The notes under the pieces were generated by a model, which did no database searches, had not been told where the DNA came from, and saw nothing but the letters and a program-made list of their open reading frames with translations. A DNA stretch of 62,730 nucleotides, taken from positions 1-62,730 of the forward strand of contig NZ_NVEC01000034.1 in assembly GCF_002571225.1 (NCBI RefSeq), given 5' to 3'. Below, one piece after another: positions 1-62,730 of the stretch (positions are counted from its first letter, which is position 1; the number at the start of each line of letters is the position of its first letter). The position numbers were made by a program, and so were the translations under genes. This DNA is from Bacillus sp. AFS059628 (GTDB lineage Bacteria > Bacillota > Bacilli > Bacillales > Bacillaceae_G).

Positions 1-14
1 CTAAATTCTTTGCT

Positions 15-66
15 TTCGCTGCATTTTGAGGCGTGGGTCTTACTGCCCATTAAAGCGGGATAAAAA
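15..66. repeat. Dispersed repeat copy A (bcr-like)
   Basis: The core at 35-65 (GGGTCTTACTGCCCAT, then AAAGCGGGATAAAA) closely matches a second copy at 18444-18478. Small dispersed repeats (bcr elements) are known in the B. cereus group; assignment to a numbered class is not possible by eye. It sits just beyond the 3' end of a minus-strand permease gene. Confidence 0.6.
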
Positions 67-97
67 CACCCTCAAGATTTCACTCTTGAGGGTGTTT
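64..97 (-). terminator. Terminator of siderophore permease operon
   Basis: Perfect 13-bp stem (AAACACCCTCAAG and its complement) with an 8-nt loop. Read on the minus strand it overlaps the end of the permease gene (stop at 99) and is followed by T-rich sequence. Confidence 0.85.
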
Positions 98-98
98 C

Positions 99-1106
99 TT
101 ATGCCTTCTTAAGCAACAGATACATAAAGTAAGGAGCACCAATTAAAGCAACGACAATACCTGCTGGGATGCCATTAGGTTCAACGATGTTTCTTCCGAT
201 TGTGTCTGCTAATAGCAATAGCCATCCACCGATTAAAACGGCGATAGGCATGAATATTTGATGTCTCGGACCTACTAAAGATTTTGCGATATGAGGAGCC
301 ATTAGTCCGATAAAGCTAATTCCTCCTGTTACGGAAACTGCTGCAGCAGCAAGTGCAACGGCTGCAACTAATAAATATCTACGCTCCTTTTCAATTTCAA
401 TTCCAACACCGATTGCAACTGGCTCGTTTAATGCTAGAATGTTTAATCGATTTGCTTTATAGAAAACGAACGGAATGAATACGATTAACCACGGGAGCAT
501 TGCTAAAACGAAGACCCAGTCATCTCCCCAAATGTTTCCGGCAATCCATTTGGCGATAAAGTCCACCTTCATACGATCAGCCGATGAAATAAGAACAATC
601 ATCATTCCAGATAGTGCAAATGAAAAACCAATACCAGTTAATGTTAGTCGGATTGGTTGAAGTCCAGTTGATTTACTGTATGAAAATACGTAAATTAGAA
701 CAGCTGTCAGAAATGCTCCGATAAATCCAACGACAGGTAGTAAGTAAAGAAATGAACCTACATCTATTGGAAAGTATAAAAAGAAAATAGCAACAGCAAC
801 ACCGGCCCCAGAGTTGATTCCGAGAATACCAGGTTCAGCTAAATCATTTCGGGTAATTCCTTGCAGAATAGCCCCTGATAAAGCGAGAGCCATACCAGCT
901 AATAATGTAATGACAAGTCTAGGTAGCCGTAAAGAGTATAAAACGAACTCCTCTTTAAAAGTCCCTTGTCCCATTAATGTTGGGAGTAATCGATCATAAG
1001 ATAAAGATGCTGAACCGAGTCCCATTCCAACTACAATGGTTGTGATGGTTAGTAAAAGTAAAGCAAGTATAATAAGACGTTGTTTTCTTAGAATAGATTG
1101 CATCAT
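99..1106 (-). CDS. Iron-siderophore ABC transporter permease (FecCD family)
   Basis: 335-aa polytopic membrane protein of the FecCD/BtuC family, which forms half of the inner-membrane channel for Fe-siderophore import. It shows about nine or ten hydrophobic segments, the family's LRLPR cytoplasmic motif near residue 58, and the GxISFIGLMAPHIAK coupling-loop region near residue 262. Its start overlaps the stop of the upstream permease by 4 nt (ATGA), so the two are translationally coupled and probably form a heterodimer. The ATPase is not in the window; it may be shared with another system or lie outside. The siderophore cannot be read from the sequence; the set resembles the YfiY/YfiZ/YfhA type. 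Confidence 0.93.
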   Translation of the reverse strand: MMQSILRKQRLIILALLLLTITTIVVGMGLGSASLSYDRLLPTLMGQGTFKEEFVLYSLRLPRLVITLLAGMALALSGAILQGITRNDLAEPGILGINSGAGVAVAIFFLYFPIDVGSFLYLLPVVGFIGAFLTAVLIYVFSYSKSTGLQPIRLTLTGIGFSFALSGMMIVLISSADRMKVDFIAKWIAGNIWGDDWVFVLAMLPWLIVFIPFVFYKANRLNILALNEPVAIGVGIEIEKERRYLLVAAVALAAAAVSVTGGISFIGLMAPHIAKSLVGPRHQIFMPIAVLIGGWLLLLADTIGRNIVEPNGIPAGIVVALIGAPYFMYLLLKKA

Positions 1107-2143
1107 GAGAATGTTTTTCCTCCTTTACGTACAATGAATAGGAAGAATGGTAACCCTACAATTGCGACAATAGCAGCAACTGGTGTTTCATATGGAGCGT
1201 TAATAGTACGTCCAATTGTATCTGCAAGTAGCATAAAGGAGGCCCCAGCAATTGCTGACATCGGTATAACAAATCGGTAATCTGGACCGACAATTGGGCG
1301 TACCATGTGAGGTATCATTAAACCGATAAATGCCATATTTCCTACAAGCGCTACAGACGCACCTGCAAGTAAGATAATAATGATAAATAGAATGGTTTTA
1401 ATAACAATAATTTTTTGACCTAGTCCAATAGCCACTTCTTCACTGAAACTAAGAACCGTTAATTTTTTTGCTAGTAAGATAGCGATAAAGATGCTGATTG
1501 AAATGATTGGAATAATAATTTTTAATTGGCCCCAAGTTGTTCCAATTACGCCCCCAGCAGTCCAAAGTGATACCTCTTGTGAAATTTTGAAGTAAATGCC
1601 GACGCCTTCTGAAATGGCAAGTAGAAATGCGGAAACGGCAGCCCCTGCTAATACAATTCGAAGAGGAGAAAGTCCGCCTTTTTTCACCATACCAATGCCA
1701 AATACCATAACTGCACCAATTGCAGCACCGATAAAGCAAGCAAATGTTAAGTAAAGATAGCTGATGGAAGGGTTGAAGGCCAGCGTTAACGCAAGTGCAG
1801 CATTTGCTCCACCAGATAATCCTAATAATCCAGGATCCGCAAGTGGATTTCGTGTTAATCCTTGCATAATTGCTCCAGAAACAGCAAGTCCAGCTCCTAC
1901 AAAAATAGCAGCTACTTCACGTGGTAAACGAATTTCGCGAATAATAGATAGTTTGTCCCCTTTAGCGGAAGAAGTGAGTGCTAACCATACATCTTTTATT
2001 GAAGTATCTGCAGCCCCTAATACCATTGCTACCATAAAAATAAGAAAGAATGCAATTATGCTTAAAATAAGCTTGTATGTAAAAGCTATAGAACGTGGAT
2101 TGTCGTGATCTTTTGTCATTCGTTTCACATCTTTTCTGTTCAT
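1103..2143 (-). CDS. Iron-siderophore ABC transporter permease (FecCD family)
   Basis: Second FecCD permease, up to 346 aa. It has an N-terminal cytoplasmic tail, a first membrane span near residues 27-47, the IREIRLPREV motif, the GAIMQGLTRNPLADPG signature typical of FecCD permeases, and the GNMAFIGLMIPHMVR coupling loop. It lies between the binding-protein gene and the other permease in one operon. The start is uncertain: ATG 2143 has no good Shine-Dalgarno, and ATG 2119 eight codons downstream is an alternative. It would pair with the 335-aa permease to carry Fe-siderophore handed over by the lipoprotein. Confidence 0.93.
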   Translation of the reverse strand: MNRKDVKRMTKDHDNPRSIAFTYKLILSIIAFFLIFMVAMVLGAADTSIKDVWLALTSSAKGDKLSIIREIRLPREVAAIFVGAGLAVSGAIMQGLTRNPLADPGLLGLSGGANAALALTLAFNPSISYLYLTFACFIGAAIGAVMVFGIGMVKKGGLSPLRIVLAGAAVSAFLLAISEGVGIYFKISQEVSLWTAGGVIGTTWGQLKIIIPIISISIFIAILLAKKLTVLSFSEEVAIGLGQKIIVIKTILFIIIILLAGASVALVGNMAFIGLMIPHMVRPIVGPDYRFVIPMSAIAGASFMLLADTIGRTINAPYETPVAAIVAIVGLPFFLFIVRKGGKTFS

Positions 2144-2155
2144 AGAATAAAGGAA

Positions 2156-2182
2156 GAGGAATTCTTAATTTAAGAATTCCTC
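2156..2182 (-). promoter_or_regulatory. Intercistronic hairpin in siderophore operon
   Basis: Near-perfect palindrome, two 13-nt arms (GAGGAATTCTTAA and complement) separated by one base, between the binding-protein gene and the permease genes. On the minus strand it is followed by a short T-rich run. It probably causes partial termination or 3'-end protection, giving more binding protein than permease. Confidence 0.6.
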
Positions 2183-2191
2183 ATGTTTGTA

Positions 2192-3112
2192 TTATTTACC
2201 AAGAAAGCTTTTCTTGAAGAAGTCTAGTTGGAAGTCCAATGTAAGTGGATCATTGAAATAGAATTCCATCATGTTCGCTTCGTATACACGATTATTTTTT
2301 ACTGCTGGGATGTTTTTATATGATTCTGTCTCTTGGAATGAGTTATCAGTATCTTTGTTTTTACTTACGATTAAGTAATCACCAGCAAACTCAGGTAATA
2401 CCTCAGTAGATAATGCGTAGTAACCTTCTTTTAATGCTTTTTCTTTTACTTTTTCAGGCATTTTTAATTTCATTTCTTGGTACAGAATTTCTGTTCCACG
2501 GCCCCAGTTCTCGCCGTATACATAAAGCTGCTTGTTGAAGTTTTCTACAACAGAAACTGTTGCATCTTCACCAATTTTTGCTTTAATTTCTTTACCAGCA
2601 TCTTGTGCACGTTTCTTGAAGTCATCAACCCAAGTTTTTGCTTCTTTTTCTTTGTTTAATAACTTACCGATTTCTAAATGTTGTGTTAAGTAATCAACTT
2701 TTCCGTAAGTGTACGTTACAGTAGGCGCGATTTTCTTTAACTTATCAACATTTTTAATATTTGATAAACCAATGATTAAATCTGGATTTAGTTCAGCGAT
2801 TTTTTCAACATTTTCATCTGATACTTCAGCAACATTTTTAAGTTTGCTATCAAAACGTGGGTTTTGTTTAGACCATGAATCTACCCCAACAAGATTTACT
2901 CCTAATGACATTACGTTACCAGCGAATGATGATAAAACAACAACGCGTTTTGGATTTGCAGGAACTTCTACTTTTTTACCATCTTCAGATTGGTATGTAA
3001 TTGTTTCTGATTTGCTACCTTTTGCATCGTTCTTTTTGTCCGTAGAGCCATTGCTACAAGCACTCATAACAAAAACGAAAAGAACTGTTAGTGAAATAAA
3101 TAACTTTTTCAT
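2192..3112 (-). CDS. Iron-siderophore substrate-binding lipoprotein
   Basis: 306-aa class III periplasmic-type binding protein (FepB/FhuD-like). A lipoprotein signal peptide ends in a lipobox-like MSAC with Cys19. The mature part contains PKRVVVLSSFAGNVMSLG and AELNPDLIIG, hallmarks of Fe3+-siderophore or cobalamin binding proteins. As first gene of the operon it captures the ferric siderophore at the cell surface. The region upstream carries a Fur box at 3296-3314, so iron repression through Fur is likely. The exact ligand (catecholate, hydroxamate or citrate type) is not evident. Confidence 0.93.
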   Translation of the reverse strand: MKKLFISLTVLFVFVMSACSNGSTDKKNDAKGSKSETITYQSEDGKKVEVPANPKRVVVLSSFAGNVMSLGVNLVGVDSWSKQNPRFDSKLKNVAEVSDENVEKIAELNPDLIIGLSNIKNVDKLKKIAPTVTYTYGKVDYLTQHLEIGKLLNKEKEAKTWVDDFKKRAQDAGKEIKAKIGEDATVSVVENFNKQLYVYGENWGRGTEILYQEMKLKMPEKVKEKALKEGYYALSTEVLPEFAGDYLIVSKNKDTDNSFQETESYKNIPAVKNNRVYEANMMEFYFNDPLTLDFQLDFFKKSFLGK

Positions 3113-3295
3113 CGTCTGTCTCCTTTAAATAGATGATATGTGTATACAATAAGTTGTTTAACTGCAATCTTTTTGAAAGAGTAGTGGTAATGCAAAATAC
3201 TTATTAAAAATCTTGAATATGAGATTTTACAATATAGTATTAACCATAGTAATGAAAGAAGATGTAATCTCAAATTTGCTAATTATTAACAAGTT

Positions 3296-3314
3296 GATAA
3301 TGATTATCACTATT
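3296..3314. promoter_or_regulatory. Fur box 1
   Basis: GATAATGATTATCACTATT matches the 19-bp Fur consensus GATAATGATAATCATTATC at 16 positions. It lies in the divergent region between the siderophore operon (minus) and the reductase gene (plus). Confidence 0.8.
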
Positions 3315-3401
3315 GATTCTTTAAATAATATAATTTTATATAGGTGTATTGTCAATAGTAATTTTAATTGTAAATTTTGCGGAAACAGGTTATATTTTAT
3401 T

Positions 3402-3420
3402 GAGAATGATAATCAATGAT
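3402..3420. promoter_or_regulatory. Fur box 2
   Basis: GAGAATGATAATCAATGAT matches the Fur consensus at about 14 of 19 positions and holds the core GATAATCA. It lies 24 bp before the reductase start, where Fur would block transcription. Confidence 0.7.
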
Positions 3421-3443
3421 TAGTAGCTGAGGAGTGAAGGTTA

Positions 3444-4493
3444 ATGAATAGAGAAGAATTATTTGATGTAACCGTGATAGGCGGGGGACCTGCAGGGCTT
3501 TATTCAGCTTTTTATAGTGGACTCAGAGAGATGAAAACAAAAATAATAGAATTTCAACCACAGTTAGGTGGAAAAATACATGTTTATCCGGAGAAAATGA
3601 TTTGGGATATTGGCGGATTATTACCGATTACTGGTGAAAAGTTAATTGAGCAACTTGTACAACAAGGGTTAACATTTCAGCCGGAAGTTGTATTGAATAC
3701 AAAAATAGAATCCATTATTCGTAATAAAGATGGTATTTTCACGTTAAAAACAAGCACTGGAGAAGAACATTTTTCAAAAACAGTGATCGTTGCAACAGGA
3801 AGTGGTATATTAAATCCACAAAAGTTATCAATAGAAGGTGCGGAGCGATTTGAAGTATCAAATTTAAATTATACAGTTAAATCGTTAAAACGTTTCAAAG
3901 ATAAAACGGTCATTATTTCAGGCGGAGGTAACTCTGCAATTGATTGGGCAAATGAGTTAGAACCAATTGCGAAAAAAGTTTATTTAACATATAGAAAAGA
4001 AGAATTATCGGGTCATGAGGCGCAAGTAAAACAACTTATGAATAGTTCGGCAGAATGTTTCTTTAATACATCGATTACAACATTAATTGCTGGTGATAAC
4101 CATGAAACGATTGAATATGTAGAATTAACAAATCATGAAACAGGTGAGGTTTCTCAGTTAGCTATTGATGAAGTTATTATTAATCATGGATATGAACGTG
4201 ACATTACATTGTTGGAAAATAGTGAGCTAGATGTCGCAATTGTAGATAATTACTTTATTGCTGGTAATGCAAATAGTGAGTCTTCAGTAGATGGATTATA
4301 TGCTGCGGGAGATATTTTAAAGCATGAAGGGAAATTACACTTAATTGCGGGAGCATTCCAAGATGCTGGAAATGCTGTAAATAAAGCGAAACAATTTATT
4401 CAGCCAGATGCAAGCGAGTATGGAATGGTTTCTTCGCACAATGAAGTATTTAAGAAAAGAAATCGTGAATTGATCAAGCAGATGATGAAATAA
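3444..4493 (+). CDS. Ferredoxin/flavodoxin--NADP+ reductase, YumC type
   Basis: 349-aa flavoprotein of the thioredoxin-reductase-like FNR family. It has an FAD-binding GGGPAG motif near residue 13, a second Rossmann motif SGGGNSAIDW (about 153-162) for NADPH, and the C-terminal GLYAAGD FAD motif (about 283). It lacks the CxxC redox pair of true thioredoxin reductases, which supports FNR activity: moving electrons between NADPH and ferredoxin or flavodoxin. Placement behind a Fur box opposite siderophore uptake suggests a role under iron limitation, for example supplying electrons for iron release or flavodoxin-dependent enzymes. RBS GGAG lies 10 nt upstream. Confidence 0.92.
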   Translation: MNREELFDVTVIGGGPAGLYSAFYSGLREMKTKIIEFQPQLGGKIHVYPEKMIWDIGGLLPITGEKLIEQLVQQGLTFQPEVVLNTKIESIIRNKDGIFTLKTSTGEEHFSKTVIVATGSGILNPQKLSIEGAERFEVSNLNYTVKSLKRFKDKTVIISGGGNSAIDWANELEPIAKKVYLTYRKEELSGHEAQVKQLMNSSAECFFNTSITTLIAGDNHETIEYVELTNHETGEVSQLAIDEVIINHGYERDITLLENSELDVAIVDNYFIAGNANSESSVDGLYAAGDILKHEGKLHLIAGAFQDAGNAVNKAKQFIQPDASEYGMVSSHNEVFKKRNRELIKQMMK

Positions 4494-4505
4494 TAAAAAA
4501 CAAGC

Positions 4506-4558
4506 AACCCCCCATTTACTTCTCTATTCGAATGATAAGAGAGGCAAATGGGGGTTTT
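4506..4558 (+). terminator. Terminator after FNR gene
   Basis: Long stem (AACCCCCCATTT paired with AAATGGGGGTT, plus an inner TCTC/GAGA pairing) followed by TTTT, just after the stop at 4493. Confidence 0.85.
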
Positions 4559-4687
4559 CCTGTTTACTATATTTTCAATCATTATAATGACACCGGTTTC
4601 ATTAGTTCATGTGAAATGAACGTTTTATTTGTAAATTTGCCTAGAAAACAATGAATCTATGTTTTGCTGACGCAGAACAGTATTACA

Positions 4688-5056
4688 TCATGCTGTCCCT
4701 TTAGCTTTTTCGTTAGGAAATGGCATATTTAATATAGAAGCAATGTACTGTTTGCCATGCATACGAGCTAGTGATTCTAATATTTGACGGACGCGTTTTG
4801 TAAGATGTCCTTGTTCCTTTATAGCTTCACAATATGCGTCATAGAAAGCGTATTTAGCCCAAAGGAAATCATCTTGTTGGAATAAGAAATGATTTTTGTA
4901 CCATTCCCTAATTGTATGGTAACAATTGTTTTCATGTATTGCTGTGCTTTGAGAAAGAATACGATCAGATAAAGATGTAGTTAAATGAGAAATTGTGTTT
5001 TCTGTTTCAGCTTGTAATGTTTTTTCTAACATTGTAATGATGTGACGAGTAGCCAT
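4688..5056 (-). CDS. Uncharacterised 122-aa protein
   Basis: No family recognised. The protein is soluble, mostly predicted helical, with no signal peptide or membrane segment, and is rich in His, Glu and aromatic residues in the middle (residues 44-80). The RBS AGGAG precedes the ATG at 5056. It is monocistronic, convergent with the FNR gene and divergent from the small helix-turn-helix gene. The codon usage looks like that of its neighbours, so it is probably a native lineage gene rather than a shadow. Function unknown. Confidence 0.75.
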   Translation of the reverse strand: MATRHIITMLEKTLQAETENTISHLTTSLSDRILSQSTAIHENNCYHTIREWYKNHFLFQQDDFLWAKYAFYDAYCEAIKEQGHLTKRVRQILESLARMHGKQYIASILNMPFPNEKAKGTA

Positions 5057-5236
5057 ATGTTAACTCTCCTTTGTGTAAATGGGTAATACCATTCTATATT
5101 TAAAAAAATCTTTACTATATTATTATACAATAAATGGAATGCATCCACCTTCTTTTTAAATTGCATTTACAAAATCTTTTTTATTTGTTTACAAAAATAA
5201 AGTAAGATACAGTATATAGGAAAAAATGATAAAGGA

Positions 5237-5476
5237 ATGAACGCGTTGTATATAACAGTAGAAGAAGCTGCGGAGTATTTGAATTTACCAAAGTCGTATA
5301 TTGAAGAGCTAATTCAGCAAAAGAAAGTTCGTGCGCTATTTGATGGAGAGCAATATTTATTAAATAAAGAACAATTCAATACACATTTAGAACAAATGGA
5401 GAAATATAAGCAATTAGTGGAAGAAATATTAAACGAACCAATTCCAGAAGATATGGATGTTAAAGACGAAGATTAA
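5237..5476 (+). CDS. Small excisionase-type helix-turn-helix protein
   Basis: 79-aa protein whose N-terminal half (ITVEEAAEYLNLPKSYIEELI) matches the MerR-like excisionase (Xis) winged-helix fold; the rest is an acidic helical tail ending DVKDED. Such proteins bind DNA, either as recombination directionality factors or as small regulators. No integrase or phage gene is nearby, so a regulatory role is more likely. AAAGGA abuts the ATG at 5237 with no spacer, whereas TTG 5246 sits at an ideal distance, so translation may start at 5246 (76 aa). A strong terminator follows. Confidence 0.8.
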   Translation: MNALYITVEEAAEYLNLPKSYIEELIQQKKVRALFDGEQYLLNKEQFNTHLEQMEKYKQLVEEILNEPIPEDMDVKDED

Positions 5477-5484
5477 ACGATGGG

Positions 5485-5533
5485 AAATCCCGTATGAAGA
5501 TATGCAGAAATGTATCTTCATATGGGATTTTTT
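5485..5533 (+). terminator. Terminator after HTH gene
   Basis: Long imperfect stem (AAATCCCGTATGAAGATA with TATCTTCATATGGGATTT) followed by a T run. Confidence 0.88.
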
Positions 5534-5541
5534 GTCTAAAG

Positions 5542-5602
5542 CTATCAAAAGCCTAAAGAGCCCTCCGGCGTTCCATGAAATTTTGATAGGTAGTAGTCTA
5601 CC
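5542..5602. other. Unexplained structured intergenic element
   Basis: A 9-bp stem, CTATCAAAA (5542-5550) with TTTTGATAG (5581-5589), encloses about 30 nt containing AGCCCTCCGGCG. It is followed directly by a GGTAG-TAGT-CTACC hairpin (5589-5602). It lies after a terminator and before the sigma-K promoter, and matches no RNA family known to me. Confidence 0.4.
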
Positions 5603-5645
5603 ATGTCAAAAGCATATTTTTTTCTAGCTAGGACAAACATAGAGA

Positions 5646-5672
5646 ACGTAACCTGTACAGATACATATACTA
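5646..5672 (+). promoter_or_regulatory. Sigma-K promoter of coat cluster
   Basis: CATATACTA (5664-5672) fits the sigma-K -10 consensus CATANNNTA exactly, with the -35 AC (5646-5647) exactly 16 nt upstream. This fits late mother-cell expression of the downstream coat genes. Confidence 0.75.
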
Positions 5673-5712
5673 TCAGTGCAAAAGCTTATAAATTAATGGA
5701 AGGAGTTTTCTC

Positions 5713-6246
5713 GTGAGTTTATTTCATTGGGATTTTTTGAAAGACTTAATTGGATCTTATGTAAGAGTAAACAGAGGTGGACCAGAATCTCAAAAAGGAA
5801 CAATAGTATCATTAGGTGCGGACTACTTCGGATTAGAGAATGAAAAAGGAGAAAACCATTATTACCAACTTCGTCATCTGAAAAGCATTACCCAAAATAC
5901 GAAAGATGGTGGAATAGGTGATTTTGGATGGGCGGAAGAAGACATTGCAGAAGACTTTGAAACGTTACTTCAAAATTTTAAATACCGCTGGGTGAAAATT
6001 AACCGTGGTGGACCAGAGAAAATTGAAGGTATTTTACAAGATGTTTCTGACGAGTATGTAACATTGATTATTAAAGAAGAAGTTGTATTAATTGCACTAT
6101 CTCATATTAAGAGTGTTAATTATAATGCACCAGTAAGTGGAGAGAGTGATGAGGGTAGCGATGAGAGTAGCAATGAGAAAAGTAATGAAAACAGCAATAA
6201 TTCAAGTCGAGCTCGCGCACTAAGACAATCAAGTAGAGGAAGATAA
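5713..6246 (+). CDS. cotB: Spore coat protein CotB (paralog 1)
   Basis: 177-aa outer spore coat protein. It carries two copies of the CotB module: VRVNRGGPESQKG (about 17-29) and VKINRGGPEKIEG (about 96-108), each followed by a beta-rich segment ending in a LRHLKSI or LSHIKSV strand. B. subtilis CotB has three such modules and a long Ser/Lys/Arg tail; here the tail is short, Ser/Glu/Asn-rich (repeats of DE-SSNEK type) and ends in a basic SRAR...SSRGR stretch. GTG start with GGAAGGAG seven nt upstream. It is first in a coat cluster and preceded by a sigma-K promoter. Confidence 0.92.
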   Translation: MSLFHWDFLKDLIGSYVRVNRGGPESQKGTIVSLGADYFGLENEKGENHYYQLRHLKSITQNTKDGGIGDFGWAEEDIAEDFETLLQNFKYRWVKINRGGPEKIEGILQDVSDEYVTLIIKEEVVLIALSHIKSVNYNAPVSGESDEGSDESSNEKSNENSNNSSRARALRQSSRGR

Positions 6247-6261
6247 AACAGAAAGGAGGGT

Positions 6262-6711
6262 ATGAATTTGGAGGATGTATTATGTTGTGATCAAATCAAA
6301 GGGTTAGTCGGTGAGAATGTAAAAGTAAATCTTCGCGGACCGGAAAGTCGAGTAGGTGTACTATTATTGTTAGGAAAAGATTACCTTGCACTACAATTAC
6401 CTCATGGAGAATTAGTGTATTATCAGCTGAAACATGTGAAGAGTCTAGTCAGAAAAGTGAAAGAAGCACAAGAAGAATATGGTTCATGTTTCTATGCGGA
6501 AGAAGATACTTTTTTAGATGTATTAAATGACTTGAAGTATAAATGGATAAAGATTAATCGTGGTGGACCAGAGTGTGTGGAAGGTTTATTAAGTGATATA
6601 CATGATGGAAATATTACACTAGTAAACGGTCATGAGGTTATTTATGTAATTAATTCTCATGTTAAGAGTGTGAGTCAAATAGTTAAGAACAAAAAGAATG
6701 AAGAAGAATAA
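6262..6711 (+). CDS. Spore coat protein, CotB-like (paralog 2)
   Basis: 149-aa CotB paralog, also two modules: VKVNLRGPESRVG (about 20-32) and IKINRGGPECVEG (about 93-105), with the matching LKHVKSL and NSHVKSV strands. The second module has a Cys where CotB1 has Lys, possibly useful for disulfide cross-linking. It lacks the Ser-rich tail. Only 15 nt separate it from cotB, so the two are cotranscribed. AAAGGAGGG ends two nt before the ATG at 6262, which is unusually close; TTG 6268 would be better spaced, so the start could be two codons later. Confidence 0.9.
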   Translation: MNLEDVLCCDQIKGLVGENVKVNLRGPESRVGVLLLLGKDYLALQLPHGELVYYQLKHVKSLVRKVKEAQEEYGSCFYAEEDTFLDVLNDLKYKWIKINRGGPECVEGLLSDIHDGNITLVNGHEVIYVINSHVKSVSQIVKNKKNEEE

Positions 6712-6889
6712 TGTTTAATAAATAAAAGGGGCATTATGATTGAAAATAAAGAATGATTTCATATTTCTCTGTAATTATTTTGGGGTATATGAAAAGGGAT
6801 TTCTTACTATTAAAAAACAGAGCATTGCCCCTGATTATTTTTAGAATAAAATACAGGAAAATTGCAATTTCATAGAAAGGAGGATATAG

Positions 6890-7558
6890 ATGAACGAATT
6901 AAACAAAAATATTGGAGAAAATATATATGTTAAACTAATCGGTGAAAAAAGATTTAAAGGTGTATTAATAGACGTAGGAAATGATATCGTTGTTCTTTAC
7001 AATGGACAAGACTACGTATATATATCTTTATACCATGTACAATATTATAAGTTTTTACGACCATATGATGAAGAAATCTCAAAACCAGATGTGGATTCTG
7101 TAATTAAGAGAGAATCCCCTTCCATTTCTTTGAGGAAAGTATTAAGTACTTCTAAAGGGATTTTTACAGAAATTTATGTAGCCGGAAATGCTCCAATACA
7201 TGGGTATGTTACAAGTATAATGAACGATTATATCGTTTTTTATAGTCCAGTTTATAAAACTGTATATATATCTTTAAAACACTTGAAGTGGTTAATTCCG
7301 TATAAAGAGAATCAAGTGCCTTATGCCCTCAATAAAAATGAACTCCCTGTGAATCCGTTAAATATTACGTTAGCTCGAACGTTTGAAGAACAACTTATTA
7401 AAATGGCTGGAAAAATCATGGTGTTCGATTTAGGTGAGGAATCTAATAAGATCGGAAAGATGGCGAAGATTGATGAGGGGCATATTGAAATATTAAAAGC
7501 GCGTGATGCGAAAATGTATGTAAATATTCAACATGTAAAATCTGTCCACTGTCCGTAA
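6890..7558 (+). CDS. CotB-related coat protein (divergent paralog 3)
   Basis: 222-aa protein with three weak repeats of the same beta fold: IYVKLIGEKRFKGVLIDVG (about 11-29), IYVAGNAPIHGYVTSIM (about 86-102) and MVFDLGEESNKIGKMAKI (about 176-193). These end in strands YHVQYYK, LKHLKWL and IQHVKSV that parallel the HVKSV strands of the CotB modules. The RGGPE signature is lost, so this is a distant relative. RBS AAAGGAGG lies 6 nt before the ATG. A 178-nt gap separates it from paralog 2, so it may have its own promoter; a spore coat role is inferred from context and repeat shape. Confidence 0.8.
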   Translation: MNELNKNIGENIYVKLIGEKRFKGVLIDVGNDIVVLYNGQDYVYISLYHVQYYKFLRPYDEEISKPDVDSVIKRESPSISLRKVLSTSKGIFTEIYVAGNAPIHGYVTSIMNDYIVFYSPVYKTVYISLKHLKWLIPYKENQVPYALNKNELPVNPLNITLARTFEEQLIKMAGKIMVFDLGEESNKIGKMAKIDEGHIEILKARDAKMYVNIQHVKSVHCP

Positions 7559-7794
7559 GCGAGTTGAAAGGGCTGGCTTTTTCTTTTATATGTAGAAGAA
7601 AAGGTCGAGCCTATTTGTTTAGCTCGATTTGAATATGAGGGGAAAAATGAACTGAATATAAATATGTTAGCTTTATCTATGGAGTGATAATCTTGTGCGA
7701 AATTACAAATATATGTACGAGCTATCTTTTCATATATTCAATTTATTTTTTTGAGGGAGAACTGCTTAACTAATATATTAAAGGGGTTTTGTTG

Positions 7795-9060
7795 GTGGAG
7801 CAGTTTCCGAATTCGTTATCGATTACATTACTTGGTAGTGCTGGTGGAGCAGCAAAAGCAGTTTTAGCAATTTTAAATCAAGCGATAGTAAATGAAAAAG
7901 ACCCGATTTATGAAACGATAAAGAATGTGACATTTCATTTAGTTGATATAAAACAAAAAGATAGGAATTATTATGATGAGTTGTTTCCAAATTTAAAAGA
8001 GCAATTGTTTTTATCTGAAATAAATCTCCAAGATGTAGTGACATTTAAACAGCATTTAAAAGAAAGTGGTACGAGCGTTGTTATTGATGTTTCAGGGGCA
8101 GATACAATTAGAGTATTAAGCTGTTGTAATGAACTTGGAATTTGCTATATTAATTCAGCTTTGGAAAATGAGGTAGTAGATCAGGACGATAGTTTAATTG
8201 GCTTTCAACTTACGGAAAGATATACGCGGTTTGAGAAGGAAAAAGAGAAATTTACAAATACAAAAGCAATTATAGGCTCAGGTATGAACCCAGGTGTTGT
8301 TCAATGGATGGTTGTTGAACTTATGAAGGAACGTCCAAATGAAAAGCCAAAAGCATGTTATATAGTAGAACATGATACGTCATTTTTACATGATGCAGCA
8401 CTTATAAAGCCTCATACACTTTATGCTTCATGGGCAGTAGAGCGATTTTTAGATGAAGCGATATGGAGTTATCCGATGTATATGAGTCATCATCGTCCTC
8501 TTTATTTTTATGAAGATGTATATGCTTCAGAGTATAAAGTAAAGTTAGGGGAGAAAGAGTTCTATGGTTGTTTAATGCCACATGAGGAAGTTTTAATTTT
8601 AGGGAAAAACTTTAACATGGAAGTTGGGTTTCTTTACCGAATTAATGAGTATACAACAAATATAATTAGGGAAAATTTAGATAAGGTAGAAGATTTATGG
8701 AATTGGAATCGTAAAGTATTTAATCCAGCCGAAGAAGAGATTGCGGGCGAGGATCTAGTCGGTGTATTACTCGTTTATGAAAATAGCGAGACATATATGT
8801 ATAACGTAATGAATAGCAGTCAAGTTTTTCATAAATATAAAACGAATGCGACTTACTTCCAAGTAGGATGCGGAATTTATGCTGGCTTGTGTAGTTTGCT
8901 GTTCGATGACTTTAAACAAGGTGCTTATTATGTAGAGGAATTATTATTAAATACAGAAAGTAAGTATGGAGAATATTTGAAATTATATATGAATGATTTT
9001 GTAGTTGGTAAAAATGACTTTGCGGATGGGTTGCTGCATGACCGGGTAAGATGGATATAA
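7795..9060 (+). CDS. Homospermidine synthase-like / saccharopine dehydrogenase-family protein
   Basis: About 421 aa. An N-terminal Rossmann motif (TLLGSAGGAAKA) is followed by GSGMNPGVVQW, which corresponds to the NPG motif of homospermidine synthases. C-terminal GEDLVGVLLVYENSETYMYN and the NATYFQVGCG segment also parallel that family. Homospermidine synthases are NAD-dependent enzymes that build polyamines from putrescine; carboxy(nor)spermidine dehydrogenases share the fold. AAGGGG at 7781-7786 is too close to TTG 7789 and best placed for GTG 7795. No other polyamine gene is adjacent; neighbours are coat genes. The family call is solid, the substrate is not. Confidence 0.75.
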   Translation: MEQFPNSLSITLLGSAGGAAKAVLAILNQAIVNEKDPIYETIKNVTFHLVDIKQKDRNYYDELFPNLKEQLFLSEINLQDVVTFKQHLKESGTSVVIDVSGADTIRVLSCCNELGICYINSALENEVVDQDDSLIGFQLTERYTRFEKEKEKFTNTKAIIGSGMNPGVVQWMVVELMKERPNEKPKACYIVEHDTSFLHDAALIKPHTLYASWAVERFLDEAIWSYPMYMSHHRPLYFYEDVYASEYKVKLGEKEFYGCLMPHEEVLILGKNFNMEVGFLYRINEYTTNIIRENLDKVEDLWNWNRKVFNPAEEEIAGEDLVGVLLVYENSETYMYNVMNSSQVFHKYKTNATYFQVGCGIYAGLCSLLFDDFKQGAYYVEELLLNTESKYGEYLKLYMNDFVVGKNDFADGLLHDRVRWI

Positions 9061-9069
9061 GTTGTGATG

Positions 9070-9097
9070 AAAAGGAAGGGGAGATCTCCTTCCTTTT
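9070..9097 (+). terminator. Terminator after homospermidine synthase-like gene
   Basis: 10-bp arms AAAAGGAAGG and CCTTCCTTTT around a GGAGATCT loop, directly after the stop. Confidence 0.8.
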
Positions 9098-9416
9098 CGT
9101 ATGATAAGGTTACATATTGCCTTGAAAGCAATTTTATACTTATATGAACAACTACTTTAAAAGTTAGATATATAAGGAAAGAGGAGCTGTAAAAGGATTT
9201 ACACAAATGCAAAAAGAAAGAAATCCTGCCGATACGATATTATGTTATATGTTGTACAGCTTGTGGAAAGTTATGCAGCACAATATAGAGTGAATTTTCA
9301 ATTGCAAATAGATGGGAATAGGAACGAAGGTGAAGATTTTTTATCGATAGTATGATGGGCTAGAAGAAAAAATTCAGAAAAGTGTTCTTGTTGTGTAAAT
9401 ATAAACATTTTATAAA

Positions 9417-9577
9417 ATGTTTCAAGAAGGGTTTTTTTTATAAAATACTTCGTTTATAATGGAGGAAAATATCGACATGAGATTTGTTATTCATGTAACG
9501 GTTCGGTAGTGTCAGAAAAAGAAGGGGTGCACGCGCATCCTTTTTTCTATGCAGATATTATGAAAGAGGTGGTATGA
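9417..9577 (+). pseudogene. Broken small ORF coupled to the PqqD-like gene
   Basis: The frame open from 9416 to the TGA at 9575-9577 encodes a protein-like sequence with a CYSC pair, HAHPFF and IMKEVV, but has no ATG or RBS at its start. ATG 9417 lies in another frame; one extra T in the 8-T run at 9432-9439 would join them into a 53-codon ORF. Its TGA overlaps the next gene's ATG (ATGA), a sign of translational coupling. It is either a recent frameshift, a sequencing indel, or a slippage-dependent gene. The stretch 9098-9416 holds nothing else convincing. Confidence 0.45.
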
Positions 9578-9957
9578 TGGAATTAACATTAAATTCGACT
9601 GTATGCTTACACACGATTCAATTTCGAAAAGAGCAAAAGAATTATATTGTAAAAGATACAATTACAGGAGAAAAATATGAAATGCCGCCACTTTGGATTG
9701 ATGCATTGGCAATGATGCGTGACGGTTTTTTATTAGGGGAAATTGAGGAGAAATTAAAAGAAGAGTATCCGGATGAAGAAATAAATATGTTAGCATTTAC
9801 GAGGCAACTGTTAGAGCTAGAGCTTGTTGGAATGGTAGATGGGGAAGAAATAGCTTGTACAAAGAAGAAAGAGAAAGATTATTTAGCTTGGTTACGTCCT
9901 CGTGTCGAGCAATTCTTTCTTAGTTTAAATAAAAGAAATAGAAGCAAAGGTCAATGA
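9574..9957 (+). CDS. Orphan PqqD/RRE-like protein
   Basis: 127 aa. Residues about 10-85 follow the PqqD-like pattern of RiPP recognition elements: beta strands (YIVKDTITGEKYEMP), a helix with the DG motif (MMRDGFLLGEIEEKL), the EEYPDEEINM turn, and a final helix LLELELVGMV. These domains bind leader peptides in RiPP and peptide-metalloprotease systems. The C-terminal DYLAWLRPRVEQFF is reminiscent of the junction to an M50-type peptidase in larger PqqD fusions, so this may be a truncated remnant. No radical SAM enzyme, peptidase or precursor is intact nearby; the broken coupled ORF lies just upstream. Confidence 0.65.
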   Translation: MMELTLNSTVCLHTIQFRKEQKNYIVKDTITGEKYEMPPLWIDALAMMRDGFLLGEIEEKLKEEYPDEEINMLAFTRQLLELELVGMVDGEEIACTKKKEKDYLAWLRPRVEQFFLSLNKRNRSKGQ

Positions 9958-9973
9958 TGATCTTTGCTTTTTT
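9944..9973 (+). terminator. Terminator after PqqD-like gene
   Basis: GCAAAG paired with CTTTGC, then TTTTTTG; overlaps the end of the coding sequence. Confidence 0.7.
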
Positions 9974-9984
9974 GTATAGTTTGT

Positions 9985-10617
9985 TTAAAAAATTACAGCG
10001 AATGCTCTTGCAAAAGCACCGTCGCTATTTTTAATTTTTAAAGGTGCTGCTGAGAAAAAGAAACGTTTCGTGTGAATGGCATCTAAGTTTGTTAAGTTTT
10101 CGATTAAATAAATATTATTCCCAAGTAGTATGTGATGAATTGGCGATGTTTCTGTCGTTACTTCATCAGGAGAGATGAAATCTAAACCGACAGATTTTAC
10201 TTTTAATTGAACGAGTTCTTCAGCTAATTCTTCCGAAAGATAAAAAGCTTCTTTCTCATATGCTTCTGTATTCCATTTAGTAGATAGATTGGAATGGAAA
10301 ATGACAATATCATCTTCTCTTATGTCAGCGTTTTGTAATACTTCTTTAGGTAGCTTCCGTTCTTGTACATGAGTAACATCGATAAGAACAGCTTCACCTA
10401 CAAATTGATCTAAAGGTAATTGGTCAATCGTCGTTGCGCCTGAAATGAAATGAGCAGGAGCATCACAATGCGTACCAACATGAACGACAGAATGAAAGTC
10501 TGTAACTTGATAGCCTGTCTCTTCAACACTTGTAATGGCTTCTAGATTGATTTTTGGTGTTCCAGGAAATTGAGACATACTGTTTTCAAATGTTTGCGAT
10601 AGGTCAATTACTTTCAC
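9985..10617 (-). CDS. Cyclase-family metal-dependent hydrolase (kynurenine formamidase-like)
   Basis: 210 aa from the GTG at 10617, which has a GGAGGT ribosome binding site; the longer 235-aa frame would start inside the riboswitch terminator. The protein has the cyclase/KynB signature HVGTHCDAPAHF (about 48-59), a Zn-binding HxGTHxDxPxH motif, and a late GLDFISPDE segment. Family members hydrolyse amide or lactam bonds, such as N-formylkynurenine, but no tryptophan catabolism gene is nearby. A SAM-I riboswitch controls it, implying a role linked to methionine or sulfur metabolism rather than tryptophan. Confidence 0.85.
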   Translation of the reverse strand: MKVIDLSQTFENSMSQFPGTPKINLEAITSVEETGYQVTDFHSVVHVGTHCDAPAHFISGATTIDQLPLDQFVGEAVLIDVTHVQERKLPKEVLQNADIREDDIVIFHSNLSTKWNTEAYEKEAFYLSEELAEELVQLKVKSVGLDFISPDEVTTETSPIHHILLGNNIYLIENLTNLDAIHTKRFFFSAAPLKIKNSDGAFARAFAVIF

Positions 10618-10654
10618 TTTAAATACCTCCAAGTATATGTTTTGAAATATAAAA

Positions 10655-10687
10655 AACTCACCTTTCATAGTCAAGAAAGATGAGTTT
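10655..10687 (-). terminator. Riboswitch terminator hairpin
   Basis: On the minus strand ACTCATCTTTC pairs with GAAAGGTGAGT, followed by a T run, between the SAM aptamer and the hydrolase start. It forms the OFF state of the riboswitch. Confidence 0.85.
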
Positions 10688-10706
10688 TGCACACAATAGT
10701 TACGTT

Positions 10707-10815
10707 TTATCTTTCAAAATGCAATGCATTTTGCAGGAATTAGCACCTATTCAGTTTGTATAAACTGAGGTTGCTGGGCTTCAAAGGGCCGGTCCCTCTG
10801 CCTCTCTTGATAAAG
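10707..10815 (-). promoter_or_regulatory. SAM-I riboswitch (S-box)
   Basis: Read on the minus strand it contains the S-box blocks TTATCAAGAGAGGCAGAGGG, CCGGCCCTTTGAAGCCC, CAGCAACC, AGGTGCTAATTCCTGC and GAAAGATAA in canonical order. High S-adenosylmethionine would favour the terminator at 10655-10687 and switch off the hydrolase gene. Confidence 0.95.
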
Positions 10816-10965
10816 GTATATTTAATTTAAAGTTTGGAATTTTCTTTATAATAAAATTGTAATTCATTTCCTTTTTATGTGCAACACAAAATAGGTATTC
10901 ACCCAAATAAAGTTGCTCGCATATTGTAGCTTATGTAAATAGAATGCTGCGAAGGAGTGAGTGCA

Positions 10966-12075
10966 GTGACAGGGAATGTATTGAATTATTATGCTGGTGG
11001 AAATACAGCTAGAGGATTTCATAATTTATACGAAGAGAATTTAAAAGGACTAAACAGATTATTTATTTTAAAGGGTGGACCTGGAACGGGAAAATCTTCT
11101 TTAATTAAGGCAATAGGTCGTGAATGGGTTGAAAAGGGATATAATATTGAATTTTTACACTGTTCTTCTGATAACAAATCGGTTGATGGTGTCATTATCC
11201 CGAAGTTAAAAGTAGGAATTGTTGATGGAACATCACCGCATGTTATTGAGCCGAAAATGCCAGGAGTTGTCGAGGAGTATATCAATTTAGGTGTTGCGTG
11301 GGATTCAGATAAATTAAGAAAGCAGAAGGTGGAAATTGAACGATTTGTTTCAGAAGCAAGCAAAGCTTTTCAAGCTGCTTACGCTCGTTTTAACGAGGCA
11401 TTGGTTATACATGATGAGTGGGAGAAAATATATATTGATAATATTAATTTTGATAAAGCAAATGAACTAACAGATCAGCTCATTCAGAAATTATTTACAG
11501 ATAAAGTTGGGAAACAATCGCTTGTGAAACATCGCTTTTTAGGGGCAGCTACACCGAAAGGTGCAGTTGATTTTGTTCCTAATTTAACAGAAGGATTATC
11601 ACATCGTTATTTTATAAAAGGACGTCCTGGCTCTGGAAAATCAACAATGCTCAAAAAATTAGCTAACGCAGCAGAAGAAAAAGGATTTGAAGTTGAAGTA
11701 TATCATTGTGGATTTGATCCAAATAGTCTTGATATGGTGATCGTAAGAGAATTAGGATTTGCAATTTTTGATAGCACTGCGCCACATGAGTATTTTCCGA
11801 GCCGCGAAGGTGATGAAATTATAGATATGTATGCATTGATCGTGACACCAGGGACAGATGAAAAGTATGCGACAGAAATTCGTGATGTGTCGATTCAATA
11901 TAAAGCAAAAATGAATGAAGCAATGTCTTTCTTAGCAAAGGCAAAATCAGTTCGTGATAAATTGGAACGAATTTATATTGCTGCTATGGATTTTTCAAAA
12001 GTAGACGCATATAAAGAGGAGATTCAAAAAGAGTTTGAACGAATTGCGGTTAGTGTAACAGAAAAGAACAAGTAA
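10966..12075 (+). CDS. Tandem P-loop ATPase of unknown function
   Basis: About 369 aa from GTG 10966; the upstream GTG 10957 overlaps the AAGGAG ribosome binding site. It consists of two homologous halves: Walker A GGPGTGKSS (about 37-45) and GRPGSGKST (about 220-228), each followed by a (L/V)xHC(S/G)xDxxSxDxVI strand and a DGTSPH or DSTAPH motif. This internal duplication is typical of a conserved Bacillus ATPase family (PRK06851 type) whose role is not known. The hydrophilic sequence suggests a cytosolic protein. It stands alone between the SAM-controlled gene and the nucleotidyltransferase, with a terminator after it. Confidence 0.85.
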   Translation: MTGNVLNYYAGGNTARGFHNLYEENLKGLNRLFILKGGPGTGKSSLIKAIGREWVEKGYNIEFLHCSSDNKSVDGVIIPKLKVGIVDGTSPHVIEPKMPGVVEEYINLGVAWDSDKLRKQKVEIERFVSEASKAFQAAYARFNEALVIHDEWEKIYIDNINFDKANELTDQLIQKLFTDKVGKQSLVKHRFLGAATPKGAVDFVPNLTEGLSHRYFIKGRPGSGKSTMLKKLANAAEEKGFEVEVYHCGFDPNSLDMVIVRELGFAIFDSTAPHEYFPSREGDEIIDMYALIVTPGTDEKYATEIRDVSIQYKAKMNEAMSFLAKAKSVRDKLERIYIAAMDFSKVDAYKEEIQKEFERIAVSVTEKNK

Positions 12076-12093
12076 AAATAAGAGGTTTTGACA

Positions 12094-12124
12094 AGCTGTC
12101 GGGAATTTTCTGACAGCTATTTTA
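12094..12124 (+). terminator. Terminator after tandem ATPase gene
   Basis: AGCTGTC paired with GACAGCT, followed by ATTTTAG. Confidence 0.65.
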
Positions 12125-12195
12125 GTATGTAGTAAACTTAGTAGTATATTTGTCGAATTTCCAAGGAAATAATCAAAAAATGGAGAGGGTATGAA

Positions 12196-12978
12196 ATGAG
12201 AGAAAAAATTAAGTTGGAGTTAGACAGAATTGAAAAAGAGAATGATGTGAAAATTTTATTTGCAGTAGAATCAGGGAGTCGTGCTTGGGGATTTCCATCA
12301 AAAGATAGTGATTATGATGTTAGATTTGTTTATATGCATCCGGTAGAGTGGTATTTATCAATTCATGATAAACGAGATGTAATTGAGTATCCGATTAGTG
12401 ATGATTTAGATATAAGCGGATGGGATATTAAAAAGGCATTACAACTATTCGCAAAGTCAAATCCAGCTTTACTCGAGTGGATTCGATCACCAATTTTTTA
12501 TTCGAAAAACTCTAATTTCCCAGAGCAACTTCAACAAATGAGTGAAAAGGATTTTGATCCAAAAGCAACGATATATCATTACTTACATATGGCTTCAAAA
12601 AATTATCGTGAATTTTTGCAAGGTGAGAATGTAAAGTTGAAAAAGTACTTCTACGTATTACGTCCTATTTTAGCTTGTAAGTGGCTAGAGGAGAAAGAGA
12701 CTTTACCACCTGTAGAATTCGATCGATTGATTACAGAATTATCATTAGAACGTAGCGTATTAGATGAAATTGAACAATTGTTAATAAAGAAAAAGGCAGG
12801 TACTGAGCTAGATATTGGATTAAAAATTGAGGTGTTGAATCAATTTTTAGAAGAGCAAATTCATTACTATCAGCAATATGTAAAAGGAATTGAAAAGGGA
12901 TCAGGAATTGATATTGAGAGTTTAAATACGTTGTTTCGAGATATGTTGTTTGCAGTATATAAAACAGAGCACAAGTAA
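12196..12978 (+). CDS. Nucleotidyltransferase, YcgL/RlaP family
   Basis: 260-aa member of the DNA-polymerase-beta-like nucleotidyltransferase superfamily. The active-site motif GSRAWGFPSKDSDYDVRFVY (about 28-47) contains the GS...DxD metal-binding signature. B. subtilis YcgL is of this length and type, and related RlaP proteins occur in RNA repair operons. The C-terminal two-thirds is helical and probably positions the nucleic acid or protein substrate. There is no RNA ligase or partner nearby, so the substrate is unknown. RBS GGAGAGGG precedes the ATG. Confidence 0.85.
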   Translation: MREKIKLELDRIEKENDVKILFAVESGSRAWGFPSKDSDYDVRFVYMHPVEWYLSIHDKRDVIEYPISDDLDISGWDIKKALQLFAKSNPALLEWIRSPIFYSKNSNFPEQLQQMSEKDFDPKATIYHYLHMASKNYREFLQGENVKLKKYFYVLRPILACKWLEEKETLPPVEFDRLITELSLERSVLDEIEQLLIKKKAGTELDIGLKIEVLNQFLEEQIHYYQQYVKGIEKGSGIDIESLNTLFRDMLFAVYKTEHK

Positions 12979-12990
12979 GATTGTGCTCTG
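12965..12990. terminator. Bidirectional terminator
   Basis: CAGAGCACAA and TTGTGCTCTG flank a short loop between the convergent nucleotidyltransferase and MFS genes. The plus strand continues into CTTTATTTT. Confidence 0.8.
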
Positions 12991-12992
12991 CT

Positions 12993-14303
12993 TTATTTTG
13001 TAGGAATAAAGAAAACAGATATAGCTGCAAGAAGACCTGCAAATGAGAATAAGTAAAAATTCCATGCTAAGTCGTATTGCATTGTCATAATAATACCGAC
13101 AAGAATAGGACCAGCTATTGCACCAACTCGGCCAAGTCCAAGTCCCCATCCTAACGAAGTAGCCCGAATATGGGATGGGAAGTATTGTGTTACATATGCA
13201 TTTAATATTTGAGTAATGCCAACTGATCCAATTCCAGCAAGGCCAATTAAAAGATAGATGATTGTAACAGATGGTTTAATTGTTAATAGTCCAATACATA
13301 TAGCTGCCATAAGATAGGAGATGCTAATAACAATTTTAGCTCCTATACGATCGGCGATTGCTCCAGCAAATAATGCACCGATAGCGGCAGTAATATTTAA
13401 CATAAGTAGAAATGATAAACTAGATCCAAGAGGGTATCCCGCTTGGCGCATCATCTGCGGTAACCAAGTATTTAAACCATAAATTAAAAACATACCCATT
13501 ATATAAGTGATCCAAAAAAGCAGCGTTGCTTTTCTGTATTCTTTTGAGAATAAAGTAAGGAATCCATTTTTCTTTCGTATATTAGATGGCGGTTGATGAG
13601 TTTCATCGTTTTTATGGAATTCAATTTGAAAACGATGAAGGATTTTGTCTACTTCTTCCTGGCGATTACGTGATAATAAAAATTGAATGGATTCAGGTAA
13701 ATAACGAATAATGAAAGGAATGAGGAGTAGTGGAATCATTCCGATGCCAAACATAGTTCTCCATCCGAAATCTTCTAACATAAACATAGACAAAATAGCG
13801 CCTAATACGATCCCTAAAGGATAGCCAGTAAACATAAGAGCATAAATAAAAGATTGTCGCTTTTTTGGTGAATATTCAACGGTAAGTGCTGAAGCTGTTG
13901 GAATAACACCACCTAATCCGATTCCTCCGATAAACCGAGATAAACCAAATAATTCGGGAGAAGGCGCAAGTGCAGCTATACCCATTGTGATAGAAAAAAG
14001 TGCTAAACAGCATATAAGAGTCCATTTTCGTCCAATTAGATCTGTAATGGTTCCAACTAGAATAGCGCCAATAAACATACCAAATAAAGCATAGCTAGCA
14101 ATTGTACCAGCGTGTGCCGGTGAAAGTGCCCAACTTTTGTCTTCTAGGAGCTTTGGCAGAACGGCACCGTAAATACCTAAATCATATCCATCAGCTAGAA
14201 TAGCTAGCCAACAAATAAAAACAACAAGTTTTGTAATAGAGCTCGAAAAGATAGTTTCTGTAGATTCTAGGTGAGGTGGAGCTGAAGGTTGCATAATGTT
14301 CAC
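12993..14303 (-). CDS. MFS transporter, aromatic acid/niacin (AAHS-like) type
   Basis: 436-aa, 12-span major facilitator. The first span has DGYDLGIYGAVLP, a signature of the aromatic acid:H+ symporter and NiaP-like families. The loop after span 2 has the MFS motif GTITDLIGRKW, repeated in the second half as GAIADRIGAK. A charged central loop occupies about residues 215-245. The likely substrate is a small aromatic or pyridine carboxylate, but it cannot be fixed from sequence. RBS AAAAGGGGTG precedes the ATG. It is monocistronic; no catabolic genes are adjacent. Confidence 0.85.
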   Translation of the reverse strand: MNIMQPSAPPHLESTETIFSSSITKLVVFICWLAILADGYDLGIYGAVLPKLLEDKSWALSPAHAGTIASYALFGMFIGAILVGTITDLIGRKWTLICCLALFSITMGIAALAPSPELFGLSRFIGGIGLGGVIPTASALTVEYSPKKRQSFIYALMFTGYPLGIVLGAILSMFMLEDFGWRTMFGIGMIPLLLIPFIIRYLPESIQFLLSRNRQEEVDKILHRFQIEFHKNDETHQPPSNIRKKNGFLTLFSKEYRKATLLFWITYIMGMFLIYGLNTWLPQMMRQAGYPLGSSLSFLLMLNITAAIGALFAGAIADRIGAKIVISISYLMAAICIGLLTIKPSVTIIYLLIGLAGIGSVGITQILNAYVTQYFPSHIRATSLGWGLGLGRVGAIAGPILVGIIMTMQYDLAWNFYLFSFAGLLAAISVFFIPTK

Positions 14304-14396
14304 CCCTTTTAATTTGTAGATGAATATATTATTTTATTTGATATTAATATTTTCCTTCTTGTATCGGGATTTACCTGAAAAGGTTTATAACAAATA

Positions 14397-14429
14397 AAGA
14401 AGTTCAACAGGAAACCTGTTGAACTTCTT
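14397..14429 (-). terminator. Terminator of FAD/Rieske oxidoreductase gene
   Basis: 15-bp perfect stem AAGAAGTTCAACAGG with its complement around AAA. Confidence 0.9.
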
Positions 14430-14432
14430 TAT

Positions 14433-15959
14433 TTACTCATTATCAACTCGTTTTAACGGTTGATCTGCCGGACCTTCAATAACATCTCCCTCAATTGAAA
14501 AGCGGGAACCGTGGCAAGGACAGTCCCAAGTACAATCACCATTATTCCATTCAACTTCGCAGCCGAGATGTGTACAAGTTGTATCAACAATATGTAATTT
14601 TCCATCTTTGTCTTTATAAGCACCTGCTCGTTTCCCGTTAACATGTACGACAGATCCTTCACCAACTTCGAGGTCTTCTGGTTTACGTAATGCAGTTTCA
14701 ATCTTTCCTTCAATTAAATGTTTCGCAACATCAAGGTTTTGGGAGAGGAACGTTTTTATATCTGGATTTGCATGGAAGCGTGATGGTGCATACAGTTCTT
14801 TATACGGACTGTGTACTTTTAGAATGGAATCCTTCAGTAAATGAGCGGCAGCAGTTCCAGTTGTCATTCCCCATTTACGATATCCAGTTGCAACAAATAT
14901 ATTTGGATTGCTCTCGTTAATATGTCCAATATAAGGGAGCTTATCTAGCGTGATTAAATCTTGTGTTGACCATCTATAAGGAACTTCATCTATTCCAAAC
15001 GTTGCTTCCGCAAAAGAATAAAGTGCTTCGTAATGAAGCATCGTGTTTATTCCTTGTCCTGTTTTATGACTTTCTCCGCCAATTAAAATTAATTTTTCCC
15101 CATTGTTTGTTGTGTAACGTAAGGAGCGTTTTGGGTCATCAATACTTAAATACATGCCACCTGGATAATCTGTTTTTGCTTTAATAGCAAGAGCATAAGA
15201 GCGTTCTGCGTACATTCGCGTAAAGAAAAAGCTATTCGCATCATAAAAAGGAAAATGTGAACAAGAGACAATATATTCACAAGTGATGCGATGTCCGCCT
15301 TTTGTAATGACTTGTGGATAATTACCCTTTTCTACATCAATAGCTGTAGTTTGTTCATAAACTTTTCCGCCCATCTCCACAAACTTTTCTAAAAGTGTTT
15401 TCAAATAAAGAAGGGGATGGAATTGTGCTTGATTTTTCATGACAAGTGCAGATTGTACTGGAATTGGAATCGATAGAGATTGAACATAGTCACAAGGTAT
15501 ATTTAATTTTTGATAGGCTTCATATTCTTTCGATAAATTTCTTAATCCATTATCGGTAGTTGTATATAAATATGAATCTTCATTTGAGAAATTACAGTCG
15601 ATTTTATATGTTTGCACAGTTTCATTAATAAATTGTAGAGCATGATTATTTGCTTCATAGTAAAGACTGGCTTTTTCCAAACCGAAATGATTTATGAATT
15701 CATCATAAATTAGATCATGTTGAGCTGTTACCTTTGCTGTTGTATGCCCAGTTGTTCCGTTTAAAATAAGACCAGAATCAATTAAAACAACATCGATGCC
15801 TTCTTTCGCAAGTAAATAAGCAGTAGTAATACCTGTAATACCAGCACCGATAACAGCGACTTTCGTCTTTACATTTTCGGATAAAGGGGGAAAAGCAGGG
15901 ATTTGAGTAGATTCAATCCAATAAGATAATGGAAATTGTGGAAATGTATCGCTTGTCAT
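14433..15959 (-). CDS. FAD-dependent oxidoreductase with C-terminal Rieske domain (YhfW-like)
   Basis: 508 aa. The N-terminal DAO-type FAD domain starts with VAVIGAGITGITTAYLLAKE (about 33-52) and contains a late FVATGYRKWGMTTG flavin motif. The C-terminal Rieske [2Fe-2S] domain (about 430-505) has both ligand pairs: CTHLGC and CPCHGS. B. subtilis YhfW has the same arrangement and length. It is probably cytosolic, oxidising an amine or amino-acid-like substrate and passing electrons to the cluster; substrate unknown. RBS GGGAGG lies just upstream. It is monocistronic with a strong terminator. Confidence 0.92.
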   Translation of the reverse strand: MTSDTFPQFPLSYWIESTQIPAFPPLSENVKTKVAVIGAGITGITTAYLLAKEGIDVVLIDSGLILNGTTGHTTAKVTAQHDLIYDEFINHFGLEKASLYYEANNHALQFINETVQTYKIDCNFSNEDSYLYTTTDNGLRNLSKEYEAYQKLNIPCDYVQSLSIPIPVQSALVMKNQAQFHPLLYLKTLLEKFVEMGGKVYEQTTAIDVEKGNYPQVITKGGHRITCEYIVSCSHFPFYDANSFFFTRMYAERSYALAIKAKTDYPGGMYLSIDDPKRSLRYTTNNGEKLILIGGESHKTGQGINTMLHYEALYSFAEATFGIDEVPYRWSTQDLITLDKLPYIGHINESNPNIFVATGYRKWGMTTGTAAAHLLKDSILKVHSPYKELYAPSRFHANPDIKTFLSQNLDVAKHLIEGKIETALRKPEDLEVGEGSVVHVNGKRAGAYKDKDGKLHIVDTTCTHLGCEVEWNNGDCTWDCPCHGSRFSIEGDVIEGPADQPLKRVDNE

Positions 15960-16283
15960 TATAGAAACCTCCCGATTTTAGAACAATTTTCCTTTTAATA
16001 TTTCCATAAGATATGAAATTCATGTGTGCTGTTTTAGAGAGGGCCTATTTTTATTAAAAGAAAGATAAAATTATTTTAATATAATTTTAAGTGTTGTCGG
16101 TATGAAGAGATAGGAGTTGTGCAAAGCTAGATTCAGGTGAGTTTATTTGTTATTTACACAGAGAGTTATTGAATAAGATAGAGTCTATAGTATATAAGTG
16201 TATGTATATAGATAATGGATGAAACCTTATAAAGTCTATGTTTTTTCTTTAGTGAAATAAAATATAATTATAAAAATATAACC

Positions 16284-16312
16284 AACTTTTATTACTAGGT
16301 CATAAAAGTTGT
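16284..16312. promoter_or_regulatory. Inverted repeat abutting the desaturase promoter
   Basis: Perfect 10-bp arms CAACTTTTAT (16284-16293) and ATAAAAGTTG (16303-16312), 9-nt spacer, directly adjacent to the -35 box. It is placed like an activator operator. The rest of the 15960-16540 gap shows no gene. Confidence 0.55.
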
Positions 16313-16341
16313 TGACAATATGGAAATTCTATTGATATGAT
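16313..16341 (+). promoter_or_regulatory. Sigma-A promoter of desaturase gene
   Basis: TTGACA (16313-16318), 17-nt spacer, TATGAT (16336-16341). The start point near 16348 gives a 5' untranslated leader of about 190 nt before the desaturase ATG. Confidence 0.75.
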
Positions 16342-16540
16342 TTATCATGTGGAAAGGTTGATAGAGAGTAAAAAGAGAAATGTTTTTCATTGATAATAAA
16401 AGCGAAAAAATAAGTGACGATAGAGTGAGTATATTTTCCTTATACATAGATGCTTTTTAATCAGCTAGTAAAATCAATCTGGAAGCAAGAATTGATATAT
16501 GTAAGTTGCGTAAGACGCGGCATAAGAAAGGGGCAAAAGG

Positions 16541-17626
16541 ATGAAGGAGCTTCATACGTTTGGGTGGTATGCAGCACGTGTATCACCACATTTGCCGAAA
16601 AAAGCATTCAAACCAGTTCCTACTCGTTTATTTGGTGGACTGGCTTATTTGCTTGTGGCATTGGCGGGATTAATATCGATTGGTGTATTTGAATTGAATG
16701 TGTGGGCGAATCTAGGAATTGCGATTGTTCTTGGATTATGTTTTGCTTCACTTGGGTTTTTAGGGCATGAAATTTTACATGGAACTGTTGTAAGAAAGGC
16801 ATGGCTTCGAGATTTCTTAGGAGCAATTGCGTTTATGCCATTATCGACGGGTCCTAAACTTTGGAGAAAGTGGCACAATGCAACGCATCACGTTCATACA
16901 CAACATGAAGAGAATGATCCAGATGCATGGCCTACACTTGAGAAGCTGAAAAAGAGTAAGTTTTTGAGCTGGGTATATCGTATGCCTCTTCATGTACGTT
17001 CATTCTTTAGTTTTCTGTCACTAACCATTCAATTTACATTACATTCGACTCGAATGTTCTTTCATTTTATAAAAGAATTTAAGTCATCCAATCAAAAATC
17101 TGTATGGCTTCAACTTCTTTTGCCTTGGACAGTTTGGATTAGTTTATTGTTTATTATGGGACCAGGAAAATGGTTATTTGCATATGTGATTCCGTTGTTA
17201 ATTGCTAACTTTATTGTAATGGCATATATCGCAACAAATCACCGCTTAAATCCAATTGTTCCAGTAAATGATCCATTAGCAAACTGTTTGTCAGTAACAG
17301 TGCCGCGTTGGGTAGACGTTTTACATTTCAATTTCTCATATCATACAGAACATCATCTGTTCCCTGCTATGAGCTCTAAATACTATCCATTAGTAAAAGA
17401 GAAAATTAAAGAAATGTGGCCGGAACGCTATCATGAGATGCCAATGACAAAAGCTTTGGCAGCGCTATGGAATACACCACGTGTGTATTATCAAGGAAGT
17501 GAATTAGTGGATCCGCATAGAGAGCATTTCTATGGTTCTTTAGGAAATGGACTAGATCCTCATAATATTTCATATCGTGAGGAACATATAGAGGAAGAAG
17601 AAAGTATTAAAAAAGTAAATCAGTAA
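16541..17626 (+). CDS. desB: Acyl-lipid fatty acid desaturase (DesB type)
   Basis: 361-aa integral membrane desaturase. The three histidine boxes that bind the di-iron centre are present: GHEILHG (about 76-82), HNATHH (about 111-116) and HTEHH (about 267-271), with hydrophobic spans between. It introduces double bonds into membrane phospholipid acyl chains, raising fluidity in the cold. B. cereus has two such enzymes; the position beside the arginine deiminase cluster matches my recollection of the DesB (delta-10) locus, but the regiospecificity is not visible in the sequence. RBS AAAGGGG is at 16530. A long leader and an operator-like inverted repeat precede it. Confidence 0.88.
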   Translation: MKELHTFGWYAARVSPHLPKKAFKPVPTRLFGGLAYLLVALAGLISIGVFELNVWANLGIAIVLGLCFASLGFLGHEILHGTVVRKAWLRDFLGAIAFMPLSTGPKLWRKWHNATHHVHTQHEENDPDAWPTLEKLKKSKFLSWVYRMPLHVRSFFSFLSLTIQFTLHSTRMFFHFIKEFKSSNQKSVWLQLLLPWTVWISLLFIMGPGKWLFAYVIPLLIANFIVMAYIATNHRLNPIVPVNDPLANCLSVTVPRWVDVLHFNFSYHTEHHLFPAMSSKYYPLVKEKIKEMWPERYHEMPMTKALAALWNTPRVYYQGSELVDPHREHFYGSLGNGLDPHNISYREEHIEEEESIKKVNQ

Positions 17627-17648
17627 AAATAGATATATGTTGCAGTGA

Positions 17649-17677
17649 AAAAGCAAGCCATCTCAGGCTTGCTTTTT
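17649..17677. terminator. Bidirectional terminator
   Basis: AAAAAGCAAGCC with GGCTTGCTTTTT between the convergent desaturase and ABC permease genes. Confidence 0.88.
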
Positions 17678-17678
17678 C

Positions 17679-18371
17679 TTATAAAGAAACTGCCTTTTTC
17701 TTCTTTGTATGGACCTGGACAGAGTTAGTTTCTTTTCTTTGTAGTCGTTTTTCCAAAAGGTTAACAAGGTAAGTGAATAGGAGAACAAGCACGAGATAAT
17801 ATAAACCAACGATTATGTATGTTTCTAATTGTTGGAAGTTACCTGCAGCAATAGATAAACCTGATCCCCATAATTCGGACATTCCTACGTAAGCAACAAG
17901 TGAAGAATCTTTTAATCCAATAATAAATTGATTTCCTAAAGGAGGAAGAGATTGACGAAATGCTTGCGGTAGTACAATACGGCGCATTGCTAAAGGATAA
18001 GGCATACCTAGAGAACGAGCAGCTTCCAATTGTCCACGGTCAATAGATTGGATGGATCCGCGGAAAATTTCAGTAATATATGCACCGTTATGGATTGCTA
18101 AAGCAATTGCTCCTGCCCAAAAAGGAGTAAAAACAACAACGGATGTAATCCCGAAATAGAGAATGGCAATTTGAACAATTAAAGGTGTACCACGAATAAT
18201 GGCGATATATACATGAGCAATACTATTTAAAACTTTATTGTTAGAAATCCGAAAAAAAGCGAATAGTAATCCAATTAGTGAACCCAGTAATAGGGATGTT
18301 AGTGTTAATTGTAATGTGACAATAGTAGCTTTTAAGAGTGTGGGATAAGTAGACATAAAAATTTCAAACAT
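17679..18371 (-). CDS. Polar amino acid ABC transporter permease
   Basis: About 230 aa from the ATG at 18371, which has a GAGGTG site; the in-frame GTG at 18380 overlaps that site. Typical HisM/GlnP-type permease with five hydrophobic spans and the EAA loop EAARSLGMPYPLAMRRIVLPQA (split around residues 135-156) that docks on the ATPase. It is the last gene of an ATPase, binding-protein, permease operon and probably forms a homodimeric channel. The substrate is a polar amino acid, possibly cystine, arginine or glutamine; it cannot be settled here. Confidence 0.92.
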   Translation of the reverse strand: MFEIFMSTYPTLLKATIVTLQLTLTSLLLGSLIGLLFAFFRISNNKVLNSIAHVYIAIIRGTPLIVQIAILYFGITSVVVFTPFWAGAIALAIHNGAYITEIFRGSIQSIDRGQLEAARSLGMPYPLAMRRIVLPQAFRQSLPPLGNQFIIGLKDSSLVAYVGMSELWGSGLSIAAGNFQQLETYIIVGLYYLVLVLLFTYLVNLLEKRLQRKETNSVQVHTKKKKAVSL

Positions 18372-18414
18372 ATGTGTCACCTCATATTGTATGGATTTTG
18401 GTAGGGAATGAAAT

Positions 18415-18485
18415 ACCCCACTGATTAGTATCTCGCACTAATTGGGAGTTTTACTGCCCATAAATAGCGGGATAAAAAGTGGGGT
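18415..18485. repeat. Dispersed repeat copy B (bcr-like)
   Basis: 71-bp element bounded by an 8-bp inverted repeat (ACCCCACT / AGTGGGGT). Its core GGGAGTTTTACTGCCCAT with AGCGGGATAAAAA matches the copy at 15-66. It sits between binding-protein and permease genes of one operon, where its RNA would fold and may tune expression. Confidence 0.65.
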
Positions 18486-18514
18486 GTAATGGATGAAACT
18501 TTTGAATAACTAAT

Positions 18515-19309
18515 TTACTTCGTTTTTTCCTCCTCACCAAGAATATTACGTCCAAACCATTTTTTACTAATCTTTTCATACGTACCATCTTTAATAATTT
18601 CATCTAAAGCTTTATTTACTTTCTCAACCATTTCTTTATCATCTTTACGAATAGCAATTCCCATTTCATCAAGATTTAATGGTTTTCCAGCTTCTTTTAT
18701 ATTTGATTTACCTTCTTTAATCATTCTTAAACCAACCATTTGATCAGTGATTACCGCATCAATACGTCCAGGCTCTAAATCCATAAGTGCAGTAATATCG
18801 CTATCGTATTCTGTAATTTGATCTGTATGTTTTGCAACAAGGTTTTTAAAGGTACTGGCTTTTACAACACCAACTTTCTTACCTTTCAAATCCTCTGGAG
18901 AAGAGATAGATGCATTCTTTTTAGCCACAAAAATTTGGGCACCAGAACGGTAATAAGGATTGGAGAAATTAACAGCTTTTAAGCGTTCTTCTGTAATTGC
19001 CATACTTCCTAGTATTACATCATACTTTTTCGCCTTGAGACCTTGGATTAGCGTTTCCCATGGATTTGTAATAGGAGTGGGTTTCATATTCATTTTTTTC
19101 GCAAGTGCCTCACCTATTTCTACATCAAAGCCGACAAGCTTTCCGTCATTTTCTTTATAGTTAAAAGGTTTATATAAGCCACTCATCGCATAACGAAATT
19201 CTTTTTCACCATTTGAAGAAGTAGTAGAGCTTTCCTTACTACATGCTCCTAGTATGAAAGATGTACATAATGTAATACTCGCAACAATGGTTAATAGTTT
19301 TCTTTTCAT
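18515..19309 (-). CDS. Polar amino acid ABC transporter binding lipoprotein
   Basis: 264-aa SBP family 3 protein. A lipoprotein signal peptide ends ILGAC with Cys23. The mature part has KPFNYKENDGKLVGFDVEIGEAL, the VILGSMAITEERLKAVNFSNPYY segment (family signature, about 98-120) and GKKVGVVKAST. It binds an amino acid at the surface and hands it to the permease. RBS AGGAGGGG precedes the ATG. A long acidic/basic Lys-rich C-terminus (EEEKTK) follows the conserved KWFG. Confidence 0.93.
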   Translation of the reverse strand: MKRKLLTIVASITLCTSFILGACSKESSTTSSNGEKEFRYAMSGLYKPFNYKENDGKLVGFDVEIGEALAKKMNMKPTPITNPWETLIQGLKAKKYDVILGSMAITEERLKAVNFSNPYYRSGAQIFVAKKNASISSPEDLKGKKVGVVKASTFKNLVAKHTDQITEYDSDITALMDLEPGRIDAVITDQMVGLRMIKEGKSNIKEAGKPLNLDEMGIAIRKDDKEMVEKVNKALDEIIKDGTYEKISKKWFGRNILGEEEKTK

Positions 19310-19430
19310 AAAACCCCTCCTATATATTGATCATACGGATGGCTTTAAGTATGTTATTGAAATATTGTATTTAGATGATTAGTTGTGCACCGTATGAATG
19401 TATTTCTTTTCGTTTGAAACAGAAGTTACA

Positions 19431-20153
19431 CTATAAAACGTTGCGTAAAAATTGTTTTGCTCGTTCGTGTGATGGAGCTGAAAAGAATTGCGCTGGCGGA
19501 GCGTCTTCTACAATTTTTCCGTCGTCCATAAAAATGACGCGATCAGCTACATCTCTCGCGAAATTCATTTCATGAGTAACAATAACCATGGTCATTCCTT
19601 CTTCAGCAAGTTCTTTCATAACTTGCAGTACTTCTCCAACAAGTTCAGGGTCTAAGGCTGAGGTAGGTTCATCAAATAGCATAATTTTAGGATTCATAGC
19701 AAGAGCCCGTGCAATAGCAATGCGCTGTTTTTGACCACCTGAAAGGAGGTGGGGCGTTACATCTGCTTTGTCTTGTAAGCCGACTTTTTGCAGGAGCTGA
19801 TTTCCGATTTCCTTTGCATTTGCTGTTTCTAATTTTTTCACATGAATAGGTGCTTCTATGATGTTTTCTAATGAGGTCATATGGGGAAAGAGGTTAAAGT
19901 GCTGAAAAACCATACCGACATTTTCACGGACTTTATTTAAATTTGAGTGCTTGGGATCGATTTGTTCACCTTGTAAGTGAATTTCACCTTCATCGTACAT
20001 TTCTAAAAAGTTAAGACAGCGAAGTAATGTACTTTTACCAGAACCACTGGCACCAATTAAAACAACAACTTCTTTTTCTTGTACTTCTAAATCAATTCCT
20101 TTTAAAACATCAAGTGAGCCAAATGATTTTACTAGATTTCGAACCTGAATCAT
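19431..20153 (-). CDS. Polar amino acid ABC transporter ATPase (GlnQ type)
   Basis: 240-aa ATP-binding subunit, first gene of the operon. It shows Walker [10 protein letters not shown] (about 33-41), the Q-loop [13 protein letters not shown], signature LSGGQKQR (about 137-144), Walker [15 protein letters not shown] and the H-loop VTHEM. It powers amino acid uptake with the two downstream genes. It is divergent from the chemoreceptor gene; no riboswitch is evident upstream. Confidence 0.95.
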
Positions 20154-20363
20154 ACAAAACCCCCAGTCAAAAATATATTTTACAAATGTTGCTCCTTATT
20201 TCTGTTATTAGTCACAAATTGTCAGAATCCTTTATTTTTTTTAGTGGATTTGATATTCAAGGAAATAATAATTTTTTAAATCCCTATATCCTTCTATAAT
20301 GAAAATATGGATAATAATATATAGGTAGTACTTATATTACTTATAAAAAGGGGGAAAGAAGAG

Positions 20364-21656
20364 ATGGAAAAAGAAAGGAAGACATTTTCCTTTGGCTTAC
20401 GTACACAACTTATGCTATTCACTACAGTTTTAGCTTTAATTACATATTCAACAAGTATATTTTTTATTTATGTGATATACGATTATTTTCAAAGTTATGT
20501 AAGTCAAACTGCATATAATATTATCGTTATGTTATTAGGGGTAGTATGGTCTGGAATTTTAGCATATGGAGCAGCGGTATTTTTAATTAAACCGCTTCGA
20601 AAGTTAGAGGAGGCGGCGAGAAAAGCGGCTGAAGGAGATATTCGTGAAGATGTTCCATTACCAAACACTGATGATGAAATTAAATCTTTAAGTGTTGCAT
20701 TTAATATGATGCTAGGGAACTTAAGGGGCATGGTAAAAAATATTGATACAACATTTTCATATACAAACAATCAAGTACAGCAAATTAGAAAACAAACAGG
20801 CGAAGCAACGAAACAAGCACAAGGTGTTTCTGAAACACTTGCAGAGATTTCTTCTGGAGCTGAGCAATCAGCGGCATCCATTCAGGCAATTGTTTCTGCT
20901 GTTGATACAACAACATCAATTGCAAGTGAAGTAGAAGAGAAAGCGAAACAGTCTGATGAGTTGTCTTCAGAAATGGTTCAAGCTTTAGGGCATAGTACTC
21001 GTGTCTTTACGTCTTTAATTCAAGGTATTCAAACATTGGCGAAAGAAAATGAAGATTCAATGCAAAATGTACAGAAGTTAGAGGAAAGAATGAAACAAGT
21101 AGAACACATTGTATCTGTTGTGAGTGAGATTGCTAGCCAAACAAATTTATTAGCACTAAACGCTTCTATTGAGGCTGCTCGTGCAGGAGAGCATGGAAGA
21201 GGCTTTGCGGTTGTTGCTGAAGAAGTACGGAAACTTGCTGATGAAAGTGATCATTCTGCAAGAAACATATCGCAGTTATTACGAAATATGCAAGAGGAAG
21301 TACAACAAGTTGCAATGAAAATGACAGAACAAGTGAAAATAGCTAAAGAAGAGGCGAAACGTGGGGAAGCTACGGAATTAATTTTAAAAGAAATGTCATC
21401 AAGCATTATGGAAGTTGCTGATGCAACGAAGCAAATTAGTGGCTATATGAACGAACAAGTGAGCCACATTCATCAAACAGGAGCACAGACGAAAGCTGTG
21501 GCAGCAATTGCTGAGGAAACATCAGCTGGTTCACAAGAAGTGGCGCGTGTGACGTTGCAACAATCTAAAAATATGGTAGTAATTGATCAATTATTAAAGG
21601 ATTTAGAGCAACAAGCAGAGGACTTGAAACAAACAATTGAACGATTTTCAATGTAA
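20364..21656 (+). CDS. Methyl-accepting chemotaxis protein without an extracellular sensor domain
   Basis: 430 aa. Two membrane spans (about 16-36 and 53-75) are separated by only about 16 residues, so there is no periplasmic-type ligand domain. A HAMP region with the [12 protein letters not shown] start and TDDEIKSL follows (about 76-125), then a long signalling coiled coil with the canonical tip [31 protein letters not shown] (split near residues 255-285). It probably senses membrane state or an intracellular cue, or relays signals in mixed arrays. RBS GGGGGAAAG precedes the ATG. Confidence 0.92.
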
Positions 21657-21690
21657 AAGAGAAGAACAGAATACTGTTCTTCTCTTTTTT
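21657..21690 (+). terminator. Terminator after chemoreceptor gene
   Basis: AAGAGAAGAACAG and CTGTTCTTCTCTT followed by TTTT. Confidence 0.92.
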
Positions 21691-21808
21691 AGCTAGATTT
21701 AATATCTATAGTTAAAAGATATAAACTATGAACGTTTCCGCAACATTCTTTTCTGTCCCTTTCGGATGAAAATTATAGCGAGCTATAATATTAAAAGGGG
21801 TGTCTTTT

Positions 21809-22258
21809 ATGAAAAAAGAAAAAAGACAACGATTAATTAAACAATTTGTAAAAGAGTATGAAATAGAGAAACAAGAAAGATTAGTAGAATTGTTAGCAAA
21901 AAAGGATGTATTAGTAACACAAGCTACGGTTTCTCGAGATATTCGTGAGTTAAACTTAACGAAGGTACCTTCTCAAGAAGGATTGATGATATATAAAATT
22001 TTCTCAGAAGAGCATTTACAAACTGATATAAAGTTAAAGAAAAAATTACGAGAGGTTGTTGTGAAAATTGATTGTGTAGATCAATTAATAGTTATTAAAA
22101 CATTACCTGGAAATGCACATGTTATTGGTGCTTTGTTTGATGAGTTAGATTGGAAAGAAAAAATAGGATGTATATGTGGAAATGATACATGCCTTATAAT
22201 TTCTCAGTCGAAATCAGATAGGGAGATTTTAGAAGAAAGATTAAATTTAATTATTTAG
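21809..22258 (+). CDS. argR: ArgR-family arginine-responsive regulator
   Basis: 149 aa from ATG 21809; AAAAGGGG lies 8 nt upstream and overlaps the alternative GTG at 21800. The N-terminal winged helix (VTQATVSRDIRELNL, about 37-51) binds ARG boxes; the C-terminal domain with VDQLIVIKTLPGNAHVIGALFDEL and the GTICGNDT-like CICGNDTCLII motif binds L-arginine and forms the hexamer. It sits upstream of arcA and is separated by a terminator, so it probably activates the arginine deiminase operon with ArcR. The genome may encode another ArgR/AhrC for biosynthesis. Confidence 0.9.
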   Translation: MKKEKRQRLIKQFVKEYEIEKQERLVELLAKKDVLVTQATVSRDIRELNLTKVPSQEGLMIYKIFSEEHLQTDIKLKKKLREVVVKIDCVDQLIVIKTLPGNAHVIGALFDELDWKEKIGCICGNDTCLIISQSKSDREILEERLNLII

Positions 22259-22266
22259 ATGCAAAG

Positions 22267-22302
22267 TCCTGTTTTTAATTTTTATTAAAAACAGGATTTT
22301 TG
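22267..22302 (+). terminator. Terminator after argR
   Basis: TCCTGTTTTTAAT paired with ATTAAAAACAGGA, followed by TTTTTG. Confidence 0.9.
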
Positions 22303-22379
22303 TGTAAATACGGAAGGTAAATATTCAACATATATGCGTAATATATGTATTTTCTATTGAAAAATCGGGATGGATTATT

Positions 22380-22393
22380 ATAAAAATACAAAT
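22380..22393 (+). promoter_or_regulatory. Candidate ARG-box half
   Basis: ATAAAAATACAAAT resembles the second half of the Bacillus ARG box (ATAAAAATKCAAK). It lies 48 bp upstream of the Crp/Fnr site; the first half of the box is poorly matched. Confidence 0.35.
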
Positions 22394-22440
22394 TAATATG
22401 ATTTTAAAAAAATAACTTGTTTAATATTTCACAATGATAA

Positions 22441-22456
22441 TGTGGATGATTTCACA
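22441..22456. promoter_or_regulatory. ArcR/Fnr-type binding site at -41.5 of arcA
   Basis: TGTGGATGATTTCACA fits the Crp/Fnr palindrome TGTGAN6TCACA at nine of ten fixed positions. Its centre is about 41.5 bp before the start point inferred from the -10 box TATTAT (22478-22483), the classical class II activator position. Confidence 0.75.
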
Positions 22457-22526
22457 AAGGTGAAAGAGCGTAACATTTATTATGTACTTGTAAGACATCA
22501 AACATATTTAAAAGGAGGTACAACAA

Positions 22527-23759
22527 ATGAAGCATCCGATACATGTTACGTCAGAAATTGGGGAATTACAAACGGTTTTATTAAAACGACCTGGTAAAGA
22601 AGTGGAAAACTTAACACCAGATTATTTGCAGCAATTATTATTTGACGATATTCCATATTTACCAATTATTCAAAAAGAGCATGATTACTTTGCACAAACG
22701 TTACGCAATCGGGGTGTTGAAGTTCTTTATTTAGAAAAACTAGCCGCTGAGGCGTTAGTAGATAAAAAACTTCGAGAAGAATTTGTTGATCGTATTTTAA
22801 AAGAAGGACAGGCCGACGTAAATGTTGCACATCAAACTTTAAAAGAATATTTACTTTCCTTTTCAAATGAAGAATTAATTCAAAAAATTATGGGCGGTGT
22901 ACGGAAAAACGAAATTGAAACAAGTAAGAAGACACATTTATATGAATTAATGGAGGATCACTATCCGTTTTACTTAGACCCAATGCCTAATTTATATTTT
23001 ACTCGAGATCCAGCAGCTAGCGTGGGTGATGGCTTAACGATAAATAAGATGAGAGAACCAGCGCGTAGACGTGAATCATTATTCATGGAGTACATCATTA
23101 AATATCATCCAAGATTTGCAAAACATAATGTACCAATCTGGTTAGATCGTGATTATAAATTTCCAATTGAAGGTGGCGACGAGCTAATTTTAAATGAAGA
23201 AACAATTGCGATTGGAGTATCTGCTCGTACTTCAGCTAAAGCAATTGAACGTTTAGCTAAAAATCTCTTTAGTCGACAAAATAAAATTAAGAAAGTATTA
23301 GCAATAGAAATTCCAAAATGCCGAGCATTTATGCATTTAGATACAGTATTTACAATGGTTGATTATGACAAGTTCACAATTCATCCAGCTATTCAAGGGC
23401 CAAAAGGGAATATGAATATTTATATTTTAGAAAAAGGACCAGATGAGGAAACCCTCAAAATTACACATCGTACTTCTTTAATGGAAGCATTAAAAGAAGT
23501 ATTAGGCTTAAGTGAATTAGTTCTTATTCCATGTGGAGGAGGAGATGTAATTGCTTCTGCTCGTGAACAATGGAATGATGGCTCGAATACATTAGCAATC
23601 GCGCCAGGTGTGGTTGTTACATATGATCGCAACTATGTATCTAATACGTTATTACGGGAACACGGTATAGAAGTGATTGAGGTGCTAAGTTCGGAATTAT
23701 CTCGTGGTCGTGGGGGTCCACGTTGCATGAGTATGCCAATTGTTCGTAAAGATATCTAG
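22527..23759 (+). CDS. arcA: Arginine deiminase
   Basis: 410 aa, full length. It hydrolyses L-arginine to citrulline and ammonia, the first step of the arginine deiminase (ADI) pathway. Visible landmarks are [11 protein letters not shown] near the N-terminus, the substrate-binding FTRDP (about 162-166), [15 protein letters not shown] and the catalytic Cys in [10 protein letters not shown] (about residue 400). A perfect AAAAGGAGGT ribosome binding site precedes the ATG. It is first in arcABDC; the operon supplies ATP and ammonia under oxygen limitation or acid stress. Confidence 0.97.
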
Positions 23760-23789
23760 TATAAATAATGGAGAAAGTAGGGATGAAGT

Positions 23790-24788
23790 ATGTTAATGAC
23801 GAGACCAAATTTAAAAGGAAAAAGCTTTCTAGCAGAAAAAGATTTTACACAAGAAGAATTGTTATATTTTCTAGATTTGGCAGCAGAATTAAAAGAGAAA
23901 AAGAAAAATGGTATCCCTCATCATTATTTAGAAGGTAAAAATGTAGCGCTCTTATTTGAAAAAACTTCCACTCGTACGCGTTGTGCATTTACAGTAGCAT
24001 GTACAGATTTAGGAGCGAATCCTGAATATTTAGGGAAAGGTGATATTCAGCTTGGGAAAAAAGAATCTGTAGAGGATACAGCAAAAGTGTTAGGGCGTAT
24101 GTTTGACGGAATTGAGTTTCGTGGATTTAATCATGAAACTGTAGAATCTTTAGCACAAAATTCTGGTGTGCCAGTTTGGAATGGATTAACAGACATGTGG
24201 CATCCAACACAAACATTAGCAGATTTATTAACAATTAGAGAACATGTAGGGAAATTGAAAAATGTGAAGCTCGTTTACGTTGGAGATGGACGAAATAATG
24301 TTGCTAATAGCTTACTAGTTGGTGGCGCAATCGTTGGAATGGATGTACGTATTTGTACACCGGAAACTTTATGGCCTGCACAAGAAGTAATAGATTTAGC
24401 AAAAAAATATAATGAACAGGTAATGATAACAAGTAATGTGGAAGAAGCTGTTGCGAATGCAGATGTAATTTATACAGATGTATGGGTGTCTATGGGGGAA
24501 GAAGAAAAATTTGCTGAACGTGTCGAGTTATTGAAACCTTATCAAGTAAATATGAAAATGATTAAAGAAACAGGGAATGAAAACGTGATTTTCTTACATT
24601 GTTTACCTGCATTTCATGATGTCGAAACGATGTATGGCGAAGAAGTTTATGAGAAATATGGGTTGAAAGAAATGGAGGTAACTGACGAAGTATTCCGCAG
24701 TAAACATTCAAAAGTATTTGATCAAGCTGAAAATAGAATGCATACAATTAAAGCGGTTATGGCAGCTACTTTAGGAAACATGGAGTAA
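23790..24788 (+). CDS. arcB: Ornithine carbamoyltransferase, catabolic
   Basis: 332 aa. It converts citrulline and phosphate to ornithine and carbamoyl phosphate in the ADI pathway. The carbamoyl phosphate motif STRTRC (about 58-63), the [17 protein letters not shown] loop, HPTQTLAD (about 137-144) and HCLPAFH (about 271-277) are all present. It follows arcA by 30 nt. ATG 23790 and ATG 23796 are both possible starts. Catabolic function is inferred from operon context. Confidence 0.96.
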
Positions 24789-24822
24789 AGAAGAAAGGGA
24801 GTATTCCTTTCTTCTTTCTCCT
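24787..24822 (+). terminator. Hairpin between arcB and arcD
   Basis: AAAGAAGAAAGG with CCTTTCTTCTTT, followed by CTCCTCC rather than a clean T run. Probably an internal attenuating or processing hairpin in the operon. Confidence 0.6.
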
Positions 24823-24887
24823 CCTTTAGACACTATCATTCACTATTGCTTTTGTATTGTTATTGCAATTAAAGAGAGGTGAGTGGA

Positions 24888-26303
24888 ATGGGTGAAGATA
24901 AGAAACTAGGATTGTTTACATTAACGGCTCTTGTAGTGGGGTCTATGATTGGCGGTGGAGCCTTTAATTTAGCGAGTGATATGGCAAAAGGAGCTGGAGC
25001 TGGAGCCATTATTATTGGCTGGGCTATAACAGGAATTGGGATGATTGCACTTGGATTATCTTTTCAAAATCTAACTGTAAAACGGCCAGATTTAGATGGT
25101 GGTATTTTTAGCTATGCAAAAGCAGGGTTTGGTAATTTTATGGGGTTTAATAGTGCGTGGGGATACTGGCTATCTGCTTGGCTTGGGAATGTAGCTTACG
25201 GCACATTATTGTTTTCTTCATTAGGATATTTCTTCCCGATCTTTGAAGGCGGGCAAAATGTAGCGTCCATTATTGGTGCAAGCGTATTATTATGGTGTGT
25301 TCACATGTTAATTTTACGTGGAGTTCAATCAGCAGCACTTGTGAATTTAGTAACTACAATCGCAAAATTAGTACCTGTATTTGTATTTATTGTCATAGGA
25401 ATCTTCGCGTTTCATATTGATACGTTCTTAGATGGATTTTGGGGGCAAACTGGTTCTTTTTCATGGGGAGCAGTTGGCAGCCAAGTTAAAAGTACAATGC
25501 TTGTAACTTTATGGGTATTTATTGGGGTAGAAGGTGCTGTTGTTTTATCCAGTCGAGCAAAAAATAGAAGTGATGTAGGGAAAGCAACGGTTATTGGCTT
25601 AATTGGTACACTCATCATTTACATTTTAATCACATTATTGTCTCTTGGACTTATGCAGCAAGCAGATATTGCTGGTTTGAAAAATCCGGCTATGGCTTAT
25701 TTATTTGAAAGTGTTGTTGGAAAATGGGGTGCTATCTTTATTAATTTAGGTTTAGTCATCTCTGTATTAGGTGCTTGGTTAGGTTGGACTTTGCTCGCTT
25801 CTGAAATTCCATATTTAGCGGCTAAAGATGGAGTATTTCCAAAATGGTTCGCAAAAGAAAATAAAAATAAGGCTCCAGTAAATTCATTATGGATAACAAA
25901 TGGTTTAATTCAAATGTTCTTGTTAACATTCGTCGTTTCTGATCAGGCGTATAACTTTGCATTCTCTTTAGCATCTTCAGCTATTTTAATTCCATATGCT
26001 TTTTCAGCATTTTATCAACTGAAGCATAGCTTAAAGTCTGAGGAAATAGATCGAAATAAAAATATAGTAATTGGCTTGATAGCAAGTATTTATGGCGTTT
26101 GGTTAGTTTATGCAGCTGGTTTAGAGTATCTACTATTAACAATGACTTTATATGCGCCAGGTATTTTTATTTTTTACAATGTTCAAAAGCAAAAGAGTTC
26201 GAAGCAAATATTTACTCGAGTGGAATTAGCATCATCCGTAGCAATTGGTGCTTTAGCATTTTTTGCGATTTATGGATTAATTACAGGCAGCATTACTTTA
26301 TAA
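24888..26303 (+). CDS. arcD: Arginine/ornithine antiporter
   Basis: About 471 aa from ATG 24888, which is well spaced from AGAGAGGTG; GTG 24879 overlaps that site. APC-superfamily transporter with about 12-13 spans; the first has GSMIGGGAFNLASDMA, the substrate-binding glycine-rich break typical of basic amino acid antiporters. It exchanges external arginine for internal ornithine, so the pathway runs without net energy cost for uptake. Confidence 0.94.
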   Translation: MGEDKKLGLFTLTALVVGSMIGGGAFNLASDMAKGAGAGAIIIGWAITGIGMIALGLSFQNLTVKRPDLDGGIFSYAKAGFGNFMGFNSAWGYWLSAWLGNVAYGTLLFSSLGYFFPIFEGGQNVASIIGASVLLWCVHMLILRGVQSAALVNLVTTIAKLVPVFVFIVIGIFAFHIDTFLDGFWGQTGSFSWGAVGSQVKSTMLVTLWVFIGVEGAVVLSSRAKNRSDVGKATVIGLIGTLIIYILITLLSLGLMQQADIAGLKNPAMAYLFESVVGKWGAIFINLGLVISVLGAWLGWTLLASEIPYLAAKDGVFPKWFAKENKNKAPVNSLWITNGLIQMFLLTFVVSDQAYNFAFSLASSAILIPYAFSAFYQLKHSLKSEEIDRNKNIVIGLIASIYGVWLVYAAGLEYLLLTMTLYAPGIFIFYNVQKQKSSKQIFTRVELASSVAIGALAFFAIYGLITGSITL

Positions 26304-26340
26304 AGCTCTGTGAAAACGAAATAAACTGGAGGGCTGAAAT

Positions 26341-27303
26341 ATGGCACGAAGAAAAATTGTAGTTGCACTAGGGGGAAATGCGATACAGTCTGGAAAAGCT
26401 ACTGCGGGAGCGCAGCAAGAAGCGTTGGAAAAAACAGCGGAACAACTTGTGAAAATAATGGAAAATGATGTAGATATAGTAATTGCACATGGAAATGGCC
26501 CACAAGTGGGGAATATTTTATTGCAGCAAAAAGCTGCAGAAACGGAAAAGACACCTGCAATGCCATTAGATACTTGTGGGGCAATGAGCCAAGGAATGAT
26601 TGGATATTGGATGGAAAATGCGATTGAAAAGGCATTGAAAAAACGGAATATAAAAAAAGATGTAGCAACGGTTATAACACGCGTTGTTGTGGATAAAAAA
26701 GATGAGGCATTTAAAAATCCAACTAAACCAATTGGTCCTTTTTATACAGAAGAAGAGGCCAGAAGATTAATGGAAGAAACAAAAGCAGTGTTTAAAGAAG
26801 ATGCGGGTAGAGGGTGGAGACGTGTTGTTCCATCACCGAAGCCTGTAAGTATTCATGAACATAAAGTGATTAATTCTTTGGTCGAAGATGGAAATATAGT
26901 GATAGCTGTTGGTGGTGGTGGAATTCCAGTAATTGATTCTGAAGAAGGACTAAAAGGAACTGAAGCGGTTATCGATAAAGATTTCGCTGCGCAGAAATTA
27001 GCAGAATTAGTAGATGCCGATACGCTCGTTATTTTAACTGCAGTTGATCATGTGTATGTAAATTATAATCAACCGAATCAAAAAAAATTAGAGCATGTCA
27101 CAGTGAATCAATTAGAAGAATACATTGAGGAACAGCAATTTGCTGCGGGAAGTATGCTTCCAAAAATTGAAGCTGCTATCAATTTTGTTAATACAAATCC
27201 AGAACGAAAAACAATTATTACGTCTTTAGAAAAAGTATATGAAGCATTAGAAGAAAAAGCTGGTACTATTATTTCAAAACAGAATGTATGCATGTATGTT
27301 TAA
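26341..27303 (+). CDS. arcC: Carbamate kinase
   Basis: 320 aa. It transfers phosphate from carbamoyl phosphate to ADP, yielding ATP, ammonia and CO2, the energy-producing step of the ADI pathway. Motifs: [10 protein letters not shown] (N-terminal nucleotide loop), [10 protein letters not shown] (about 50-59), [15 protein letters not shown] (about 154-168) and [19 protein letters not shown] precedes the ATG. It is the last gene of the structural operon and is followed by a strong terminator. Confidence 0.97.
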
Positions 27304-27329
27304 GTAATTATGTACGCTACTTATTAGTA

Positions 27330-27363
27330 AAAAGAATGAAGTTAGTAACTTCATTCTTTTTAT
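27330..27363 (+). terminator. Terminator after arcC
   Basis: AAAAGAATGAAGTT and AACTTCATTCTTTT around AGT, followed by T-rich sequence. Separates arcC from arcR. Confidence 0.92.
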
Positions 27364-27502
27364 TTATTAATATTTTTTGTGCTCATTGTTCATAAAGTTT
27401 TCATGATGAAATCCGAATATATAAGTTAATTGTGATAAAATTCAAATTGAATGCGCTTTCTTGATTTTTCGATCCAACATACAGCAAGAGAGAGGGAATT
27501 TT

Positions 27503-28192
27503 ATGAATAGACGCAACGTAGTTAAAGATTTAAAGCAGTTTGAATTATTTGCTCATTTAACAGAAAAGAAATTGAAAGGTTTGACGGAGTTTGTCTATTG
27601 GCGAACTTATAAAAAGGGTCAATTTTTATTTTTAGAAGGGGATTCAAGAGAAAGAATTTACTTCATGTTAGATGGATTTGTAAAGTTAGAGCGGGTAAAT
27701 CAAAGTGGGAATTTATTATATGATGACTATGTAAAGAGGTATTCTATTTTTCCTTATGGTGGTATGTTTACAGACAGAGGATATAACTATACAGCAGAAG
27801 CGATGACAGATGTAGAGGTCTATTATATTCCGACAGTAATTTTTGAAGATATGGTGAAATCTAGTAGGACACAATTAATGTATGTTGTTCAGCAATTATC
27901 ATCCATATTAAAGCTAAACGAAAATCGAGTACAAAATATTACAATTCCTAATGCACAAGATCGGGTCATTCAAACATTAAATTATTTAATGCAGGATTTA
28001 GGAGAACAGAGTGGCGAAACGATTGTAATTTCCTGCCCACTTACAACAATTGAAATATCGAAAATATCTGGTACGTCTCGAGAGACGGTTAGTAGCGTAT
28101 TAAAACAATTAAAAAATGATAGTATTGTTACAATTATAGATAAAAAAATTACAATACATAATCCAACATATTTTGAGGAAATCTCTATGTGA
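27503..28192 (+). CDS. arcR: Crp/Fnr-family activator ArcR
   Basis: 229 aa from ATG 27503 (GAGAGGG site). It has an N-terminal cyclic-nucleotide-binding-like beta roll (about 20-130; FLFLEGDSRERIYFMLDGFVKL) and a C-terminal winged helix with recognition helix ISGTSRETVSSVLKQL (about 186-201). It lacks an Fnr-type Cys cluster, so it does not sense oxygen through an Fe-S cluster. It is the usual activator of arc operons in bacilli and probably binds the palindrome at 22441-22456. It is transcribed separately from arcC. Confidence 0.9.
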   Translation: MNRRNVVKDLKQFELFAHLTEKKLKGLTEFVYWRTYKKGQFLFLEGDSRERIYFMLDGFVKLERVNQSGNLLYDDYVKRYSIFPYGGMFTDRGYNYTAEAMTDVEVYYIPTVIFEDMVKSSRTQLMYVVQQLSSILKLNENRVQNITIPNAQDRVIQTLNYLMQDLGEQSGETIVISCPLTTIEISKISGTSRETVSSVLKQLKNDSIVTIIDKKITIHNPTYFEEISM

Positions 28193-28232
28193 AAATTGTA
28201 GATTGATTTTTTAATTCATATTGTATATTAAT

Positions 28233-28266
28233 AAGGTTCTTTATATATTTATAAGGAACTTTTTTA
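28233..28266 (+). terminator. Terminator after arcR
   Basis: AAGGTTCTTTATA with TATAAGGAACTT, then TTTTT. Confidence 0.8.
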
Positions 28267-28347
28267 CGTTATCCTCTATAAAAAGATTGTATAGTATAGT
28301 AATAATGGCTAAAATCGATAATAAAAACAAAGTGAAGGGGAGAAGGA

Positions 28348-29013
28348 ATGATTCGCATTGAGTATGATCGATTAGTAGCTATTTTTTACAGTATAGGGGT
28401 TATATTATTATTAAAAATTCCAAATGATAATGAATTAATAGGGGAAAAGCTATTTAATCTCTATAAGGTTCCGATACATACGGATATTTATATGAATTAC
28501 AAAGTTTCAAATATATTGATTGTTTCTTTCTTACTACATGTAATTGCATTTATATTATTTTTAAAATGGCTAGGAAAAAAGGAGCCTAGTACATTTAGAA
28601 AAATGAATAAGATAAAAGTAGTAGGTATTAGTATTTTGATTTTAATGATGCCGTTTATTTTAAATAACATCCTCCAGACATTGAATAAAACATGGTACTA
28701 CGCAGGAAAAACAGGCTTAGAAGCAATAGAATATAAAAAAGACGATAGCCAGTGTAGAATGGAGAAAAATGGAGAGGATATCGAACGAAAGTGCATTGTT
28801 ACTTTAAAAAATTATCGTAATCATTCACAAGCATTAAAAGTTGTTTTATATGAGGATTCAAAAAGTTATCCAGTACCAAATCCAATCTATTTACAAAAAC
28901 ATGAGACAAAGCAAGTCGAATTTCAAATTCCTGTTGTTTATAGTAGCGGTATTGAAAAAGATGAAGTTCCCAATATTAAAATACATTCATTGCATGAAAA
29001 TGATACGAAATAA
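28348..29013 (+). CDS. Uncharacterised membrane protein, 221 aa
   Basis: No family recognised. Three hydrophobic segments (about 8-24, 50-70 and 88-109) are followed by a hydrophilic C-terminal domain (about 115-221) with two Cys residues (CRMEKNGEDIERKC) that could form a disulfide if the domain is extracellular. The domain looks beta-rich (KCIVTLKNY, LKVVLYEDS, KQVEFQIPVVY), like an immunoglobulin-type fold. RBS GAAGGGGAGAAGG lies upstream. It is monocistronic with a terminator at 29081. Confidence 0.8.
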   Translation: MIRIEYDRLVAIFYSIGVILLLKIPNDNELIGEKLFNLYKVPIHTDIYMNYKVSNILIVSFLLHVIAFILFLKWLGKKEPSTFRKMNKIKVVGISILILMMPFILNNILQTLNKTWYYAGKTGLEAIEYKKDDSQCRMEKNGEDIERKCIVTLKNYRNHSQALKVVLYEDSKSYPVPNPIYLQKHETKQVEFQIPVVYSSGIEKDEVPNIKIHSLHENDTK

Positions 29014-29080
29014 AATTAATCCGTAAGTAAAAGTTTATGAGTAGGAGCAATAATTTGAAACGATATAGAAAATCAACTTG

Positions 29081-29127
29081 AATCATCCGACATGCTACGA
29101 GGTAATGGCATATTGGATGATTTTTTA
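29081..29127 (+). terminator. Terminator after membrane protein gene
   Basis: AATCATCC and GGATGATT arms with an inner CATGC/GGCAT pairing, then TTTTTT. Between here and the malL operator region (29128-29530) no gene is convincing. Confidence 0.8.
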
Positions 29128-29532
29128 TTTTATACCCTTTTTACGTATGAAAAGGTGGGATACAAAAGAGAAAAATTTTCGTAACTATGATGTAAGCTTC
29201 TTAACCGAAATGGTATACGACGTTCGCGTGCTCGTTTTAAAGTGTTACAGATATCATTTTTATTTTGACAAAAAACAATAATACAAGGTAGTTTTAGAAT
29301 CCTTAAATTTAAATTCATTTGGGCTACGTCATAGCAGGGTCTGAGAGAACAATGTTACGACCTGTTAATTTTGTTTGTTTGAATTTATCGATACTTTCTA
29401 AAATCAGCAGTTCTTTTTATTAATGTATGAAAATCGTATGTAACGTGCGTGGACAAGAGTAGGTGAGGAATGAGATTTGCTTTTGTGAGAAATAAATAAG
29501 GCATAAGAATAAGGAATCTACATAGAGTTCAA

Positions 29533-29590
29533 TGAAAACAGTTGCAAACTATTCATATTTTGTTATGATAGTGTTACGAAAACGTTTGCA
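29533..29590 (+). promoter_or_regulatory. malL promoter with two cre/LacI-type operators
   Basis: TGAAAACAGTTGCA (29533-29546) overlaps a -35 TTGCAA (29542). With a 16-nt spacer, TATGAT (29564-29569) is the -10. CGAAAACGTTTGCA (29577-29590) lies at the start point. Both resemble cre or LacI-family operators, implying glucose and/or sugar-specific repression. Confidence 0.65.
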
Positions 29591-29626
29591 TAAAATTATG
29601 ATGAGATGCAAAAGGAGAGAATGACT

Positions 29627-31291
29627 ATGAATAAGACATGGTGGAAAGAAGCGGTTGCTTATCAAATTTATCCACGTAGCTTTATGGATTCAAATGGCGA
29701 TGGTATTGGAGATTTACAAGGTATTATTGCAAAACTGGATTATTTAAAAGATTTAGGTATAGATGTAATTTGGATTTGTCCAATGTATAAGTCACCTAAT
29801 GATGATAATGGTTATGACATTAGTGATTATCAAGATATCATGGATGAGTTTGGTACGATGGAAGACTTTGATGCTTTACTAGATGAAGTTCATAAGCGTG
29901 ATATGAAGCTTATTATTGATTTAGTTATTAATCATACAAGTGATGAACATCCATGGTTTATTGAGTCTCGTTCATCTAAAGACAATCCGAAGCGTGATTG
30001 GTATATTTGGCATGATGGTAAAGATGGTGCGGAACCAAACAACTGGGAAAGTATTTTTAACGGTTCGGCATGGGAATATGATGAAGTAACAGGACAATAT
30101 TATTTACACTTATTCTCGCGTAAACAACCAGATTTAAACTGGGAGAATAAAGAAGTTCGCGAAGTGTTATACGATACAGTTAATTGGTGGCTTGATAAAG
30201 GAATTGATGGTTTCCGCGTGGATGCAATCAGCCATATTAAAAAAGAAGATGGCTTCAAAGATATGCCAAATCCAAAAGAACTGAAGTATGTACCATCTTT
30301 TGATAAACATATGAATGTAGATGGTATTCAACCTTTACTAGAAGAGTTAAAAGAAAATACATTTTCGAAGTACGATATTATGACTGTTGGTGAAGCGAAT
30401 GGCGTTAAGATTGAAGATGCTGAGCTTTGGGTTGGAGAAGAACAAGGCAAGTTCAATATGGTATTCCAATTCGAACATTTAAGCTTATGGGATGCAGAAA
30501 AGAAGAAAGATCTTGATGTTGTAGGACTGAAAAAAGTATTAACGAAATGGCAAAAAGGTCTAGAAAATAAAGGATGGAATGCTTTATATATTGAGAATCA
30601 CGATAAGCCACGTATCGTTTCAACTTGGGGAGATGATAAACAATATTGGCGTGAAAGTGCAACAGCTCTAGGGGCAATGTATTTCTTTATGCACGGTACA
30701 CCATTCATTTACCAAGGACAAGAAATTGGGATGACAAATGTTCAATTCCCAAATATTGAAGATTACGATGATGTAGCAATTAAAAATTTATATCGCGAGA
30801 AAATTGCAGAGGGCGTATCACATCAAGATATGATGGAAATTATATGGGCTTCTTGCCGCGATAATTCACGTACACCTATGCAGTGGAACGATGAGATGAA
30901 TGCTGGCTTCACAACAGGTGCACCTTGGTTTGGTATGAATCCAAACTATAAAGAAATTAATGTTGAAAAGCAAAAGAATGAAGAGAACTCTATTTTCAAT
31001 TTCTATAAGAAAATGATTGCCTTGAAAAAAGAGTACGATGTACTGAATTACGGTACGTACGATTTACTTTTAGAAGATGATCCGCAAATTTATGCATATA
31101 CTCGTACATTAAGCGATGAAAAAATCGTTGTAATTAGTAATATCTCAAAAGAGGAAGCTGTATATAATGAGGGTTTATTCGCACTAGAACGCAAACGTTT
31201 GCTTTTAAATAACTACGAAGTTGCGGAACATGAACAAGTAACTACAATCACGTTAAAGCCTTATGAAACAAGGGTTTATCGCATTTCATAA
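29627..31291 (+). CDS. malL: Oligo-1,6-glucosidase / alpha-glucosidase (GH13)
   Basis: 554 aa from ATG 29627; the upstream ATG 29606 lies inside the AAAGGAGAG site. GH13 TIM-barrel enzyme close to the 558-aa B. cereus oligo-1,6-glucosidase but clearly a different paralog. Conserved regions: DLVINHTSDEH, the nucleophile in GFRVDAISH (about 198-203), the acid/base in VGEANG (about 255) and ENHDKPR (about 326-332). It cleaves alpha-1,6 (and often alpha-1,4) glucosides from isomaltose or phospho-free oligosaccharides taken up by the adjacent PTS. A palindrome GCAAACGTTTGC lies inside its 3' end. Confidence 0.92.
   Translation: MNKTWWKEAVAYQIYPRSFMDSNGDGIGDLQGIIAKLDYLKDLGIDVIWICPMYKSPNDDNGYDISDYQDIMDEFGTMEDFDALLDEVHKRDMKLIIDLVINHTSDEHPWFIESRSSKDNPKRDWYIWHDGKDGAEPNNWESIFNGSAWEYDEVTGQYYLHLFSRKQPDLNWENKEVREVLYDTVNWWLDKGIDGFRVDAISHIKKEDGFKDMPNPKELKYVPSFDKHMNVDGIQPLLEELKENTFSKYDIMTVGEANGVKIEDAELWVGEEQGKFNMVFQFEHLSLWDAEKKKDLDVVGLKKVLTKWQKGLENKGWNALYIENHDKPRIVSTWGDDKQYWRESATALGAMYFFMHGTPFIYQGQEIGMTNVQFPNIEDYDDVAIKNLYREKIAEGVSHQDMMEIIWASCRDNSRTPMQWNDEMNAGFTTGAPWFGMNPNYKEINVEKQKNEENSIFNFYKKMIALKKEYDVLNYGTYDLLLEDDPQIYAYTRTLSDEKIVVISNISKEEAVYNEGLFALERKRLLLNNYEVAEHEQVTTITLKPYETRVYRIS
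31191..31202. promoter_or_regulatory. Palindromic operator-like site inside malL
   Basis: GCAAACGTTTGC is a perfect 12-bp palindrome of the same class as the operators upstream of malL, located 90 bp before the malL stop. It could act as an intragenic cre/LacI site or be chance. Confidence 0.35.
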
Positions 31292-31292
31292 T

Positions 31293-31323
31293 AAAAAAGG
31301 ATGCTCCTAGAGCATCTTTTTTA
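31293..31323 (+). terminator. Terminator after malL
   Basis: GATGCTC-CTA-GAGCATC followed by TTTTTT. Confidence 0.9.
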
Positions 31324-31351
31324 TGAAAAAAAATAAATTTCTATTGCAAAG

Positions 31352-31433
31352 TGAAAACGCTTTTATTAAAATAGATTTATGAAAACGGTTGCGTAAAGAT
31401 AAAAATGAAGTAACATAAGGAATCGTTTTCACA
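31352..31433 (+). promoter_or_regulatory. Three cre-like operators before the PTS gene
   Basis: TGAAAACGCTTTTA (31352-31365), TGAAAACGGTTGCG (31380-31393) and, reversed, TGTGAAAACGATT (31421-31433). The triple array suggests strong catabolite or sugar-specific control of the EIIBC-EEP operon. Confidence 0.6.
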
Positions 31434-31495
31434 ATAGAAACAGAGATTATAATTTAAATTATTATGTTGTTATAAATAAAGGGGAGGAAGAACAG

Positions 31496-33133
31496 ATGAA
31501 AATTACGTCTTTTGATTTTTGGCAAAAGTTCGGGAAAGCATTATTAGTTGTTGTAGCTGTAATGCCAGCAGCTGGTTTAATGATTTCTATCGGTAAGTTA
31601 ATTGGGATGTCTGCTGGGGATATTAACGCAGTTCATACGATCGCTCGCGTAATGGAAGACATCGGTTGGGCAATTATTACAAATCTGCACATCTTATTCG
31701 CGGTAGCAATTGGGGGATCTTGGGCGAAGGATCGCGCAGGTGGTGCATTCGCAGCGCTACTAGCATTTGTCTTAACGAATAGAATTACAGGAGCTATATT
31801 TGGCGTAAACGCTGAAATGTTAGCGGATTCAAAAGCGAAAGTTTCTTCAGTATTAGCAGGAGATTTAATTGTAAAAGATTACTTTACTTCTGTACTTGGT
31901 GCACCAGCATTAAACATGGGAGTTTTCGTAGGGATTATCACAGGTTTCTTAGGAGCTACTTTATATAACAAATATTATAACTATAACAAACTGCCACAGG
32001 CATTAGCATTCTTTAACGGAAAACGATTCGTACCATTCGTTGTAATTGTTTGGTCTACAGTCACTGCAATTGTATTATCACTTTTATGGCCATTCATCCA
32101 AAGTGGATTAAATGAATTTGGTCGCTGGATTGCAGCTTCAAAGGATAGTGCACCAGTTGTTGCACCATTTGTATATGGAACATTAGAGCGTTTACTATTA
32201 CCATTCGGTTTACATCATATGTTAACGATTCCGATGAACTACACAGAGCTAGGCGGAACATATACGATGTTAACTGGCTCAAAAATTGGACAAGTTGTAG
32301 CAGGACAAGATCCTTTATGGCTTGCATGGATTACAGATTTAAATAACTTATTAGCAAATGGAGATACAAAAGCATATAACGATTTATTAAATAATGTTGT
32401 ACCAGCCCGATTCAAAGCTGGACAAGTTATCGGTTCATCAGCAGCGTTAATGGGTATTGCATTCGCAATGTTCCGTAATGTTGATAAAGAAAAACGTGCA
32501 AAATATAAACCAATGTTCTTATCAGCAGCGTTAGCAGTATTCTTAACAGGTGTAACAGAACCAATTGAATTCATGTTCATGTTTATTGCTCCAGTATTAT
32601 ATGTTGTATATGCAATTACAACAGGACTTGCATTCGCATTAGCGGATTTAATTAACTTACGTGTTCACGCATTTGGATTTATTGAATTAATTACTCGTAC
32701 ACCGATGATGGTTAATGCAGGACTAACAAGAGATTTAATCAATTTCGTTATCGTTTCATTAGTATTCTTCGGTCTGAACTTTACATTATTCAATTTCTTA
32801 ATTAAAAAGTTCAACTTACCAACACCAGGACGTGCAGGTAACTACATTGATAATGAAGATGAGTCATCAGAGGGAACAGGAAATGTACAAGATGGTTCAT
32901 TAGCAACAAAAGTTATTGATTTATTAGGTGGAAAAGAAAATATTGCTGACGTAGATGCTTGTATGACACGTTTACGTGTAACAGTAAAAGATTTAGATGT
33001 TGTTGCACCAGAAGCGCAATGGAAACAAAATGGTGCTTTAGGACTTATCGTAAAAGACAAAGGGGTACAAGCAGTATATGGTCCGAAAGCTGACGTATTA
33101 AAGTCAGACATTCAAGATATGTTAGGTGCGTAA
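31496..33133 (+). CDS. Alpha-glucoside-type PTS EIIBC component
   Basis: 545 aa of glucose/maltose superfamily EIIC (about 1-430, ten spans; FYGTLERLLLPFGLHH-like segment near residue 222 and GVTEPIEFMFMF near 345) joined to an EIIB domain (about 465-545) whose phosphorylated Cys is in DVDACMTRLRVT (Cys489). No EIIA domain is fused, so it relies on a separate EIIA. It imports and phosphorylates an alpha-glucoside; adjacency to malL and to cre sites supports maltose or isomaltose-like sugars. RBS GGGGAGG precedes the ATG. Confidence 0.92.
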   Translation: MKITSFDFWQKFGKALLVVVAVMPAAGLMISIGKLIGMSAGDINAVHTIARVMEDIGWAIITNLHILFAVAIGGSWAKDRAGGAFAALLAFVLTNRITGAIFGVNAEMLADSKAKVSSVLAGDLIVKDYFTSVLGAPALNMGVFVGIITGFLGATLYNKYYNYNKLPQALAFFNGKRFVPFVVIVWSTVTAIVLSLLWPFIQSGLNEFGRWIAASKDSAPVVAPFVYGTLERLLLPFGLHHMLTIPMNYTELGGTYTMLTGSKIGQVVAGQDPLWLAWITDLNNLLANGDTKAYNDLLNNVVPARFKAGQVIGSSAALMGIAFAMFRNVDKEKRAKYKPMFLSAALAVFLTGVTEPIEFMFMFIAPVLYVVYAITTGLAFALADLINLRVHAFGFIELITRTPMMVNAGLTRDLINFVIVSLVFFGLNFTLFNFLIKKFNLPTPGRAGNYIDNEDESSEGTGNVQDGSLATKVIDLLGGKENIADVDACMTRLRVTVKDLDVVAPEAQWKQNGALGLIVKDKGVQAVYGPKADVLKSDIQDMLGA

Positions 33134-33137
33134 TAAT

Positions 33138-33929
33138 ATGAAATTGCTAACTTTAAACTGTCACTCTTGGCAAGAAGAAAATCAAATAGAAAAGATAAAA
33201 TATCTTGCTAAAGTCATTCAAGAAGAAGAGTATGATGTCATCGCATTGCAAGAAGTAAGTCAGTCGATAGGGGCTAAAAATGTATGCGGTAACAAGAAAG
33301 AAGATAATTTTGGACTTTTACTATTAGAAGAGTTAAAAGCGTTACATGTAAAAGATTACAATATTACTTGGGATTTCTCTCATATTGGTTATGATGTGTA
33401 TGAAGAAGGATTAGCGATTGTAACGAAACATAATGTTATAAAAGAAGATACGTTCTTTATTTCAGAAAATAAGGACACGGCGTATTGGAAAACACGCAAA
33501 ATTGTAAGTGCAACAATTGCTTATAATGGTAAGAACATCACGTTTTACTCTTGCCACCTCGGTTGGTGGAATGATGAAGAAGAATCATTTGAAGGTCAAG
33601 TTAATCGTTTGATGGAGCGTGTAGATAGCAATGAACTATCCTTCTTAATGGGTGATTTTAATAATAACGCCCGTTTGCAAGGTGAGGGTTATGAATATAT
33701 GATGCAAAAAGATTTGTATGACACATATGAACTAGCAATAGAGAAGGATGAAGGAACAACTGTCCAAGGTGAGATTGCTGGTTGGGATGAAAATAAACAT
33801 AATCTACGAATCGATTTAATATTGTGTAACCAAAGTGAAAAAGTTCGTTCTTCAAAAGTCATTTTTAATGGTACAAACCGAAATGTAATTTCAGATCATT
33901 TCGGTGTAGAAGTACAAGTAGATATATAA
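33138..33929 (+). CDS. Endonuclease/exonuclease/phosphatase (EEP) family hydrolase
   Basis: 263 aa from ATG 33138. It has the EEP catalytic set: LNCHSW near the N-terminus, the metal-binding Glu in IALQEVS (about 38-44), CHLGWWND with a catalytic His, LMGDFNNN (about 168-175) and the final SDHFGVEV. EEP enzymes cleave phosphodiesters or phosphomonoesters in nucleic acids, inositol phosphates or lipids. It begins 5 nt after the PTS stop and shares its operon and terminator, so a sugar-linked substrate such as a phosphorylated glycoside is plausible but untested. Its ribosome binding site is weak, suggesting coupling to the PTS gene. Confidence 0.85.
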   Translation: MKLLTLNCHSWQEENQIEKIKYLAKVIQEEEYDVIALQEVSQSIGAKNVCGNKKEDNFGLLLLEELKALHVKDYNITWDFSHIGYDVYEEGLAIVTKHNVIKEDTFFISENKDTAYWKTRKIVSATIAYNGKNITFYSCHLGWWNDEEESFEGQVNRLMERVDSNELSFLMGDFNNNARLQGEGYEYMMQKDLYDTYELAIEKDEGTTVQGEIAGWDENKHNLRIDLILCNQSEKVRSSKVIFNGTNRNVISDHFGVEVQVDI

Positions 33930-33935
33930 TAGAAG

Positions 33936-33974
33936 AAATCCTCACAGATGATGAAAAGCTGTGAGGATTTTTTT
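33936..33974 (+). terminator. Terminator of alpha-glucoside operon
   Basis: AAATCCTCACAG paired with CTGTGAGGATTT, then TTTT. Confidence 0.92.
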
Positions 33975-34234
33975 GAGGAATACAAGTATTTCCAAGAGAA
34001 AATACTTGTATTTTTTATGACATTTCCTATATATTTGTTATTATTGAATGTAAAACCAATTTGGTCATTTTGTATTCATACTTTGACTGACTTCGTTATA
34101 TAATGTAGTAAGTCAAAGTTAATGGGAAAAATAGTTCGTTTTTGGTTAATCCACGATGTAGAAAGTGATATAATTGCAAAATGTATGTATCATTTTCTAA
34201 AGAAGGAAAAATATATAATTAGGTGATAACTTCT

Positions 34235-37210
34235 ATGAAACAAATTTGGCGTATTTATAAGACAGATTTACGGAATGTAGCTAAACATTGGGCTGCAATT
34301 GTTATTGTTGTAGGATTAATGATTTTACCATCGTTATATGCATGGTTTAACATTAAAGCTTCCTGGGATCCGTACGGAAATACAAAAGAGGTTCCCATTG
34401 CAGTTTCTAACCAAGATGCTGGCTCTAATTTAAGAGGAAAAGACATCAATATTGGTGACGAGATTGTAGATTCTCTTAAGAAAAACAAAAATCTTGGGTG
34501 GAAATTTGTAGACGAAAAACAAGCAATTTACGGAGTTGAGCGCGGGGATTATTATGCAAGTATTACAATTCCAAAAGATTTCTCTGAAAAGATTGCAACT
34601 GTTCTGGATGAAAATCCACAGAAACCAGAACTGGATTACTATGTAAATGAAAAAGTAAATGCAATTGCACCAAAAATTACAGCAAAAGGTGCATCAGGTA
34701 TTACAGAAGAAATTAGTAAAAACTTTGTTAAAACAGCAAACGGTGAGATTTTTAAAGTTTTTAATGATCTTGGAATCGATTTAGAAACAAACTTACCAAG
34801 TATTGAGAAAGTAAAAGATCTTGTATTTAAGTTAGAAGCGCAGTTCCCAGAAATGAATACATTGATGGATAAGGCGTTAGATGATGCGACTCGAGCAGAA
34901 GATGTTGTGAAAGTGGCGCAAAAAGAGTTGCCGGTTGTAGAGAGTGTTATTAATGATGGGCAGGATACACTTAAGAGTTTAGATGCGTTCTTTGCGAGAA
35001 ATGATGAAACATTGAATCGTGCTCCGGGAACTATTAAGAATAATTTAATTGTAACGAAGCAGGGCTTGGATGCTGCAGCGAAAATTACGGATTACTTAAA
35101 AAATCCTTCATTTGATTTTAATCTGACACTTCCAGATCCAGCTAAATTACCAGTGTTACCTAATATAACTCTTCCACAAATACCGCAAATACCAGAAATT
35201 CCAGCGTTACCGCAAGTGAATGGTGATGGGTATAAGAATATTGCTAAAAATATTGATCAAACTGTAAATAATGTTTTCAGCTCAATACGTGTTGGAACAA
35301 CTTATGCACAAGGTGTTATAAACGGGTTACAAAATGGTAATTTTGATCCAGAAAAAGCGAAACAAGATCTTAATAATGTTTCTGAGACGCTGCAAGGACG
35401 TGCGGATAGTGTTTCATATGTAATTGATGTCTTTACTAAATTTAAAGAGTCGGCATCAACTGATTTTGGAAAAGAATTCTTCCAAAAGAGAATAGAAAGA
35501 TTAACAAACCTTAAATCAGCTATCGAAAATGCAAATGGTGGCGTTAAAGATATTGCTAATATTATTGGTACAGGGCAAGAAGTGAAACAAGATGTAAGAG
35601 ATGCTACTAATAAAAAGTTAGATGCAATAAATAACTTGGTAAATCAAGCAGAAGCAGATTATAATGCAACATTCGTAACTGATTTTGAAAAAGCAGTAAG
35701 TACAGCCGAGCAATTGAAAGATAAGGCTGAAGGTGTAAAAGAAGATGCGCAACAACTTAGAGGTAATTTAAATCAAGATATAAAAAAAGCGAATGAGTTA
35801 GTAAATCAAACAAATGAGGCATTAGACAATGGTAGAGAAAAGTACGATAAGGCTGTAAGTGATTACAGCAGAGTAAAAACAGAACTTGGAAAAGCAAGAG
35901 AAGACTTAAGCAACGCAGGTGTTAATGGATTAGACTCTACAAAAGTAGCCTTAAATGATTTAAATGGACAGTTCAAAGCAGCATGGAATTTAGTTAATGA
36001 TATGATTCCAGTTCTGGAAAATACAAATAAAGTTTTAGCAGATGTAAATAGTGATAAGAACACGAATAACACTATTTCTAAATTAAATAAAGTAAAAGAT
36101 GGTCTTCAAAAAGGAATCAATTTAACTGATAAAGGAATTGACTCTATTAATAAAGGGCAAAAACCAGCAGCAGATGTTATTGAGAGTATTAATGAAGTAT
36201 CTAAGAGTGTTTCGGGTCAAATTGGTGACATTTTAGCTAAATATGATTCAGAAATCACTCCAAATTTCAATGCGGCTATTGCTCGTACGAAAGAGATGTC
36301 TAAAAACACATCTCAAATTTTAAAAGAAGCAGACAAAAAGCTTCCGGATGTTAAAAAAATACTAGAAGATTCATCAAAAGGCTTAGTAGATGGTAAAAAG
36401 AAATTAGCAGACATTAAAGCTGAAATGCCAGCTACTGAGAAAAAGATTAAAGAATTGGCAGATAAAATTCGTGATTTTGAATCTGAAGAGGATTTAAAAG
36501 ACATCATACGCTTATTGAAAAACGATGTTGAGAAGCAAAGTGATTATTTTGCGAATCCAGTAAATTTAAAAGAGAATAAATTATTTGCGATGCCGAACTA
36601 CGGTTCAGCAATGTCACCATTCTATACAGTGCTTGCATTATGGGTAGGCGCATTATTAATGGTTTCATTATTAACAGTAGAAGTACATGAAGAGGGCGCG
36701 AATTATAAGAGCCATGAAATTTACTTCGGACGTTTATTAACATTCTTAACGATAGGTCTTTCACAAGCGTTTATCGTATCGATGGGAGATATATTCTTAC
36801 TTGGTACGTACGTAGTCGATAAGTTCTGGTTTGTGTTATTTAGTTTATTTATTGGTGGAGTCTTCGTTTGTATCGTATACTCACTCGTTTCTATTTTCGG
36901 AAACGTTGGGAAATCGATGGCGATCATTTTACTTGTACTGCAAGTAGCAGGATCGGGCGGAACATTCCCAATTCAAATGACACCAGCGTTCTTCCAAGCA
37001 ATTTATCCATTCTTACCGTTCACATATGCAATTAGTGCAATTCGTGAAACAGTAGGCGGAATGCTGTGGGATATCGTAACGCGAGATTTACTTGTATTAA
37101 GTGCTTTCGTAGTAGTTATGATTGTTGCTGCGTTATTACTGAAAACACCAATTAACAAATCGAGTGAAAAATTCGTTGAGAACGCAAAAGGAAGTAAAAT
37201 CATTCACTAA
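34235..37210 (+). CDS. YhgE/Pip-type membrane protein (ABC-2 permease-like)
   Basis: About 991 aa from ATG 34235; GTG 34223 overlaps the AGGTG site. A single N-terminal span (about 18-40) is followed by about 700 residues of extracellular, largely coiled-coil sequence with a proline-rich hinge near residues 304-332, then about five C-terminal spans (about 800-975) of the ABC-2 transporter type. This matches YhgE/phage infection protein (Pip), a surface receptor for lactococcal phages and a relative of type VII secretion-associated EsaA. The role in Bacillus is unclear: envelope export or phage adsorption. It is monocistronic. Confidence 0.9.
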   Translation: MKQIWRIYKTDLRNVAKHWAAIVIVVGLMILPSLYAWFNIKASWDPYGNTKEVPIAVSNQDAGSNLRGKDINIGDEIVDSLKKNKNLGWKFVDEKQAIYGVERGDYYASITIPKDFSEKIATVLDENPQKPELDYYVNEKVNAIAPKITAKGASGITEEISKNFVKTANGEIFKVFNDLGIDLETNLPSIEKVKDLVFKLEAQFPEMNTLMDKALDDATRAEDVVKVAQKELPVVESVINDGQDTLKSLDAFFARNDETLNRAPGTIKNNLIVTKQGLDAAAKITDYLKNPSFDFNLTLPDPAKLPVLPNITLPQIPQIPEIPALPQVNGDGYKNIAKNIDQTVNNVFSSIRVGTTYAQGVINGLQNGNFDPEKAKQDLNNVSETLQGRADSVSYVIDVFTKFKESASTDFGKEFFQKRIERLTNLKSAIENANGGVKDIANIIGTGQEVKQDVRDATNKKLDAINNLVNQAEADYNATFVTDFEKAVSTAEQLKDKAEGVKEDAQQLRGNLNQDIKKANELVNQTNEALDNGREKYDKAVSDYSRVKTELGKAREDLSNAGVNGLDSTKVALNDLNGQFKAAWNLVNDMIPVLENTNKVLADVNSDKNTNNTISKLNKVKDGLQKGINLTDKGIDSINKGQKPAADVIESINEVSKSVSGQIGDILAKYDSEITPNFNAAIARTKEMSKNTSQILKEADKKLPDVKKILEDSSKGLVDGKKKLADIKAEMPATEKKIKELADKIRDFESEEDLKDIIRLLKNDVEKQSDYFANPVNLKENKLFAMPNYGSAMSPFYTVLALWVGALLMVSLLTVEVHEEGANYKSHEIYFGRLLTFLTIGLSQAFIVSMGDIFLLGTYVVDKFWFVLFSLFIGGVFVCIVYSLVSIFGNVGKSMAIILLVLQVAGSGGTFPIQMTPAFFQAIYPFLPFTYAISAIRETVGGMLWDIVTRDLLVLSAFVVVMIVAALLLKTPINKSSEKFVENAKGSKIIH

Positions 37211-37213
37211 AAT

Positions 37214-37248
37214 AAAAGGTTCCTACCGATAGAGGTAGGAACCTTTTT
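37214..37248. terminator. Bidirectional terminator
   Basis: AAAAGGTTCCTACC and GGTAGGAACCTTTT between the convergent YhgE and topB genes. Confidence 0.92.
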
Positions 37249-37250
37249 GT

Positions 37251-39440
37251 TTAATCAAATTTTAATTTCTTTAATGCTTCTGCGAACGGATTGTTTAATG
37301 GTTCTTCTTCTTTGTTCTGTTGTTTCATATATTTTTGAACGTCGCGCTTATCAGCTTTGTTTCCAGATTCTTTTTTACGTCTCTCTTGGAACGTGGAAAG
37401 TTTTTCGCGATAGCCACATTTACATGCGAAGATTTGTCCTGCACCTTCACCACGTAATTCTAATTTCTTCTTACATTGCGGACAACGAGCGTTTGTTGTA
37501 CGAGATACATTTTTACGATGACCACATTCACGATCTTGGCAAACGAGCATCTTTCCTTTTTTGCCGTTTACCTCTAGCATTGGTTTACCGCAGTCTGGAC
37601 AAGACTTTGTTGAAATGTTGTCATGTTTATATTTCTTATCACTCGATTTAATTTCAGATACAATTTCTTTCGTATAGTTCTTCATTTCTGAAATGAACAC
37701 TTCTTTTTTTAGTTTACCTTTTGCGATAGCTTCTAGCTTTTGTTCCCACTCACCAGTTAGTGTAGGTGATTTTAACTCTTCTGGTACTAAATCAAGTAAC
37801 TGACGGCCTTTTGAAGTAATGTGAATATCTTTACCACGTTTTTCAATTAAGAATGAATTGAATAGCTTGTCGATAATATCAGCACGTGTCGCTACAGTAC
37901 CTAATCCACCAGTTGATTTTAGTGTATCAGCAAGTTGTTTGTTTTGCGTATCCATATATTTTGTAGGATTCTCCATTGCTGAAAGTAAAGTCGCCTCGTT
38001 AAAACGTGCTGGTGCTTTCGTTTGACCTGATGTTTGCATAATTAATTTTACAGTTAATGTATCGCCTTTTTCGATGCGAGGTAGAAGTTGCTCTTTTACG
38101 TCATCTGTTACATCATCATCTTCAAAGCGATTTTCGTATACTTCCTTCCAGCCGGCATGTAAAATTGTTTTTCCGCGTGCAATGAACGTTTCATTGCCAA
38201 CTTTTGTGCGTAACGTTAGTTGTTCGTATTCGAATGCTGGGAATAAAACGGCTAAGAAACGTTTTACAACTAAATCATAAATTTTACGTTCTTTATCTGT
38301 GAAGGCAGAGAAATGAACGTATCCTTCTGTCGGAATAATTGCGTGATGATCGCTTACTTTACTATCATCAACAAATGACTTATTAGCCTTGATAGGCTTT
38401 TGTAATACTTTATGTGCTAAAGAACGATATTCTCCAACTCCGCACGCCTTTAGACGTTCTGGAAGTGTTCCAACGATATCAGATGAAATATAGCGTGAAT
38501 CTGTACGAGGGTATGTTAGCACTTTATGTTGCTCATACAATTTCTGCATAATGTTTAATGTTTCTTTCGCAGAGTAACCGAACTTTTTATTTGCATCACG
38601 TTGTAATTCAGTTAAATCGTAAAGGCCAGGAGAGAATGACTTCTTCTGTTTTTTATCAATTTCTACAACAGTAGCATTTTGTTTATCTAGATTTTTTACA
38701 ATACCGTCAATTTTGTCTTTATTAAAACTACGGCTATTACCGTTTGCATCTTGCCAAGTTAATTTTAACTTATCAGTTGTTTGCGCTTCGATACCGTAGT
38801 AAGTTTGAGCTTTGAAGTTCTTTATTTCATCTTCGCGATTAGCAATCATAGCGACAGTAGGTGTTTGCACACGGCCGCAATTCAGCTGGGCATTAAAGCG
38901 AGTCGTTAAAGCGCGAGTCGCGTTAAGACCGATATACCAGTCAGCTTCTGAACGTGCAACTGCTGAAGCGTATAAATTGTCATATGCTTTACCTGGTTTT
39001 AAATTTGCAAAACCATCTTTAATTGCTTTATCAGTAACGGATGAAATCCATAGACGTTTAATTGGTTTGTTAATTCGAACCTTATCAATAATCCAACGAG
39101 CGACTAATTCTCCTTCACGCCCAGCGTCTGTTGCTACAATAATTTCATTTACATCTTTTCTAAGTAGCTGACTTTTTACAGCATTAAATTGTTTCCCAGT
39201 TTGTTTAATAACCGTTAATTTCAAACGCTCAGGTAGCATAGGTAAATCTTCTAAATTCCACTTTTTATATTTCACATCATAGCTTTCTGGATCTGCTAAT
39301 GTAACAAGATGACCTAAAGCCCAAGTTACAATATATTTACTACCTTCAAGGTAGCCATTTCCTTTTTTATCACACTTCAGTACACGCGCAATATCTCGTG
39401 CAACAGAAGGTTTTTCAGCGATTACAACGCTTTTTGACAT
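37251..39440 (-). CDS. topB: DNA topoisomerase III
   Basis: 729-aa type IA topoisomerase. An N-terminal Toprim domain starts SVVIAEKPSVARDIA and includes DAGREGEL (about 104-111). The catalytic Tyr lies in LTYPRTDSRYIS (about 310). The C-terminal tail carries two zinc ribbons: CPDCGKPM...CQDRECG (about 610-640) and CPQCKKKLELRG...CKCG (about 650-680). The last 40 residues are Lys/Glu-rich. It decatenates and relaxes negatively supercoiled DNA during replication and recombination. RBS AAAGGATG precedes the ATG. Confidence 0.95.
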   Translation of the reverse strand: MSKSVVIAEKPSVARDIARVLKCDKKGNGYLEGSKYIVTWALGHLVTLADPESYDVKYKKWNLEDLPMLPERLKLTVIKQTGKQFNAVKSQLLRKDVNEIIVATDAGREGELVARWIIDKVRINKPIKRLWISSVTDKAIKDGFANLKPGKAYDNLYASAVARSEADWYIGLNATRALTTRFNAQLNCGRVQTPTVAMIANREDEIKNFKAQTYYGIEAQTTDKLKLTWQDANGNSRSFNKDKIDGIVKNLDKQNATVVEIDKKQKKSFSPGLYDLTELQRDANKKFGYSAKETLNIMQKLYEQHKVLTYPRTDSRYISSDIVGTLPERLKACGVGEYRSLAHKVLQKPIKANKSFVDDSKVSDHHAIIPTEGYVHFSAFTDKERKIYDLVVKRFLAVLFPAFEYEQLTLRTKVGNETFIARGKTILHAGWKEVYENRFEDDDVTDDVKEQLLPRIEKGDTLTVKLIMQTSGQTKAPARFNEATLLSAMENPTKYMDTQNKQLADTLKSTGGLGTVATRADIIDKLFNSFLIEKRGKDIHITSKGRQLLDLVPEELKSPTLTGEWEQKLEAIAKGKLKKEVFISEMKNYTKEIVSEIKSSDKKYKHDNISTKSCPDCGKPMLEVNGKKGKMLVCQDRECGHRKNVSRTTNARCPQCKKKLELRGEGAGQIFACKCGYREKLSTFQERRKKESGNKADKRDVQKYMKQQNKEEEPLNNPFAEALKKLKFD

Positions 39441-39716
39441 ATTAAAAACATCCTTTCAAATTTCCATACGTTAACTATAGCATACATCTTCTTGAGATTC
39501 AGTTTCGCTCTAGATTTGAACGTTTTTTAATGGGGTAACATCTGTTTGAAAGTGAATGATGGTGACAGAACATAATATGCACCATGATGAGACTGTGAGA
39601 AATAGATAGTTATTATGCGTATTGTTTTATTAGTTGCTTCTATATTGAATAGAAAAGTAAAGAACTTGTTATTTTACTAGAATAAGAGTAGACTTTGAAG
39701 TAGAAGAATACTAAAC

Positions 39717-39803
39717 ACATGGGAGTTTGTGGATGCAAACTGAGAGTATGACTAATCCGTCATTGACCATTTGAACCTGTTGGATAATGCCAGCGTAGGG
39801 AGA
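39717..39803 (+). promoter_or_regulatory. TPP riboswitch of thiM-thiE
   Basis: THI-box blocks are in order: GGGAGTTTGTGG, CTGAGAGTATGA, CATTGACC, TTGAACCTG, TGGATAATGCCAGCGTAGGGAG. It controls thiM and thiE in cis. The stretch 39441-39716 holds no other feature I can support. Confidence 0.95.
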
Positions 39804-39821
39804 GTGTAAAAACACATGTTC

Positions 39822-39853
39822 AGGCACTTTGCGTACGCGCAAAGTGTCTTTTT
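39822..39853 (+). terminator. TPP riboswitch terminator (thiM)
   Basis: CACTTTGCG and CGCAAAGTG followed by TCTTTTTG, 38 nt before thiM. Confidence 0.9.
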
Positions 39854-39890
39854 GTGTATCTCCCATCACTATAGTTAGGAGATGAGAAGG

Positions 39891-40697
39891 ATGAATATGA
39901 AAGAAATTAGTAAAGTAGTGGATTTGGTGAGAGAGTCTAATCCGCTCGTTCATAATATTACAAATGTTGTTGTCACAAATTTTACAGCTAACGGTTTGTT
40001 AGCGTTAGGAGCATCGCCTGTAATGGCATATGCAAAAGAAGAAGTAGCAGAAATGGCTAGCATTGCTGGGGCGCTTGTTTTGAACATGGGTACACTTCGT
40101 CCTGACGAGGTAGAAGCGATGTTACTTGCTGGTAAATCAGCAAATGTGAACAATGTACCAGTACTGTTTGATCCAGTTGGTGCAGGAGCAACATCGTATC
40201 GAACAGAAGTTGCGAGACATATTCCGGCTGAAATTGAGTTAGCGATTATCCGCGGAAATGCAGCTGAAATAGCGAACGTTATTAATGAGAGATGGGAAAT
40301 TAAAGGAGTAGACGCTGGTGCTGGAAATGGTAATGTCGTAAGTATTGCAAAGCAGGCAGCCGACGAATTGAATACAGTAGCGGTAATTACTGGAAAAGAA
40401 GATGTTGTTACAGATGGAGAGCGAACGCTCCTTATTCGAAATGGTCACTCTATTTTAACGAAAGTTACGGGAACTGGTTGTTTACTAACTTCTGTAATAG
40501 GAGCATTTGTAGCGGTAGAAAAGGATTATGTAAAGGCAGCGGTAGCAGCATTAGCGTTTTATGGTGTAGCTGCAGAACTGGCAGCTGCTAAGACAGTGGA
40601 GAAGGGACCGGGTAGTTTCCAAATTGAATTTTTAAATCAGTTAGCGAATACTACTTCAGGTGATATAGAGAAGTATGGGAAGATTGAGGTTATATAG
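39891..40697 (+). CDS. thiM: Hydroxyethylthiazole kinase
   Basis: 268 aa from ATG 39891; AGGAG at 39877 is correctly spaced, though ATG 39897 is also possible. It phosphorylates 4-methyl-5-(2-hydroxyethyl)thiazole in thiamine salvage. Family motifs: [18 protein letters not shown] near the N-terminus, DPVGAGAT (about 93-100), NAAEIANV, and the ATP site [15 protein letters not shown] (about 194-208) with the catalytic Cys. It is cotranscribed with thiE and under TPP riboswitch control. Confidence 0.96.
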
Positions 40698-40713
40698 TAA
40701 GGAGGGAAAATAA

Positions 40714-41373
<660 letters not shown>

Positions 41374-41378
41374 AAGAA

Positions 41379-41413
41379 GGCTATGTAGTATTAAAATGCT
41401 GCATAGCTTTTTA
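41379..41413 (+). terminator. Terminator after thiE
   Basis: GGCTATGTAG with CTGCATAGCT, followed by a T run. Confidence 0.85.
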
Positions 41414-41452
41414 TTTTTTGATATTGATATTTAGAAAAAGGGAGGGGATTGT

Positions 41453-41521
41453 TTGAAGCGGAAACAGTTTGTAGAGTTGCAAAATGAGTTGTTTCGTTTA
41501 TTTAAACAAACATTTGATTAA
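41453..41521 (+). CDS. Possible 22-aa peptide
   Basis: TTG-initiated ORF with a strong GGGAGGGG site 5 nt upstream, lying between the thiE terminator and a bidirectional terminator. The peptide (MKRKQFVELQ start, FKQTFD end) would form an amphipathic basic helix. It may be a real small protein or the 5' remnant of a lost gene; no upstream promoter is clear. Confidence 0.35.
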   Translation: MKRKQFVELQNELFRLFKQTFD

Positions 41522-41561
41522 AAAAGCACAAACCCTTTAAAATTGTCGGTTTGTGCTTTTT
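41521..41561. terminator. Bidirectional terminator
   Basis: AAAAAGCACAAACC and GGTTTGTGCTTTTT between the thi region and the Dcu gene. Confidence 0.88.
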
Positions 41562-41563
41562 CT

Positions 41564-42877
41564 TTAAAACATAATTGATATTAAGAGCATTCCAATTCCG
41601 ATAGAAGTGAATGTTGCGATTAGGCCTGGAATCATAAAGCTATGATTTAAAACATATTTACCAATGCCAGTTGTACCAGTGCGATCAAAGTTAATGGCAG
41701 CAACGATTGTTCCATAGTTTGGAATGAAGAAATATCCATTTACTGCAGGGAACATCGCGATTAGTAGTGCTGGTGGAATACCGAGTGATAATCCAAGTGG
41801 CATTAAAGCACGTACTGTTGCGGCTTGGCTATATAGTAAAATAGATAGAATGAATAATGCGATGGCAAATAGCCATGGTGCACTTGTTACTAGGTGCTGA
41901 ATTGATCCTTGAATCATATTTAAGTTTCCGTTAAAGAAAGTATCTCCCATCCAAGCGATACCGAAAATAGCAACAACTGCTGTTGCCCCTGCTTTAAAGA
42001 CGTTACCAGATACGATGCTTTCTACATTTGGTTTACAGAAAATAATAATAAGAGCTGCGATCGTTAACATAACCATTTCAATTGTGTTTGGCATGGAAAG
42101 ACGAACTAACTTCCCGTCGACCATCCATCCTGGACGAAGTACTTCAAATGAACCGAGAAGTACGACAAGAAAAGTTCCTACTAGGAAAAGAATAACTGAT
42201 AATTTAGCGCCTTTTACACCGGTAAATCCTTTTTTCTCTTCAATATTAGGAATCATTCCTTCTTTTAATCGTTTTAAGTATTCAGGGTCTTCATTTAATT
42301 CTTTCCCCATTTTGCTAGCAACAAATGCAGCTATCATACAAGCGATAAAAGTAGAAGGGATACTTACTTTTAAAATATCTAATAAGGTGATTTTATAGTC
42401 AGCTAGCATTGCTAAAAGTGCAACCGTTGCAGCTGATATAGGACTAGCTGTAATTGCTTGTTGAGAAGCAATTACGGCAATTGACATTGGTCGTTCCGGT
42501 CTAATCCCCGATTCGCGAGAAACTTCTGCGATAACAGGAAGTACAGAATAAGCAACGTGACCAGTTCCTGCGCAGAGTGTAAATAAATAAGTAACAATTG
42601 GAGCAAAGAATGTAATGCGCTTTGGATTTTTTCGTAATGCTTTCTCAGCCAGATGAACAAGGTAGTCCATTCCTCCAGCAGCTTGAAGTGCACCGGCAGC
42701 TGTAATCACCGCTAAAATCATAAGCATTACATCAATAGGAGGAGCTGTAGGTTGTAAGTGGAAGACGAAAACAAGTATTGCCATACCAACGCCACCCATC
42801 ACTCCTAGACCAACTCCGCCTAGACGTGCGCCAATAAAAATGCAGAGTAGTAACGTAAGAAATTGTAGCCAAAACAT
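41564..42877 (-). CDS. Anaerobic C4-dicarboxylate transporter (DcuA/DcuB family)
   Basis: 437-aa membrane protein with about 10-12 spans. The Dcu family signature is clear: GARLGGVGLGVMGGVG near the N-terminus, LCAGTGHVAYSVLPVI (about 96-111), RPERPMSIAVIASQQAITASP (in two parts, about 127-147) and FIPNYGTIVAAINFDRTGTTGIG (about 375-397). It exchanges fumarate, malate or aspartate for succinate during fumarate respiration or takes up aspartate. RBS GGAGGT precedes the ATG. It is monocistronic; the 270 bp upstream show no decisive regulator site. Confidence 0.9.
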   Translation of the reverse strand: MFWLQFLTLLLCIFIGARLGGVGLGVMGGVGMAILVFVFHLQPTAPPIDVMLMILAVITAAGALQAAGGMDYLVHLAEKALRKNPKRITFFAPIVTYLFTLCAGTGHVAYSVLPVIAEVSRESGIRPERPMSIAVIASQQAITASPISAATVALLAMLADYKITLLDILKVSIPSTFIACMIAAFVASKMGKELNEDPEYLKRLKEGMIPNIEEKKGFTGVKGAKLSVILFLVGTFLVVLLGSFEVLRPGWMVDGKLVRLSMPNTIEMVMLTIAALIIIFCKPNVESIVSGNVFKAGATAVVAIFGIAWMGDTFFNGNLNMIQGSIQHLVTSAPWLFAIALFILSILLYSQAATVRALMPLGLSLGIPPALLIAMFPAVNGYFFIPNYGTIVAAINFDRTGTTGIGKYVLNHSFMIPGLIATFTSIGIGMLLISIMF

Positions 42878-43157
42878 GATAAACTACCTCCGAAATTCAT
42901 TAGTTAAGATATATTTGAATAATTTAATTTGAACGAAAATTAAAATAAATACTCAAAATAATCCTTGTATTTCATACATTTTTTATTATATAACACAAGA
43001 AATGTAACATTCACATACTTTGTTAAATTATTTCGAAAAAATAATTCATTGAAACTATACATCTACATCTCTAAATAGGTAGACATTTTAATTTTTATGT
43101 TGTAATCTTTGATAGAGAATAATTTAATTCTCATAGAACTCCCATATCGTTCAACTC

Positions 43158-43250
43158 GTTCAGCGAGAAAGGCAAACTGATGGAAACATTAGGACGCAAA
43201 ACTACAGGAGCTAAGGTCGAAAGGCTATGCTAGCCAGTTACCGGACGGAT
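43158..43250 (+). promoter_or_regulatory. Cyclic di-GMP-I (GEMM-I) riboswitch
   Basis: Conserved blocks: GAAAGGCAAACT, TGGAAACATTAGGACGCAAA, ACTACAGGAGCTAAGG, then GCTATGCTAGCCAGTTACCG. This is the GEMM-I architecture with a GAAA tetraloop and its receptor. It precedes a terminator and a chemoreceptor gene. Confidence 0.95.
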
Positions 43251-43262
43251 AGGGTTGGTCTT

Positions 43263-43292
43263 GACCAATGCTCTTTTCATTGGTCTTTTTTT
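43263..43292 (+). terminator. c-di-GMP riboswitch terminator
   Basis: GACCAATG-CTCTTTT-CATTGGTC followed by eight T residues, directly after the aptamer. Confidence 0.93.
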
Positions 43293-43388
43293 TATTTACA
43301 AACAAATGAGAACCTTAATCAATTATTAATAAGGTTTATATTTTAATAGTTTCACTTTATATTAAGTTAATTAAGAAAGGTGATGGTA

Positions 43389-45128
43389 ATGAAAAAATAT
43401 TGGCACAAGCTATCATTTCTTCAAAAAAATGTATTGTTAACTGTGTTAGTTATTTTGACGCTTGTTGGTACTATGGGAGCGTTAAGTTTTAACATGTTTC
43501 AAAATAGTATGATGTCTATGTTTGAAAGGCATTCTTTTGAAACAGGAGATACGGTATTACATAAATTAGACGAAGAAATAGTGAGAGATGTTACAAAAGA
43601 CCCAGTGGCACAAAGAGAAAAGAGAGAGAAGTTAACAGAGAAATTAGATGAAGCAACGGAAGAATTGAATAGTGTTGGACAAACGTATATTGTTGGAGCA
43701 AAAAAAAATGAAAAAGGTGAGTTACTAATCGTCGACTTGTCTACAGACTTAGCGAGTGTTGTTGAAGTAAGGCCGGGAGAATATTATAAACAACCAGATC
43801 TTTGGATGAAAGCATACGATAAGGTAATGAGCACGAAAAAAGCAAACATGACAGTAGTATATGAAGATCTATTAGGAACATGGGTAACGATATTAGAGCC
43901 AATTAAAGATGGAGATGGAAATATTGTGGCAATTGTTGCAGCCGATGTAGATGCTTCTATTGTTCCTATTACAAAAGAAAAATTCATTATACAAGGTTTA
44001 ATGTTTATTTGTATTTCTGTTTTAATTGCAACTGTTATTCAATTTTTGATTGTACGTAACGCACTTGCTCCATTACGGGATTTACGTGAAGGATTGCGCA
44101 GAATCGGTGAAGGTGATTTGAGTATTAAATTGGAGGAAAGACCAGATGATATTGGTATTATTAATTCGTATTTTAATAATACTATCGAGAAGTTTAAAGG
44201 AATTATAGATAAAGTGAAGCAGACAGCAGAACAGGTTTCCTCATCTTCACAAGAATTGTCAGTGAGTACGAAAGAAAATAGCATGGCAGTCCAAGGAATC
44301 GTAAGTTCTATAGTCGAGTTAAGGGCTGGCGTTCAATTACAAGAAACGTCAGTACCAAAGTATTTAGATATTGTATATGAAATGGAAGATAGGATGGAAG
44401 AGATAACTAATATTGCAAAACAAATGACGAAAGAGTCTGAAGGTACTAAGCATCATTCAGTAAAAGGAAATGGTATTATTGAACAGACGATGAATCAAAT
44501 GAACATAATACAAAATGCAGTACAAAATTTATCTTCTATCATTCATTCTTTGGAAACGAGATCAAAAGAAATTAGTGATATTGTAAATGTAATTACGAGT
44601 ATTTCAAATCAAACGAATTCGCTAGCTTTACATGCTTCTATCGAAGCTTCACATGGTGAGGCAACCGGAAAGGGATTTGCCGTTGTTGCTGATGAAGTAC
44701 GTAAATTAGCAGAGCAGACGGAAGTATCAGCAAAAGATATAGCGAAATTAATAGAGGAAACACAAGTTGAAACAGAAGAAGCTGCTGTTTCAATACAAAA
44801 AGCTTCAAAAGAAGTAGAATCCGGAATGAAACTTTTTCAAAGTAGTGGTGCTTTCTTTGAAAAAATTTCAAAATCTGCACAATCTGTTACAAATCAAGTT
44901 AGAGTTGTTTCTAGTAATTCAAGTGATATATTGCAAAATAGCCAAAATATTGTTCGTGTTGTAAATGAACTATCACTTATTGCAAAAACGTATGCAAATA
45001 GTAGTAATAATATTGAAGAAAGTATGAAAGAACAGGAAATGTCTGTACAAGATATTGCTGAATTAGCTAGTTCTTTAAGCTGGCTTTCACAGGAGTTACA
45101 AGAGTTAATAGGGGAATTCAAAAGTTAA
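43389..45128 (+). CDS. Chemoreceptor with atypical signalling tip, c-di-GMP controlled
   Basis: 579 aa from ATG 43389 (AAAGGTG site). TM1 at about 14-34, an extracellular sensor domain of about 165 residues, TM2 near 202-222, HAMP and a signalling coiled coil. The tip reads [33 protein letters not shown] (split), while canonical receptors have QTNLLALNA(A/S)[16 protein letters not shown]. The Asn and Arg that contact neighbouring dimers are His here, and the ARAGE stretch is replaced. It may therefore signal poorly to CheA, or to a different partner. A GEMM-I riboswitch and terminator control expression. Confidence 0.9.
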
Positions 45129-45195
45129 TTGAAATGATTATACGTGCTTTTGTTTGTTCAATAAAATAAATCATGCTACAATGAAAACGAATTAA

Positions 45196-45278
45196 GGACC
45201 GGGGAGCCAATTGGCTGAGAGGATGTAAACAAACATCGACCCTCAACCTGATCTGGATAATGCCAGCGTAGGGAGTTA
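45196..45278 (+). promoter_or_regulatory. TPP riboswitch of thiamine-precursor transporter
   Basis: THI-box blocks: GGACCGGGGAGCC, TTGGCTGAGAGGATG, CATCGACCCTCAACCTGATCT (in two parts), GGATAATGCCAGCGTAGGGAG. Controls the downstream four-gene operon. Confidence 0.95.
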
Positions 45279-45323
45279 CTTAAAGTAATGTAGCATATGT
45301 TATTCTATAATAACTTGCATACA

Positions 45324-45354
45324 AGGCTTTCCTACGCAGTAGGAAAGCCTTTTC
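45324..45354 (+). terminator. TPP riboswitch terminator (transporter)
   Basis: AGGCTTTCCTAC-GCA-GTAGGAAAGCCT followed by TTTCTTG. Confidence 0.92.
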
Positions 45355-45391
45355 TTGTTTTAATATTTCATTTTATAAGGGGGATTTTACT

Positions 45392-45712
45392 ATGTCACAA
45401 CAAGTTACAATTTCATTTTCAGTAGTACCACAAGCGAAGAACAAAGATGTGTATTCTGTTGTTGATAAAGCAATTGAGGTTGTACAACAATCGGGAGTTC
45501 GTTATGAAGTAGGGGCAATGGAAACAACGCTGGAAGGAGAATTAGATGTACTTCTTGATGTCATTAAACGTGCACAACAAGCATGTGTGGATGCTGGAGC
45601 AGAAGAAGTAATTACTTCTATTAAAATCCACTATCGTCCAAGCACTGGTGTAACGATAGATGAAAAAGTTTGGAAGTACCGTGATGAATATGCAAAACCA
45701 GAAGCAATCTAA
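45392..45712 (+). CDS. Thiamine-binding protein, MTH1187/YqgV family
   Basis: 106 aa with a ferredoxin-like beta-alpha-beta fold of the MTH1187/YqgV (DUF77) family: QVTISFSVVPQ first strand, SVVDKAIEVVQQSGV helix, YEVGAMETTLEGELD strands and the C-terminal KIHYRPSTGVTIDEK. Members bind thiamine or HMP in the cytosol. It is the first gene behind the TPP riboswitch and overlaps the permease gene by 29 nt, so it is part of the precursor-uptake operon, perhaps as a cytosolic ligand sensor or chaperone. Confidence 0.9.
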   Translation: MSQQVTISFSVVPQAKNKDVYSVVDKAIEVVQQSGVRYEVGAMETTLEGELDVLLDVIKRAQQACVDAGAEEVITSIKIHYRPSTGVTIDEKVWKYRDEYAKPEAI

Positions 45713-46457
45713 ACTAATTACAACAATTTGGCTTATCCTTCTCATTGCGATATGGGAAGGATCTGTTTCATTATTTAAAATTGAACCTTGGATTTTACCG
45801 AAGCCTTCAGCCATTGTTCAAGAATTAATTGGAATGAAAGATTTACTATTACCAAATACGATACAAACGCTGCAAGAGGTTATAATTGGACTGTTCTTTG
45901 CGATTTTAATTGGAACAAGTATTGCAATTATTATGGATGTTATCCCTTTATTTCGTATTTTAATAAATCCGTTGCTTGTTATTTCACAGACAATTCCAAT
46001 CGTTGTACTTGCACCGTTATTTATTATTTGGTTTGGATATGGAATGCTACCGAAAGTAATGGTAGTCATACTCGTTTGTTTCTTTCCGATTGCGCTTAGC
46101 ATTTTAGAAGGTTTTCAAACGGTAGATAAAAATATGTTGAAGTTGTTGCAAACGATGAAGGCAACGAAATGGCAAGTTTATCAGAAAGTAAAGTTTCCAG
46201 CAGTGCTTCCATACTTTTTCTCAGGGCTAAAAATTGCAGTTACATATAGCGTAATGGGAGCGATTATTGGAGAATGGCTCGGTGCCAGTGAAGGATTAGG
46301 AGTTATGCTTACGAGGGCTACGAAATCCTTTTTAACAGCCCGAGTATTTGGTGTTGCAGCAATTATTGTTATCGTGACATTATGTCTGTATTTTATCGTG
46401 GAGTTTATGGCAAGAATAACAGCACCATGGATATATAGAAAGGACGGCAGAAAATGA
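45684..46457 (+). CDS. thiX: Thiamine-precursor ABC transporter permease (ThiX type)
   Basis: 257 aa from ATG 45684; GGAAG lies 7 nt upstream, within the 3' end of the preceding gene. SsuC/TauC-type permease with six spans and the EAA-like loop LLQTMKATKWQVYQKVKFPAVLP (split, about 146-168). It forms the channel for a pyrimidine precursor such as HMP or formylaminopyrimidine. It overlaps the next gene by 4 nt. Confidence 0.9.
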   Translation: MNMQNQKQSKLITTIWLILLIAIWEGSVSLFKIEPWILPKPSAIVQELIGMKDLLLPNTIQTLQEVIIGLFFAILIGTSIAIIMDVIPLFRILINPLLVISQTIPIVVLAPLFIIWFGYGMLPKVMVVILVCFFPIALSILEGFQTVDKNMLKLLQTMKATKWQVYQKVKFPAVLPYFFSGLKIAVTYSVMGAIIGEWLGASEGLGVMLTRATKSFLTARVFGVAAIIVIVTLCLYFIVEFMARITAPWIYRKDGRK

Positions 46458-47452
46458 AAAAAGGTTTAAAAGTTATGTTGGCTGCCTTATTAGCGGTAGG
46501 TGTGGTTGGATGTAATCCGGCCAAGAAAGAAGAAAGTGCAAGTAAAGATCAAAAAGTAAAAGTAGTATTAGATTGGTTTCCGAATACGAATCATACTGGC
46601 TTATATGTAGCGCAAGCGAAAGATTATTATAAAAAACAAGGATTAGATGTAGAAATTATTCAGCCTGGTGATAATGTGACAGCGGAGCAAATGATAGCTT
46701 CAGGAAAAGCTGACTTCGCAATAAGCGCACAAGAAAATGTAACGCTGGCTCGTGTGGAAGGTATTCCTGTTGTGTCTGTAGGAGCGATTATTCAGCATAA
46801 CACTTCAGCTTTTGCATCGCTTAAGAAAGATAACATGACTTCACCGAAAGATTTTGAAGGCAAACGTTACGGAGGCTGGGGAGGACCAGCAGAAGAAGCT
46901 ACATTAAAGACAATTATGGAGAAAAATCAAGCTGATTTTAATAAAGTTGAAAAAATCATCTTAGGACAAACAGATTTCTTTAAATCAATCGGTCGAGATG
47001 CAGACTTTGAATGGATTTATTACGGATGGGATGGAATTGAAGCGAAGCGCCAAGGAAAAGAGTTAAATACGATTATGGTGAAAGACCTAGATCCAGCGCT
47101 TGATTTCTATAGTCCTGTTATGATTACGAGTGAAAAACATACGAAACAAGATAAAGACTTTGTGAAAAAATTTATGAGTGCAACGACAGAAGGTTATAAC
47201 TTTGCAATTAAAGAACCGAAAGAAGCTGCTGATATTTTAATTAAAGCTGTTCCAGATGTAAATAAAGACTTAGTACAAGAAAGTCAAAAGTGGTTAAGTA
47301 CGAAGTATCAAGATGATGCAAAAGCATGGGGAGTACAGAAGGAAGAAGTTTGGACGAATTACATGAATTTCTTATATGATAACAAAGTTATTAAGAAGAA
47401 AATTGATGTGAAAGATGCCTTTACAAATGAGTTCCTTCCAAGCGAAAAATGA
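46454..47452 (+). CDS. thiY: HMP/formylaminopyrimidine-binding lipoprotein ThiY
   Basis: 332-aa NMT1/THI5-like binding protein. The lipoprotein signal ends VGVVGC with Cys20. Mature motifs LDWFPNTNHTGLYVAQ (about 41-56), SAQENVTLAR and the GGWGGPAEEATL loop (about 139-150) are those of ThiY, which in Bacillus binds N-formyl-4-amino-5-aminomethyl-2-methylpyrimidine, a thiamine breakdown product. It is in the same operon as ThiX and ThiZ, coupled by ATGA overlaps on both sides. Confidence 0.92.
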   Translation: MKKGLKVMLAALLAVGVVGCNPAKKEESASKDQKVKVVLDWFPNTNHTGLYVAQAKDYYKKQGLDVEIIQPGDNVTAEQMIASGKADFAISAQENVTLARVEGIPVVSVGAIIQHNTSAFASLKKDNMTSPKDFEGKRYGGWGGPAEEATLKTIMEKNQADFNKVEKIILGQTDFFKSIGRDADFEWIYYGWDGIEAKRQGKELNTIMVKDLDPALDFYSPVMITSEKHTKQDKDFVKKFMSATTEGYNFAIKEPKEAADILIKAVPDVNKDLVQESQKWLSTKYQDDAKAWGVQKEEVWTNYMNFLYDNKVIKKKIDVKDAFTNEFLPSEK

Positions 47453-48198
47453 GCGGATTACAAATAAAAGATATTGTAAAATCTTTCGATGGAAAGAATG
47501 TATTAGCAAATATTAGTGCTTCTATACAAGAAGGAGAGTTTGTTTCCTTTGTAGGACCGAGTGGTTGCGGGAAAAGCACATTATTAAATATGATTGCAAA
47601 TGTTGAAAATCCAACAAGCGGGAATGTAACGTATAAGGATAAGCACGTACAAGAGCAAGATGTCGTAAGTTATATGCCCCAACAAGATTTATTACTACCG
47701 TGGCGATCAGCTTTGCAAAATATAGTGCTGCCATTGGAAATCGAAGGGAAACCGAAAAAACAAAGGCTCACAGAAGGAATGGAAGCATTAAAGCAGTTTC
47801 AGCTAGATGAATATGCAGACCATTATCCAGATGAATTGTCTGGTGGTATGCGCCAAAGGATTAGTTTTCTGCGCACATATTTATGTGAAAAACCAATTAT
47901 GCTACTTGATGAGCCTTTTGGAAAATTAGATGCCTTTACAAAAATGGAAGTACATAGCTGGCTTTTGAACTCTTGGTATCAAGAGAAGCAAACAATTGTT
48001 ATGGTTACACATGACTTAGATGAGGCAATCTTGCTTTCGGATCGCGTATTTATTTTATCTCAAAGACCAGCATCGATAGTTGGTGAGGTACAAGTGAAAT
48101 TACCTAGACCACGAACGATGGATATGTTAACATCACTGGAGTTAAAGAAGGATAAGGAAGAAATTCTGAGGGTATTAGCTCCTTATATGAAAAAATAG
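47449..48198 (+). CDS. thiZ: Thiamine-precursor ABC transporter ATPase (ThiZ type)
   Basis: 249-aa ATPase: Walker A GPSGCGKST (about 36-44), Q-loop MPQQDLLLPW, signature LSGGMRQR (about 128-135), Walker B IMLLDEPFGKLD and H-loop VTHDLDE. It follows the SsuB/TauB pattern, matching the permease. It closes the riboswitch-controlled operon and is followed by a terminator. Confidence 0.93.
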   Translation: MSGLQIKDIVKSFDGKNVLANISASIQEGEFVSFVGPSGCGKSTLLNMIANVENPTSGNVTYKDKHVQEQDVVSYMPQQDLLLPWRSALQNIVLPLEIEGKPKKQRLTEGMEALKQFQLDEYADHYPDELSGGMRQRISFLRTYLCEKPIMLLDEPFGKLDAFTKMEVHSWLLNSWYQEKQTIVMVTHDLDEAILLSDRVFILSQRPASIVGEVQVKLPRPRTMDMLTSLELKKDKEEILRVLAPYMKK

Positions 48199-48201
48199 AA
48201 A

Positions 48202-48249
48202 AAGTCTTTTAACAGTTTTTGGTATAATTACTGTTAAGAGGCTTTTTTT
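48202..48249 (+). terminator. Terminator after thiZ
   Basis: AAGTCTTTTAACAG paired with CTGTTAAGAGGCTT, then TTTTT. Confidence 0.85.
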
Positions 48250-48263
48250 ATAGGGGGAGAAAG

Positions 48264-49037
48264 ATGAAATCTATAGAGCAAATAGTTGATTCGTTAACAG
48301 CTGATAATCTTGAAGAAGGAAAGTCCTTATTAAAAAATTATATTTTATTAATGAAGTATGGTATGGAACATCATGAATTAAAAGAAGAAGAAATGATAGA
48401 AGTTTTAAAGTGGGTTCAAGGCCGGGATCAATTGAGAAAAGATGTTCCAGAATTATGTGATTTACATTTAGTTAAAAAGTTTCAAGCGTTATTAGATGAA
48501 TTTATTCATTCTATAATTACAAATGGTTATGTGGAAGATGCGGTAGAAATTCTAGAGAGTGTATTAAAAAGTATGGGAGCAGTCGCTCATATTGTAAAAA
48601 TTATGTTTGTTGGCAAAAGAAAAGTTAATAGAAATTCTTTAGAAATGGTAGAAGAGTTAAAACGAGAGTGCTACAACTTAATGGAAAAGCGTGCTGCTGT
48701 CGGGTTGCATGCTCAAATCTTTCACGTTTTAGGTTTCGTTCATTCGATTCAGTTTGATTTAGAAGAAAGGTCACAGGAACATGGGCGAAGTGTAATAGGA
48801 TTTTTAACAGATTTTAAAACGAATGAATTGAAGTCTGTGCAACAATTTCAAACTGAAGATCATATCCCAGAAGTGAAAAATATAGTGAGTAAAGAGTATG
48901 GGATAGAATTACAAAGAAGAATTTATATGTGGAAATCGTTAACAATTATCTTTACAAGTCCATATGCATTAGAAAAGATGTATAAAGAAATTTATGCAGA
49001 GAACGATAAAACGGAGAAGGAACAAAAAGAACAATAG
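48264..49037 (+). CDS. Uncharacterised helical protein, 257 aa
   Basis: No family recognised. It is hydrophilic and predicted almost entirely helical, without signal peptide or membrane segment, ending in a Lys/Glu-rich tail (DKTEKEQKEQ). The RBS GGGGGAG precedes the ATG. It sits between the thiZ terminator and the ABC-F leader. The gene is a single unit in good Bacillus codon style, so it is likely real, but nothing in the sequence fixes its role. Confidence 0.8.
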   Translation: MKSIEQIVDSLTADNLEEGKSLLKNYILLMKYGMEHHELKEEEMIEVLKWVQGRDQLRKDVPELCDLHLVKKFQALLDEFIHSIITNGYVEDAVEILESVLKSMGAVAHIVKIMFVGKRKVNRNSLEMVEELKRECYNLMEKRAAVGLHAQIFHVLGFVHSIQFDLEERSQEHGRSVIGFLTDFKTNELKSVQQFQTEDHIPEVKNIVSKEYGIELQRRIYMWKSLTIIFTSPYALEKMYKEIYAENDKTEKEQKEQ

Positions 49038-49104
49038 AGAATAGAATATAAAAGAGTAGTTTATACTCTTAATATAACAAATGTTAAAGGAGTGAAAGGA
49101 TAAA

Positions 49105-49143
49105 ATGACTTTATCAACTGTTCTTCAAATGGTTTTAGCTTGA
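49105..49143 (+). CDS. Leader peptide of ABC-F gene
   Basis: 12-codon ORF encoding MTLSTVLQMVLA, with AAAGGAG and AAAGGA sites just upstream. Its 3' end (GTT TTA GCT TGA) forms the 5' arm of a stem whose partner is at 49175-49182. The layout matches regulatory leaders of antibiotic-responsive ABC-F and erm genes, in which a stalled ribosome changes RNA folding. Too short for normal gene finding. Confidence 0.7.
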   Translation: MTLSTVLQMVLA

Positions 49144-49263
49144 TAAGGGAGAAGTCTGCCCATTTTTAACGATTAAGCTAAATTGAAGACAGCAGGTAAA
49201 GAACCTTAATCCTTTTTTACGATAATATGTAATGGGTAAGGTGTATTCACCTTACCCATTTTT
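49134..49263 (+). promoter_or_regulatory. Transcription attenuator of ABC-F gene
   Basis: Stem A: TTTAGCTT (49134-49141) pairs perfectly with AAGCTAAA (49175-49182) and encloses GCCCATT (49158-49164). CCCATT (49159-49164) can pair with AATGGG (49231-49236), the 5' end of the terminator AATGGGTAAGGTG-TATT-CACCTTACCCATT (49231-49260) plus T run. Ribosome stalling on the leader would open stem A, release CCCATT and disrupt the terminator. Confidence 0.7.
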
Positions 49264-49342
49264 TATATGCACAATTAAATAAGGCGTTATACTGTTGCTT
49301 TCTCTATTTAGCTTATGAACCATAAGTAAAGGAGAGAAAAAC

Positions 49343-50887
49343 ATGAGTATATTAACAGTAGAAAATTTAAGTCATTCGTATGGTGAGAAGACCATTTTAT
49401 ATAATGCGTGTTTCCGACTATTAAAGGGTGAGCATGTTGGGTTAGTAGGTCAAAATGGAATTGGAAAATCAACATTGTTAAAAATTTTAACAGGAGAACT
49501 TATACATGATGATGGGAACATTGAGTGGTTTCCGCATGTGAAGGTAGGTTTCTTACAGCAGCATATGGATTTACAAGAGGGAATCACAGTTGAAGGATAT
49601 TTACAAAGCGCATTTTCGGATTTGTATACGATTGAATGCGAAATGTTAAAAATTGCAGAAGAAATGGATGGAGCAGAAGAAATAGAAAAACTGTTAGTAA
49701 GGTATGGAGAATTACAAACTATATTGGAAAGTTCTAATTTCTATCAAATTCATACAGAAATTGATGAAGTAGCAATCGGTTTAGGTTTACTTGAAATAGG
49801 TTTGAAAAAGGATGTTTCACAGTTAAGCGGAGGACAACGAACAAAGTTATTACTTGGGAAGCTCCTTTTAGAAAAAGCTGATATTTTATTGCTAGATGAG
49901 CCAACAAACTATTTAGATACAGCTCATATAGAATGGTTGCAATCGTATTTGAGATTGTATGAAAAAGCTTATGTGATTATTTCTCATAATGAAGTATTTT
50001 TAAACAGTATTACAAATATTATTTATCATCTAGAAGGAGGGAAAGTGAAGCGATACGTAGGGAATTATGAACAGTTTATGCAAAGTTACCAAGTGCAAAA
50101 GAAACAATTACAATCGGCGTATGTGAAACAACAAAAAGAAATCTCTCAGTTAGAAACATTTATTCAAAAAAATAAAATTCGAAAAGCGAAACAGGCTAAA
50201 AGCCGAGAGAAAGTATTGGAGAAAATGCAGAGGGTTGAAAAGGTTAATCCTGTAACTCGATCACGTTTTGATTTCAATGTTTATGAGGAGCCAGTGAGTC
50301 GTATACTACAAGCTGAGAAACTAAGGATAGGTTATAGTGATCCGTTATGTCCAGAGTTGAATTTACAAGTGAAAAAAGGAGAAAAGATAGCGATTGTTGG
50401 TCATAATGGAATTGGAAAAACGACGATGTTAAAAACGTTATTAGGCCAAATAAAACCGCTAAGTGGTTCAATTTCTATTGGAGAACGAGTAAATCCTGCT
50501 TATTTTGCCCAGGAAGAGTTTGCTTCAGAAATAACAACATTAGAGAAAATTTGGGCAGAACGACCAGATATGACAAAGAAAGAAGTGCGCCAAGCATTAG
50601 CGAAGTGTGGATTAAAAGAAGAACACGTATTAAAACCGATTCGTTTATTAAGCGGCGGGGAACAAACGAAAGTACGTTTATGCGAACTGATTGTAACGAA
50701 AAGCAATGTTTTAATTTTAGATGAACCAACTAATCATTTGGATATAGAAACAAAGAAGTCTTTACAAGAAGCGTTACAACAATATAAAGGAACAGTTTTA
50801 CTTGTCTCACATGAGCCTTCTTTCTATGAAGCGTGGATAACAAAAGTATGGAATATAGAAGAATGGAACGCTGAAAAATATGAATAA
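49343..50887 (+). CDS. ABC-F family ATPase, probable ribosome protection/antibiotic resistance
   Basis: 514 aa with two ABC domains and no membrane span. Walker A GQNGIGKST (about 37-45) and GHNGIGKTT (about 353-361); signatures LSGGQRTK and LSGGEQTK; Walker B DEPTNYLD and DEPTNHLD. The charged interdomain linker (about 245-310, rich in Lys/Gln) is the segment that reaches the peptidyl transferase centre in ABC-F proteins. The inducible leader-attenuator upstream is typical of ABC-F proteins that protect ribosomes from lincosamide, pleuromutilin or streptogramin drugs. Subfamily and drug are not assignable by eye. Confidence 0.88.
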   Translation: MSILTVENLSHSYGEKTILYNACFRLLKGEHVGLVGQNGIGKSTLLKILTGELIHDDGNIEWFPHVKVGFLQQHMDLQEGITVEGYLQSAFSDLYTIECEMLKIAEEMDGAEEIEKLLVRYGELQTILESSNFYQIHTEIDEVAIGLGLLEIGLKKDVSQLSGGQRTKLLLGKLLLEKADILLLDEPTNYLDTAHIEWLQSYLRLYEKAYVIISHNEVFLNSITNIIYHLEGGKVKRYVGNYEQFMQSYQVQKKQLQSAYVKQQKEISQLETFIQKNKIRKAKQAKSREKVLEKMQRVEKVNPVTRSRFDFNVYEEPVSRILQAEKLRIGYSDPLCPELNLQVKKGEKIAIVGHNGIGKTTMLKTLLGQIKPLSGSISIGERVNPAYFAQEEFASEITTLEKIWAERPDMTKKEVRQALAKCGLKEEHVLKPIRLLSGGEQTKVRLCELIVTKSNVLILDEPTNHLDIETKKSLQEALQQYKGTVLLVSHEPSFYEAWITKVWNIEEWNAEKYE

Positions 50888-50927
50888 AGAAAAGGCATTA
50901 GCTTGTATAAGCTAATGCCTTTTCTTT
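50887..50927 (+). terminator. Terminator after ABC-F gene
   Basis: 19-bp arms AAAGAAAAGGCATTAGCTT and complement around GTAT. Confidence 0.93.
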
Positions 50928-50973
50928 GTGATTAACATGATTTTCGAGAACTCTTACATGAGAATTGTATGAA

Positions 50974-51013
50974 GAAGCACTCTTATGGTGCGCTTATAAG
51001 CGTGCTTTTTCTT
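50974..51013 (+). terminator. Second hairpin/terminator
   Basis: AAGCAC and an inner CGCTTATAAGCG palindrome, then GTGCTTTTTCTTTT. A possible backup terminator or the end of a short RNA. The interval 51014-51169 shows nothing else. Confidence 0.55.
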
Positions 51014-51169
51014 TTGTTATGTTTATATTTATAATAATACTAGATGCCTTTCCCTAATAGGCGACTATCTTTTTTTATATATGTAGATAGTTTGAAATGG
51101 AATAAAAATAATTCCTATATGTAAAGGATAATGTGATTAGTATAGGAAGACAATAGAAATTAAAGGAAA

Positions 51170-51232
51170 TTCATGTAAAATTCAGATGAACTTCACGCAA
51201 ACTTCATATTGGAAACTAAATATGATTATAAT
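51170..51232 (+). promoter_or_regulatory. Pho-box promoter with no annotated gene downstream
   Basis: Four hexamers TTCATG (51170), TTCAGA (51181), TTCACG (51192) and TTCATA (51203) repeat with exact 11-bp periodicity, as in PhoP boxes (TT[ACT]A[CT]A with 5-bp spacers). The last lies where a -35 would be, 18 bp before TATAAT (51227-51232). Transcription would start near 51239 on the plus strand and run into the 3' end of the chitinase gene in antisense. Confidence 0.65.
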
Positions 51233-51272
51233 AGGTTATTATAATGTTCATTTGTGATTTTTCATAAAATTA

Positions 51273-51318
51273 AAAGTTTGAATTTAGGATAGAGTACTTA
51301 AACCTAAATTCAAACTTT
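51273..51318 (-). terminator. Terminator of chitinase gene
   Basis: Perfect 16-bp stem AAAGTTTGAATTTAGG with its complement and a 14-nt loop. On the minus strand it is followed by a T-rich run; on the plus strand it lacks one. Confidence 0.88.
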
Positions 51319-51344
51319 AGTGAAATAATTAATGGAGGTTACGT

Positions 51345-53369
51345 TTAGTTTTCGCTAATGGATACATTTACAAGTTCAGCAGGATTGCCTGTTCCTGCCC
51401 CTCCGATTGTAACGGATCCTCCAGGAGGAATTTCACCATTCCATCCTGCATTCGTAATTACGTAATGATTATTTATTTTACTACTAATTTTAGAATCCCA
51501 AACTTGTGTTAAATTGCCGTTGTAATCAAATTCTAATTTCCAATTTTTAATAGGGGTCGTTCCACTATTTTTAATTACAATCGAGAAGTTGTAACCACTT
51601 CCCCAGTTTGAAGTGACTGAAAAGGTAGCAGTCCCATTTCCATCAGGAGGTGTTGTGTTCGTATCATCTGTTTTTACAAGAATAGAAGTAGGCTGTGATT
51701 TATTCCCAGCAGCATCTTTTGCTATTATTGAAAATGTGTATTCTGTATTAGATTTTAAGTTTTTAATTGTAATGCTATTTGTTGTTGTACTCCATTTCTC
51801 TTCTCCGGCAGTAATTTCATATTCCGTAACTCCTACGTTATCAGTAGATGCAGTCCAATTTAATTGAACGGAGTTTGAATTTTTATTTGTAACAGCAATA
51901 TTTTTTACGTTTGTTGGTGATTCAGTATCTTTTTGAGTAATAGGTCCACCAAGTAGCTCTTTTACTAACGTATCAAGTAATTTAGGTCCACTACAACTAT
52001 ATTTTGGACTTGTACGGCAATCCCCGCTTAGCTCCCAAAACATTGCGCCACTTAAACCCTTTGTTTTTATATAGTCTGTTTTATATTTCATAGATTCGCT
52101 GTCATCATAGCTAATAAAGGTTCCTGTAGTCGCATTATATAAATAAGGTACCTTCGCTACATCGTTCCAATAGCGAACAAAACCATTCTTATTAACATAA
52201 TTAGCTGCTAAATCACCATAATCGTACACACCTGTGTCACCGGTAGAATAATCATCCCAAGTACCTTTAGAAGCGAGTTTTCCATCACTACCTGGTTTAC
52301 AAGGTTGGTATTGTCCGTTATTTTCTTTTCCGCAACTTTTCCATCCACGCCCGTAAAAAGGTACGCCTAATACGAGTTTATCTGCTGGAACACCTTCATT
52401 TGTATAAATATCTATTGCACCATCTACGTAAAAATTCGTATCCGCAGCTGGGTCATTTGGGTCTTTGTATAGAGCTGCATTATGGTTAGAAGTAGCTTCC
52501 CATCCACCGTGGAAATCATATGTCATAATATTAATCCAATCCAGTATTTGAGAGATTTTCTTTAGCTCTGTATGATCCGCATAACGTTGGCTTGCACCTG
52601 ACGCGATTGTTAGTAAATATTGTTTCCCATCTTCTGCAGTAGCTTTCGTTAATGCATTTCGAACATCTTGAAGGAGTAGGGTGAAGTTTTGCTTATCTTC
52701 AGGACGGTAACTACCACCAGGAATCGTCTCAACGCCCGGGTATTCCCAATCTAAATCAACACCGTCAAATCCATATTCGCGAAGAAAAGCAACTGTGGAT
52801 TCAGCGAATACTTTTCTTGTTTTTTCATCAGCGGCCATATCAGAAAAGCGGTTAGACCAAGTCCAGCCACCAACGGAAATAATTGTTTTTAAGTGAGGAT
52901 ACTTAGCTTTTAATCGTTTCAGTTCTCCAAAATTTCCACAGCGGGCGTATTTATCACAATCTTCCCAAGTTGTACCTGATCCCGGATAAGATTTTGTGAC
53001 ATCAGCCCATGGTTCACCGAGTACGAGAGTACCATTAGGAACCTCTTTATTTTGCAGTGGTACACCAGATTCTTTACAGTTCCACGTTTGTTTATTTGGA
53101 TTATCGGGGTGAGTAGAAGGGTTTCCATGTTTTCCATTCCAGCAAATATCAGCGAAAGCATAGTTTAAATGAGTTAGCTTTGATGCATCAATGTCTGCAA
53201 CTTGATAATTACGCCCGTAAATGCCCCAAGAAGGAAAATACCCAACAATTTTTTGACCTTGCTTTGGTGAATCTGCTAATGCGAAATTTGGATTAATAAA
53301 GTTTGTGAGAAAAAGAGGTAAGAAGAGTAGTAGGGATAGTAATAGCAGCGTGAATTTTTTTGATCTCAT
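51345..53369 (-). CDS. Secreted chitinase (GH18, FnIII, cellulose/chitin-binding CBM2-type)
   Basis: 674 aa from the ATG at 53369, which is 8 nt after AAAGGAG; upstream in-frame codons overlap that site. A signal peptide (about 1-32, ending NFALA) is followed by a GH18 barrel (about 40-480) with the catalytic DGVDLDWEYPG motif, a fibronectin type III domain (about 485-570) and a C-terminal Trp-containing carbohydrate-binding domain (about 580-674; NWGSGYNFSIVIKN). The sequence is nearly that of the well-known 674-aa B. cereus/thuringiensis chitinase (ChiB/Chi74). It degrades chitin of fungi and insects outside the cell. A cre-like site and an inverted repeat lie upstream. Confidence 0.95.
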   Translation of the reverse strand: MRSKKFTLLLLSLLLFLPLFLTNFINPNFALADSPKQGQKIVGYFPSWGIYGRNYQVADIDASKLTHLNYAFADICWNGKHGNPSTHPDNPNKQTWNCKESGVPLQNKEVPNGTLVLGEPWADVTKSYPGSGTTWEDCDKYARCGNFGELKRLKAKYPHLKTIISVGGWTWSNRFSDMAADEKTRKVFAESTVAFLREYGFDGVDLDWEYPGVETIPGGSYRPEDKQNFTLLLQDVRNALTKATAEDGKQYLLTIASGASQRYADHTELKKISQILDWINIMTYDFHGGWEATSNHNAALYKDPNDPAADTNFYVDGAIDIYTNEGVPADKLVLGVPFYGRGWKSCGKENNGQYQPCKPGSDGKLASKGTWDDYSTGDTGVYDYGDLAANYVNKNGFVRYWNDVAKVPYLYNATTGTFISYDDSESMKYKTDYIKTKGLSGAMFWELSGDCRTSPKYSCSGPKLLDTLVKELLGGPITQKDTESPTNVKNIAVTNKNSNSVQLNWTASTDNVGVTEYEITAGEEKWSTTTNSITIKNLKSNTEYTFSIIAKDAAGNKSQPTSILVKTDDTNTTPPDGNGTATFSVTSNWGSGYNFSIVIKNSGTTPIKNWKLEFDYNGNLTQVWDSKISSKINNHYVITNAGWNGEIPPGGSVTIGGAGTGNPAELVNVSISEN

Positions 53370-53432
53370 AGTCATTTCTCCTTTCAAAATAAAAGATATA
53401 TTTAAAGGCTTACGCCAATAAACCAAAATGAA

Positions 53433-53455
53433 TCTAGACGTATGAAACGTCTAGA
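53433..53455. promoter_or_regulatory. Inverted repeat upstream of chitinase
   Basis: TCTAGACG-TATGAAA-CGTCTAGA, perfect 8-bp arms, 64 bp upstream of the chitinase start. It could be an operator or a leader hairpin controlling induction. Confidence 0.45.
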
Positions 53456-53530
53456 TGAAAATGATCAGACATCACGAAGTCTATACAAGGGAGCTGGGGA
53501 TGATTAAATCGTAGCAAATGTAAGATTTTG

Positions 53531-53544
53531 TGTAAACGCTTTAT
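53531..53544. promoter_or_regulatory. Candidate cre site of chitinase gene
   Basis: TGTAAACGCTTTAT matches the cre consensus TGWAANCGNTNWCA at all but the last two positions. Chitinase genes are commonly repressed by glucose through CcpA. The rest of 53370-53741 shows no gene. Confidence 0.45.
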
Positions 53545-53741
53545 TGGATTCGAAAAGACTTTCTCAATATGAAGTGGCTCTAATACGGATTACACATGAA
53601 AATAAAATATTGATTAGGGAGGAAAAGGCTTCTTGGAATTAAATTTGAGAAAAAATTGTATGAAATCAATTTGTAATAGCGTAGCGAGATGAGAAAATAT
53701 CATGTAAAATAATAGTAAAAATATGTAAAGGAGCGAATGGT

Positions 53742-54113
53742 GTGGATGTCTTTTTGAACATTGCTGAAGAAAAAATTCGACAAGCAATACGGAATGGAGA
53801 CCTTGATCATATTCCGGGAAAAGGAAAACCACTACAATTAGAAGACCTTTCAACGGTACCTCCAGAACTGAGAATGAGTTATAAAATTTTAAAAAATGCG
53901 GGCATGATTCCGCCAGAAATGGAACTACAAAAAGATATATTAAAAATAGAAGACTTAATTGCGTGCTGTTATGATGAAGCGGAGAGAAAAAAATTACAAG
54001 AAGAGTTAACAGCAAAAACGCTGCGTTTTCAGCAGGTAATGGAAAAGAGAAAAATTAAAGATAGTTCGGCTTTTCGTATGTATCAAGATAAGGTATTTCG
54101 TAAATTACGTTAA
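53742..54113 (+). CDS. DUF1992/DnaJ-homologue subfamily C28-type protein
   Basis: 123 aa. It matches the DUF1992 (DnaJC28 conserved) family: AEEKIRQAIRNGDLDHIPGKGKPL near the N-terminus and PPELRMSYKILKNAGMIPPEMEL next, both strongly conserved in bacteria. The remainder is a charged helix. There is no J domain. GTG start with AAAGGAG. It is followed after 10 nt by the thioredoxin-like gene and a small membrane protein, probably one operon. Function unknown; a chaperone or membrane-peripheral role has been suggested for the family. Confidence 0.85.
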   Translation: MDVFLNIAEEKIRQAIRNGDLDHIPGKGKPLQLEDLSTVPPELRMSYKILKNAGMIPPEMELQKDILKIEDLIACCYDEAERKKLQEELTAKTLRFQQVMEKRKIKDSSAFRMYQDKVFRKLR

Positions 54114-54123
54114 GAGGGATAAG

Positions 54124-54438
54124 ATGAATACATTTGAAACGATAGAAGAATTAGCAACATATATTGAAAGACAACAATTAGTACTGCTCTTTATTAAAAC
54201 AGAAAATTGTGGTGTCTGTGATGTTATGCTAAGAAAAGTAAATGGTGTATTAGAGAATTATGATTACGTAGAGAAAGTAGAACTATTACTACAAGACATG
54301 CAAGAAATTGCAGGGCGATATGCAGTATTTACAGGACCAACAGTTTTATTATTTTATAATGGAAAAGAGATCCTTCGTGAATCTCGTTTTATTTCACTTG
54401 AAAATTTAGAGAGAACAATTCAATTATTCGAAGATTAA
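54124..54438 (+). CDS. Thioredoxin-like protein (YtpP type)
   Basis: 104 aa with a thioredoxin fold: LVLLFIKTENCGVCDVM (active-site CGVC at about 31-34), a TGPTVLLFYNGKEI strand with the cis-Pro (about 74), and a final helix. The CGVC motif differs from the CGPC of thioredoxin and suggests a more specialised thiol-disulfide role. It is in the middle of a three-gene cluster. Confidence 0.88.
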   Translation: MNTFETIEELATYIERQQLVLLFIKTENCGVCDVMLRKVNGVLENYDYVEKVELLLQDMQEIAGRYAVFTGPTVLLFYNGKEILRESRFISLENLERTIQLFED

Positions 54439-54451
54439 GGGAGGTTTTTAT

Positions 54452-54706
54452 ATGGAATTTATTATTTTCATACTATTATTTGTTGTAGTTGGAATAATTG
54501 TAACAGCAGTTCGATCGAACAAAAAGAAGGTAAATCTTACGAAACAAAATAACATTCATAATTCATCTAACAATTCATCACCATTATTTTTCTTTGCTGG
54601 ATCTGATAATGATAGCTCGCACGATGGAGGCTCACATGATTGCGGAGGATCTTTCGGTGGAGATAGCGGAGGGAGCTGCGATGGAGGCGGAGGTGGCGGT
54701 GATTGA
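54452..54706 (+). CDS. Small membrane protein with Gly/Ser/Asp/Cys-rich tail
   Basis: 84 aa. One N-terminal span (about 3-22) followed by a basic patch, an Asn/Ser stretch and a C-terminal tail with repeated SHDGGSHDCGG, GGDSGGSCDGG and a terminal GGGGGGD. The two Cys and two His in the Gly/Asp-rich tail could bind metal. RBS GGGAGG lies 10 nt before the ATG. Similar small proteins occur across bacilli without a known function. Confidence 0.75.
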   Translation: MEFIIFILLFVVVGIIVTAVRSNKKKVNLTKQNNIHNSSNNSSPLFFFAGSDNDSSHDGGSHDCGGSFGGDSGGSCDGGGGGGD

Positions 54707-54744
54707 TGAAAATGCGCTTTATATAGGCGTATTTCTTTTTAAAA

Positions 54745-54799
54745 CAAACGTTTGATTAGTTGGCTTACATATGCATAAAAACAGTTAAACAAACGTTTG
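54745..54799. promoter_or_regulatory. Twin palindromic operators
   Basis: AAACAAACGTTTGATTA occurs twice, with palindromic cores CAAACGTTTG at 54745-54754 and 54790-54799, 45 bp apart (about four helical turns). They lie directly upstream of a 47-aa membrane protein gene and differ from the TetR operators downstream. Confidence 0.6.
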
Positions 54800-54833
54800 A
54801 TTACATATCTTTAACGTACTAAGGGGAATGGAA

Positions 54834-54977
54834 ATGAAAAGGGAACCGAAAGTGAAAAACAAGGGGAAAGTAATGTTGTTTTTATTAGCTGCGGGAGGTG
54901 TATTTCTTGTTAAATTAGGATTTAAAATTGGAATAATACATATGATTCGAACGTGGTTTGAAAGTACGTTTTCTTAA
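54834..54977 (+). CDS. 47-aa small membrane protein
   Basis: ATG with AAGGGG 7 nt upstream; ends TAA at 54975. The N-terminus is basic (KREPKVKNKGK), then a single hydrophobic span (about 13-38) and a short aromatic tail (IRTWFESTFS). It lies below usual size cut-offs but has a clear ribosome binding site and the twin operators upstream. It matches no family known to me. Confidence 0.6.
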   Translation: MKREPKVKNKGKVMLFLLAAGGVFLVKLGFKIGIIHMIRTWFESTFS

Positions 54978-55026
54978 ATAAGGAATATAGCCTCTTGCGA
55001 TAGAGGTTTTTAATTTGTTATCATTA

Positions 55027-55044
55027 GACTGAACGGTCGGTTTA
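55027..55044. promoter_or_regulatory. TetR operator 1
   Basis: AGACTGAACGGTCGGTTT, near-identical to the palindrome at 55671-55688, 14 bp upstream of the tetR-like start. Suggests autoregulation. Confidence 0.8.
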
Positions 55045-55057
55045 AAGAGGTGTAAAT

Positions 55058-55639
55058 ATGAGAAGAAGCGCAGAAGAGATAAAGAAAGAAATTGCATATA
55101 AAGCAGAAAGTCTGTTTTCACAGAAGGGCTATGCAGCTACATCTATGGAAGAAATTTGTGAAATTACAGAGAGAAGTAAAGGAAGCATTTATTATCACTT
55201 TAAAAGTAAAGAAGAATTATTTTTATTTGTAGTAAAACAGCATACGTATGATTGGCTTGAAAAATGGAATGAAAAAGAGAAGTTGTATAGTACGAATACT
55301 GAAAAACTATATGGTCTCGCGGAATATCATGTAGAGGACATACAGCAACCCATTTCAAATGCAATAGAGGAATTCTCTATGAGCCAAGTTGTAAGTAAAG
55401 AGATTTTGGATGAACTATTGGCTTTAACTAGAGAGTCATATGTTATGTTTGAGAAACTAATTGAAGCAGGCATACAGTCTGGAGAGTTTCGTGAAGATAA
55501 TACGCGCGACCTTATGTATATTGTGAATGGATTATTATCGGGGCTTGGAGTACTTTACTACGAGTTAGATTATAAAGAGCTACAACGTATTTATAAAAAG
55601 GCAATAGATGTATTGTTAAAGGGAATGGCAGCTGAATAA
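55058..55639 (+). CDS. TetR-family repressor of the adjacent MFS gene
   Basis: 193 aa. The N-terminal TetR domain has FSQKGYAATSMEEICEITERSKGSIYYHFKSKEELF (in two parts, residues about 20-56) with the recognition helix SKGSIYYHF. The C-terminal ligand domain resembles TetR_C_6/QacR-like repressors. Two near-identical operators, before this gene and before the MFS gene, indicate that it represses both. Inducer unknown, presumably a substrate of the pump. Confidence 0.92.
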   Translation: MRRSAEEIKKEIAYKAESLFSQKGYAATSMEEICEITERSKGSIYYHFKSKEELFLFVVKQHTYDWLEKWNEKEKLYSTNTEKLYGLAEYHVEDIQQPISNAIEEFSMSQVVSKEILDELLALTRESYVMFEKLIEAGIQSGEFREDNTRDLMYIVNGLLSGLGVLYYELDYKELQRIYKKAIDVLLKGMAAE

Positions 55640-55670
55640 TAAGTCGGTTGCTTTTCTTACAAAATAAATT

Positions 55671-55688
55671 AGACCGAACGGTCGGTTT
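55671..55688. promoter_or_regulatory. TetR operator 2
   Basis: AGACCGAACGGTCGGTTT, a palindrome matching operator 1 except one base, ending 17 bp before the MFS start. Confidence 0.82.
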
Positions 55689-55705
55689 ATGGAAGGGGAA
55701 TGAAA

Positions 55706-56938
55706 ATGAACGCTTTATTTAAAAACCGAGCATTTATGCTCGTTATGGCATCTGATATTTTACAACAATTTGCAATTTGGATCAGAAATATGGCTCTTTT
55801 ATATTTCATAATGGAGCGAACGAATAATGATCCAGTTTCAGTTTCGTTGTTATCGGTTATGGAATATGCACCTATTTTTATTTTCTCGTTTATCGGTGGT
55901 GCACTAGCTGATCGCTGGAACCCGAAAAGAACGATGGTTGCTGGAGATGTATTAAGCGTACTGTCTATTATAGGAATTGTCTTGTTGTTAAAGCTAGATT
56001 ATTGGCAGGCTATATTTTTTGCAACACTCATTTCCGCGATTGTAGGTCAGTTTTCTCAGCCATCATCTTCTCGTATATTTAAGCGCTACGTAAAAGAGGA
56101 ACAGGTAGCAAATGCGATTGCATTTAACCAAACATTACAGTCATTATTTCTGATTTTTGGACCAGTGGTAGGATCGCTTGTGTATACACAACTTGGTTTA
56201 TTTACGTCACTATATAGTTTAATCATTTTATTTTTGTTATCTGCTATCGCCCTTTCGTTCTTACCAAAATGGGTTGAAAAAGAGCAAGTGGCGAGGGATT
56301 CATTAAAAAATGATATAAAAGAAGGTTGGAAATACGTTCTTCATACAAAAAATTTACGTATGATTACGATCACTTTCACCATTATGGGCTTAGCTGTTGG
56401 ACTAACGAATCCATTAGAAGTGTTTCTTGTAATAGAACGGCTTGGAATGGAAAAGGAAGCAGTTCAATATTTAGCCGCAGCTGATGGGATAGGTATGTTA
56501 ATCGGTGGTATTGTTGCTGCAGTTTTCGCTTCAAAAGTGAATCCGAAAAAGATGTTTATATTCGGTATGAGCATATTAGCGATGTCATTTTTAGTAGAAG
56601 GGATATCTACATCATTTTGGATTACTAGTTTTATGAGATTTGGAACAGGTATTTGTTTAGCTTGTGTTAATATCGTTGTCGGTACGCTTATGATTCAACT
56701 TGTACCAGAAAATATGGTTGGAAGAGTAAATGGAACAATCCTGCCACTGTTTATGGGGGCAATGTTAATTGGAACTTCACTAGCTGGAGGATTGAAGGAG
56801 ATGACCTCACTAGTTACTGTATTTTGTATAGCGATGGCACTTATTTTATTTGCTATAGGACCGGTTCTACGCATGCAAATAAATAAAGAAGATGTCGAGA
56901 ATAAAGAGGAACTAACAAGTTCGTTAGCCTCGAAATAA
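55706..56938 (+). CDS. MFS efflux transporter (MFS_3/EntS-like)
   Basis: 410 aa from ATG 55706 (AAGGGG 7 nt upstream; ATG 55700 is too close). Twelve-span major facilitator of the macrolide-efflux/EntS type, with the motif GALADRWNPKRTMV between spans 2 and 3 and the PSSSRIFKRYVKEEQVANAIAFNQT segment (split, about 115-139). Paired with an upstream TetR repressor it is probably a drug or metabolite exporter. Confidence 0.9.
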   Translation: MNALFKNRAFMLVMASDILQQFAIWIRNMALLYFIMERTNNDPVSVSLLSVMEYAPIFIFSFIGGALADRWNPKRTMVAGDVLSVLSIIGIVLLLKLDYWQAIFFATLISAIVGQFSQPSSSRIFKRYVKEEQVANAIAFNQTLQSLFLIFGPVVGSLVYTQLGLFTSLYSLIILFLLSAIALSFLPKWVEKEQVARDSLKNDIKEGWKYVLHTKNLRMITITFTIMGLAVGLTNPLEVFLVIERLGMEKEAVQYLAAADGIGMLIGGIVAAVFASKVNPKKMFIFGMSILAMSFLVEGISTSFWITSFMRFGTGICLACVNIVVGTLMIQLVPENMVGRVNGTILPLFMGAMLIGTSLAGGLKEMTSLVTVFCIAMALILFAIGPVLRMQINKEDVENKEELTSSLASK

Positions 56939-56945
56939 CTATTGT

Positions 56946-56972
56946 AAGGGAGCAAAATTGCTCCCTTTTTTT
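56946..56972 (+). terminator. Terminator after MFS gene
   Basis: AAGGGAGC-AAAATT-GCTCCCTT followed by TTTTT. Confidence 0.92.
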
Positions 56973-56983
56973 GTGGTAGTCTT

Positions 56984-57034
56984 TTGACAATGAAATGTCC
57001 CGATTATATACTAATGTTGTAAAAACGATTTTAC
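56984..57034 (+). promoter_or_regulatory. Strong sigma-A promoter and operator of XRE gene
   Basis: TTGACA (56984-56989), 17-nt spacer, TATACT (57007-57012). Immediately downstream the palindrome TGTAAAA-ACGA-TTTTACA (57017-57034) covers the start point, the position of a repressor operator. This excludes translation starts before 57040. Confidence 0.82.
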
Positions 57035-57051
57035 ATGTTAGGAGAAAAGAT

Positions 57052-57246
57052 GTGAAAAATCAAATTTATGAATTACGCACTGAAAATAATATTTCACAAG
57101 GTGCATTAGCTGATAAATGTAAAGTTTCAAGACAAACGATAAATGCAATTGAGAATAATAAATATGATCCAAGCTTAGCATTAGCTTTTCGTTTAGCGGA
57201 AGTATTAGGAACAACTGTTGATAAACTATTTTTGTATAAGATGTAG
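57052..57246 (+). CDS. Small XRE-family (Cro/CI-like) regulator
   Basis: 64 aa from GTG 57052 (AGGAGA site). The whole protein is one helix-turn-helix domain: LRTENNISQGALADKCKVSRQTINAIENNKYDPSLALAFRLAEVL (split, about 8-52), ending TTVDKLFLYKM. This is the YgzD/YvaO-like type of small regulator often paired with a membrane protein; here no such partner follows. A palindrome over the start site suggests autorepression. Confidence 0.9.
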   Translation: MKNQIYELRTENNISQGALADKCKVSRQTINAIENNKYDPSLALAFRLAEVLGTTVDKLFLYKM

Positions 57247-57284
57247 CGTCTTTCATTGTGGGACGTTATTAATAAAAGTATAGA

Positions 57285-57318
57285 AAAGATCCTCTTCTTA
57301 TGTGAAGAGGATCTTTTT
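57285..57318. terminator. Bidirectional terminator
   Basis: AAAAGATCCTCTTC and GAAGAGGATCTTTT between the convergent XRE and YxiO-type genes. Confidence 0.92.
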
Positions 57319-57319
57319 C

Positions 57320-58603
57320 TTATAGTGTTTTAGTCTTTGGATTAGGTGGTGTAACGGATGTATGATTTTCTGGAACTCTAGTTAGTAAGAATCCCCCGAT
57401 AAGGAACAGTACAATAATGCTAAGGACACCAGCGTTTGTTTTTCCTGTTAATTGCGTTGTGACACCGACTAATACTGGACCCATAATTGCGGCAAACTTG
57501 CCAAATATGTTATAAAATCCGAAGAATTCATTTGCCGATTCTTTAGGTACTAGTTTTGCAAAATAGGAACGGCTAAGTGCTTGAATCCCCCCCTGAGAAG
57601 TGGCAACTAACATTGCTAAAATCCAGAAATCGAGTGTCGTTTTTAAGAAATAAGCATATGTGCAGATAATGATATAAATAATAATACCGACATATAGCAT
57701 CTTTTTACCTGTAAATGTTTCTGATAATTTTCCGTATAATAAAGCGAATGGACAAGCTACAATTTGTGTGACGAATAAGATGATTAATAGATTCGTTGCA
57801 CTAATACCAAGATCTGTTCCGTAAGCGGTGGACATAGTAATAATTGTATCGACCCCATCAATATAGAAAAAGTAAGCGATTAGGAACATGAATACAGTTT
57901 TATATTCTTTAATATTTTTAAAAGTATCAGCAAGGCGTTTGAAGCTCATTGTGATTGGACTAGGGTGACGTTCAATATAGTGTGTTTGCTCTACGTTTTT
58001 TAGCATTGGAATTGTAAATAACCCCCACCAAAGAGCTGTTATCGCAAATGAAATTTGACTAGCAATGCCAACAGATAAAGGGATCGTTCCTTTTTGAGCA
58101 AGAATAATAAGAGCGATACAACCGATGAAAGGAATAGTACTCCCAATATAGCCCAGTGCGAAACCTCGCGTAGAAATTCGATCCATTCTATCTTCAGAGG
58201 TGACATCTACTAAAAATGCATCATAAAAAATGTTTGCTCCAGCAAAACCGACTAATGCGAGCATATAGCACCCTAGCAATAAGTACCACTGAGATGCTGG
58301 GACGACTGCTAGCATACTTGTAAATACAATGCCAAGTCCAAAGAAGAATGTGAAAAATCGTTTTTTAAATCCTTTATAATCAGCAACTGTGCCGAGAATA
58401 GGGGCAAGTATAGAAATTAAAAGTGTAGCGAACGAGTTTGCATATCCCCAATATGCTGTTGAAGTTGCACCAGATAGCCCAACTTCTTTTGCAGCTGCCT
58501 TAAAGTAAATTGGGAATAATGCAGTTGTAATGATGAGCGAATATACGGAGTTCGCCCAATCGTATAATATCCAGCTTTTTTCTTGTCTGGACATTTTTTT
58601 CAT
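57320..58603 (-). CDS. UMF1-family MFS transporter (YxiO-like)
   Basis: 427 aa. The N-terminal WILYDWANSVYSLIITTALFPIYFK (split, about 11-35) is the hallmark of the UMF1/Atg22-like family; later GGIQALSRSYFAKLVPKESANEFFGFYNI (split, near 340) is also conserved. Twelve spans. B. subtilis YxiO has the same type. Atg22 exports amino acids from the vacuole in yeast, but the bacterial substrate is unknown. RBS AAGGGGG precedes the ATG. Confidence 0.9.
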   Translation of the reverse strand: MKKMSRQEKSWILYDWANSVYSLIITTALFPIYFKAAAKEVGLSGATSTAYWGYANSFATLLISILAPILGTVADYKGFKKRFFTFFFGLGIVFTSMLAVVPASQWYLLLGCYMLALVGFAGANIFYDAFLVDVTSEDRMDRISTRGFALGYIGSTIPFIGCIALIILAQKGTIPLSVGIASQISFAITALWWGLFTIPMLKNVEQTHYIERHPSPITMSFKRLADTFKNIKEYKTVFMFLIAYFFYIDGVDTIITMSTAYGTDLGISATNLLIILFVTQIVACPFALLYGKLSETFTGKKMLYVGIIIYIIICTYAYFLKTTLDFWILAMLVATSQGGIQALSRSYFAKLVPKESANEFFGFYNIFGKFAAIMGPVLVGVTTQLTGKTNAGVLSIIVLFLIGGFLLTRVPENHTSVTPPNPKTKTL

Positions 58604-58711
58604 ATAGTGTTCCCCCTTAAATTTGTTCTACTAACATTCTACAAAAATAAAAATTATAAAAAGAGAAACAGTGATGATTTTTACATAACTTTTACATATA
58701 TACACAGTTCT

Positions 58712-60025
58712 TTACAATTGGAGTAAATCCTCTACAATGGACCCGTCTGTTTCACCTAAGTGTAAACCGAGTAGTCTCGCGATCGTTGGACCTTCATCAA
58801 TAAGTCTCATATACGGGATGGTAACGCCGCTTTTTATCCCTTTCCCAGCAGCGATAAAAATTGTTTCATAGTTAGGTTTTGTTGGGGAGTATCCATGTGT
58901 ACCAAATGTATATTTTTTACTAGGCATAACGTCTTTTTTAGTAATCTCTTTTATAAAATCTCCTATATAGTTTTCAGTGAAATAATATCCTTCTCGCGCT
59001 TCCAACATAAATAAACAATTACCATCGGCACCGCAGTCTTTTGCAGCTTCATCATGAAGTATAAATTCAATTCCATTTTGTTTATTTTGAAGTAGTTCTT
59101 CAAGTAGTAGTTGTACGTCTCGAATGGTATCAGTATCGTTCTTATCTTTCACATATACATAGGCAGATCCGTCACAACTTTGACAATAGGCCTTCCAGTC
59201 TACTAATTTTCCTTTTGAATTTATAGATATAAGCCCTTTTTGATGAAATAGTACATTTAATTGAATGGCTTTGTTTTCACTTAAAGCGCTATGGTCACCA
59301 AGAGCGATAATTGTACTTTCTTCGTATAGATCACTGTCTTTTAAAGCTTGAATAATTTTTCCTAGCCGTTCATCGTGTCTATAAATTGCAGCTATCGTTT
59401 CTTTTGATTCAAAGCCGTGATAGTGTCTTTGGGTGTCTAAATCTGTGAAATGTACAAACATGACATTCGGCTTCTTCGTTTGGATTGTATGCACAGCAGA
59501 AGCAAGTACGAAATCATCGAGTTCAGGTTGTGACAGGCCATTTCGCATATGGCCAAAGCGGTGATTCAATTCTAATTGGTATAGTGGGCTACCACTAAAT
59601 AATGAAACTAACACTTGATTTTGCCACGGTCTATTTGGAAAAATTTCAGGCAAATTATAATTAATATTTGCTCTGCCAGTAACAGGCCATAGAAGGGCAG
59701 CTGTCGTTAAATTTGCTTTACGTGCTTCATCGTATAACGTTGTTCCTTTAATAGATTTTCGGTACCAATGCCAATCGGGTGACTCGCGTCCAGGTTGAAG
59801 TAACGTATTGCTAAATACGCCATGTTTATTAGGATAGTTTCCAGTAACAATTGTTGAGTGACTTGGGTATGTTACAGAAGGATAAATAGGTTCCACTTTT
59901 TTTGCCATCGCACCCTTGTTTATTAATGTTTGGAAATTAGGAAGTTTTTGTAATATAGGAAAATCTAAAGCTGATAAGCAATCGAAAGATAAAATAATGA
60001 CATGGTTTGTTAATGCTTTATCCAT
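58712..60025 (-). CDS. Alkaline phosphatase superfamily phosphodiesterase
   Basis: 437 aa, type I phosphodiesterase/nucleotide pyrophosphatase domain. Metal-ligand motifs: LSFDCLSALDF (first Asp, about 14), the nucleophile in PSVTYPSHSTIVTGNYP (Thr/Ser about 49), DLDTQRHYHG (about 196-205), ALGDHSALS (about 247-255) and FGTHGYSPT (about 386). It hydrolyses phosphodiesters or pyrophosphates. There is no signal peptide, so it is probably cytosolic, though some relatives are secreted. RBS GGAGGG. Monocistronic. Confidence 0.9.
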   Translation of the reverse strand: MDKALTNHVIILSFDCLSALDFPILQKLPNFQTLINKGAMAKKVEPIYPSVTYPSHSTIVTGNYPNKHGVFSNTLLQPGRESPDWHWYRKSIKGTTLYDEARKANLTTAALLWPVTGRANINYNLPEIFPNRPWQNQVLVSLFSGSPLYQLELNHRFGHMRNGLSQPELDDFVLASAVHTIQTKKPNVMFVHFTDLDTQRHYHGFESKETIAAIYRHDERLGKIIQALKDSDLYEESTIIALGDHSALSENKAIQLNVLFHQKGLISINSKGKLVDWKAYCQSCDGSAYVYVKDKNDTDTIRDVQLLLEELLQNKQNGIEFILHDEAAKDCGADGNCLFMLEAREGYYFTENYIGDFIKEITKKDVMPSKKYTFGTHGYSPTKPNYETIFIAAGKGIKSGVTIPYMRLIDEGPTIARLLGLHLGETDGSIVEDLLQL

Positions 60026-60180
60026 AAAGGTCCCTCCTGATTATATAAAACCTATTATTATATATTACTATTAATACCTAGTAATAAAAATATAATTTTA
60101 AGGTGGAAATTTATTGTTTATTTTCAGAAAAATTAAACATATAATCAAGTATAAGGGAATGAATGGAAGGAGGGAATACT

Positions 60181-60474
60181 ATGGATTGGCTAGATGGATT
60201 TAGTATTTTTTACATCATTGGCGGAATTACGATTATCCTTGTATTTGCTATTTCGTATTTATTAAAGAAACAGTTTCCAGACAAGCAGTTTGATATTATA
60301 TTTGCACTTAGTTTAATACTTCTTTGCTTAGCATCCTTTCCGGTTTCAATGATGGTGATTGGTGGATGGGAAGGAATGGGATATGGATTTATTGGTTTCT
60401 TCGTTTTACTTGGCACACTTATCGGTATGATTGCACATCAACTTTTAAAAATCACGAGAAAAAGCTACGTATAA
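60181..60474 (+). CDS. YesK-like small membrane protein
   Basis: 97 aa from ATG 60181, 7 nt after GGAAGGAGGG; an upstream in-frame ATG at 60163 overlaps that region. Three hydrophobic segments (about 7-28, 38-60 and 66-86) and the segment IIFALSLILLCLASFPVSMMVIGGWEGMGYG (split) resemble the YesK family of small bacillar membrane proteins. No function is known. Confidence 0.82.
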   Translation: MDWLDGFSIFYIIGGITIILVFAISYLLKKQFPDKQFDIIFALSLILLCLASFPVSMMVIGGWEGMGYGFIGFFVLLGTLIGMIAHQLLKITRKSYV

Positions 60475-60570
60475 AACTGCAAAAAACGAAAAGAATATAT
60501 AAAAATGAGAAAATTAGCTATTGTTTTAAAAAAGAATTTGTATTATGATAATCAACAAATTTATTTCGTT

Positions 60571-60797
60571 ATAACGATGAAAAAGGATTAGTACATGTTC
60601 AACCTTTTTAGCAGAGAGAGAATCCAACCGGCTGAAAGATTCTTAAAAAGGAGATATGGAACCTACCTTTGCGTTCTGCATATGCAGCGGGAGTTTCCCG
60701 TTATCAAAAAGAGAGCATGCGCAATTTTTGTGCATGAATCAGGGTGGTAACGCCGGCAAAGCTCGGTCCCTATTTAGGGACGCGGGCTTTTTTGTAT
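60571..60797 (+). promoter_or_regulatory. T-box leader (proline) of proS
   Basis: Stem I starts AACGATGAAAAAGGATTAGTA; a specifier-loop region GGAACCTACC contains the proline codon CCT (about 60662-60664). The T-box AGGGTGGTAACGCC is at 60741-60754, where TGGT fits a tRNA-Pro 3' end with discriminator A. The terminator AAGCTCGGTCCCT / AGGGACGCGGGCTT with T run is at 60759-60797. Uncharged tRNA-Pro would permit readthrough. Confidence 0.93.
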
Positions 60798-60821
60798 TTT
60801 CTAGAAGGAGGAAGACTGACT

Positions 60822-62252
60822 ATGGCAAAAGAACAAGTACAAGCGATTACGAAGATGGAAGAGGACTTTGCACAGTGGTACACAGATATTGTAAAAAAAG
60901 CAGAACTTGTTGATTATTCAAGTGTAAAAGGATGTATGATTCTACGCCCGTACGGCTATGCCTTATGGGAAAATATGCAGAAAGTGATGGATGAGAAGTT
61001 AAAAGCAACTGGTCATGAAAATGTGTATATGCCAATGTTTATTCCAGAGAGTTTATTGCAAAAGGAGAAGGATCATGTAGAAGGATTCGCTCCTGAAGTA
61101 GCATGGGTGACACATGGCGGGGATGAAAAGTTAGCGGAGAGATTTTGTATACGCCCTACATCTGAAACTTTATTCTGTGAGCATTTTTCAAAAATTGTGC
61201 AATCGTATAATGATTTGCCAAAGTTATATAATCAGTGGTGTTCAGTAGTTCGTTGGGAAAAGACAACGAGACCATTCCTTCGTACAACGGAATTCTTATG
61301 GCAAGAGGGTCATACAATTCATGAAACGGCAGAAGAATCGCAAGCTGAAACATTAAATATTTTAAATCTATACGCTTCTTTCTGTGAAGATTACTTAGCG
61401 ATACCGGTAATTAAAGGACAAAAAACAGAAAAAGAAAAATTTGCGGGCGCAAAGGCAACTTATACAATTGAAAGCTTAATGCATGATGGAAAAGCACTTC
61501 AAACAGGAACATCCCATAACTTTGGAACGAATTTCTCTGAAGCATTTGATATTAAATTTTTAGATCGTAACGGTAAGTGGCAATATGTACACCAAACATC
61601 TTGGGGAGTATCAACAAGAATGATAGGTGGACTTATTATGGTTCATAGTGATAATAATGGGCTTGTAATGCCTCCTAAAGTCGCACCGGTGCAAGTTGTT
61701 ATCGTACCGATTGCTCAGCATAAAGAAGGAGTTTTAGCGAAAGCAACAGAGTTACAAGGACATATTCAAAAGGTTGCGCGCGTAAAAATAGATGCTAGTA
61801 ATAAAACACCAGGCTGGAAATTTAATGAGTATGAAATGAAGGGCATTCCAATTCGATTAGAAGTTGGTCCTAAAGATATTGAAAAGAATCAAGTTGTACT
61901 TGTAAGAAGAGATACGAAAGAAAAAGAATTTATATCAATGGACCAATTAGAAGAACGTATTCCAGCACTACTTGAGGAAATTCATCATTCTTTATTTAAT
62001 AAGGCGAAAGTATTCCGCGATGAGAATACGTATAGTGCGACGAATTTCGAAGGGATGAAAAAAGTAGCTGATGAAAAACAAGGATTTATTAAGGCAATGT
62101 GGTGCGGAGAATTAGCTTGTGAAGAGAAACTAAAAGAAGAAGTTGGAGTATCTTCTCGATGTATGCCTTTTGAGCAAGAGCGTTTAGCTGACGAATGTAT
62201 TTGTTGTGGTAAAGAAGCTAAACAAATGGTGTATTGGGGAAAAGCGTATTAA
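60822..62252 (+). CDS. proS: Prolyl-tRNA synthetase, archaeal/eukaryotic-like (ProS type 2)
   Basis: 476 aa from ATG 60822 (AGGAGGAAG site); earlier in-frame codons lie in the terminator. Class II synthetase with motif 1 region FIPESLL, motif 2 [22 protein letters not shown] (split, about 144-165) and motif 3 [20 protein letters not shown] (about 270-289). It lacks the bacterial INS editing insert between motifs 2 and 3 and has the C-terminal zinc-binding extension with [18 protein letters not shown] and a terminal Tyr. The T-box makes it starvation-inducible; a second bacterial-type ProRS probably exists elsewhere. Confidence 0.95.
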
Positions 62253-62272
62253 TACTCTTTCTGATAGGTGAT

Positions 62273-62305
62273 AAAAAGGACTTTGGGTTGCCCAAAGTCC
62301 TTTTT
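62273..62305. terminator. Bidirectional terminator
   Basis: AAAAAGGACTTTGGG-TTG-CCCAAAGTCCTTTTT between proS and the surface-protein gene. Confidence 0.92.
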
Positions 62306-62352
62306 CATTTTTACGATTTATTTCATGTATTTTTTAGATGGAAGGAAGTGTT

Positions 62353-62730
62353 TTATTTTGCATTTTTACGGCGAATAAATAGTAACATACCTATTAGGAA
62401 TGTTGAAAGCCCCGTTAAAATAGATGCAGGATAATGTGTTGCTGTATTAGGTAACTTATCGCCTTGTTTTTTCACATTATCTTTTACATTACCATCTTGG
62501 GAACCGTGGCCCCCCTGAGAACTGCTATCGCCTTTAACACGGTTGTCACCTTGAGAGCCACTGCCATCAGAACCGTTACCATTAGAACCGTTACCATCAG
62601 AACCGTTACCATCAGAACCGTTACCACCAGAACCGTTACCACCAGAACCGTTGTCGCCAGAACCGTTGTCGCCAGAACCATTGCCGCCAGAACCGCTGCC
62701 GCCAGAGCCATTGCCGCCAGAACCATTGCC
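62353..62730 (-). CDS. LPNTA-anchored surface protein with Gly-Asn/Ser repeats (C-terminal part)
   Basis: The frame open from the window end to TAA at 62353-62355 gives 125 residues; the 5' part is cut off. It begins with pentad repeats (GNGSG, GDNGS, DGNGS; 15-nt period at 62545-62730), then a hydrophilic linker (RVKGDSSSQGGHGSQDGNVK). A sorting signal follows: LPNTA, a hydrophobic span (ASILTGLSTFLIGMLLFI) and RRKNAK. LPNTA is the motif cut by sortase C (SrtC) in B. anthracis, where its known substrates act in sporulating cells, so covalent attachment to peptidoglycan is likely. Confidence 0.85.
   Translation of the reverse strand, partial: GNGSGGNGSGGSGSGGNGSGDNGSGDNGSGGNGSGGNGSDGNGSDGNGSNGNGSDGSGSQGDNRVKGDSSSQGGHGSQDGNVKDNVKKQGDKLPNTATHYPASILTGLSTFLIGMLLFIRRKNAK
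62545..62730 (-). repeat. 15-bp tandem repeat coding for Gly-Asn/Asp-Gly-Ser pentads
   Basis: At least twelve units of the type GGTAACGGTTCTGAT/GGC (minus strand), with near-exact copies side by side, reaching the window end. Copy number is likely to vary between strains. Confidence 0.85.

What the first reader, a model, noticed from the sequence alone, without database searches (positions are those of the whole stretch)
49105..49263. Leader-peptide attenuator controlling an ABC-F gene
A 12-codon ORF with a good ribosome binding site ends inside the 5' arm of a perfect 8-bp stem (49134-49141 / 49175-49182). That stem encloses CCCATT, complementary to the first six bases of a perfect 13-bp terminator stem located 80 nt before the ABC-F ATG. 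The mutually exclusive pairings form a complete ribosome-stalling switch: stall, open stem, anti-terminator, ABC-F expression. Comparable logic is known for other ABC-F resistance genes; the peptide MTLSTVLQMVLA itself is not one I recognise. The stalling drug would reveal what this ABC-F protects against.
Basis: partly seen in the sequence, partly recalled or inferred. Interest (0 to 1): 0.75.

Follow-up and report, generated by a model that had tools for sequence, protein, structure and literature searches.

The report
Shared pause-and-switch RNA for antibiotic resistance
The stretch before this ribosome-protection gene looks like a real drug-sensing switch, and its core 25 letters recur before many unrelated antibiotic-resistance genes in related bacteria, which suggests one common way of making RNA polymerase wait until the ribosome reports a drug.

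Summary
In detail: a 12-codon ORF (MTLSTVLQMVLA), the stem and a perfect 13-bp terminator precede an ABC-F gene. It is not chance: among window-type ABC-F genes found by protein, 18 of 19 leaders carry the block core, and the short ORF is intact in 24 of 25 leaders read. A 25-nt block after the ORF (49147-49171), kept at RNA level, recurs before Erm, Mef-like, Msr, Mph-like, RlmA-type, VmlR-type, Lsa-type, CatB-like and other ABC-F genes, and in ribD leaders. VmlR-type leaders carry its core in 47 of 48 cases, 43 exactly. Published NusG-independent pauses in B. subtilis vmlR lie opposite its uORF, where this block sits, so I infer a polymerase pause plus antiterminator strand. Against a simple switch: equilibrium folding always forms the terminator, so any switch is kinetic. 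Stall, pause and induction are untested here; a phenicol-like drug is a weak guess.

The parts
49086..49099 (+). Ribosome-binding region of the leader ORF (AAAGGAG 49086-49092, AAAGG 49095-49099)
   Evidence: Sequence; purine-rich region kept in relatives
49105..49143 (+). Leader ORF, MTLSTVLQMVLA and stop TGA
   Evidence: uORF of this type intact in 24 of 25 leaders, stop 5 or 6 nt before the block
49109..49201 (+). Outer stem P1: 49109-49115 with 49195-49201, and 49118-49128 with 49183-49192
   Evidence: MFE; 89.7% of cells paired in the lower part, 62.8% in the upper part, 18 leaders
49134..49182 (+).
   Evidence: 77.8% of cells paired, 2 pairs with changes on both sides
49147..49171 (+). 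Conserved block GGGAGAAGTCTGCCCATTTTTAACG; inferred polymerase pause element and antiterminator strand; pause guessed at 49157/49158
   Evidence: pause inferred from PMC9226507 section 18
49157..49238 (+). Antiterminator pairing 49157-49164 with 49231-49238
   Evidence: 88.1% of cells paired but no covariation; best complement of the terminator arm
49231..49265 (+). Intrinsic terminator, 13-bp stem and T run
   Evidence: 8 of 13 pairs with changes on both sides, 95.3% of cells paired
49343..50887 (+). ABC-F gene, 514 aa, short-linker kind
   Evidence: NF000355 404.1 bits, cut-off 380; no linker insert against YbiT or YheS

Best explanation
A uORF-dependent transcription attenuator of the ABC-F gene, one of a large set of Bacillota resistance-gene leaders built round one conserved block. 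Proposed order: (1) RNA polymerase makes the uORF and pauses in the block, before the 3' strands of P1 and P2 exist, so the uORF is open to a ribosome (inferred). (2) Without drug the ribosome finishes at TGA 49141, polymerase goes on, P1 and P2 form, the terminator forms and transcription stops (structures supported by comparison, events inferred). (3) With drug the ribosome stalls in the LSTV region, keeps P1 and P2 open, and the block's TGCCCATT pairs with AATGGGTA while the terminator is being made, so transcription reads into the ABC-F gene (complementarity conserved, events inferred). The drug probably acts at the peptidyl transferase centre; a phenicol-like drug is a weak guess (about one in three).
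For: Block core exact within 400 nt upstream in 18 of 19 window-type genes found by protein; 0 of 16 other ABC-F controls exact, 1 of 16 at one mismatch. uORF intact in 24 of 25. Terminator, P1 and P2 supported on 18 leaders. Block is the best complement of the terminator arm, 19 of 21 leaders at -7 kcal/mol or better, next region about -6.9 mean, and better than with 60 unrelated terminators, mean -10.3 against -3.9. VmlR-type leaders, whose B. subtilis member is shown in print to be a lincomycin-induced attenuator (passages and section 18 of PMC9226507), carry the core in 47 of 48; Rfam RF02452, whose consensus has the MIN uORF, holds the block, and NusG-independent pauses are reported opposite that uORF. 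45 of 47 fetched loci precede ABC-F, Mph-like, CatB-like or DUF1062 genes.
Against: Equilibrium folding forms the terminator with probability 1.0 in every full-length case, ribosome or not; a local pairing 49203-49208 with 49237-49242 beats the block pairing before the 3' arm is made. The antiterminator pairing has no covariation. In ABC-F group 2 leaders the block is not the best partner of the terminator arm. The elemental-pause pattern is short and easily met by chance. The 8-position core with one mismatch is itself expected in roughly 15% of 400-nt stretches (my estimate), so the exact counts matter more. No promoter-like site was found on the + strand of 48950-49400. The protein has a short linker, unlike most resistance ABC-Fs.
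Confidence: 0.68

Rival explanations
1. The same attenuator, but the block is only an antiterminator strand; no pause is involved.
For: Block is the best complement of the terminator arm in window-type, VmlR, ABC-F group 3, Msr and Mph leaders.
Against: The block's letters hardly change although terminators and partners differ between families; in VmlR the pairing uses its 5' half, in the window its 3' half; it also occurs in ribD leaders.
Confidence: 0.17
2. The block binds a protein or the ribosome, or acts in some other way as an RNA motif; the uORF leader is real.
For: Near-invariant letters G8, T9, T11, G12 go beyond what pairing needs.
Against: No Rfam family describes such a binder in these leaders; no other direct evidence.
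Confidence: 0.1
3. An ordinary terminator of the upstream operon plus a chance short ORF; the ABC-F gene has its own promoter after 49265.
For: The gene 48264-49037 ends just upstream and the only terminator-like site on 48950-49400 is this one.
Against: The leader is kept in Paenibacillus with its uORF; of 16 perfect terminators in the window only this one has such an ORF; no + strand promoter-like site was found between terminator and gene.
Confidence: 0.05

Closest known systems
vmlR leader of Bacillus subtilis (Rfam RF02452 ncr1575; PMC9226507)
   Same: uORF, anti-antiterminator stem, terminator, ABC-F gene, and the same block core; RF02452 consensus GGaUUAgUCUgcCCAUU.
   Different: Three-codon uORF (MIN); the block's 5' half pairs with the uORF and the terminator; a separate NusG-dependent pause motif follows; the window leader scores 21.3 bits against a gathering score of 60.
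tlrB (yxjB) leader of B. subtilis (PMC6851288)
   Same: Leader peptide, polymerase pause and terminator in series (passages); RlmA-type genes in three loci have the block.
   Different: The printed account has a NusG-dependent pause and no separate antiterminator; its own leader was not read here.
ErmD-type leaders
   Same: Erm, Mef-like, Msr and Mph-like genes of this survey have the block, many with RLR leader peptides read by eye.
   Different: Other peptide; one or two terminators; here the uORF is LSTV-type. R/K-X-R/K as macrolide stall motif: passages of PMC6851288; the name ErmDL for such peptides is recalled.
OptrA/PoxtA (PMC8987054)
   Same: Short linker between the ATPase domains (passages).
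   Different: 302.5 bits against the OptrA cut-off of 1450; nearest solved structure is YbiT, PoxtA sixth.

Membership tests
uORF-controlled transcription attenuator of resistance genes | Short translated ORF with SD before a terminator | tested here: met
   ORF and SD present and kept in 24 of 25 leaders; translation itself not tested
uORF-controlled transcription attenuator of resistance genes | Mutually exclusive antiterminator and terminator | tested here: inconclusive
   Complementarity conserved but no covariation and the terminator wins at equilibrium
uORF-controlled transcription attenuator of resistance genes | Drug-dependent stall and readthrough | not testable with these tools
   Needs toeprinting and a reporter
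Rfam RF02452 (ncr1575, vmlR-type leader) | Score at or above the gathering score of 60 | tested here: not met
   21.3 bits over 49073-49265
Ribosomal protection ABC-F (NF000355) | Score above the curated cut-off | tested here: met
   404.1 bits, cut-off 380
Classical resistance ABC-F with extended linker | Extended antibiotic resistance domain in the linker | tested here: not met
   No insert against YbiT or YheS; OptrA and PoxtA are known short exceptions
NusG-dependent pause | TTNTTT at -11 to -6 with an upstream hairpin | tested here: inconclusive
   Window block has ATTTTT, some relatives TTTTTT; in VmlR leaders the TTATTT site lies outside the block
Elemental pause | G-10, Y-1, G+1 | tested here: met
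   G2, T11, G12 of the block fit; weak, because the pattern is short

The most novel reading that the evidence does not exclude
A portable, sequence-conserved pause-plus-antiterminator box, about GGGANNAGUCUGYCC[A/U]UUUUUAA, is the common core of drug-sensing leaders of about ten resistance families and of some ribD riboswitch leaders in Bacillota; the sensing peptide and the resistance gene are exchanged around a fixed polymerase-timing element.
Probability: 0.5. Interest if true: 0.85.

Novelty: new variant of a known kind. Interest (0 to 1): 0.7.

Why it matters
In the papers seen here, inducible leaders of resistance genes were studied one at a time. If one short element is shared by Erm, Mef-like, Msr, Mph-like, RlmA-type, VmlR, Lsa-type, CatB-like and other leaders, then unannotated inducible resistance genes can be found by the element alone. 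How polymerase and ribosome are kept in step in these leaders also becomes testable at one known position. For this gene it gives a concrete list of ribosome inhibitors to try.

Tried and rejected
Peptide-level conservation of the block (GRSLPIFN in frame): in ABC-F groups 2 and 3 the uORF reads through the block (by eye), but in 14 of the 24 window-type leaders with an intact uORF the block is out of the uORF frame, so RNA-level conservation is preferred. First NusG hypothesis (block = the NusG-dependent pause of vmlR): dropped, because in the VmlR leaders read the TTATTT site lies downstream of the block. Rfam: nothing at gathering level in the window leader (sub-threshold only) nor in nine block loci; of eight more loci, the three VmlR-type ones match RF02452. 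Mobile DNA: no megablast match of the locus in plasmids; a distant search of the leader gave one 25-nt match at E=3 in a Lacticaseibacillus plasmid with no gene listed after it, unresolved; an exact degenerate pattern found nothing in viral contigs. The 50-53% homologues L002-L005 show no such leader by eye, and the 51-52% homologues L148-L150 have no core at one mismatch or better. Block hits classed 'other': L013 (contig end), L051, L068, L072-L076, L079, L081, L113, L129-L131, L133, L134, L137, L140, L141, L170, L171, L174 (L130 and L113 are the same hit); some (L075, L079, L134, L137) may be real leaders and were not pursued. One VmlR label's set, probably L083, rests on general ABC similarity. 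L091 lies in a coding stretch.

Literature: the searches listed no paper that, by title or abstract start, names a shared block; the library lacks most subscription journals, so this is not proof of absence. Papers: passages of PMC10201436, PMC6851288, PMC12288461 and PMC8987054; passages and section 18 of PMC9226507; all others as search listings only.

Full report
The observation. The leader folds at -61.5 kcal/mol against a shuffled mean of -34.9 (z -7.4, 0 of 200 shuffles). Of 16 perfect terminators in the window (both strands), this is the only one with an SD-preceded short ORF at a suitable distance upstream.

The gene. The 514-aa protein scores 404.1 bits with NCBIfam ribo_prot_ABC_F (cut-off 380) and below the cut-offs of the named resistance subfamilies shown. 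It has two ABC domains and the ABC_tran_Xtn linker. Its nearest solved structures are YbiT, YheS, Uup, EttA and PoxtA, and the linker has no insert against YbiT and YheS. So it is of the short-linker kind. PMC8987054 (passages) says OptrA and PoxtA also have short resistance domains, so this does not exclude a resistance role.

Relatives of the leader. No genome is held for the window. The best homologue in the genome collection, Paenibacillus selenitireducens L001 at 58% identity, has the same leader: uORF MEILSTVLRRDLP, an identical 25-nt block and a terminator with a compensatory difference. Searching by protein in 198 genomes of that order gave 19 genes at E 1e-185 or better; in 18 of the 19 the block core GGnnnAGTCTG is exact within 400 nt upstream. 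The exception, L250, holds only 175 nt upstream; the same genome has a block at the end of another contig (L013). Of 16 other ABC-F genes used as controls, none has an exact core and one (L012) has it with one mismatch. The other seven loci of that control list are not controls: L154, L155 and L163 carry the exact core, in L164-L166 the gene start was misplaced by a partial match, and L167 is a transporter.

The uORF. In 24 of 25 window-type leaders the uORF is intact and stops 5 or 6 nt before the block; in L247 it stops early as MFFLSTVLKR. The consensus is about M-x-x-L-S-T-V-L-x-R-x-L-A, with a second form ending V-V-F-Q-M-V-L-A in L048, L053, L054 and L059. The window's peptide combines both. 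In 10 of the 24 the block is in the uORF frame and in 14 it is not, so the block is kept as RNA.

Structure. On 18 aligned leaders (A1) the structure P1 + P2 + terminator has 81.9% of cells paired, against 36-46% when partners are slid. Thirteen pairs change on both sides (shuffled mean 7.6; 2 of 500 reach it) and 35 cells do (mean 12.2; 0 of 500); the number of further pair types is less striking (33 of 500 reach it). Most of this is the terminator (8 of 13 pairs); the upper part of P1 is weak (62.8% paired). The pairing 49157-49164 with 49231-49238 is formed in 88.1% of cells but shows no covariation, the block being constant. As another test, 14-nt windows along 21 leaders were paired with each leader's own terminator arm: block windows win clearly (mean -10.6 kcal/mol, 19 of 21 at -7 or better; next region about -6.9). 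Against 60 unrelated terminators the block is a better partner of its own arms (mean -10.3 against -3.9; 21 of 25 leaders gave a terminator), though the leaders are related to one another.

Results against a simple switch. Equilibrium folding of the window leader forms the terminator with probability 1.0 whether or not a ribosome covers the uORF. Before the 3' arm is made, a local pairing 49203-49208 with 49237-49242 outcompetes the block pairing (block pairing at most 0.18); its partner is not seen by eye in L001. If the switch works it must work by order and timing of folding, which gives a reason for a pause.

The shared block. The 25-mer with at most three mismatches occurs in 31 of 296 genomes of the Paenibacillus order and 16 of 299 genomes of a Bacillales order, with no hit of the reversed control in either table. 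A degenerate form occurs in 21 of 398 genomes of the phylum sample (control hits in 2 genomes), in 3 of 4 genomes of one family and in 35 of 41 genomes of another (control hits in 2 genomes). What follows the block: 45 of 47 fetched loci precede a gene of the reference families, 15 of 23 (one label doubtful), and 54 of 65 distinct loci (29 of 30 and 29 of 40, less five repeats of the same hits removed by hand). These counts include DUF1062 (1) and ribD, which are not resistance families. The reference proteins were taken from these loci and named by profile searches: Erm (above its broad cut-off), and, below their cut-offs or partial, Mef-like, Msr, CatB/Vat-like, RlmA-type 23S methyltransferase and Lsa-type ABC-F; DUF1062, the APH family and a ribD-type deaminase; Mph from a 70-residue start. 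The rest are ABC-F genes.

Protein-first test with VmlR-type genes. Searching with the VmlR-like protein of L165 in 299 genomes gave 48 genes at E 1e-130 or better; 47 of 48 leaders have the core with at most one mismatch, 43 exactly. The miss is L229; in L227 the gene start was misplaced, but one search shows its block. One mismatch alone is weak evidence, since I estimate about 15% chance per 400 nt; an exact core is below 1%. These leaders have uORFs such as ATGATTAACTAA and ATGGATAACTAA, matching the MIN and MDN uORFs of PMC9226507 (passages). The three VmlR-type loci among eight scanned match Rfam RF02452, 'Bacillus sRNA ncr1575', at 119-128 bits. Its consensus contains AUGAUUAAC followed by GGaUUAgUCUgcCCAUU, so RF02452 is the vmlR-type leader and carries the block. 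PMC9226507 section 18 states that several NusG-independent pause sites lie across from the uORF within SL-1 and proposes that this pausing gives time for uORF translation. In RF02452 the strand across from the uORF is the block. This is the main ground for reading the block as a pause signal. The B. subtilis RNET-seq track itself was not seen. The NusG-dependent motif reported there (TTATTT) sits downstream of the block in the leaders read.

What the block does elsewhere. The block is also the best partner of the strongest terminator's arm in VmlR (-11.2, n 20), ABC-F group 3 (-7.4, n 10), Msr (-6.8, n 11) and Mph (-6.5, n 11) leaders, roughly tied with another segment in Erm, Mef and RlmA leaders (n 7), and not among the best in ABC-F group 2 (n 11, which used part of the loci; four gave no terminator). 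Family-weighted letters over 13 hand-made groups are nearly invariant at G2, G3, A4, G8, T9, T11, G12 and the T run. Apart from the window-type and VmlR groups the loci were found by the block itself, so this table overstates conservation. G2, T11 and G12 fit the elemental pause pattern G-10, Y-1, G+1 (PMC12288461); this is weak evidence because so short a pattern is often met.

Which drug. PMC8987054 says chloramphenicol and linezolid stall best with alanine, less with serine or threonine, as the penultimate residue. The window-type uORF keeps S-T in most leaders; a CatB-like gene (L014, 310.5 bits against a cut-off of 350) has the same uORF type (MLVLSTVRSRYLA); and the ABC-F has a short linker. 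Together these point weakly to a phenicol-like drug (about one in three). Many Erm, Mef, Msr and Mph leaders instead have RLR peptides, read by eye, though not all (L070 has none); R/K-X-R/K is a macrolide stall motif (passages of PMC6851288).

Verdict. The more interesting result is that the strand belongs to a conserved block shared by many resistance leaders, best read as a polymerase pause and antiterminator element. The pause, the stall and the induction remain inferred for this locus.

Noticed in passing
Rfam RF02452 as matched in L165, L218, L221: The Rfam family 'Bacillus sRNA ncr1575' is the vmlR-type attenuator leader with its MIN uORF, not an independent sRNA as its type suggests.
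   Followed up: partly
window-type leaders, uORF SD region against terminator 3' arm: The uORF SD region is complementary to the terminator 3' arm (mean -9.4 kcal/mol at offset -60), which could add a second level of control.
   Followed up: no
L062, L102, L106, L110, L132: The block also lies between the FMN aptamer and the ribD gene in several genomes; L144 and L147 have only its 3' half GCACATTTTTAAC there.
   Followed up: partly
window 48264-49037: The gene just upstream (257 aa) has no Pfam match and no terminator or + strand promoter-like site lies between it and the uORF, so the leader may be transcribed from upstream.
   Followed up: no
window 10704-10816, 39709-39818, 43161-43245, 45190-45291, 60568-60774: SAM, two TPP, one c-di-GMP-I riboswitch and a T-box match Rfam at gathering level.
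   Followed up: no
L129 and other G467 contigs: A block-like 23-mer (GGGAGAAGTCTACCCTTTTTTAG) is repeated eight times in one genome, twice 148 nt apart; looks like a repeat, not a leader.
   Followed up: no
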